From Pseudomonadota bacterium (GTDB lineage Bacteria > Pseudomonadota > Alphaproteobacteria > Rhizobiales > Beijerinckiaceae), in NCBI GenBank assembly GCA_023423995.1, contig JAFAEL010000284.1:1-29613 (forward strand): a stretch of DNA of 29,613 nucleotides. The letters run 5' to 3'. The position numbers were made by a program, and so were the translations under genes. Positions 1 to 29,613 of this stretch are shown in pieces. The notes under the pieces were generated by a model. That model saw nothing but the letters and a program-made list of their open reading frames with translations, was not told the DNA's origin and searched no databases. Numbering within the stretch: position 1 is the stretch's first letter; every line of letters begins with the position of its first letter.

Positions 1-144
1 ATCGGCTGCCGGCGCGAGCAGGTGACGCGCGAGTTCACGTCGATGGATCAGGAAGGCCTGATCGAGCGCAAGCGCGGCGCCCTCGTCATCAAGCGGCCCG
101 ACCTCCTGCATGCGCGCGTACAGGCGGCCCTGCGCGACGAATAG
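1..144 (+). CDS. Crp/Fnr-family transcription regulator, C-terminal end (partial)
   Basis: Only the last 47 codons are in the window; the gene begins upstream. The peptide reads like the end of a Crp-type winged helix: a recognition-helix segment (REQVTREFTSMDQEGLI) followed by the wing (ERKRGALVIKRPDLL) and a short C-terminal helix ending in LRDE. This matches the usual 'SRELxxLexxGLIexxrG' pattern of Crp/Fnr proteins, which bind DNA as dimers after sensing a ligand or redox state through an N-terminal cupin-like domain. That sensing domain is outside the window, so the signal cannot be named. The gene ends 2 bp before the stop codon of the convergent tetR-type gene. The family call is fairly secure; the subfamily is not. 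Confidence 0.7.
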   Translation: MGCRREQVTREFTSMDQEGLIERKRGALVIKRPDLLHARVQAALRDE

Positions 145-146
145 GG

Positions 147-785
147 TCAGTCGACCCCGTAGGCGCGCAGGAAGACCCCGAGCGCGGCCTCGACCTCGCG
201 CGAGATCTGCGCCGGGCTCGGCCCGGCCTCCACGCCGAAGATGGCGCGCTTGAACGACCGGGCCGAGCACATGCCGAGAAACTGCTCCGCCGCAACCTCC
301 GTGTCCTCGATGCGGAGCCGTCCTGCTGCCACCTGGGCATCCAGGTAGGCCTTCAGGCGACGCGCTCCGGTCCGCGGCCCGGCCTCGTAGAACGACTGCC
401 CGAAGCGGGGGAACTTGTCGGTCGCGCCGATCACCATCCGGATGGATGAGATGTGGTCCGGCTTCAGCATCGCCTCGAGGAAGCTGATGCCGAGGCGCCG
501 CAAGGCGGAGGCTACGTCGGGATCGTTCTCGTCCAGCCGGAAGACCGCCTCGGCCAGGCCGGCCTTCTCCTCCAGCGTCAACGCTTCGAAGAGCGCCTCC
601 TTCGAGTCGAAGTAGACGTAGAGCGTGCCCTTGGAGACGCGGGCGGCCTTGGCGATCTCGCCCATGCTGGCCCCATCGAAACCCGCGGACAGGAACACGC
701 GCCGCGCACCATCCAGGATCTGACGACGTTTGGCGCTATCCGCCGCAGGCAACTCGGAGGGCTTCTCTTGAAGGGTTGCGCTCAT
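147..785 (-). CDS. TetR/AcrR-family repressor, probable regulator of the adjacent efflux pair
   Basis: A 212-residue TetR-type protein. The N-terminal DNA-binding helices are clear: an RRQILDGARRVFLSAGFDG start, then a helix-turn-helix through SMGEIAKAARVSKGTLYVYF and SKEALF, roughly residues 20-68. The C-terminal two thirds is the ligand-binding and dimerisation domain, resembling the AefR-like group. Length is normal. A GTG at 788 lies directly before the ATG at 785; I take the ATG. The gene is divergent from the EmrA/EmrB-type genes, and a perfect palindrome (805-823) sits 19 bp upstream of this start. The expected role, by inference, is to repress both itself and the pump until a toxic ligand binds. 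The ligand cannot be read from sequence. Confidence 0.88.
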   Translation of the reverse strand: MSATLQEKPSELPAADSAKRRQILDGARRVFLSAGFDGASMGEIAKAARVSKGTLYVYFDSKEALFEALTLEEKAGLAEAVFRLDENDPDVASALRRLGISFLEAMLKPDHISSIRMVIGATDKFPRFGQSFYEAGPRTGARRLKAYLDAQVAAGRLRIEDTEVAAEQFLGMCSARSFKRAIFGVEAGPSPAQISREVEAALGVFLRAYGVD

Positions 786-804
786 CACATCCAGAGTGGC
801 TCAT

Positions 805-823
805 TGACCGAACCGTTCGGTCA
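805..823. promoter_or_regulatory. Perfect palindromic operator, probable TetR-type binding site
   Basis: TGACCGAACCGTTCGGTCA is a perfect inverted repeat: 9-bp arms around one central base. It lies in the intergenic space between the divergent tetR-type gene and the HlyD/EmrA-type gene. Palindromes with TGACC...GGTCA ends are typical of operators for AcrR/TetR repressors of efflux genes. That the neighbouring TetR protein binds it is inference from position and symmetry. Confidence 0.75.
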
Positions 824-900
824 GAATAAATGGGACCGGCCTTGCAGGTCAATCGGAGCCGTGTTGGCGACCTGTCGCGGGCTCGTGTCGGGAGTTCTTC

Positions 901-2112
901 ATGGTGCGGTCCGACGACCTTTCCTCGGCGGAGCGGGGCGGCCCCATGCGGGAGGCTCCGGATATGAGCAGAGCCGGCGCTCCGGTCCTCAAGGCAGAGA
1001 CCGGAATCGGCTCCGACGTCGCGCGGGCCGAGGCCAAGCCGGCCACACCCGCACCGCCGCCGAAGGGCTCCCGCAAGCGTGCCGTGCTTCTGGTGATCCT
1101 CGCGATCGCCCTGATGGCCGGCAGCTATTTCGGCTATGGCTGGTGGACGAACGGCCGTTTCTTCGTCTCGACCGACGACGCCTATGTCGGGGCGGACGTC
1201 ACGATCCTGGCGGCCAAGGCCTCGGGATACGTGACCGCGGTCGAGGTCGAGAACAACCAGACGGTGCAGGCGGGCCAGGTTATCGCCCGCATCGACGATG
1301 TCGACTACCGACTCGCCGTCAGGGCCGCGCAGGACAAGCTCGCCACGCAGAATGCATCCGTCGAGCGGATCGCGAGGCAGATCGAGGCCGCCGAGGCCCA
1401 GGTCCGACAGGCGGAGCCGCAGATCGCCGCCGCCCGAGCCGAGTCTGTCCGCGCCGCTGCCGATTACGACCGCCAGGCTCGCCTCTCCCAATCGGACTTC
1501 GCCTCTCGCGCTCGTCTCGAGCAGGCGCAGGCGGACCGCGACAGGGCGGCCGCCAACGTCCTGGCGGCCGAGGCCGGCTTCGCCGCCGCGCGGGCCAATG
1601 TGGACGTGCTGAAGGCTCAGAAGGACGAGGCCGATCGCGTCGCCGCCGAATACCGGACGGCCGTGGCGCGGGCGGAGCGCGATCTCTCCTTCGCCACCAT
1701 CCGGGCTCCCGTGACGGGCGTTCTGGGCAACCGGGCGGTCGAGGTGGGCGCTTATGTCCAGCCGGGGACGCGGCTGGCCGCGCTGATCCCGTTCGCGAGC
1801 GTTCGGGTCGATGCCAATTTCAAGGAGACCCAACTGGCCAGGATCCATCCGGGCCAGAGGGTCGAGTTCGAGGTGGATGCCTATCCGGACCGCCAGTTCG
1901 AGGGCAGGGTAGAAAGCATCTCACCCGCTTCCGGCTCGCAGTTCAGCCTTCTGCCGCCGGAGAACGCGACCGGCAACTTCACGAAGATCGTCCAGCGCGT
2001 TCCGGTCCGGATCAGGGTCGAGCAGGCCGATGATGCGGTGCTCCGCCCCGGCATGTCGGTCGTGGTCCACGTCGACACGCGCGCGCCGCGTACGGCCCAG
2101 GCCGCGAGGTAG
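901..2112 (+). CDS. emrA: HlyD/EmrA-family membrane fusion protein of a tripartite efflux pump
   Basis: A 403-residue periplasmic adaptor that links an inner-membrane exporter to an outer-membrane channel. After a basic, proline-rich cytoplasmic tail there is one membrane segment at about residues 59-80. Then follow the conserved STDDAYVGAD and the first lipoyl half (GYVTAVEVENNQTVQAGQVIARID, about 109-132), a long Ala/Gln/Arg-rich coiled-coil hairpin (about 135-265), the second lipoyl half (RAPVTGVLGNRAVEVGAYV) and a beta-barrel. The ATG at 901 has GGAG six bases upstream. An ATG at 964 also has a good GGAGG and would shorten only the cytoplasmic tail. The stop is 4 bp before the EmrB-type start, so the two are almost certainly one transcript under the palindrome at 805-823. 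The substrate is unknown. Confidence 0.9.
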   Translation: MVRSDDLSSAERGGPMREAPDMSRAGAPVLKAETGIGSDVARAEAKPATPAPPPKGSRKRAVLLVILAIALMAGSYFGYGWWTNGRFFVSTDDAYVGADVTILAAKASGYVTAVEVENNQTVQAGQVIARIDDVDYRLAVRAAQDKLATQNASVERIARQIEAAEAQVRQAEPQIAAARAESVRAAADYDRQARLSQSDFASRARLEQAQADRDRAAANVLAAEAGFAAARANVDVLKAQKDEADRVAAEYRTAVARAERDLSFATIRAPVTGVLGNRAVEVGAYVQPGTRLAALIPFASVRVDANFKETQLARIHPGQRVEFEVDAYPDRQFEGRVESISPASGSQFSLLPPENATGNFTKIVQRVPVRIRVEQADDAVLRPGMSVVVHVDTRAPRTAQAAR

Positions 2113-2116
2113 CGCC

Positions 2117-3703
2117 ATGGCGAGCGCAGCGCTCGCGACTCCCGCCGCCGCGCCGGCGGTGGCCGCACCAGCGGGTGAGGGCCGGAAGCTCTTCGCCTTC
2201 CTCTGCATGGTGTTCGGGATGTTCATGGCGATCCTGGACATCCAGATCGTCTCGGCGTCCCTGGCGGAGATCCAGGCCGGTATCTCCGCGTCGGCGGACG
2301 AGATCTCCTGGGTCCAGACGGCGTATCTGATCGCCGAGGTCATCATGATCCCGCTGTCGGGGACGCTGTCGCGCGTGTTGTCGACGCGCTGGATGTTCGT
2401 GATCTCCGCCGCCGGCTTCACCTTCATGAGCTTCCTCTGCGCGACGGCCTCGTCCATCGAGCAGATGATCGTCTACCGCGCCCTTCAGGGCTTCATTGGC
2501 GGGGGCATGATCCCGACCGTCTTTGCCTCCGCCTACACGATCTTCAGGCCCGAGCAGCGCAACGTGGTCACGCCGATCATCGGGCTCGTCGCGACCCTCG
2601 CTCCGACGATCGGGCCGACGGTCGGCGGCTATCTGACCGACCTCTTCTCCTGGCACTGGCTTTTCCTGGTCAACATCGTGCCGGGGATCTTCGTCACCGT
2701 GACGACCTACTTCCTGGTCGATTTCGACGAGCCGAACCTGGGCCTGTTCAAGAATTTCGATTGGACAGGGCTCGCCCTCATGGCGGCTTTCCTCGGCTGC
2801 CTCGAATTCGTCCTCGAGGAAGGCCCCATCAAGGACTGGTTCCAGGACGAGTACATCCTGATCGGGACGTTTGTTTGCGTCGGAGCCGGCCTCGGCTTCT
2901 TCTGGCGGATGTTCACGGCCAAGCAGCCGATCGTCGACCTCTTCGCCTTCACGAACCGCAATTTCGCGGCGGGCTGCGCCTTCAGCTTCGTGATGGGGAT
3001 TGGGCTCTACGGCCTAACCTATCTCTATCCGGTCTATCTCGGCCGGGTACGCGGCTACTCGGCCCTGCAGATCGGCGAGACGATGTTCGTCACGGGCATC
3101 TGCATGTTCCTCACCGCGCCGATCGTGGGGCGCCTGATGGGCAAGGTCGATCCCCGTGCCATGATGGCGGCAGGCTTCATCGGTTTCGGGCTTGGGACCT
3201 GGTGGGCGTCCTACATCACCAATGACTGGGACTTCTGGGAGCTCCTGATCCCGCAGGTTCTGCGCGGCGTGTCGCTCATGGTCTGCATGGTGCCGATCAA
3301 CAACATCGCGCTCGGAACGCTCTCGCCGGAGCGGATGAAGAATGCGTCGGGGCTGTTCAATCTGACACGCAATCTCGGCGGGGCCGTGGGGCTCGCCTTG
3401 ATCAACACGACCTTGAACGACCGCTGGGACCTTCACCTCACCCGGTTGCACGAGAAGGTGACCTGGAGCCGCGCCATCGCGAACGAGACGCTTCAGACGA
3501 TGACGGGCGCTTATGCGCGGCTCGGCTCCGATGCGAGTCTTGCCGGCCTCAGGACCGTCTCGAACATCGTTCGCCAGCAGGCGCTCGTCATGTCCTTCGG
3601 GGACGTCTTCCTCATCATGACATTCCTGTTCGGGTCGCTGGCCCTGCTCACGCCCTTCATCAAGCGTCCTAAGCTCGGAGCCGCCTCGGCCGACGCGCAT
3701 TGA
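2117..3703 (+). CDS. emrB: DHA2-family (EmrB/QacA type) drug:proton antiporter
   Basis: A 528-residue major facilitator protein, the right size for the 14-helix DHA2 family. The DHA2 motif D1 appears in the first helix (FMAILDIQIVSASLAEI). The antiporter motif C is present as GPTIGPTVGGYLTD-like residues after the fourth to fifth helices, and there is a conserved SWHWLFLVN segment. The protein would sit in the inner membrane and expel hydrophobic toxic compounds using the proton gradient, feeding them to the EmrA-type adaptor encoded just upstream. An earlier in-frame start exists inside emrA; I chose the ATG at 2117, which begins the usual Ala/Pro-rich cytoplasmic tail. No outer-membrane TolC-type gene is nearby, so the pump presumably borrows one from elsewhere. 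Confidence 0.93.
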   Translation: MASAALATPAAAPAVAAPAGEGRKLFAFLCMVFGMFMAILDIQIVSASLAEIQAGISASADEISWVQTAYLIAEVIMIPLSGTLSRVLSTRWMFVISAAGFTFMSFLCATASSIEQMIVYRALQGFIGGGMIPTVFASAYTIFRPEQRNVVTPIIGLVATLAPTIGPTVGGYLTDLFSWHWLFLVNIVPGIFVTVTTYFLVDFDEPNLGLFKNFDWTGLALMAAFLGCLEFVLEEGPIKDWFQDEYILIGTFVCVGAGLGFFWRMFTAKQPIVDLFAFTNRNFAAGCAFSFVMGIGLYGLTYLYPVYLGRVRGYSALQIGETMFVTGICMFLTAPIVGRLMGKVDPRAMMAAGFIGFGLGTWWASYITNDWDFWELLIPQVLRGVSLMVCMVPINNIALGTLSPERMKNASGLFNLTRNLGGAVGLALINTTLNDRWDLHLTRLHEKVTWSRAIANETLQTMTGAYARLGSDASLAGLRTVSNIVRQQALVMSFGDVFLIMTFLFGSLALLTPFIKRPKLGAASADAH

Positions 3704-3726
3704 GGCGGACGGAAGGTTTGGCTAGT

Positions 3727-3750
3727 CTCGCGCCGCTTCTAGGGCGCGAG
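3727..3750 (+). terminator. GC-rich stem-loop between emrB and the ABC ATPase gene
   Basis: CTCGCGCC and GGCGCGAG form an 8-bp perfect stem around an 8-base loop in the 60-bp gap after emrB. There is no U-run, so it is not a textbook intrinsic terminator. The 3' arm contains GAG of the only purine-rich stretch (GCGAGG, 3746-3751) upstream of the TTG start at 3764, so folding could also limit ribosome access. The stem is seen; its function is a guess. Confidence 0.35.
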
Positions 3751-3763
3751 GTTCAACGACATC

Positions 3764-4927
3764 TTGTTCTTCCGGCGACGTTTGGCCGATCCGGCGAGGG
3801 ACGGCTTCGGGGCGAACGCTCCTGGGGAATGCACCGACGGTCCTAAACTCCTGATCCGCTTCGAAGGGATCTCGAAGCGCTTCGGCGCTCTCACCGCCGT
3901 CGACGACCTCGAGCTGAACATCCGCGAGGGCGAGTTCTTCTGCCTGCTCGGCCCGTCGGGCTGCGGGAAAAGCACGCTCCTGCGGATGCTGGCCGGTTTC
4001 GAGGAGCCCGATCGCGGTCGCATCCTCCTCGACGGCCGGGACATCGCGCACGATGCGCCGCATCGGCGGCCGCTGAACATGATGTTCCAGTCCTACGCGC
4101 TCTTCCCTCATCTCACGGTCGCAGGGAACATCGCGTACGGGCTGAAGCAGAGCCGTATGCCGAAAGCGGACATTGCCCGACGCGTAGACGAGATGCTCCG
4201 CCTCGTGCGCCTTCCGGATCTTGGCGATCGCTATCCGGCTCAGATCTCGGGAGGGCAGCGTCAGAGGGTCGCTCTCGCGAGGGCGCTCGCCCGCAATCCT
4301 CGCGTTCTCCTCCTCGACGAGCCGCTCGGCGCTCTGGACCGGCGCTTGCGGGAGGAAACCCAGGCGGAACTGAAGAGCCTGCAACACAAGCTCGGCACCA
4401 CCTTCATCATGGTCACGCACGACCAGGACGAAGCCATGAGCATGGCCGACCGGATCGGCGTCATGGAGAAGGGCCGCATGGCCCAGGTGGGTCCCCCGCG
4501 CGAGCTGTATGAGCGTCCCGCGAGCCGGTTCGTCGCGGCCTTCCTCGGAGACGTGAATCTCACCGCCGCCGAGGTGGTCGGAACCGGCGACGGTGTGGTC
4601 CAGGTCGCGACCGGATGGTCGCCCCAGCCATTCTCGGTGCTCCCGTCGGCCGACGGAGGAGACGACCTGCCGCCGCGCACCATCGCCATCCGGCCAGAGA
4701 AGCTGGTCCTGGAGCCGATACCCACCGGGGCGGAAGGTTCGAACCGTCTGGCCGGGCGGATCGTGAGCGCGAGCTATCTGGGCAGCGAAACGCTTTACGG
4801 CGTCGAGGTGGCTGCGGGGCAGGTGCTTCGGGTTGCGCAGCCGAACGGGCGAATGGCGCCAGGTCTGGCGGAAGGCACTCCCGTGCAACTGAGCTTCCCG
4901 CCCGAAGCCGCGGTGCTCCTGCCGTGA
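3764..4927 (+). CDS. ABC importer ATPase, PotA/PotG-like (polyamine-type)
   Basis: A 387-residue nucleotide-binding subunit with all motifs intact: Walker A GPSGCGKST (63-71), Q-loop MFQSYALFPHLT (Q109), signature ISGGQRQRVALARAL (from 161), Walker B VLLLDEP (181-187) and switch histidine in THD (219). The C-terminal part (about 300-385) resembles a TOBE domain that regulates or senses substrate. The class is CUT1/PotA-like; with the two permeases that follow, putrescine/spermidine import is the likeliest reading. Fe3+ or other small-solute importers share the same ATPase type. The start is uncertain: TTG at 3764 is the only good candidate before the conserved LIRFEGISKRFG, and its ribosome site is weak. 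The stop overlaps the next start by 4 bp (GTGA). Confidence 0.88.
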   Translation: MFFRRRLADPARDGFGANAPGECTDGPKLLIRFEGISKRFGALTAVDDLELNIREGEFFCLLGPSGCGKSTLLRMLAGFEEPDRGRILLDGRDIAHDAPHRRPLNMMFQSYALFPHLTVAGNIAYGLKQSRMPKADIARRVDEMLRLVRLPDLGDRYPAQISGGQRQRVALARALARNPRVLLLDEPLGALDRRLREETQAELKSLQHKLGTTFIMVTHDQDEAMSMADRIGVMEKGRMAQVGPPRELYERPASRFVAAFLGDVNLTAAEVVGTGDGVVQVATGWSPQPFSVLPSADGGDDLPPRTIAIRPEKLVLEPIPTGAEGSNRLAGRIVSASYLGSETLYGVEVAAGQVLRVAQPNGRMAPGLAEGTPVQLSFPPEAAVLLP

Positions 4928-5841
4928 GCGCATCCGTAGCTGCCGGCCGGCGCAGCCGTATTCTGGTCGTCGCGCCGCCGTTCCTTTGGCTCGCCCTCTT
5001 CTTCCTGGCGCCATTCGCGATGGTGCTCAGGATCAGCCTTTCGGAGCCGGCGATCGCGCAACCTCCGTACAGGCCGCACTTTCCCTGGAGCCTTGAGCCA
5101 GAGGCGTGGCGGCCCGTGCTCGAGACGCTGGGACTGGAGAACTACAGGACGCTGCTTGCGGACGCTCTCTATCGGGATGCGGCGCTGTCCTCGTTCGGTC
5201 TCGCTGCGACCTCCACGATCCTTCTGCTGTTCCTCGGCTACCCGATCGCTCTCGCGATGGCGCGCGCGTCCTCGAGCTGGCGGCCGATCCTAGTCGGTCT
5301 CGTCATCGTGCCGTTTTGGACGAGCCTTCTGATCCGCGTCTATGCCTGGATGGCGATCCTCAGCCCCGAGGGCTTTCTCAACCGGGCGCTGCTCGGCCTG
5401 GGGATCGTGGAGCAGCCTCTGCAGATCCTGAACACGAACGCCGCCATCCTGATCGGCATCGTCTATTCCTATCTTCCGTTCATGATCCTGCCGCTCTACG
5501 CGAGCCTGGAGCGGCAGGATCCGACCCTGGTCGAGGCGGCATCGGATCTCGGAGCGTCGCGCCTGAAGGCATTCTGGACCGTGACCGTTCCGCTCTCGAT
5601 GTCAGGCATCGTCGCTGGCACGCTCCTCTGCTTCATCCCGATCGTGGGCGAGTTCATCATCCCCGACCTGCTCGGCGGGTCGGAGACGCTGATGCTGGGA
5701 CGAACGCTGTGGAGCGAGTTCTTCTCCAACCGCGACTGGCCGCTGGCCTCCGCGGTCGCGGTCGTGATGACGATCCTGCTGGTCGGACCGATCGTGGCCT
5801 ACCGCAACGCCGAGGCGCGCCGGCTGGAGCCCCGGGCATGA
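4924..5841 (+). CDS. ABC importer permease 1, PotB/PotH-like
   Basis: A 305-residue inner-membrane permease. The start is GTG at 4924, inside a GTGA overlap with the ATPase stop, and gives a natural N-terminus before the first membrane helix (ILVVAPPFLWLALFFLAPFAMVL). A periplasmic loop follows, then a block of helices typical of BPD_transp_1 proteins. The EAA loop that docks on the ATPase is present (VEAASDLGASRLKAFWTVTVPLSMSGI split over about residues 202-228), with the canonical EAA...G core as EAASDLGAS. The GEFIIPDLLGG segment is characteristic of PotB/PotH. It is expected to form a heterodimer with the next gene product. Longer in-frame starts would run back into the ATPase gene and have no support. 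Confidence 0.9.
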   Translation: MSASVAAGRRSRILVVAPPFLWLALFFLAPFAMVLRISLSEPAIAQPPYRPHFPWSLEPEAWRPVLETLGLENYRTLLADALYRDAALSSFGLAATSTILLLFLGYPIALAMARASSSWRPILVGLVIVPFWTSLLIRVYAWMAILSPEGFLNRALLGLGIVEQPLQILNTNAAILIGIVYSYLPFMILPLYASLERQDPTLVEAASDLGASRLKAFWTVTVPLSMSGIVAGTLLCFIPIVGEFIIPDLLGGSETLMLGRTLWSEFFSNRDWPLASAVAVVMTILLVGPIVAYRNAEARRLEPRA

Positions 5842-6653
5842 GCACGCGTCGGTTCACCTGGTTCAACGGCCTCGCGCTCGCGCTCGGGCTCGCCTTCCTC
5901 TACGTGCCCCTGGCGCTCGTCGTGGCGTACTCGTTCAACGCATCTCGCCTCGTCACGGTGTGGGGGGGATTTTCGACCCAGTGGTATGGAGCGCTTCTCG
6001 GTAACGAACCTCTCAAGCAGGCCGCCTGGACCTCCCTCCGGGTGGCCGGCCTCTCGTCGGTGTTCGCTACGGTGCTGGGGACGCTGACCGCCTATGCGCT
6101 CGTCCGATACGGTCGGTTTCGGACCCGTACCCTGCTCACGGGCATGCTCTATGCCCCGATGGTGATGCCCGAGGTCATCACCGGGCTGTCGCTGCTGCTC
6201 CTGTTCGTGGCCATGGGGCTCGACCGCGGCTTCTGGACTGTCACGGTCGCGCACACGACGCTGACGCTCGCCTTCGTGGCGGTCGTGGTGCAGGCTCGGC
6301 TGGCTGATCTCGACCGCTCCCTCGAGGAGGCCGCCGCGGATCTCGGGGCGCCTCCGACGCGGGCATTTCTCACGGTTACCCTGCCGCTGATCGCACCGGC
6401 CGTCGCCGCTGGTTTCCTTCTCGCCTTCACGCTGTCGTTCGACGATCTGGTGCTCGCGAGCTTCACATCCGGACCAGGCTCCACGACGCTGCCGATGCTG
6501 ATCTACAGCAGCGTGCGATTGGGGGTGACCCCGGAGATCAACGCGGCTTCGACCCTGATGATCGCGCTGGTCGTCTTGACGCTTGCCCTGGCGGCGCTGT
6601 CCTCCCGATGGCGCGGAGCCCGGACGCGCCGTGTCAGGCGAGGCTCGGGGTGA
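5838..6653 (+). CDS. ABC importer permease 2, PotC/PotI-like
   Basis: A 271-residue inner-membrane permease starting at ATG 5838 within an ATGA overlap with the previous stop. It has about six membrane helices, beginning with FNGLALALGLAFLYVPLALVV. The N-terminal block YSFNASRLVTVWGGFSTQWY is the hallmark of PotC/PotI proteins. The EAA loop is clear (LEEAAADLGAPPTRAFLTVTLP), as is the SFDDLVLASFTSGPGSTTLPM segment typical of this group. With the preceding ATPase and permease it makes a complete membrane core. No periplasmic binding-protein gene (PotD/PotF) lies next to it, which is unusual. The operon ends about 114 bp before the CoA-transferase genes. Confidence 0.9.
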   Translation: MSTRRFTWFNGLALALGLAFLYVPLALVVAYSFNASRLVTVWGGFSTQWYGALLGNEPLKQAAWTSLRVAGLSSVFATVLGTLTAYALVRYGRFRTRTLLTGMLYAPMVMPEVITGLSLLLLFVAMGLDRGFWTVTVAHTTLTLAFVAVVVQARLADLDRSLEEAAADLGAPPTRAFLTVTLPLIAPAVAAGFLLAFTLSFDDLVLASFTSGPGSTTLPMLIYSSVRLGVTPEINAASTLMIALVVLTLALAALSSRWRGARTRRVRRGSG

Positions 6654-6702
6654 GAAGCGCCTCCGCCTGCCCGGATTCGCTGCCTGGAAGGCTTGGACCG
6701 AA

Positions 6703-6730
6703 CCTGGAGCGCCTTTATGGTGGCGCCAGG
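6703..6730 (+). terminator. Imperfect stem-loop after the ABC operon
   Basis: CCTGG-AG-CGCC pairs with GGCG-CCAGG around an 8-base loop, giving nine base pairs with a two-base bulge. A smaller GAGCG/CGCTC hairpin follows at 6736-6749. No U-run is present. They lie in the 114-bp gap between the permease gene and scoA and could mark the end of the ABC transcript or shape the scoA leader. This is weak evidence only. Confidence 0.25.
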
Positions 6731-6767
6731 GGGCTGAGCGCATTCGCTCGCCTCGGGGAGTGAATGA

Positions 6768-7469
6768 ATGAAGAAGGTCTATCCTGACGCCCGAGCGGCG
6801 TTGGCGGGTGTCATCGGCGACGGCATGACGATCATGGCCGGGGGTTTCGGCCTGTGCGGGATTCCGGATCTCCTGATCGAGGCGATCCGCGATTCAGGTG
6901 CAAAGAACCTGACCATCGTGTCGAACAATGCCGGCATCGATGGGGTCGGCCTCGGCGTTCTTCTCGAGACGCGGCAGATCAAGAAGATGATCTCGTCCTA
7001 TGTCGGCGAGAACAAGACCTTCGCCCAGCAATATCTCGCTGGCGAACTGGAAATTGAATTCAACCCGCAGGGTACCCTCGCCGAGCGTATCCGCGCCGGT
7101 GGGGCCGGCATCCCGGCCTTCTTCACGAAGACCGGCTACGGCACGCTCATTGCCGAGGGCAAGGAGACCCGCGAGTTCGACGGCGAAAACTACGTGATGG
7201 AGCGTGGCCTCTTCGCTGACCTGGCGGTGGTCCATGCCTGGAAAGGCGACAAGGAAGGCAACCTCGTCTACCGGAAGACCGCGCGGAACTTCAATCCGAT
7301 GATGGCGACTGCCGCCAAGGTCACCGTTGCGCAGGTCGAGCACCTCGTCGAACCTGGCGAGATCGATCCCGATCACATCATCACGCCGGGCATCTACGTC
7401 AGCCGCATCGTACACGCACCGAACGCCGCGAAGCGGATCGAGCAGCGCACGGTCCGCAAGGCGGCCTGA
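6768..7469 (+). CDS. scoA: 3-oxoacid CoA-transferase, subunit A
   Basis: A 233-residue alpha subunit of the class I CoA-transferase that moves CoA from succinyl-CoA to acetoacetate (SCOT) or a similar acid pair. The conserved glycine-rich start of the CoA-binding fold is present ([18 protein letters not shown]), with [15 protein letters not shown] and the FFTKTGYGT and [10 protein letters not shown] blocks typical of ScoA/PcaI/AtoD proteins. The start ATG 6768 follows GGGGAG at good distance. It is followed 14 bp later by subunit B, so the two form one operon. The likely pathway is ketone-body or polyhydroxybutyrate breakdown, feeding acetoacetyl-CoA to thiolase. A 3-oxoadipate transferase (PcaI) cannot be excluded, but no aromatic-degradation genes are nearby. 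Confidence 0.92.
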
Positions 7470-7483
7470 GGGAGAATTCAGCA

Positions 7484-8148
<665 letters not shown>

Positions 8149-8164
<16 letters not shown>

Positions 8165-9729
8165 TCCGGCCTGGCAGGGCGCGTCGGATCGGACGGGCCC
8201 TGCCGCATCGCGCGGGTAAGCCAGGCGATCGGCCCAAGCCCTGCGAGCACGATGACGAGGGCGGCGAGTGCGCCGTCCTCGAAGATCCCCCGGGACGTGG
8301 CGCTGTAGACCTGGGTCGCGAGCGTCTCGACGTTGAGCGGCCGCAAGAGGAGGGTCGCTGGCAGCTCCTTCAGACAGTCGACGAAGACGAGCAGCGCCGC
8401 GCCTCCGAGCGCCGGGCGCAGGAGTGGCAGCTGGATGTAGCGGGCGAGCTTGCCCGGCCGCGCCCCGAGCACCCGGGCAACCTGGTCGATTTCGGGCGGA
8501 GTCTGCGCCAACTGCGCGGACAGGGTCACGACCGCCACGCGCAAGAACCGAATGACGTAGGCGATGACCAGCGCTGCCCCTGACGCGATCAGGATCAGGC
8601 CCGGACGATCCCCCGACAGGAAGGCCCAGATGTTGCCGAGAACCCTGTCGAGCGCGACGAGGGGCGCGAACAACCCGAGCACCAGGATGGTCCCAGGCAC
8701 CGCATAGCCAAGGCTGGCGACGAAGGAGAGCCTCCTGGCTACGGGGGTGGGCCTCAGGCGGGCCGCGAGCGCGATGGCGGCTGCCCAGGCGACCACGATG
8801 AGGGTCGCGGCCGAGGCAAGGAGGATCGTCGTACCGAGTTGCTCGAGGAGGGCGGGCCCGGCAGCCTGGATCAGCTCGCGTCGGACGACTTCTACGGCAA
8901 GGAATGTCGCCGGGATCACGAAGCCGACGAGAAGCGGGATGATGCACAGGGCTGCGCTGAGAGCCGCTTTCGCCCCCGTCAGTTGGACGGGTTCTAGACG
9001 CGCCGTGGAGTGGCCCGAGCCGTGGTAGCGGCGCCGGCTGCGTTGCAGCTCCTCGGCAAGGAGCAGAAAGGCGACGATGAGGAGTGCGATGCCCGCAATC
9101 TGCACTGCCCCGGCCATGTCTCCCCGGTTCAGCCAAGCCGTGTAGGCGGAGACCGTGAGGGTCCGCACGCCGAGATATTCGCTGGCGCCGACGTCGTTGA
9201 GCGTCTCGAGCAGCGCCAGGGTGGTGCCGACGGCGACGGCAGGGCGGGCAACGGGAAGCGCTACTCGCAGGAAAAGGCGGATCGGTCCGCATCCGAGGAT
9301 CCGCGCCGCCGCGATCACCGAAGCGTCGCCCGCCAGGAACGCCGCCCGCGCGGCGACGAACACGTAGGGAAACAGAACGAACGCGAACAGCACGATGCAG
9401 GCCGAGAGCGAGCGTACCTCCGGGAACCAGTGGTCTGCGACGGTCCGTCCGAAGGATTCGCGCAGCGCGGACCGGACCGGCCCTGCAGCGTCCAGGATCT
9501 CGACATAAGCCAGGGCCGTCACATAGGTCGGGACGGCGAGGGGGAGGGGAAGCAGCCAGGCGAGCGTGCGTGAGCCCGGGAAACGGAACGCGGTAAGGAG
9601 CCACGCTGCTCCGGTCCCGATGGCAAGCGTGAGAAACGCCACTCCTGACAGGAGGAGCGCCGTTTCCAGGAGCGCGGCAGGCAGGACGCTCGATGCCAGC
9701 CGGACAAGCGCATCGGAACCGGCGAGCAC
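8149..9729 (-). CDS. Fe(3+) ABC importer permease, FbpB/SfuB-like double-length
   Basis: At least 526 residues, with two fused permease halves as in FbpB/SfuB ferric-iron transporters. Each half has an ATPase-docking loop: [22 protein letters not shown] in the first and [25 protein letters not shown] in the second. [20 protein letters not shown] and [23 protein letters not shown] are strongly typical of the ferric-iron group. The listed start is GTG 9729, the first conventional one. However, the open frame continues upstream without a stop and encodes an obvious first membrane helix (PPLILIAPLLGALSVAAPL). The real start is therefore probably upstream, perhaps CTG 9882, which overlaps the stop of the binding-protein gene by 4 bp. 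The protein lies downstream of its binding protein; no ATPase gene is adjacent. Confidence 0.88.
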
Positions 9730-9878
9730 CGCCGAGAGTGCGAGCGAGGCGAGCGGCGCCGCAACAGAAAGCGCCCCGAGGAGGGGCGCGATCAGGATGA
9801 GAGGTGGGCGGTAGCCAAAGCGCGGCCAAGGTCGCGCGGCCGGTGCAGCAACCTGCAGCGGCCCGGCTTCAGCGGCGA

Positions 9879-10904
9879 TCAGCGGTCGAAACCAACCTCG
9901 TCGACGAGTTCGCTGGCGCGCTTACGCGCCTTGGCAACATCTGCCAGGCTCATCGGGTCGGGCTTCAGCTTGCCGAAGGATGCGATGAACGGGTTCACGG
10001 CCACGCCTTCCCGGATCGGGTACTCGTAGTTCACGTCCGCGAAGACGTGCTGGGCGTCCGGGGACACCATGTACTCGATCAGCTTGATCGCGTTCTCGCG
10101 GTTCGGCGCGTTCTTGGCGACGACGGCGCCGGAGACGTTCACGTGCGTCCCGCCGTCCTCGAAGGTCGGCAACACCGGGCGGATCGCAGCCGCCCATTTC
10201 TTCTGGTCCTCGTTCTTTCCCGTCGCCATCAGGCCGACATAGTAGGAGTTGCCGAGCCCTATGTCGCAGACACCGGCAGCGATGTCCTTGGCGACGTCCC
10301 TGTCACCACCGGAGGGCTTCTTGGCGAGGTTCGCCTTCACGCCCTCGAGCCACGCCCGCGTCTTCTCCTCGCTCTTCTTGACGAGCATCGCCGCCGTCAG
10401 CGCGATGTTGTACGGGTGCTGGAACGAGCGGGTGCAGACCTTCCCCTTCCATTTCGGGTCGGCGAGGCTCTCGTAGGTGAGCGCCGTGTCAGGCACACGA
10501 TCCTTCGACACATAGATCGTGCGGGCCCGCATGGAGAGCGCGGTCCAGCGCCCGTCGGGATCGCGAAGATTGGCGGGCACGGCGGCAGCGATCGCCTCCG
10601 ACCGGACCGGCTGCGCAACGCCGAGGTCCAGCGCCTGCTGCAGGCGCCCGATATCGACGGTTATGAGCACGTCGGCCGGGCTGCGATCCCCTTCCGCCGC
10701 GATGCGCTCGGCGAGGCCCTGCTCCGAGAATATCGCATTAACCTTGATGCCGGTCGCCTTCGTGAACTCGTCCAGGGTTGCGGAATATTGTCCTGGCTCG
10801 CGATTCGTGTAGACATTCACTTCGCCGGCCGCGAGGGCAGGGAGGCCGGTCAGCGATGCCGCCATCATCGAAGTAGCGAGGAGTCGGATCCTGTAGCCGC
10901 GCAC
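9879..10904 (-). CDS. Fe(3+) ABC transporter periplasmic substrate-binding protein, FutA/FbpA-like
   Basis: A 341-residue exported protein that would capture ferric iron in the periplasm for the FbpB-type permease. A signal peptide occupies residues 1-26 (hydrophobic LLATSMMAASLTGLPALA, cleavage near ALA-AG). The mature protein begins EVNVYTNREPGQYS, the usual start of this family. The tandem tyrosines expected to bind iron are present at 221-222 (GLGNSYYVGLM), with tyrosines at 32 and 40 as further candidates. Cys157 and Cys213 could form a disulfide. The start is GTG 10904 with GGGAGG about six bases before it. A candidate Irr-type iron box lies roughly 95 bp upstream. Family and iron specificity are well supported; the exact ligand set is not. 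Confidence 0.92.
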   Translation of the reverse strand: MRGYRIRLLATSMMAASLTGLPALAAGEVNVYTNREPGQYSATLDEFTKATGIKVNAIFSEQGLAERIAAEGDRSPADVLITVDIGRLQQALDLGVAQPVRSEAIAAAVPANLRDPDGRWTALSMRARTIYVSKDRVPDTALTYESLADPKWKGKVCTRSFQHPYNIALTAAMLVKKSEEKTRAWLEGVKANLAKKPSGGDRDVAKDIAAGVCDIGLGNSYYVGLMATGKNEDQKKWAAAIRPVLPTFEDGGTHVNVSGAVVAKNAPNRENAIKLIEYMVSPDAQHVFADVNYEYPIREGVAVNPFIASFGKLKPDPMSLADVAKARKRASELVDEVGFDR

Positions 10905-10970
10905 GTTCGCCTCCCTGTCGGATACCTGGGCGTTGATGCGCTGCTAACAGCACGGGCGGTGCGGGCATGC

Positions 10971-10989
10971 AAGAAAAAGTGGTTTTCTT
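10971..10989. repeat. 7-bp inverted repeat in the leader of the iron operon
   Basis: AAGAAAA and TTTTCTT flank the five bases AGTGG. It lies about 67 bp upstream of the GTG start of the iron-binding-protein gene. It is AT-rich in an otherwise GC-rich region, so it stands out. It could be a protein-binding palindrome or a weak RNA hairpin. Confidence 0.4.
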
Positions 10990-10996
10990 CCAGTAG

Positions 10997-11013
10997 CTTA
11001 GAGCTAGTCTAAA
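10997..11013 (-). promoter_or_regulatory. Candidate Irr-type iron control element (ICE box)
   Basis: The plus-strand sequence CTTAGAGCTAGTCTAAA agrees at 11 of 14 defined positions with the iron control element as I remember it for Irr of Rhizobiales (TTTAGAA-N3-TTCTAAA). The core TTAGA...TCTAA arms are perfect. It lies upstream of the ferric-iron binding-protein gene, where such control would be expected. The consensus is from memory and no binding data exist here. Confidence 0.5.
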
Positions 11014-11335
11014 TCTTATCTGGAGCGACGCTGGCGCCGTGCAGGCGTTTCATCAGAGGCACGGCGCGTTCCGATCTACATATGCCGGCCGCGGATCAGG
11101 CCTCGCCTGAGCCTGTAGCCTTGCGCAGTCTCTCCGCGGGGGGGGCGTCCCGAAACGCGTCCGAGTGGGCCCAGGGGCCCTTCGAACCCTTCGCCGCCCC
11201 GGATTATGGGCCTGTGATACTCCTCTGGAGCCGAAAACTCACAAAGGAATGCCCCTAGAGCGTTGACGGGACGCGCCCCTCTGCTCAAGGGTCCCGAGGC
11301 TGCGGTTGATTCCGCGACTAGAGGAGATGGCGGGA

Positions 11336-11659
11336 ATGGCCAAGGAAACGAAGACGGCGGCGAAGAGCGAGACGAAGCCGAAGGCGGCTGCGAAGGGCGA
11401 AGGCGCTCCCCGCAAGGTGAATCCGGCCCTGATGAAGCCGATGACGCCCTCGAAGGAGCTTGGTGCTGTCGTCGGCACGAAGCCTCTGCCGCGCACCGAG
11501 GTCGTTTCGAAGGTGTGGGAATACATCAAGTCGAACAAGCTTCAGAACCCGAAGAACGGCCGCGAGATCCTGGCCGACGACAAGCTGAAGAAGGTGTTCG
11601 GTGTCGACAAGGTCACCATGTTCGAGATGAACAAGCACCTCTCCAAGCACCTCAGCTAA
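11336..11659 (+). CDS. SWIB/MDM2-domain protein with basic N-terminal tail
   Basis: A 107-residue protein in two parts. Residues 1-45 are rich in Lys, Ala and Glu (MAKETKTAAKSETKPK and following), resembling a histone-like or DNA-contacting tail. Residues 46-107 are a SWIB domain: SKELGAVVGTKPLPRTEV, VWEYIKSNKLQNPKNGRE, and LKKVFGVDKVTMFEMNKHL with the conserved NPKN-I core. In eukaryotes this fold belongs to SWI/SNF chromatin-remodelling subunits. In bacteria it occurs in chlamydiae and many alphaproteobacteria, and its function is not firmly known. I chose ATG 11336 because GAGGAG lies nine bases upstream; ATG 11327 touches that site directly. The gene is monocistronic and ends in a strong terminator. 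A DNA-associated role is inference. Confidence 0.88.
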   Translation: MAKETKTAAKSETKPKAAAKGEGAPRKVNPALMKPMTPSKELGAVVGTKPLPRTEVVSKVWEYIKSNKLQNPKNGREILADDKLKKVFGVDKVTMFEMNKHLSKHLS

Positions 11660-11750
11660 GTCGGGTCCGGCCGAGCCCCGCCCGCAATCTCCGCCCTTCC
11701 GCCCCGAGCGGCAGGGCACCGGCCCGGCCGGTTCGGCGGAAGCAACACGA

Positions 11751-11785
11751 GAAGGGCGGCGCCAAGGCGTCGCCCTTCTTCGTTT
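11751..11785 (+). terminator. Strong rho-independent terminator after the SWIB gene
   Basis: GAAGGGCGGCGCC and GGCGTCGCCCTTC form a stem of about 12-13 pairs, with one G-U pair and a tiny loop around AA. It is followed by the U-rich TTCTTCGTTT. It lies about 90 bp after the SWIB stop and 20 bp before the end of the convergent HxlR-type gene, so it may insulate both. Confidence 0.85.
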
Positions 11786-11804
11786 AGCCGGCGGCTCTGA
11801 GGCC

Positions 11805-12506
11805 CTATTTGCCTTGGCCGACTTTGGACGGCAGCGGAAAAAGCGTCACGAAACGCTCGGCGGCCGCGCTGTCCCCCTCTATCGCAAGGGCGCCGCTTGC
11901 CTTGAGCGCATCGAGCGGCACGCCCCCGTACACCGCCCCCGCGACTGCCCGTGGGCTGCCGGTGATCTCGACCTGGGTTTTCTCCGTACTGCCGCGTTCG
12001 ATTGTGACGCCGGCCTCGGTTACTCGGAGCAGAAATCGAACATCGCCGAACCGGAAGCCGATCCGCGCTGCAAAGCCGCGCGCCCGAGTGGAATCGAACA
12101 TCGTCCTGAATGACAGGAAGAGCGAAGTCGCACTCAGTGGAAGGCTCGGGTCATGGGACGGCGAACGCGCCGCCCAGCGGCCGAGCACCTGGAAGATCGG
12201 CTCGCTCTCATATCCCCACGGCGTCAGTTCGTAGACCTGCACGGAAGCGGGCGGCGGCAGCTTCCGCCGGACAAGGATGCCTGCTTCCTCCAACCCTTCG
12301 AGCCGCTGGGTGAGCACGTTTGCGCTGATACCAGGCAGGTCGGCGCGGAGTTCGCTGAAGCGCTTGGGGCCGAGGATCAATTCCCGCATCACCAGCAGGG
12401 ACCAGCGCTCTCCCACCAAATCGAGCGCGTGGGCGGCACCGCAAGCGTCGTCGTAGATGCGCCGCGGGCTGCTTCGGGTGGCCTCGGTTATTTTTTCTGA
12501 CTTCAT
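11805..12506 (-). CDS. HxlR-family regulator fused to an SCP2-like domain
   Basis: A 233-residue two-domain protein. The N-terminal part (about residues 15-105) is an HxlR-type winged helix: CGAAHALDLVGERWSLLVMREL, GPKRFSELRADLPGISANVLTQRL and GLEEAGILVRR, then VYELTPWG. Cys22 stands at the conserved position that some HxlR/YodB-type proteins use to sense electrophiles or oxidants. Residues about 120-233 look like an SCP2 sterol-carrier-like domain, a hydrophobic-ligand pocket seen fused to this group of regulators. The gene is divergent from a five-gene operon of glyoxalase, GST and YciI-type proteins, which it probably controls. The inducer could be a reactive or lipophilic compound; that is inference. 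Confidence 0.85.
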   Translation of the reverse strand: MKSEKITEATRSSPRRIYDDACGAAHALDLVGERWSLLVMRELILGPKRFSELRADLPGISANVLTQRLEGLEEAGILVRRKLPPPASVQVYELTPWGYESEPIFQVLGRWAARSPSHDPSLPLSATSLFLSFRTMFDSTRARGFAARIGFRFGDVRFLLRVTEAGVTIERGSTEKTQVEITGSPRAVAGAVYGGVPLDALKASGALAIEGDSAAAERFVTLFPLPSKVGQGK

Positions 12507-12570
12507 AGTTGCGATATATAACCTGCTCGGCTAGCGTCCAAGCGTGTCGAAGTGAATGGGAGCGAGCGCC
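12507..12570. promoter_or_regulatory. Divergent promoter region between the HxlR-type gene and the VOC operon
   Basis: This short AT-richer gap must hold the promoters and any operator for both directions. TATATAAC around 12515-12522 is a plausible -10 element for the rightward operon. I see no clean long palindrome; GTT...AAC ends around the TATATA stretch (12508-12522) are the only symmetry. Confidence 0.4.
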
Positions 12571-13005
12571 GTGGCGAAGCTGATTTTCGTGAACCTGCCC
12601 GTAACCGATCTCGAGCGGTCGGTGGCCTTCTACGAGGCGGTCGGCGCGTCCAAGAACCCTCAGTTCAGCGATCACACGGCGGCCTGCATGGTGTTCTCCG
12701 ACACAATTCACGCGATGCTGCTGACCCACGATAAGTGGCGGCAGTTCAGCTCGAAGGAGATCCCGGACGCGCACAAGAGCGCGCAAGTCCTGATTGCGCT
12801 GTCCGAGGAGAGCCGGGCTGGTGTCGACGCGATGGTGGGGAAGGCGGGCGCCGCGGGCGGCAAGCTCGATCCCACGCCGACCCAGGATTTCGGTTTCATG
12901 TACGGCCGGAGCTTCGAGGATCCGGACGGCCACATCTGGGAGGTGATGTGGATGGACGTCGAGGCTGCCAAAGCGGCGATGAGTGGGGCGCAGGCAGCGG
13001 CCTGA
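12571..13005 (+). CDS. VOC-family (glyoxalase/bleomycin-resistance fold) protein, operon gene 1
   Basis: A 144-residue vicinal-oxygen-chelate protein. The start AKLIFVNLPVTDLERSVAFYEAVG is typical of this family, and the end SFEDPDGHIWEVMWMD carries the usual conserved glutamate of the last strand. Proteins of this kind bind a metal and open or modify small reactive molecules, or sequester toxins; the substrate here is unknown. I chose GTG 12571 because GGGAG lies eight bases before it and it begins exactly where homologues usually begin; ATG 12556 would add five residues. It is the first gene of the operon controlled, by position, by the divergent HxlR-type regulator. Confidence 0.85.
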   Translation: MAKLIFVNLPVTDLERSVAFYEAVGASKNPQFSDHTAACMVFSDTIHAMLLTHDKWRQFSSKEIPDAHKSAQVLIALSEESRAGVDAMVGKAGAAGGKLDPTPTQDFGFMYGRSFEDPDGHIWEVMWMDVEAAKAAMSGAQAAA

Positions 13006-13040
13006 CGGCTGGTCGGAGATCGAGCATCCGGGAGGGCGAC

Positions 13041-13463
13041 ATGCGCGTGATGGTTCTCGTGAAGGCCACCAAGGAGAGCGAGGCGGGGCTGATGCCCTCT
13101 GCCGAACTCCTGGACGCCATGACGAAGTACAACGAGGAACTCGTCACCGCAGGCATCTTGCAAGCCGGCGAGGGCCTGAAGCCGACTTCCCAGGCCAAGA
13201 GGATCGCCTTCGACGGGCCGAGCCGGACCGTCATCGACGGCCCGTTCGCGGCAACGGAGGAACTCGTTGCGGGCTTTTGGATCTGGCAGGTCAAGGACAT
13301 GGACGAGGCGGTGGCTTGGGCGAAGCGCTGTCCCAATCCAATGCCCGGCCCGAGCGAGATCGAGATCCGGCCGTTCTACGAGTTGGAAGATTTCGGCGAG
13401 GCGATGACGCCGGAGGTCGCCCAACGGCACGACCGGACGCGTGAGAAGCTTGGCGCGAGCTGA
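13041..13463 (+). CDS. YciI-family (DGPF) protein, operon gene 2
   Basis: A 140-residue protein beginning MRVMVLVKATKESEAG and containing the signature DGPF in VIDGPFAATEELVAGFWIW (residues about 67-85). These small ferredoxin-like-fold proteins form dimers with a putative active-site His/Asp, but their reaction is unproved. In many Proteobacteria and Actinobacteria DGPF proteins are encoded beside an ECF42-type sigma factor; here there is none, only the HxlR-type regulator at the head of the operon. The start ATG 13041 has GGGAGGG directly upstream. The gap to the previous gene is 35 bp and to the next also 35 bp, consistent with one transcript. Confidence 0.9.
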   Translation: MRVMVLVKATKESEAGLMPSAELLDAMTKYNEELVTAGILQAGEGLKPTSQAKRIAFDGPSRTVIDGPFAATEELVAGFWIWQVKDMDEAVAWAKRCPNPMPGPSEIEIRPFYELEDFGEAMTPEVAQRHDRTREKLGAS

Positions 13464-13498
13464 CCCGGCGTAACGACAACAAGGATTGGGAGGAAGCG

Positions 13499-13855
13499 AT
13501 GAGCTACGTGGACGGTTTCGTGATCGCCGTGCCCGCGGCAAACAAGGAGGCCTTCCGGAAGTTGGCGGAGGATGCAGGCCGCATCTTCCTGGAGCACGGC
13601 GCGTCCCGTGTCGTGGAATGCTGGGGCGATGACGTCCCGGACGGCAAGCTCACGGATTTCCGGCGGGCCGTGAACGCGGAGGAGGGCGAGGTCGTCGTCT
13701 TCTCGTGGGTCGAGTGGCCATCCAGGGAGGCGCGGGACACGGGCAACAGGAAGATCATGGAGGATCCGCGCATGAAGATGGAGAGCGGAGCACCGTTCGA
13801 CGGCAAGCGGATGATCTTCGGCGGCTTCGAGCCTATCGTTTCGTTCGGCAGGTGA
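13499..13855 (+). CDS. DUF1428 (YbaA-like) protein, operon gene 3
   Basis: A 118-residue protein recognised as DUF1428 from MSYVDGFVIAVPAANKEAFR at the start, VVECWGDDVPDGK in the middle and MIFGGFEPIVSFG near the end. The fold is a ferredoxin-like dimer related to antibiotic-biosynthesis monooxygenase and EthD types. No reaction is established for the family. The ATG has GGGAGG nine bases upstream. It sits 3 bp before the next gene. Its repeated pairing with YciI, VOC and GST proteins points to a role in handling a small reactive metabolite, but this is inference from company kept. Confidence 0.9.
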   Translation: MSYVDGFVIAVPAANKEAFRKLAEDAGRIFLEHGASRVVECWGDDVPDGKLTDFRRAVNAEEGEVVVFSWVEWPSREARDTGNRKIMEDPRMKMESGAPFDGKRMIFGGFEPIVSFGR

Positions 13856-13858
13856 ATC

Positions 13859-14338
13859 GTGCCCGGGATCACGCCTTGCCTCTGGTTCGACGGGGCCGCG
13901 GAGGAGGCAGCGGCCTTCTATGCCAACCTCATTCCTGACAGCCGGGTGGAGCGGGTCGACCGCTCCCCTATCGATACACCCTCCGGCGAAGCCGGCTCGG
14001 TCCTGACGGTCGAGTTCGTCCTCTACGGGCAACGCTTCCTCGGCCTGAATGGCGGGCCGCATTTCAAGTTCAGCGAGGCCGTCTCGTTCATTCTCGAGTG
14101 CGACGGCCAGGATGAGGTCGACCGCTATTGGGCGGCACTCTGCGACGGCGGCCAGCCGGGCCCGTGCGGCTGGCTGAAGGATCGCTACGGTCTCTCCTGG
14201 CAGATCGTGCCCCGCGAGGCGCTCGCGATGTGGCGCGATCCGGACCAGGCTCGCGCCGCCCGCGCGATGGGCGCCATCATGGAGATGGGCAAGCTGGACC
14301 TTGCAGCGATCAGGCGGGCCTACGAGGGGACGGCATGA
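13859..14338 (+). CDS. PhnB-like VOC protein ('3-demethylubiquinone methyltransferase' domain), operon gene 4
   Basis: A 159-residue protein of the PhnB branch of the glyoxalase fold. Typical blocks are PCLWFDGAAEEAAAFYANLI at the start, FVLYGQRFLGLNGGPHFKFSEAVSF in the middle, and DRYWAALCDGGQPGPCGWLKD plus RYGLSWQIVP towards the end. The database name with 'methyltransferase' is misleading, since these proteins have no SAM-binding fold; a metal-dependent reaction on a small molecule is more likely. The start is GTG 13859. It is coupled at its end to the GST gene by a 4-bp ATGA overlap. Confidence 0.9.
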   Translation: MPGITPCLWFDGAAEEAAAFYANLIPDSRVERVDRSPIDTPSGEAGSVLTVEFVLYGQRFLGLNGGPHFKFSEAVSFILECDGQDEVDRYWAALCDGGQPGPCGWLKDRYGLSWQIVPREALAMWRDPDQARAARAMGAIMEMGKLDLAAIRRAYEGTA

Positions 14339-14994
14339 GCCTCACACTCTACGCCCACCCGTTCTCGTCATACTGCCAGAAGGTCCTGATCGCGCTCTAC
14401 GAGAACGGGACTTCGTTCACGTACCGCATGCTTGGGCCGGAGGATCCGGTCGCGTTCGAGGAACTGCGCGAACTCTGGCCGATCGGCAAGTTCCCGGTCC
14501 TCCTCGACGACGGCCGCGCGATACCCGAGACGAGCATCATCATCGAGCATCTGGAACTCTTCCATCCCGGCCCAATCTCCATCCTTCCGGCGAACCCCAA
14601 AGAGGCGCTGGAGGTGCGGTTCATGGACCGCTTCTTCGACAATCACGTGATGGAGGCGATGCAGCCTGCCGTCCTAGAGGCGCTTCGGGGCCAGGACGGG
14701 CGTCCAGAGGTGGCCCGGAAGGAAGCCGGGCAACGGCTGGACAAATCCTACGCATGGCTCGAGAGGAGGCTCTCGGGCCGAACCTGGGCGGCGGGCGAAG
14801 CCTTCAGCCTCGCCGATTGCGCCGCGGCTCCCGCCCTGTTCTACGCCGATTGGGTGCACGAGGTGGGTCCGGATTTCCCCACTGTGAGGGCGTATCGCGC
14901 GCGCCTGCTCGGGAGGCCCTCTGTTGCGCGCGCCGTCGACGAAGCACGCCCATACCGGCCCTTATTCCCCTTGGGGGCCCCGGACAGGGACTAG
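14335..14994 (+). CDS. Glutathione S-transferase family protein, operon gene 5
   Basis: A 219-residue soluble GST. The N-terminal thioredoxin-like domain starts LTLYAHPFSSYCQKVLIALYENG, with a Ser/Cys pair where the glutathione-activating residue lies, then GKFPVLLDDG and the glutathione-contacting PETSIIIEHL (about 62-71). The C-terminal helical domain includes the conserved N-capping block AAGEAFSLADCAAAPALFYADW (split from about 158 on). It would join glutathione to electrophiles or use glutathione in isomerisation. The start ATG 14335 overlaps the previous stop. As the last gene in a set with two glyoxalase-fold proteins, it supports a detoxification reading for the operon. The exact GST class is unassigned. 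Confidence 0.92.
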   Translation: MSLTLYAHPFSSYCQKVLIALYENGTSFTYRMLGPEDPVAFEELRELWPIGKFPVLLDDGRAIPETSIIIEHLELFHPGPISILPANPKEALEVRFMDRFFDNHVMEAMQPAVLEALRGQDGRPEVARKEAGQRLDKSYAWLERRLSGRTWAAGEAFSLADCAAAPALFYADWVHEVGPDFPTVRAYRARLLGRPSVARAVDEARPYRPLFPLGAPDRD

Positions 14995-15031
14995 CTGAGA
15001 CCACGCCTTTCGGATTATTCCGAGCTGGATC

Positions 15032-15056
15032 GGAACTGGCCGGGCCCACCTCCGTT
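15032..15056 (+). promoter_or_regulatory. EcfG-type general-stress promoter (GGAAC-N16-CGTT)
   Basis: GGAAC at 15032-15036 and CGTT at 15053-15056 are separated by exactly 16 bases. This matches the alphaproteobacterial EcfG sigma-factor promoter, as known from the PhyR-NepR-EcfG system of Methylobacterium. The CGTT ends 24 bp before the ATG at 15081, leaving a short leader with GGAGG. The match is direct; use by EcfG is inferred. Confidence 0.65.
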
Positions 15057-15080
15057 CAACTGTGCTTACGGAGGAATTTC

Positions 15081-15335
15081 ATGAAGAAGGTTCTCTCGGC
15101 CGCTCTGCTCGGGATGGCGCTCCTCGCGGGTGGCGCTACCCTTGGCGGTGCTACGCCCGCTGCCGCGCAGGGCAAGATCTATTATGGCCCGAGCGGCCCG
15201 GGTTACGGCTCGGCCTATCGTCCCTATCGTCCCGGCGCCCGCCGTTACGTCGCGCCGCGTCGCGCTTACGGCTACCATCGCGGCTACGGCCCAAGGCGGG
15301 GCTACTATGGCGCGCCGCGCCGTTACTATCGGTAG
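15081..15335 (+). CDS. Small exported Tyr/Arg/Gly-rich protein
   Basis: An 84-residue protein with a clear signal peptide (MKKVLSAALLGMALLAGG onward, likely cleaved after AAAQ near residue 30). The mature part of about 54 residues is nearly all Tyr, Arg, Gly, Pro and Ala, with repeats of the kind YRPYRP, RRAYGYHRGYG, RRGYYG and RRYYR. It is strongly basic and has no Cys. No function is known to me; such proteins might bind envelope polymers or nucleic acid, or crosslink through tyrosine. The start ATG has GGAGG seven bases upstream. It stands alone between an EcfG-like promoter and a strong hairpin, which suggests a stress-induced single gene. Confidence 0.82.
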   Translation: MKKVLSAALLGMALLAGGATLGGATPAAAQGKIYYGPSGPGYGSAYRPYRPGARRYVAPRRAYGYHRGYGPRRGYYGAPRRYYR

Positions 15336-15368
15336 CGTTTCCTACCGGCGAGGCTACCGCCTAAACCG

Positions 15369-15398
15369 AAACGGCCGGGCAGTGCCCGGCCGTTTGCA
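15369..15398. terminator. Strong palindromic terminator, probably bidirectional
   Basis: AAACGGCCGGGCA and TGCCCGGCCGTTT are perfect 13-bp arms around one base. A-rich and T-rich ends on either side allow it to work on both strands. It lies between the small exported protein gene and the convergent FAD-oxidoreductase gene. Confidence 0.8.
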
Positions 15399-15431
15399 CA
15401 TGATCCAAGGGCGCGCCTGCTCTGGGACGGT

Positions 15432-16937
15432 TCACGCCACCTTCCGGGGCACCAGCCGAAGCCCTGAGATCGAGGCCTGAGCACCTTCGGTGCCGGCTTC
15501 CGAGTACTCGGCGTCCTCGTTGACCGCCCACACGTCGTACAGGCGTTCGCCCGCCATGATGTTTCTGGCGGCGAGCATGCCGGTCATCATGGCATGGTCC
15601 TGATTGTTGTACTTGTGCATGCCGTTACGCCCTACCGGATGCAGGGTCGGATAGTTCATCTGGAAATCGAGACGGATCGCCTCGACGTTCTCGCGGTAGG
15701 CATCGTCGTAGACCGGATAGGCCTTGGGTTGGCGTACGATGGCAGCGTCGACGACGTCTGCCGGGTCGATCAGGCCTATGCGCCCGATCTCATGCGCAGC
15801 AAGTGCGATGAGTTCGTCATCCGGCATCGTCCAGAGCCCATCCCCTTCAAAACAGAAATACTCCAGCCCGAGGCACGTATGCCCCTCGTCCGGTACCATC
15901 TCGGGCGACCATGAGCGGAAGTTCTGAACGCGCCCGACGAGCACGGACGGGTCGTGGATGTACACCCAGTTGTCGGGAAAGGATTTGTCCGACTTCGCGA
16001 TGAGGGCCACCGTCAGGAAGTCTCGATATCTCAGCGCGCGCGCCTGGAAGAGGCTGATCGGCGTTGGCGTCAAGGCCTCGGCGAGCTCCCGCAACGGCGC
16101 GGACGAGACCACGTGCCGGGCGGTAAAGGTTTCCCGGGTGCCATCCGACCGCAAGGCCGTCACGGTCCAGATGCTGCGCTTCGCATCCCAGGACAGTCCG
16201 TCGACGCGCCGGTCCATGAGGACGTGGCCGCCGAAGCTGCGGATCTTGCGGGCTGCTGCCTCCCACATCATGCCAGGCCCGCGCCGCGGGTAGCGGAAGG
16301 ATTCGATCAGGGTCTTCACGACCTCGCCGCTCTTCTTTGCCGTGGGCTTTTTCAGCGCGAGCGATCGGGCCAGGCCATCGAGAATCGCGGTTCGCAGGTC
16401 GAGGCCCTTGATGCGCTGAGAAGCCCAGTCGGCCGAGATCTCGTCGCAACCCATGCCCCAGACCTTCTCAGTGTACGTCTTGAAGAAGATCGAGAAGAGA
16501 CGCTCGCCGAACTGGTTCCGAACCCACTCGTGAAAGGTCTTGGGCTGGCGGATCGGGCGAAGGCGCGCCGCCGCATAGGACAGGACGCAGGCCGCGGATT
16601 CGACCACGCCCAGGTTCCGCAAGGCTTCGAGTGCCTTCAGCGGATAGGCGTAGAACTTGCCCTTGTAGAAGATGCGAGACAGGCGCGGCCGCTCGATGAA
16701 ATCATCGGGCAGGATCTCGGTCCAGAGGTCGACCACCTCCTTCTGCTTCGAGAAGAAGCGGTGTCCGCCGATGTCGAACAGGAAGCCGTTGTGCTCGACC
16801 GTGCGGCTGATCCCGCCAACCTGATCCGGGTCGGCCTCCAGCACCACGACCTGGAAGCCGGACTTCGCGAGCGTGTAGGCCGTCGTCAGGCCTGCTGGGC
16901 CGGCGCCTATGACGAGGGTGTCGGTGTGGCCGCTCAT
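15432..16937 (-). CDS. FAD-dependent oxidoreductase (amine-oxidase/UDP-galactopyranose-mutase-like)
   Basis: A 501-residue flavoprotein. The N-terminus carries the dinucleotide-binding fold (VIGAGPAGLTTAYTLAKSG, then VVVLEADPDQVGG with the ribose-binding acidic residue). A second family block, GFLFDIGGHRFFSKQKEV, follows at about residues 51-68, and the C-terminal FAD block appears around GRNGMHKYNNQDHAMMTGMLAARNI. This set is typical of amine-oxidase-like proteins often annotated with UDP-galactopyranose mutase or protoporphyrinogen oxidase; the substrate is uncertain. It overlaps the stop of a GtrA-type gene by 4 bp and lies beside a GT87 glycosyltransferase, so a role in making or flipping an envelope sugar-lipid is the best guess. 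The start is ATG 16937. Confidence 0.85.
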   Translation of the reverse strand: MSGHTDTLVIGAGPAGLTTAYTLAKSGFQVVVLEADPDQVGGISRTVEHNGFLFDIGGHRFFSKQKEVVDLWTEILPDDFIERPRLSRIFYKGKFYAYPLKALEALRNLGVVESAACVLSYAAARLRPIRQPKTFHEWVRNQFGERLFSIFFKTYTEKVWGMGCDEISADWASQRIKGLDLRTAILDGLARSLALKKPTAKKSGEVVKTLIESFRYPRRGPGMMWEAAARKIRSFGGHVLMDRRVDGLSWDAKRSIWTVTALRSDGTRETFTARHVVSSAPLRELAEALTPTPISLFQARALRYRDFLTVALIAKSDKSFPDNWVYIHDPSVLVGRVQNFRSWSPEMVPDEGHTCLGLEYFCFEGDGLWTMPDDELIALAAHEIGRIGLIDPADVVDAAIVRQPKAYPVYDDAYRENVEAIRLDFQMNYPTLHPVGRNGMHKYNNQDHAMMTGMLAARNIMAGERLYDVWAVNEDAEYSEAGTEGAQASISGLRLVPRKVA

Positions 16938-17428
16938 GGTCTGATTCCGAGGAGCTCAGGGGCCTCGCCGGCGAGGCGGGCCCGGAAGGTGACGAGGCAC
17001 TGGCCGGCGAAAGAGAGGCCCGCGGCCATTGCAGCGGCGATGCCGATCGCTGTGAGCGCCGGAAGGGCGGGAGCGAAGCTCCGAAGCGCGAGAAAGACGG
17101 CGAGGTTGAAACCTTGGGCGCAGAGCGCCACCGCGACGTAGCGCAAGGCCTCTGCGGGCACCGGGCGTCCGCTCGCCGTGAATGTGAAGCGCCGGTTCAG
17201 CTGCCACGTCGCGAAGGTCGCGACCCCGATGGAGATGCTTCTGGCGAGAGCGTCCGGCGCTCCGAGCGCCGACACGCCGGAGAAGGTCGTCATATCCGTC
17301 AGGAGGCCGGCGCTGCCGACCAGAAGAAAACGCGGAAGACTCAGGGTCATCGCTCGGCGGAGCAGGGCGGCCGCCGGCAACGAATCCCATCTTCGATGAC
17401 GCGACCGACTCGAGGCGATCGAACTCAC
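16934..17428 (-). CDS. GtrA-family membrane protein
   Basis: A 164-residue inner-membrane protein with four predicted helices. The GtrA block is visible: LPRFLLVGSAGLLTDMTTFSG, then RSISIGVATFATWQLNRRFTF (with the conserved W-x-L-N-R-x-F-T-F) and LRYVAVALCAQGFNLAVFLAL. GtrA proteins are thought to help flip polyprenyl-phosphate-linked sugars across the membrane, though some are implicated in other cell-wall steps. The start GTG 17428 has AGGAG seven bases upstream; a later ATG (17350) would give a shorter N-tail. It overlaps the FAD oxidoreductase start by 4 bp and is divergent from the GT87 gene, making a likely sugar-lipid module. Confidence 0.88.
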   Translation of the reverse strand: MSSIASSRSRHRRWDSLPAAALLRRAMTLSLPRFLLVGSAGLLTDMTTFSGVSALGAPDALARSISIGVATFATWQLNRRFTFTASGRPVPAEALRYVAVALCAQGFNLAVFLALRSFAPALPALTAIGIAAAMAAGLSFAGQCLVTFRARLAGEAPELLGIRP

Positions 17429-17577
17429 ACGGCGACTCCTGTTCGCCGGCAGCCTGACGAAAAATGGTTGATGCGCCGTTGCGGTGAGCCCCGCCTCGTT
17501 AAGGATCCTGCCACGTTAGGCGGCGGGTAAGCCCATTCCAGGAGGATGCGGCGGCAGTCGGCAGGTTCTGGAGCAGC

Positions 17578-18831
17578 ATGGAAGCCTTCGCGACGGGAAC
17601 CTGGCTGACGCGCTCGCGCGTTCGGGCCGTGGCGCTTGTTCTGGTCGTCGGAACGGCGGCCGCCGTGCTGTTGCTCCTGGCAACCCGAACCGGGCCATAC
17701 GGCACGCTGGACAAGTGGGGGCGCCCGCTCGGCACGGACTTTACACTCATCTGGAGTGCCGGGACGCTGGCGCTGGAGGGGAGGGCAGCAGGCGCCTACG
17801 ACTGGACGACCATCGGGGAAGCCGAGAAGGCCACGCACGGAACGGAGGACGTTGCTCTTCTCGGCTGGCACTACCCTCCAATTTTCTTCCTTCTGGCCGC
17901 GCCTCTCGCGTCGCTGCCTTACATCGTCTCGCTCGTCCTATGGCAGGCCGTGACCATAGCGGGAGCCGCCTCGGTCGCCTGGCGCATCCTGCCGCGTTGG
18001 GACACGCTTCTCATTGCCCTGGGCTTCCCGGCGGTTCTCATATGCCTCGCCCACGGTCACAACGGGTTCCTGACAGCTGCCCTGTTCGGGGGCGGTTTGC
18101 TGCTGCTGGACCGCCGCCCGTTCATCGCAGGGCTGCTGCTTGGCTGCCTCGCGTACAAGCCCCAGTTCGGGATCATTCTTCCGCTGGCGCTTGCGGCAGG
18201 GGGGCACTGGCGAGCCATCGCCGGTGCCACCATCGCCGTGATCGTCCTCGTCGTGGCGGCCCTGACGTTCTTCGGGGCCGAAACCTGGGCGGCCTTCTTC
18301 TCCTCGATAGAATCCACCCGCCGGATCGCGGTCGAAGACGGCGCCACGGGCTGGTACAAGATCCAGAGCATCTTCGCCTGGGTGCGCATGCTCGGCGGCT
18401 CTCTGCCGCTGGCCTACGCGGCGCAGGGCGTCGTGTCCTTCTGCGTGATCGCCGCGACAGTCTGGCTCTGGTTCATCCAGGCTCCGATGCGGTTGCGAGC
18501 GGCGTGCCTGCTTCTCGCCTCGCTTCTTTCGACGCCCTACCTCCTCGACTACGATCTCGTCCTTCTCGGACCGGCGATTGCCTTGCTGGCCAGCTACGGT
18601 CTTGAGCATGGCTTTCGCCGATGGGAGGCGACAGCGCTCGCCTTTGCCTGGGTCGTCCCGATCGCGGCGAGAGCCCTCGCCTTCTTCTGCCAAATCCCGG
18701 GCGGGTTCCTGGCGGTCTCGATCCTCTTCATCCTCGCGGCAGGCCGCGCGATGCGGGAGAGCTCCGGCGAAGCGTCCGTCAGCCGTATCGCAGCTTCATG
18801 GCGACGATCAACGAGACGAGCGCCAGGCTGA
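17578..18831 (+). CDS. GT87-family (DUF2029) polyprenyl-phosphate-dependent glycosyltransferase
   Basis: A 417-residue polytopic membrane protein with about ten hydrophobic segments. GTDFTLIWSAGTLALEG (about residues 52-68) carries the conserved Asp after the first helix that GT-C enzymes use for catalysis; WHYPPIFFLLAAPLA, CLAYKPQFGIILPLALAAGG and STPYLLDYDLVLLGPA are further GT87 blocks. Members such as mycobacterial PimE transfer a sugar from a polyprenyl-phosphate donor on the outer side of the inner membrane. With GtrA and the FAD oxidoreductase divergently encoded 150 bp away, the likely task is decorating an envelope glycolipid or polysaccharide. The last 53 bp overlap the SemiSWEET gene on the other strand. 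Confidence 0.88.
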   Translation: MEAFATGTWLTRSRVRAVALVLVVGTAAAVLLLLATRTGPYGTLDKWGRPLGTDFTLIWSAGTLALEGRAAGAYDWTTIGEAEKATHGTEDVALLGWHYPPIFFLLAAPLASLPYIVSLVLWQAVTIAGAASVAWRILPRWDTLLIALGFPAVLICLAHGHNGFLTAALFGGGLLLLDRRPFIAGLLLGCLAYKPQFGIILPLALAAGGHWRAIAGATIAVIVLVVAALTFFGAETWAAFFSSIESTRRIAVEDGATGWYKIQSIFAWVRMLGGSLPLAYAAQGVVSFCVIAATVWLWFIQAPMRLRAACLLLASLLSTPYLLDYDLVLLGPAIALLASYGLEHGFRRWEATALAFAWVVPIAARALAFFCQIPGGFLAVSILFILAAGRAMRESSGEASVSRIAASWRRSTRRAPG

Positions 18832-19039
18832 GCGCATTGGCGAGGATCAGAGGCCAGCTCCCGATCAAGACGCCATAGGCCAGCCATAGAGCCAGTCCCA
18901 AGCCGAATGTGAGCTGGGCTGAAAGGGAGATGGCTCTCGTGTCCCGTAGCCGGATCGTCCGCAGGGCCTGTGGGACCCAGCAGAAGGTCGTGAGCACGGC
19001 GGCCGCGCCGCCGATCGATTCGGCCAGAAGTGACGTCAT
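18779..19039 (-). CDS. SemiSWEET-type sugar transporter
   Basis: An 86-residue, three-helix membrane protein. The PQ-loop motif is clear in FCWVPQALRTIRLRDTRAIS (residues about 19-38), and the third helix ends in LANALSLALVSLIVAMKL. SemiSWEETs work as dimers that let mono- or disaccharides move down their gradient. The length is typical. The start ATG 19039 is the natural one; longer frames upstream have no signal. It overlaps the 3' end of the GT87 gene by 53 bp, tail to tail. It lies divergent to the DUF3775 gene, about 100 bp away. Confidence 0.85.
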   Translation of the reverse strand: MTSLLAESIGGAAAVLTTFCWVPQALRTIRLRDTRAISLSAQLTFGLGLALWLAYGVLIGSWPLILANALSLALVSLIVAMKLRYG

Positions 19040-19139
19040 GGCCCATGAATGCAGGTCGTCGGTCGCCGTACCACCGGTTGCCGACTGAACCTGCGCTCCG
19101 GTCGCGGGTTTTCGTCCGGCGACAAGGGAGAAACGGTCG

Positions 19140-19520
19140 ATGGACATCGCGTTGGACAAGGTTTGCGAGCTCATCCTGCGGGCCCGCGCAGTCGACGTGA
19201 AGGAAGGCATGACGGATCCGGATTCGGGCTCCAATGCGATCGACGACGGGATGGCCGACGTGCTTACCGCAGGCTCGGACGATGCCAGCGAAGAAGAGAT
19301 CCGGGAGTTCATCGCCGGCCTGAACGACGACGAACGACACGACATCGTCGCGATCGTGTGGATAGGTCGAGGCGATTTCGACGCCGAGGATTGGTCGGAG
19401 GCGCTGCGAACCGCGCGGGAGCGGGAGCAGGGCGACACGGCCGATTATCTGCTCGGAATTCCGAACCTGCCCGATCTTCTCGACGAGGGGCTGGCAGCGC
19501 TCGGCCGCTCCTGCGCCTGA
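19140..19520 (+). CDS. DUF3775 protein
   Basis: A 126-residue acidic soluble protein of unknown function. It has the pattern I know from DUF3775: VDVKEGMTDPDSGSNAIDDGM in the first half and EEEIREFIAGLNDDERHDIVAIVWIGRGDF in the second (split here over about residues 50-79), followed by WSEALRTARE. The family is common in Rhizobiales. No catalytic residues are known. The ATG 19140 has GGGAG about nine bases upstream. It appears to be transcribed alone. The strongly acidic composition might suggest binding of metal or a basic partner, but there is no direct evidence. Confidence 0.78.
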   Translation: MDIALDKVCELILRARAVDVKEGMTDPDSGSNAIDDGMADVLTAGSDDASEEEIREFIAGLNDDERHDIVAIVWIGRGDFDAEDWSEALRTAREREQGDTADYLLGIPNLPDLLDEGLAALGRSCA

Positions 19521-19621
19521 GCTAACGCCGCCGCACCGCCGCCAGCGCAGGGCAGCTCTGCTTCCATGCGCTCCGGGTGGTGCGCGTCTTGCTCACTCGT
19601 CCGTCGATGTTAAGACGGGCT

Positions 19622-20812
19622 ATGCGGTCGATCCTCTCCAGGCCGCCCTTCGGCAATCCAGCCTCCGCCAGCATCGCTCTCCTCGTCGCCATCACGATGA
19701 CGGGGACACTCGCGATGCACGTGTTCGTTCCTGCGCTGCCCCAGGCAGGAGCGGATCTGGGCGCCTCGCCAGGGGCGATGCAACTCACCATCACGCTTTA
19801 TCTGGTCGGGCTCGCCGCCGGCCAGTTGGTCTATGGGCCCATTTCGGACCGCTTCGGCCGGCGACCCGTCATCATCGTCAGCCTTCTGCTCTATCTAGTC
19901 GGGTTCCTTCTCGCGATCCCCGCGGCCTCCATCGGAGGCCTGATCGTCGCGCGCGTTCTCCAATCGCTCGGCGGGTGCGGATCGCTGGTGATCGGACGTG
20001 CCATGGTGCGGGATGTGTCGAGCGGACAGGACGCGGCTCGCCAACTGGCCTTCCTGACCATGGCGATGTCGATGACGCCGGCGCTGGCGCCTGCGATCGG
20101 CGGCTTCATCGATCACGCCTTCGGGTGGCGAGCGATCTTCGTGGCCCTGGCCGTGCTCGTCGCCGTTATCCTGCTGCTCGTCGTGTTCACGCTGCCGGAA
20201 ACGAACCGGCGGCCAATCGCACTTCCCGGCTTTCGAGCAACCTTCGGCAGCTACGCCCGGCTCGCGCGCTCAGCCAAGTTCCGGCGCTACACAATTGCGG
20301 CGGCATGCGGCGGCACCAGCCTCTACGCCTTTCTGGCGGTGGCGCCGTTCCTGATCGGCGAGATGCTGGGCCGATCCTCGCAGGAGGTCGGGCTCTGGTG
20401 CCTCTTCGTCACTGTCGGGATGGCGGTGGGCTCGGCCCTGTTCCGAATGATCGCTCGACAAAGCGAGGTCCGCGTCGCCGCGCAGCGAGGCAACCTCATC
20501 TGCCTTGCATCGGCGATCGTTCTCGCTGGGCTGATCGCCGGCGGCTTCTTCTCAATCTGGACGCTGGTCCTGCCGCTTTTCACCTATGCGATCGGCGTGG
20601 GCGTGATGGGCCCCAACGCGGTCGCCGGCCTGATGAATGTCGATCCGGATGCGGCCGGCTCCGCTTCAAGCCTCTATGGTTTCGTGTCGATGGGCTTCGG
20701 GGCGCTCTACACGGTGCCGGTGGCCCTATTCCACGGCGCGGGCGCGCTGCCGATGGCTCTCACCCTACTCTTTGCGTCCTGTCTCGCTGCCGCCGCCCTT
20801 CACCGGGTCTGA
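19622..20812 (+). CDS. Bcr/CflA-family (DHA1) multidrug efflux transporter
   Basis: About 396 residues with 12 membrane helices, a normal DHA1 length. The Bcr/CflA markers are MHVFVPALPQAGADLGAS in the first helix to loop, QLVYGPISDRFGRRPVII (motif A, GPISDRFGRRP), and RVLQSLGGCGSLVIGRAMVRD (motif B with conserved Arg). Motif C resembles TPALAPAIGGFIDHAFGWRAIF. It would export drugs or metabolites such as sulfonamides or cysteine-pathway intermediates against protons. The start is unsure: ATG 19622, ATG 19607 or GTG 19577, none with a strong ribosome site. The stop TGA at 20810-20812 abuts the stop of the PBP gene on the other strand, forming TGATCA. Confidence 0.9.
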   Translation: MRSILSRPPFGNPASASIALLVAITMTGTLAMHVFVPALPQAGADLGASPGAMQLTITLYLVGLAAGQLVYGPISDRFGRRPVIIVSLLLYLVGFLLAIPAASIGGLIVARVLQSLGGCGSLVIGRAMVRDVSSGQDAARQLAFLTMAMSMTPALAPAIGGFIDHAFGWRAIFVALAVLVAVILLLVVFTLPETNRRPIALPGFRATFGSYARLARSAKFRRYTIAAACGGTSLYAFLAVAPFLIGEMLGRSSQEVGLWCLFVTVGMAVGSALFRMIARQSEVRVAAQRGNLICLASAIVLAGLIAGGFFSIWTLVLPLFTYAIGVGVMGPNAVAGLMNVDPDAAGSASSLYGFVSMGFGALYTVPVALFHGAGALPMALTLLFASCLAAAALHRV

Positions 20813-22879
20813 TCAGTTCCCGAACAGCTTTTCGAAGAACTCCGTCAGGGGATCCGGGCCCGACTGGGCGCCGGCCGGACGGCTGGAACGGCCGCCAGAC
20901 GCCGAGGCGACGCGCGTGCCTGGCGAGCCGGGGAGGGCGACTGGCCGCTCTCCCTGAAGTCCCGCCTTCATGAAGCGGCTCCAGACTTCCACCGGTAGGC
21001 CCCCACCCGAAACCTTCTTGGTCGGGGTGCCGTCGTCGTTTCCAAGCCAGACGCCGGCGACGAGGTTTCCCGTGTAGCCGACGAACCAGGCGTCGCGGAA
21101 TTCCTGGCTGGTGCCCGTCTTCCCTGCCGCCTCCCAGCCCGGGATCTCGGCCTTCCGCGCTGTTCCGGTGAGAAGCGTCTCCCGCATCATGCCGTTCATC
21201 ATGGCAACGGCGGAGGTATCGATCACCCGACCGAGGCCGCCTTCCGTCCGCCGGTAAATTACCTTGCCTCCCGGCCCTCGGACCTCGGCGATGATGTACG
21301 GGACGACGCCAAAGCCGCCATTCGCGAAGGCCGCGTAGGCGCCGACCAACTCGATCGGCGAGACTTCCGACGTGCCGAGCGCGATGGAGGCGTTCGGCTG
21401 CAGAGCGGAGGCGATGCCGAGCCGGCGGGCGATCTGCACCACCTTCTTCGGGCCGACCTCCATTCCGAGCCGGACGGCGACCGTGTTGAGCGACAGGGCG
21501 AGCCCGTCGCGGAGCGTCACCGGGCCACGGTAGTCACGTGAATAGTTCTCCGGGTTCCAGCCGCGGACCGAGATCGGTCCGTCCTCCCGAACGGTGTCCG
21601 GCGTCAGGCCGGCTTCGACCGCCGCAAGATACACGAAGGGCTTGAAAGCCGAGCCCGGCTGGCGCTTCGCGTTCGTGGCGCGGTTGAACTGGCTCTCCGC
21701 ATAATCCCGCCCGCCGACCAGGGCTCGGAGCGCCCCGTCCGGCCGCATGGCCACGACGGCTCCCTGCTGGACGCCGAATTTCGACCCCTTCTGCCCAAGC
21801 TCCTCGGTCAGCGACCGCTCGGCGGCGGCCTGCAGCACGGGATCGATCGTCGTCCTGACGGAGATGTCGCTTTCAACCGTGCCCACGAAGTCGTCGAGCA
21901 CGTCCATGACCAGGTCGGCGGCGTAGTTGGCCGAGCCCGCGCCCGCCCGGCGGGTGGGCTTGGCCGGCTCCATCAGGGCCGTCTTGTGCTGCTCGGGCCT
22001 GATGTAGCCTTCGTCCGCCATCGCGGCGAGGACCAACTCCGCGCGGGCCCGTGCGGCCTCCGGATTTCGGTTCGGCGCAAGGCGGGACGGCGCCTGGACG
22101 AGGCCGGCGAGGGTAGCGGCTTCTGCGACAGTAACCTCGCGCGCGGGCTTGCCATAATAGCGCTGGGCCGCAGCCTCGACCCCGTAGGCGCCCGCGCCGA
22201 AATAGACCCGGTTGAGATACAGCTCGAGGATCTGGTCCTTGGTATATTGGTGCTCCAACCAGAGCGCTAGGATTGCCTCCTGAATCTTGCGGGAGGCGGT
22301 GCGCTCCTGGGTCAGGAAGAGGTTCTTTGCGAGCTGCTGCGTCAGCGTCGAACCGCCCTGAGAAACGCCGCGCGAGGTTAGGTTGCGGAAGGCCGCGCGG
22401 GCGATGCCGAGGGGATCGATCCCGAAATGGCCGTAGAAGCGCCGGTCCTCGATCGCCACGAAAGCCCGTGGGAGATGGGGCGGCAGCTCTTTGATCGAAA
22501 CGCTGCGGCCGCCGGTCTCGCCGCGGTTGGCGAGCAGCGTCCCATCCGATGCGAGGATCGCGACATTCGGCGGGCGCTTGGGGACGGAGAGCTGGTCGAT
22601 CGGCGGAAGCTGCGTCGCGTGATAGGCTACGAGGCCTGTAACCCCGATCGCCGCCCAGATCCCGACGACGAGCGCCCACGAGATCAGGCGCCCGATGAGG
22701 GAGCGGCTTCGCTTCCGGCTCGGCTTTTGCCGCCGGCCCTTGTCTCCGCCTCGTCCAGACCTTGCCATCGTTCCCCCGGCCCGGTCGCCGTGGGACAACC
22801 TGAGCCCAACATCCGACGGATCGCCGGAATCGAATACCGGCTCCCGTCGTTCCCGGCGGCGCTCCGGTCCCTTACTCAT
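20813..22879 (-). CDS. mrcA: Class A penicillin-binding protein (PBP1A): peptidoglycan glycosyltransferase/transpeptidase
   Basis: A bifunctional enzyme of about 688 residues that polymerises and crosslinks peptidoglycan on the outer side of the inner membrane. Order: basic cytoplasmic tail, one membrane helix (LISWALVVGIWAAIGVTGLV), then the GT51 glycosyltransferase with EDRRFYGHFGID, GGSTLTQQLAKN, RKIQEAILALWLE and YLNRVYFGAGAYG. The transpeptidase has SxxK (GSAFK), SxN (SLN in GLALSLNTVAVRL) and KTG (GKTGTSQEFRDAWFVG). All catalytic motifs are intact. The start is uncertain: ATG 22879 with GGGGAG just upstream, or ATG 22768 (MARSGRGGDKGRR), which removes a poorly conserved tail. A Ser/Gly/Pro-rich C-terminal tail is usual. 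Confidence 0.93.
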   Translation of the reverse strand: MSKGPERRRERREPVFDSGDPSDVGLRLSHGDRAGGTMARSGRGGDKGRRQKPSRKRSRSLIGRLISWALVVGIWAAIGVTGLVAYHATQLPPIDQLSVPKRPPNVAILASDGTLLANRGETGGRSVSIKELPPHLPRAFVAIEDRRFYGHFGIDPLGIARAAFRNLTSRGVSQGGSTLTQQLAKNLFLTQERTASRKIQEAILALWLEHQYTKDQILELYLNRVYFGAGAYGVEAAAQRYYGKPAREVTVAEAATLAGLVQAPSRLAPNRNPEAARARAELVLAAMADEGYIRPEQHKTALMEPAKPTRRAGAGSANYAADLVMDVLDDFVGTVESDISVRTTIDPVLQAAAERSLTEELGQKGSKFGVQQGAVVAMRPDGALRALVGGRDYAESQFNRATNAKRQPGSAFKPFVYLAAVEAGLTPDTVREDGPISVRGWNPENYSRDYRGPVTLRDGLALSLNTVAVRLGMEVGPKKVVQIARRLGIASALQPNASIALGTSEVSPIELVGAYAAFANGGFGVVPYIIAEVRGPGGKVIYRRTEGGLGRVIDTSAVAMMNGMMRETLLTGTARKAEIPGWEAAGKTGTSQEFRDAWFVGYTGNLVAGVWLGNDDGTPTKKVSGGGLPVEVWSRFMKAGLQGERPVALPGSPGTRVASASGGRSSRPAGAQSGPDPLTEFFEKLFGN

Positions 22880-23028
22880 TACGCTCCCCGCAAAGCCCGC
22901 GGCGTGCGGGCCAGGCTCGGACACAACACGATAATCCGGGGCGCTTTAAGGCTGCGTAAAGCCGCGCTCTGGCTCGGTGCCGCCCCCTATGCTTTGGTCC
23001 AGCCTGACGCAATCCCGAAAGGATCCAG

Positions 23029-23517
23029 ATGAAGCAGGCTTTCCGACTGGCTGCCCTGTGCGCCGCCTTCGCCGCTTTCCCCGCCGCGGGCCAGCAGCAG
23101 CCGGCGGCCCCCGAAAGCGAGCAGACGGTCGTGATGCGCAGCGTGCTCGAGGCGCTCAGAGCCAACACGGCAGCGCTCCAGCGGAACAGCCAGATGCTGG
23201 AGACGTTCTCCAACCGCCTGGAGCGTGTCGAGGCCGCGACCCGAAACGTGCCCCCGGCTATGGAGGGGTTAAGGACGGATATCATCGCCATTCGAGCAGG
23301 TCTCGACAGGCTCGTCACGGCGGCGAGTGGAAAGCGGCCTGCCGCCACCCTCCGCTTCTCGCCCTTCGCTTGCGGCAACGAGGCCGAGGCGAGCTGCGTC
23401 GTGAACGCCTGCAAATCGGTCGGCTACGGCAACGGGGTCGCGGTTTCGGTCAACCGGACGGGGACAGGCGCGAATGTCCGCCCGACCAGCGTCGCGGAAG
23501 CCACTTGCTACGAGTAA
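23029..23517 (+). CDS. Exported protein with coiled-coil segment, unknown function
   Basis: A 162-residue protein not recognised by family. A signal peptide covers about residues 1-21 (MKQAFRLAALCAAFAAFPAAG), followed by a Gln/Pro/Ala-rich stretch. Residues about 35-100 are predicted coiled coil (SVLEALRANTAALQRNSQM, NRLERVEAATR), like small periplasmic or lipoprotein trimers. The last part (about 108-162) is compact, with four cysteines (FACGNEAEASCVVNACKSVG and a final CYE) that could make two disulfides. AAAGGA five bases before ATG 23029 fits as a ribosome site. It is divergent from the PBP gene and about 250 bp upstream of the pruR-like gene; a hairpin at 23583-23606 probably separates the transcripts. 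Confidence 0.75.
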   Translation: MKQAFRLAALCAAFAAFPAAGQQQPAAPESEQTVVMRSVLEALRANTAALQRNSQMLETFSNRLERVEAATRNVPPAMEGLRTDIIAIRAGLDRLVTAASGKRPAATLRFSPFACGNEAEASCVVNACKSVGYGNGVAVSVNRTGTGANVRPTSVAEATCYE

Positions 23518-23582
23518 GGGCTGGACCACGGCAGGCATCCGGGATCAGCGAGCCCGTGCGCGTGCGCGTGGATAGTCCGATC

Positions 23583-23606
23583 GGAACTCGGGTTATCTCG
23601 AGTTCC
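23583..23606 (+). terminator. Inverted repeat after the exported-protein gene
   Basis: GGAACTCG pairs with CGAGTTCC (8 bp, extended by a G-U and a G-C pair) around a short loop. It lies 66 bp after the stop of the coiled-coil protein gene and before the pruR-like gene. No U-run follows, so it could be a terminator that needs help, or a protein-binding palindrome. Confidence 0.4.
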
Positions 23607-23766
23607 TATCGAGTGGGGTGCCCCGGCCGGGACGCTCCGGGGTCCCCGTCTGGAGTAAGGGCTCCCTGATCCTGAAACTTCGCGTCGACCGCTCCATTTC
23701 CAGCTTGAGAATGCACCATCCCTAAAGGAAATGCTCATACCTGAGATGTGGCACGCGCCACAGAGC

Positions 23767-24267
23767 ATGATGATACGTTCCTCGAAGATATTCCTTGCGC
23801 TGGCTGCGCTCTGCGCGGGCACATCGCAGGTCTTGCCGGTCCGTGCAGATAACGGAAAGCCTATCCTTATCGTGACGGGCAATGTAAATAACGGCAACGG
23901 GCCGGTCCGATTCAGTCTGTCGTCGCTTGAGATGCTCGGCGTCGTAGCGGTTGAAACGAAGACACCTTGGCACAATCAGAAGGTGCGTTTTGAAGGCGTG
24001 CCGATGTCTGTCCTCATGAAAGAGGTCGGCGCGAAGGGGAATGTTGTCGAGGCCCATGCGCTCAACGATTATTCCACGATGATCCCTGTCGAGGATTTCC
24101 GGAAGTTCAACGTCATTTTGGCGACCCGGAAGAATGGGATGCCTATGCCCGTCCGGGATAATGGGCCGCTGTTCATCATCTATCCTTATGACAGCGATCC
24201 CGACTTGCAGAGCCAGCGATACTACGGGCGTTCCGCCTGGCAGATCAAAGAGCTGAAGGTCAAGTAG
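23767..24267 (+). CDS. pruR: Periplasmic SUOX-fold pterin-binding-type protein, PruR-like
   Basis: A 166-residue exported protein of the 'oxidoreductase molybdopterin-binding' (sulfite-oxidase) fold. Signal peptide: MMIRSSKIFLALAALCAG onward, cleaved near VRA-DN. Mature blocks are ILIVTGNV, FSLSSLEMLGVVAVETKTPW, VRFEGVPMSVLMKEVG, ALNDYSTMIPVEDF, GPLFIIYPYD and a final YYGRSAWQIKELKVK. The mature protein has no cysteine, so it cannot ligate molybdenum as true sulfite oxidases do. It stops 3 bp before a GGDEF-EAL gene, exactly the arrangement of pruR-dcpA in Agrobacterium tumefaciens, where PruR binds a pterin in the periplasm and controls DcpA. ATG 23731 would be longer but spoil the signal peptide. 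It has notably low GC. Confidence 0.8.
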   Translation: MMIRSSKIFLALAALCAGTSQVLPVRADNGKPILIVTGNVNNGNGPVRFSLSSLEMLGVVAVETKTPWHNQKVRFEGVPMSVLMKEVGAKGNVVEAHALNDYSTMIPVEDFRKFNVILATRKNGMPMPVRDNGPLFIIYPYDSDPDLQSQRYYGRSAWQIKELKVK

Positions 24268-24270
24268 ATC

Positions 24271-26583
24271 TTGGTCCGGGAGCGTCTCAACACCCTTAGT
24301 GCTGTCAAGCTCGCGCTGCTTCTCGTTATCGCGGTCTTCGCGGGCTCGGCCGTCTATACGTCGCTCGTGATCGAGCAGCGCCAGACGGCGTTGCGGAACA
24401 CCGACCGCTATAACATCGCCCTTCTCGCGAGCCAGGGACCGGCCGAACTCGCACGCTTTCTGGAGCGGGTCAGTTCCTCCACCTGGTCGGGCAGCGACGT
24501 CGATGCCGATGAGATCGGCCTTCGGTTCGACATCCTCGTGAATCGCCTCGGCCTATGGCGCGACGGTGAGTTCGGGGCGTTTGCCGATGCCACGCCGGAA
24601 CGGCGGGAGACGTTGAGGCTGTTCGAGGAAGCAATCGCCGCCGGCGAGAGCCTCGCGGCCTCGCCCGGTGACATTGGCGCCCGGGCGACGTTGCGGCGCT
24701 TGTTCGTTCCCCTGGAAGACAGATTCGCTCGCTTGGCTGCGGAGGCACACCTTGTGAGCGCCGAGCAAGCCTCCAAGGATAAGAGCGAACTGCTCGGGCT
24801 GCATGAGATCTTCACCTGGCTCGCCATTGGGCTGATCTGCTGCGGTATCGCGCTCCTGGGTCTTGTGCTCTGGCACAACCGGCTTCTCTCGAAGACCCAT
24901 TCCCGGCTTCATGAGCTCACGGGGGATCTTCGACACGCGTCCGGCCAGCTCAATGCTGCAATGGACAACATGAGCCAGGGGCTCTGCATGGTCGATGCTG
25001 AGATCCGGCTGACGGTGTTCAACCGCCGCTTCCTGTCGCTTTTCGGGCTATCCAGGGCCGATGCGCCGCCCGGAGCTGCCCTGCCCGAGGTGCTCGCGCG
25101 ATCTCCCCTTCTGCGGGCGGATCAGGTCGGGCTGCAGAGTTCTGCGCTATGGCCCTCGCTTCTCAGTCTCGAGAACGGGGTCGTGCTCGCCGCGACCTAT
25201 CGGCCCCTCCCCGATGGTGGCTTCGTTGCCACTTACGAGGACATCACCGACCGCCGTCAGGCCGAGGCCAAGATCGCCCACATGGCCCATCACGACGCCC
25301 TGACGGAGTTACCGAACCGCGCGCTGTTCCTGGAGCGCCTCGACGCGGTGCTGGCGGGGCTTGAGGACAGCGAAAGGAGCTTCGCGGTCCTGTCGCTCGA
25401 TTTGGACCGCTTCAAGGAGGTGAATGACAGCCTTGGGCATATGGTCGGCGACCAGCTTCTCTGCGCAGTGGCGCGGCGGCTGCTCGAGTGCATCAGGCCG
25501 GGCGGGATGGTCGCCCGCTTTGGGGGCGACGAGTTCCTCATCCTCCAGCCGAGCGAGAACCAGCCTCGGGACAGCGAGGCTTTTGCGAGAAAGATCATCG
25601 AGGTCGTGAGCGCGCCTTACGACATCGATGGGCGGGAGATCCTGACGGCGGCCAGCATCGGCGTTTCGGTCGCACCGTTCGACGGCGTCGACTCGCACCA
25701 GCTGCTTAAGAATGCAGACCTTGCCCTCTACCGAGCCAAGGGGGAGGGGCGCGGAACCTACCGGTTCTTCGCTCCCGAGATGGACGCCGCCCTGCAGGCG
25801 CGCCGGTCGCTGGGGCAGGACCTGCGGCACGCGCTCGCCCACAACGAGCTCGACATCCACTACCAGCCGATCATCAACCTGAGGACGAACGAGATCGCGG
25901 GCTACGAGGCGCTGCTTCGCTGGACTCATCCCCAGCGCGGTCCGGTCTCGCCGGGCATCTTCATTCCGCTGGCGGAAGAGATCGGGGTGATCTCGGAACT
26001 CGGAAAATGGGTGCTGCGGCGGGCCTGCGAGGAGGCCGCGCGCTGGCCGGAACACATCCGGCTCGCCCTGAACCTCTCCCCCGTTCAGTTCCGTAGCCGC
26101 GACCTCGCGCCGACGGTCGCGGCCATCCTTGCGGCGACAGAGCTCCCGCCTCACCGCCTCGAGCTCGAGATCACCGAGACGGTGCTCTTGGACGAGAACG
26201 ATTCCACGCTCGCCATCCTGCACCAGCTGAGGGCGATGGGGACACGGATCGCGCTCGACGATTTCGGCACTGGGTTTTCCTCGCTAAGCTATCTGCGCGC
26301 CTTTCCCTTCGACAAGATCAAGATCGACCGCTCGTTCGTCCGGGATTCGGAACGGCCGGACTGCATCGCGATTATCCGTTCCGTCGCCTCCCTGGCTGCC
26401 AACCTGCACATGGCAACGACGGCGGAAGGGATCGAGACGGCAGAGCAACTCGATCGCGTCAGGAAGGTGGGCTGCACCGAAGGGCAGGGCTACTTCTTCG
26501 CGAGGCCCAAGCCCGCGCACGAACTCGTCCATTCTCCGGCCGGGCAGAAGACCGAGCCCCGAAGGCTCCGCCTTGTCGGTTAG
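24271..26583 (+). CDS. dcpA: Membrane GGDEF-EAL cyclic-di-GMP enzyme with periplasmic and PAS domains, DcpA-like
   Basis: A 770-residue bifunctional candidate. Membrane helices at about 12-34 and 180-201 enclose a periplasmic domain of about 145 residues, suited to meeting the PruR-like protein. A PAS-like segment (about 226-325) follows, then GGDEF (GGDEF at 418-422, catalytic motif intact) and EAL (E546AL, NLSPVQF, EITE, DDFGTG at 663-668, KIKID, EGIE). The phosphodiesterase motifs are complete. The product-inhibition site, normally RxxD nine residues before GGDEF, reads RPGG (409-412), so it is lost. The start is TTG 24271, 3 bp after the pruR-like stop; no better start exists. Likely output, by analogy with Agrobacterium DcpA, is attachment and biofilm control. 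Confidence 0.88.
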   Translation: MVRERLNTLSAVKLALLLVIAVFAGSAVYTSLVIEQRQTALRNTDRYNIALLASQGPAELARFLERVSSSTWSGSDVDADEIGLRFDILVNRLGLWRDGEFGAFADATPERRETLRLFEEAIAAGESLAASPGDIGARATLRRLFVPLEDRFARLAAEAHLVSAEQASKDKSELLGLHEIFTWLAIGLICCGIALLGLVLWHNRLLSKTHSRLHELTGDLRHASGQLNAAMDNMSQGLCMVDAEIRLTVFNRRFLSLFGLSRADAPPGAALPEVLARSPLLRADQVGLQSSALWPSLLSLENGVVLAATYRPLPDGGFVATYEDITDRRQAEAKIAHMAHHDALTELPNRALFLERLDAVLAGLEDSERSFAVLSLDLDRFKEVNDSLGHMVGDQLLCAVARRLLECIRPGGMVARFGGDEFLILQPSENQPRDSEAFARKIIEVVSAPYDIDGREILTAASIGVSVAPFDGVDSHQLLKNADLALYRAKGEGRGTYRFFAPEMDAALQARRSLGQDLRHALAHNELDIHYQPIINLRTNEIAGYEALLRWTHPQRGPVSPGIFIPLAEEIGVISELGKWVLRRACEEAARWPEHIRLALNLSPVQFRSRDLAPTVAAILAATELPPHRLELEITETVLLDENDSTLAILHQLRAMGTRIALDDFGTGFSSLSYLRAFPFDKIKIDRSFVRDSERPDCIAIIRSVASLAANLHMATTAEGIETAEQLDRVRKVGCTEGQGYFFARPKPAHELVHSPAGQKTEPRRLRLVG

Positions 26584-27101
26584 GCTGTGTGCTCGGTCCC
26601 GTCGGGCATGGCGAAAGCCTCAATGACGAGCTTCCTGAGTCGGGCGATCGGCACGGCTCCGTCCCGCGTATGCTCGCGCGCGCGCCTCTCAAGCCAGAGG
26701 AGGGCGTCGATGGTCAGGGGGGCTCCGCCGCAGGCAGGCCTTCCGTGCTCATCCTCCTCGTAGAGAACGCCGAAGATGCCGAGCTTCTCTCCGGCCCCAT
26801 CCCACAGGAGAAAGGCATGAGCCCGCACGGTCACGATGGTGCCGTCGGGCTGGACGTAGCGCTTGCTGAAGGAGCAGGGCTCCCGCGTGCTGATGATGGC
26901 CGGCAGCCGCTTGCGGTTTTCTTCAAAATCTGCGGCTAGGATAAAATCGAAGGGCGTGCGGCCGATGATTTCGCCCGCATCCCGGCCAAGCAGGCCTGAA
27001 TATCCTGCATCCGCATAAGAAATTATCCCACTCAGGTCGAAGCAAGCAACTCCGAAAACCGGCGCTGCGGAACCGCGTCCGGCCTTCCGAGCCTCTGCCA
27101 C
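26580..27101 (-). CDS. Single PAS-domain protein
   Basis: A 173-residue soluble protein. Residues about 15-118 form a PAS domain (VFGVACFDLSGIISYADAG, LLGRDAGEIIGRTPFDFI, RYVQPDGTIVTVRAHAF, LGIFGVLYEED). The rest is a helical tail (LTIDALLWLERRAREHTRDG and a final helix) with no kinase, GGDEF or DNA-binding domain. It probably works as a sensory partner in trans, the partner being unknown. The start GTG 27101 has GAGGAGG seven to eight bases upstream. Its stop overlaps the end of the dcpA-like gene by 4 bp, tail to tail. It lies 97 bp downstream of oxyR on the same strand, so read-through is possible. Confidence 0.78.
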   Translation of the reverse strand: MAEARKAGRGSAAPVFGVACFDLSGIISYADAGYSGLLGRDAGEIIGRTPFDFILAADFEENRKRLPAIISTREPCSFSKRYVQPDGTIVTVRAHAFLLWDGAGEKLGIFGVLYEEDEHGRPACGGAPLTIDALLWLERRAREHTRDGAVPIARLRKLVIEAFAMPDGTEHTA

Positions 27102-27198
27102 GGGCCGTCCTCCTCAGTCTCGGGGGCAATTCTGAACGGCTATCCTTGTACGGGGCGGCAGCCAAGGCTGGCGAGGTCTCTTATTCTCGATATCCACT

Positions 27199-28119
27199 TC
27201 AATGCGCCGCGTGTGCTCTTGTCCCAGCAGGTGCGCTGTCACGAAAGAAGGTAGCCAGCCGGACAAGGCTCGCCCGCCGCGGATCCGTCGCTCGCCAGGC
27301 CAGCGCGACGGTGCGGACCGGGCCATGCTCTCCGAATGGGCGCGAGACGACGAGGCCGGTCGCGTCCGGTCCCTCGTCCGCGGCAAGCCGCGGCATCAGC
27401 GTATAGCCAGCCCCGGCGGCAACCATCGAGCGAAGCGTCTCGAGACTCGTGGCGTGGCGCCCGGCGTGCGGCCCTGCCGCGCAGGCAGCCAACGCCTGGT
27501 CGCGCAGGCAATTCCCCTCTTCGAGCAGCAGGAGCTCCGGGCCGGAGAGCGTCTCTGGGTCAATTTGTGGCGCGAGCGCGAGGGGATGGTCGGTCGGGCA
27601 GGAGAGTAGGAAGGGCTCCTCGAAGAGCGGGAGGACCGTGAGACCGGTCTCGTCGACGGGAGGGGAGAGCAAGACGGCATCGAGCCGGCCTTCGCGCAGG
27701 CCGTCCAAAAGCTCGGCCGTCCTGCCTTCGCTCAAGGTGAGGACGAGCTCGGGAAAGCTCTGCCGCAGGGAGCGGAGAACGCGGGGAAAGAGGTAGGGCC
27801 CGAGCGTCTGGATTGCGCCGAGGGCAAGCCTGCCGGCGAGCGTGTCGGCGCCTTCCTGCGCGATGACGAGAAGCTTCTGCGCCTCGGCCAGCACGGCGCG
27901 GGCTTGCCGGGCCACGGCCTCCCCCCGGGCAGTCGGGAGGACCCGGCGGCTCGTTCGTTCGAACAGCGTTAGGCCGAGTGCCTCTTCGAGCCGCCGAATC
28001 TGTGCGGAAAGGGACGGCTGGCTGACATTGCACCGCTCTGCCGCACGTCCGAAGTGGCGCTCCTCGGTGACGGCCACCACATACTCGAGATCGCGGAGTG
28101 AGAGCGCGGCGACATTCAT
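27199..28119 (-). CDS. oxyR: OxyR, hydrogen-peroxide-sensing LysR-family regulator
   Basis: A 306-residue LysR protein. The N-terminal helix-turn-helix is clear ([36 protein letters not shown]). The regulatory domain holds the redox pair of OxyR, Cys204 and Cys213 in [14 protein letters not shown], with the same nine-residue spacing as E. coli Cys199-Cys208. Peroxide would oxidise Cys204, form the disulfide and turn on target genes. The gene is divergent from a catalase gene, the classic OxyR arrangement. The start ATG 28119 is typical; an OxyR-type ATAG-N7-CTAT motif overlaps this start codon, suggesting autoregulation. LysR members other than OxyR rarely keep this CLRDQ motif, so the identity is firm. 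Confidence 0.93.
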
Positions 28120-28132
28120 AGGCGCAGCCTAT
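28118..28132. promoter_or_regulatory. OxyR-type half-site ATAG-N7-CTAT
   Basis: ATAGGCGCAGCCTAT matches the outer ATAG...CTAT of the OxyR recognition motif exactly. It overlaps the oxyR start codon and lies 115 bp before the catalase start. The expected second half-site about seven bases further right is weak. Autoregulation of oxyR and control of the catalase are inferred. Confidence 0.5.
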
Positions 28133-28246
28133 CGGATCCGGATAAACGTTGCATTTGCGGCAGCGTCGCAGGGGCGCCATAAGCCAACTGCACATTCGTA
28201 CAGCTCCAATCTGCCCCATCGGGGCGCGGTACCAGAGGAGGCGCCT

Positions 28247-29613
28247 ATGGCGGAAGACAACAGGATCCTGACGACGCGTCAGGGTCATCCGGTTCGCGAC
28301 AACCAGTCGATGCGGACCGTCGGGGAACGCGGCCCGGCAACGCTCGAGAACTATCAGTTCATCGAGAAGATCACCCATTTTGACCGCGAGCGCATTCCAG
28401 AGCGCGTCGTCCATGCCCGCGGGGCCGGCGCCCATGGCTGGTTCGAGGCCTATGGCAAGATCGGCAACGAGCCGGCTTCTAAGTACACCCGCGCCCGCGT
28501 CCTGAACGAGACGGGCGTGAAGACGCCGATGTTCGTGCGCTTCTCGACCGTCGCCGGCGCCAAGGAGAGCCCGGAGACCGAGCGCGACCCGCGCGGCTTC
28601 GCGGTGAAGTTCAAGACGCTCGACGGCAACTGGGATCTCGTCGGCAACAACCTGAAGATCTTCTTCATTCGGGACGCTATCAAGTTCCCGGACATGATCC
28701 ACGCCTTTAAGCCCGATCCGGTGACCAACCGTCAGGAGGCCTGGCGCTTCTACGATTTCATCGCGATGCATCCCGAGTCGCTGCACATGGTGACCTGGCT
28801 GAAGTCCCCGTGGGGCATCCCGGCGAACTACCGTGAGATGGAGGGCTCCGGCGTCAACACGTACAAGCTCGTGAACGCCGAGGGCGTCGCTCATCTGTGC
28901 AAGTTCCACTGGGTGCCGAAGCAGGGCGTGCGCAACCTGACCTCCAAGCAGGCTTCCGAGATCCAAGCGAAGGATGTCGGGCACGCGACGCGCGATCTCT
29001 ACGACAACATCTCCAAGGGGAACTTCCCCGAGTGGGAGTTCTGCGTGCAGATCATGCCCGACGGCCCGAACGAGCACCTCACCTTCGACCCGCTCGACGA
29101 CACGAAGCGCTGGCCCGAGGACCAGTTCCCGCTGCTGCCGGTCGGTCGCATGGTGCTGGACCGCGTGCCGGACAACTTCTTTGCCGAGGTGGAGCAGTCG
29201 GCCTTCGGGACGGGCGTCCTAGTCGATGGGATCGACTTCTCGGACGACAAGATGCTGCAGGGCCGGACGCTCAGCTATTCCGACACGCAGCGCTACCGCG
29301 TCGGCCCGAACTACCTGCAGCTGCCTATCAACGCGCCGCAGGAGGGGGCTCGCCTGGCCACCAACCAGCGTGACGGCCAGATGGCGTTCTACGTGGATCG
29401 CGGCGGCGAGAGCCGGCACGTGAACTACGAGCCGAGCTATCTCGGCCGCGGCCTCGCCGAGGCGCCGAAGCCCGAGAAGGAGTATCACCAGTACGTCGAG
29501 GGCCATCTCGGCCGGTACCAGCCGACCCGCGTGCAGGACGACTACACGCAAGCCGGCGAGCGCTACCGGACCTTCCAGGACTGGGAGCGCGAGGACCTGA
29601 TCGCCAATATCGG
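28247..29613 (+). CDS. Monofunctional heme catalase (3' end outside window)
   Basis: An open frame of 455 codons that runs off the window, without frameshift. Active-site block: [20 protein letters not shown] with the catalytic His (about residue 55). Distal Asn block: [26 protein letters not shown]. Heme-ligand block: [14 protein letters not shown], with the proximal Tyr in SYSDTQ. The third position of that motif is Leu where most catalases have Phe. The protein would split hydrogen peroxide to water and oxygen in the cytoplasm. The start ATG 28247 has GAGGAGG about six bases upstream. It lies divergent to oxyR and is presumably peroxide-induced. It has normal small-subunit catalase layout so far; the last few dozen residues are not visible. 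Confidence 0.95.

Follow-up and report, generated by a model that had tools for sequence, protein, structure and literature searches.

The pruR/dcpA-type locus

The stretch of DNA analysed here, 29,613 bases long and from here on called the window, contains two open reading frames on the forward strand, 23767-24267 and 24271-26583, the second of which begins directly downstream of the first, with a gap of 3 bp between the pruR stop and the regulator start, just where an earlier note on this DNA had placed the two. The features of the locus are the following.

23767..24267, + strand: pruR, 166 aa, a PruR family member predicted from its sequence to be exported and to bind a pterin, with a SUOX fold that lacks the Mo-ligating Cys
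23767..23844, + strand: putative signal peptide (residues 1-26) with a basic start, a hydrophobic core and VRA before D27, assigned by eye
24271..26583, + strand: dcpA-type regulator, 770 aa, TTG start, with PAS_7, GGDEF and EAL domains (Pfam, motifs)
24271..24945, + strand: membrane and periplasmic part of the regulator (residues 1-225), a helical bundle between two membrane segments, the segments assigned by eye
24421..24447, + strand: WX7E position (regulator residues 51-59, LLASQGPAE), with Leu for Trp51 and Glu59 kept
24964..25266, + strand: PAS_7 domain (residues 232-332), Pfam E 2.6e-19
25285..25755, + strand: GGDEF domain (residues 339-495), Pfam 150.6 bits, GGDEF motif intact
25816..26508, + strand: EAL domain (residues 516-746), Pfam 252.6 bits

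The start of pruR is uncertain (23731, 23767 or 23770), the frame being already open from ATG 23731. A scan for promoters and terminators around pruR found none, and the window holds neither Rfam families at gathering score nor tRNA genes.

The exported protein

With 166 aa and a putative secretion signal the pruR product fits the PruR type, which has a length of about 170 aa. It had been described in the earlier note as cysteine-free, which holds for the predicted mature protein (0 Cys) and not for the precursor, whose sole Cys, residue 16, lies inside the putative signal peptide; the Mo-ligating Cys of SUOX-type molybdenum enzymes is therefore absent from the mature protein. The solved sequences closest to it are 7kos/7kou (E 1.4e-49), 7rkb (5.7e-46), 7kom (3.3e-21) and 7kp2 (6.1e-20), of which 7kos and 7kp2 are named as PruR in the review PMC13259868, and no molybdenum-cofactor enzyme is listed among the PDB sequence matches with E values up to 1. 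This homology search, which had been set beforehand as a refutation test, speaks in favour of a place in the PruR group. The PruR of Agrobacterium (locus L016) is 54.7% identical over 161 residues.

The window PruR retains the pterin-site residues Asn100, Tyr102 and Trp158, to which Asn102, Tyr104 and Trp160 in the review PMC13259868 correspond. In the 200 other PruR sequences aligned (80 loci plus 120 listed of 128 homologues) the Tyr and the Trp are conserved in all 200 and the Asn in 198. A mature protein lacking Cys and keeping these residues is consistent with the proposal, already made in the earlier note, that it probably binds a ligand rather than acts as an enzyme. The opposite reading, which takes the exported protein for a molybdenum-cofactor enzyme, or for something accessory to one, and the neighbouring gene for incidental, can appeal to the Pfam match of the pruR product to Oxidored_molyb (33.1 bits, cut-off 24) and to several related proteins that are recorded as molybdopterin-dependent oxidoreductase. 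We consider it extremely improbable in view of the Cys-free mature protein, the lack of any such enzyme among the PDB matches up to E 1 and the DcpA-type partner that accompanies PruR in each of the best 80 loci (see below).

At one conserved position the window protein deviates: residue 132 is Asn, while Lys is found here in 193 of the 201 aligned sequences and in all of the 80 loci.

The DcpA-type regulator

The regulator has the architecture TM-periplasmic-TM-PAS-GGDEF-EAL, in agreement with the earlier note, which had described a GGDEF-EAL protein in the membrane that has a periplasmic domain. A profile of the DcpA-type periplasmic domain, built from 50 loci with the window sequence left out, matches it with an E value of 7e-66 and matches no other open reading frame of at least 60 residues in the window. 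The periplasmic domain of Agrobacterium L016 alone finds it in a two-sequence search (E 1.4e-28), the two proteins being 31.6% identical in the membrane/periplasmic part. AlphaFold2 predicts residues 1-225 to be entirely helical (mean pLDDT 91.1, pTM 0.74).

The GGDEF and EAL motifs are complete. The EAL domain carries EALLRW, LNLSP, ELEITE, DDFGTG, DKIKID, AEGIET and GQGY, which we take to be the catalytic EAL motifs, and the GGDEF domain reads RPGG at what is presumably the I-site position. Pfam found no histidine kinase domain in the regulator. The earlier note was silent on the PAS domain (residues 232-332) and on the Leu that stands at the DcpA signature Trp.

This Trp, the first residue of the WX7E signature, is by alignment present in 77 of 80 related loci. 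It is Phe in L050 from Chelatococcus, where the pair is intact, and also in P0123, a 98% relative of the window regulator on public contigs; in L032 and L051 the dcpA frame is broken and the residues aligned there (a gap and R) are uninformative on WX7E. Around position 51 the window regulator retains the conserved Tyr47, Asn48, Gln55 and Arg62. The signature has been reported in the vast majority of PruR-DcpA pairs and is hence typical, not obligatory. Because Trp51 is Leu, the window regulator is, going by its sequence, a Trp-less variant rather than a canonical DcpA. A search for relatives of the regulator, in which 7999 candidates were scored and 5 proteins found, says little on the frequency of Trp loss.

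The loss raises the question whether the pair is decaying or uncoupled, in which case PruR may still bind a pterin, and the regulator, its docking Trp gone, would respond through its PAS domain or be constitutively active. In the same lineage Lys132, Asp50 and Arg51 of PruR are changed as well, genes for FolE and PTPS are absent nearby, and a tandem model (pTM 0.58) contains no confidently placed docking. This explanation nevertheless seems rather improbable to us, since Glu59 and the four conserved residues around position 51 of the regulator are kept, as are the pterin-site residues of PruR, and since the Chelatococcus pair is intact with Phe in place of the same Trp. Both reading frames are intact not only in the window: public contigs hold a 98% relative of the window PruR (P0003) besides that of the regulator (P0123), from which it follows that both frames have been kept. 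Moreover, the need of the Trp for docking is itself an assumption.

Linkage of pruR and dcpA in related loci

A contig search yielded at least 570 confirmed PruR loci. The DNA fetched around each of the best 80 encodes a DcpA-type domain, which is fragmented in two of them, and 70 of the 80 have a single frame with both GGDEF and EAL as judged by motif. Among 30 shorter loci, taken as a second set, 26 have a DcpA-type domain. Because all 80 best loci carry it, the pruR-dcpA layout, which the earlier note had likened to that of Agrobacterium, is far from chance.

The G+C content of pruR in the window (0.549) is lower than that of dcpA (0.652). A sample of 15 related loci gave the same picture, pruR lying in every one below its own locus and its own dcpA, although none has a gap as wide as that of the window (largest 0.080). 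A horizontal transfer of pruR, as its low G+C might suggest, is therefore not supported, yet it stays conceivable in view of the wider gap in the window.

The host could be assigned only approximately. When 25,000 of the 29,613 bases of the window were compared with a plasmid collection, 287 records matched in short pieces, 194 of them from Escherichia; among the 15 matches listed were Microvirga and Methylobacterium, with approximately 80% identity over approximately 1.3 kb. A Microvirga/Methylobacterium relative, as proposed in the earlier note, is plausible, although the genomes searched included no close one: the best PruR match among 298 genomes of one family was 57% and the best full-length match of the regulator among 397 genomes of the order was 48%.

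Comparison with known systems

In Agrobacterium tumefaciens (PMC13259868; PruR structure 7KOS) the exported protein likewise has a SUOX fold, lacks the Mo-ligating Cys and is encoded directly upstream of a membrane GGDEF-EAL partner with a DcpA-type periplasmic domain, and the pterin-site residues are the same. The window differs in having Leu for the WX7E Trp, Asn for Lys132 of PruR and a regulator of 770 aa, PAS_7 included, as compared to 644-658 aa in the Agrobacterium loci. In length the window regulator resembles those DcpA homologues that, with 785-827 aa, are longer and occur in some loci of Microvirga, Bradyrhizobium, Bosea and Chelatococcus; they keep the WX7E Trp except for the Phe in Chelatococcus L050, whereas the window has Leu, and many of them adjoin FolE/PTPS-type genes. 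The relatives P0124, P0125 and P0127, also of similar length and with the Trp kept, have the same PAS_7-GGDEF-EAL arrangement as the window regulator.

The PruR-DTB systems, in which the partner of PruR is a histidine kinase that bears a DcpA-type domain, share with the window the types of PruR and of periplasmic domain and differ in the output, a kinase instead of GGDEF-EAL; a histidine kinase, P0126, matches the first 225 residues of the window regulator. With DcpA of Mycobacterium smegmatis, according to PMC8846402 a GAF-domain protein that senses GDP, the window regulator shares only the name and a role in c-di-GMP metabolism, the sensing being unrelated.

The proposed signalling pair

The observation of the earlier note is confirmed and its interpretation supported: the two genes very probably encode a signalling pair of the PruR/DcpA type. 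By analogy with the Agrobacterium work as told in PMC13259868, PruR would be secreted to the periplasm and there bind a small reduced pterin, not acting as a molybdenum enzyme, and would dock on the periplasmic helical domain of the regulator. The membrane helices would relay the change via PAS to the tandem GGDEF-EAL module, which would shift between making and breaking c-di-GMP and hence between attachment and motility; the sign of this response, like pterin binding and docking, is taken over from that work. Since Trp51 of DcpA and Lys132 of PruR, both otherwise conserved, are replaced by Leu and Asn respectively, the strength or the ligand preference of the window pair may be changed.

Counted against the reading as a pair were the loss of Trp51, the exchange of Lys132 for Asn, the pTM of 0.58 of the tandem model, which does not amount to a refutation, and the lack in the window of a pterin-synthesis gene of the types searched.

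The review PMC13259868 (2026) reports more than 5500 unique sequences for pairs of this type, so that this kind of system is already known, and the window pair is one more, slightly aberrant, case of the published pterin-to-c-di-GMP system.

The source of the pterin

Which pterin PruR binds in vivo is, according to the review PMC13259868, unclear, and multiple bacteria with PruR and DcpA have no pteridine reductase. With the Agrobacterium enzyme as query, 11 of 14 related genomes, that of Agrobacterium among them, gave a PruA-like reductase (the 14 derive from 15 loci, L062 having been left out); an earlier search for PruA-like SDR proteins with E. coli FolM as query and a motif check of the matches had given 9 of 12 genomes.

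A gene of the PTPS family lies within the fetched flanks of 39 of the 80 related loci, accompanied in 19 of these by one for FolE, which hints from sequence at a possible signal source. The ligand of the host's PruR might then be a tetrahydropterin or another pterin from a FolE/PTPS-type branch instead of a product of PruA. In favour of this are, besides the linkage, three genomes (G006, G009 and G011) without a PruA match, in which the FolE and PTPS genes flanking pruR are the only such matches of the genome. For the window host we regard it as possible and somewhat doubtful, since neither gene, of the types searched, is found in the window, each type of linked PTPS misses some of the canonical residues, and a linked FolE may, where it is the sole copy, serve folate synthesis. 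Furthermore, a PruA match and a linked PTPS gene occur together in 10 of the 14, so that the linkage is not a simple replacement of PruA. The words "pyruvoyl", "QueD" and "neighborhood" are absent from the review PMC13259868; the primary papers on PruR and DcpA could still mention a FolE/PTPS linkage.

We tentatively propose, as a view that may well prove wrong, that in many alphaproteobacteria PruR-DcpA is part of a larger module that supplies its pterin itself, by means of a divergent FolE together with an enzyme of the PTPS family, which could form a tetrahydropterin without PruA. In the lineage of the window this arm would have been lost or relocated and conserved residues would have changed in PruR as well as in the regulator; the pair of this lineage may accordingly respond to another pterin or have a re-tuned contact. 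Regulators that naturally lack the Trp occur in Chelatococcus (L050) and in the window lineage, and with them the role of WX7E could be tested. Of greater importance than the window pair itself is the lead from the neighbourhood: the FolE/PTPS genes near the pair in approximately half of the related loci fetched encode candidate enzymes for the missing source of the signal.

Gene pair

An exported-type SUOX-fold gene lying just upstream of a GGDEF-EAL gene had been claimed in the earlier note for this window; both open reading frames and their Pfam matches were found, with 3 bp between the pruR stop and the dcpA start and a signal peptide that is putative, read by eye.

Features of the window
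147-3703: HlyD/MFS efflux pair with a TetR regulator reading away from it
23029-23517, plus strand: upstream of pruR, a small protein whose start resembles a signal sequence, without a Pfam match
23767-24267, plus strand: pruR frame, 166 aa, Pfam Oxidored_molyb
24271-26583, plus strand: dcpA-type frame, 770 aa, TTG start, Pfam PAS_7, GGDEF and EAL
26580-27101, minus strand: PAS-only protein, 173 aa, convergent with dcpA and overlapping its end by 4 bp
27199-28119, minus strand: LysR-family regulator, OxyR-like by eye

The description of the SUOX-fold protein as cysteine-free is correct for the mature protein only, since the precursor has a single Cys, in the putative signal peptide. The G+C content of pruR is 0.549 versus 0.652 for dcpA, a trend shared by 15 of 15 related loci sampled and strongest in the window.

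Identity of PruR

The PDB relatives of the first protein are 7kos and 7kou (E 1.4e-49), 7rkb (5.7e-46), 7kom (3.3e-21) and 7kp2 (6.1e-20), after which no match fell below E 0.08; 7kos is the PruR of Agrobacterium and 7kp2 that of Vibrio cholerae (PMC13259868). The same review names the Agrobacterium counterparts of the pterin-site residues and describes the absent Mo ligand of PruR (PMC13259868). All three predicted pterin-site residues, Asn100, Tyr102 and Trp158, are kept in the window. In the 200 other sequences compared (from the best 80 of at least 570 loci, plus 120 listed of 128 homologues) Tyr and Trp are invariant and Asn is found in 198. When the window is added to this set, residue 132 is Lys in 193 of 201 sequences and Asn in the window lineage, and residue 126 is Tyr in 140 and Pro in 40, the window among the latter. 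An NCBIfam search at E 0.1 returned no family for the protein. By all sequence tests made the first protein is a PruR, as the earlier note had proposed.

The DcpA-type regulator and its changed signature

Residues 1-225 of the regulator matched a profile of 50 related loci, from which the window had been left out, with E 7e-66, the only match among window frames of at least 60 residues, and are 31.6% identical to the domain of the Agrobacterium locus L016. The AlphaFold2 model of this region is all-helical and confident (pLDDT 91.1, pTM 0.74). The GGDEF motif is intact, the EAL motifs are present, and the inhibitory-site position reads RPGG. The profile match places the first 225 residues with the DcpA-type periplasmic domains.

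The periplasmic signature WX7E (residues 51-59) is incomplete: Glu is kept and Trp is replaced by Leu. Trp is present in 9 of 9 other regulators compared; among the best 80 of at least 570 loci it occurs in 77, with one Phe (L050, Chelatococcus albus) and two loci unreadable owing to broken frames, and among 26 further loci, some of which share genomes with the 80, in 25, with one Phe (L126, from the genome of L050). A public-contig relative about 98% identical to the window regulator (P0123) also has Phe. Since the review describes "the vast majority" of pairs as keeping WX7E (PMC13259868), the Trp-less regulator is a rare variant that stays within the group. L050 is a second natural replacement of this Trp and has a PTPS-family gene 76 bp from its pruR frame. 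In L141 (genome G049), alone among the 26 further loci, a DcpA-type domain keeps Trp and has Ser at the Glu position.

The pair was also modelled as a single chain, with the intergenic stop read as Gly and with 16 paired and 42 unpaired alignment rows besides the window. The parts fold well (pLDDT 90.8), with a pTM of 0.58 for the whole chain; we therefore claim no docking, and contact is neither supported nor refuted. The changed Trp of the regulator and the changed Lys of PruR leave room for a contact that may be weaker, different or lost.

Distribution of the layout

PruR relatives confirmed in a scan of genome contigs number at least 570, and the best 80 were compared. A DcpA-type domain lies within all 80 loci, in L032 and L051 in broken pieces, and GGDEF and EAL motifs share one frame in 70; in 2 of the best 80 the regulator is, by motif, a histidine kinase. 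In L001 and L029 the regulator is not downstream of pruR; it is encoded on the opposite strand, to the other side of the gene. Of 30 shorter loci in a second set, 26 had the domain, and two of the remaining four came once more from the L001 and L029 genomes. A PruR match was present in 60 of 298 genomes sampled from one family. The window pair is thus a normal representative of a large group that is already known, apart from its changed signature.

In Microvirga arvi (L026) pruR and dcpA stand about 1.3 kb apart (3702-5041), apparently through an insertion into an otherwise tight pair, and in the Brucella loci L032 and L051 dcpA is in pieces beside a full-length pruR frame, which may be real or an assembly error.

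FolE and PTPS genes beside related pairs

Between the displaced regulator and pruR of L001 and L029 lie genes for FolE (GTP cyclohydrolase I, PF01227) and a PTPS-family protein (PF01242), both on the regulator's strand. These proteins, together with a PTPS of a shorter type taken from L010, served as queries against the best 80 of at least 570 loci and the window (threshold E 1e-15). A PTPS-family gene was found in 39 of the best 80 (18 of type A and 21 of type B), with a divergent FolE too in 19 of these 39; the PTPS-bearing loci include L001, L025, L029, L036, L061, L062, L064, L066, L068 and L076. Each of 16 related genomes (3.2-7.4 Mb) has between 1 and 4 PTPS genes, from which chance alone would put one in about 2% of such loci at most; because the loci share ancestry, the 39 are not 39 independent events.

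Within the best 80, and going by record titles, PTPS accompanies 20 of 21 Microvirga and 5 of 5 Bradyrhizobium loci and single loci of Bosea, Chelatococcus, Lichenibacterium, Aminobacter, Roseomonas and others; none was found in the loci, some with short flanks, of Agrobacterium (12), Brucella (7), Phyllobacterium (5), Rhizobium (5), Ochrobactrum (4), other Rhizobiales (4), Enterobacter (2) and Hoeflea (1). The arrangement also varies among these best 80. In 11 loci folE and pruR have a head-to-head orientation, with folE no more than about 260 bp from the pruR frame. In 17 of 21 Microvirga loci a short-type PTPS gene follows dcpA, at 2.1-2.9 kb beyond pruR. The Bradyrhizobium loci carry both genes on the other strand, 3.2-3.8 kb beyond pruR.

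Residues were checked in 8 FolE and 18 PTPS sequences. Both motifs of E. coli FolE, Cys-x-His-His and His-x-Cys, are retained in the FolE copies. In PTPS type A the Cys, Asp-His and Glu are kept, with HGY instead of HGH (HGC in the broken copy of L069), that of L062 differing at the first His too; type B keeps HGH and lacks Cys and Glu, L074 being a fragment. All seven proteins tested score under the NCBIfam thresholds for FolE and QueD, so that any product named for the linked proteins would be tentative. In Photorhabdus, the pepteridine cluster combines FolE, PTPS and a pteridine reductase, supporting a tetrahydropterin substrate (PMC5384830).

The pruR-adjacent PTPS is the genome's sole PTPS match in G001, G004, G005, G006, G008, G009 and G011, and the adjacent FolE the sole FolE match in G004, G006, G009 and G011. 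In these last four the linked folE may also serve folate, since FolE2 was found in none of the 16 related genomes.

A relative of PruA, the pteridine reductase of the Agrobacterium pathway, was present in 11 of 14 related genomes (100% identity in Agrobacterium, at best 41-52% in the other ten). At E 1e-25 none was found in G006 (lichen MAG, L025), G009 (Lichenibacterium minor, L029) or G011 (MAG, L001), an absence that is weak for the two MAGs, which may be incomplete. These three genomes have PruR and a DcpA-type domain, and their pruR-flanking FolE and PTPS are the only ones found per genome. Ten of the 14 genomes combine a PruA match with a PTPS gene linked to the pair, so the neighbours are not a mere substitute for PruA.

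Meaning for the window pair

The window, which extends upstream of pruR for 23.7 kb and beyond dcpA for 3 kb, gave no FolE or PTPS match; downstream of dcpA stand the PAS-only protein and the LysR regulator instead. The neighbourhood is not mentioned in the main text of the review (PMC13259868), and a literature search outside the two primary PruR/DcpA papers listed no other paper on it; we make no claim that it is unpublished. The PruR/DcpA kind itself is already published, with more than 5500 unique sequences in the review's set of pairs (PMC13259868), and the Trp-less pair is a variant of it. By analogy, the published PruR-DcpA mechanism is the best-supported one for the window pair: pterin-bound PruR would bias its GGDEF-EAL partner via the partner's periplasmic domain.
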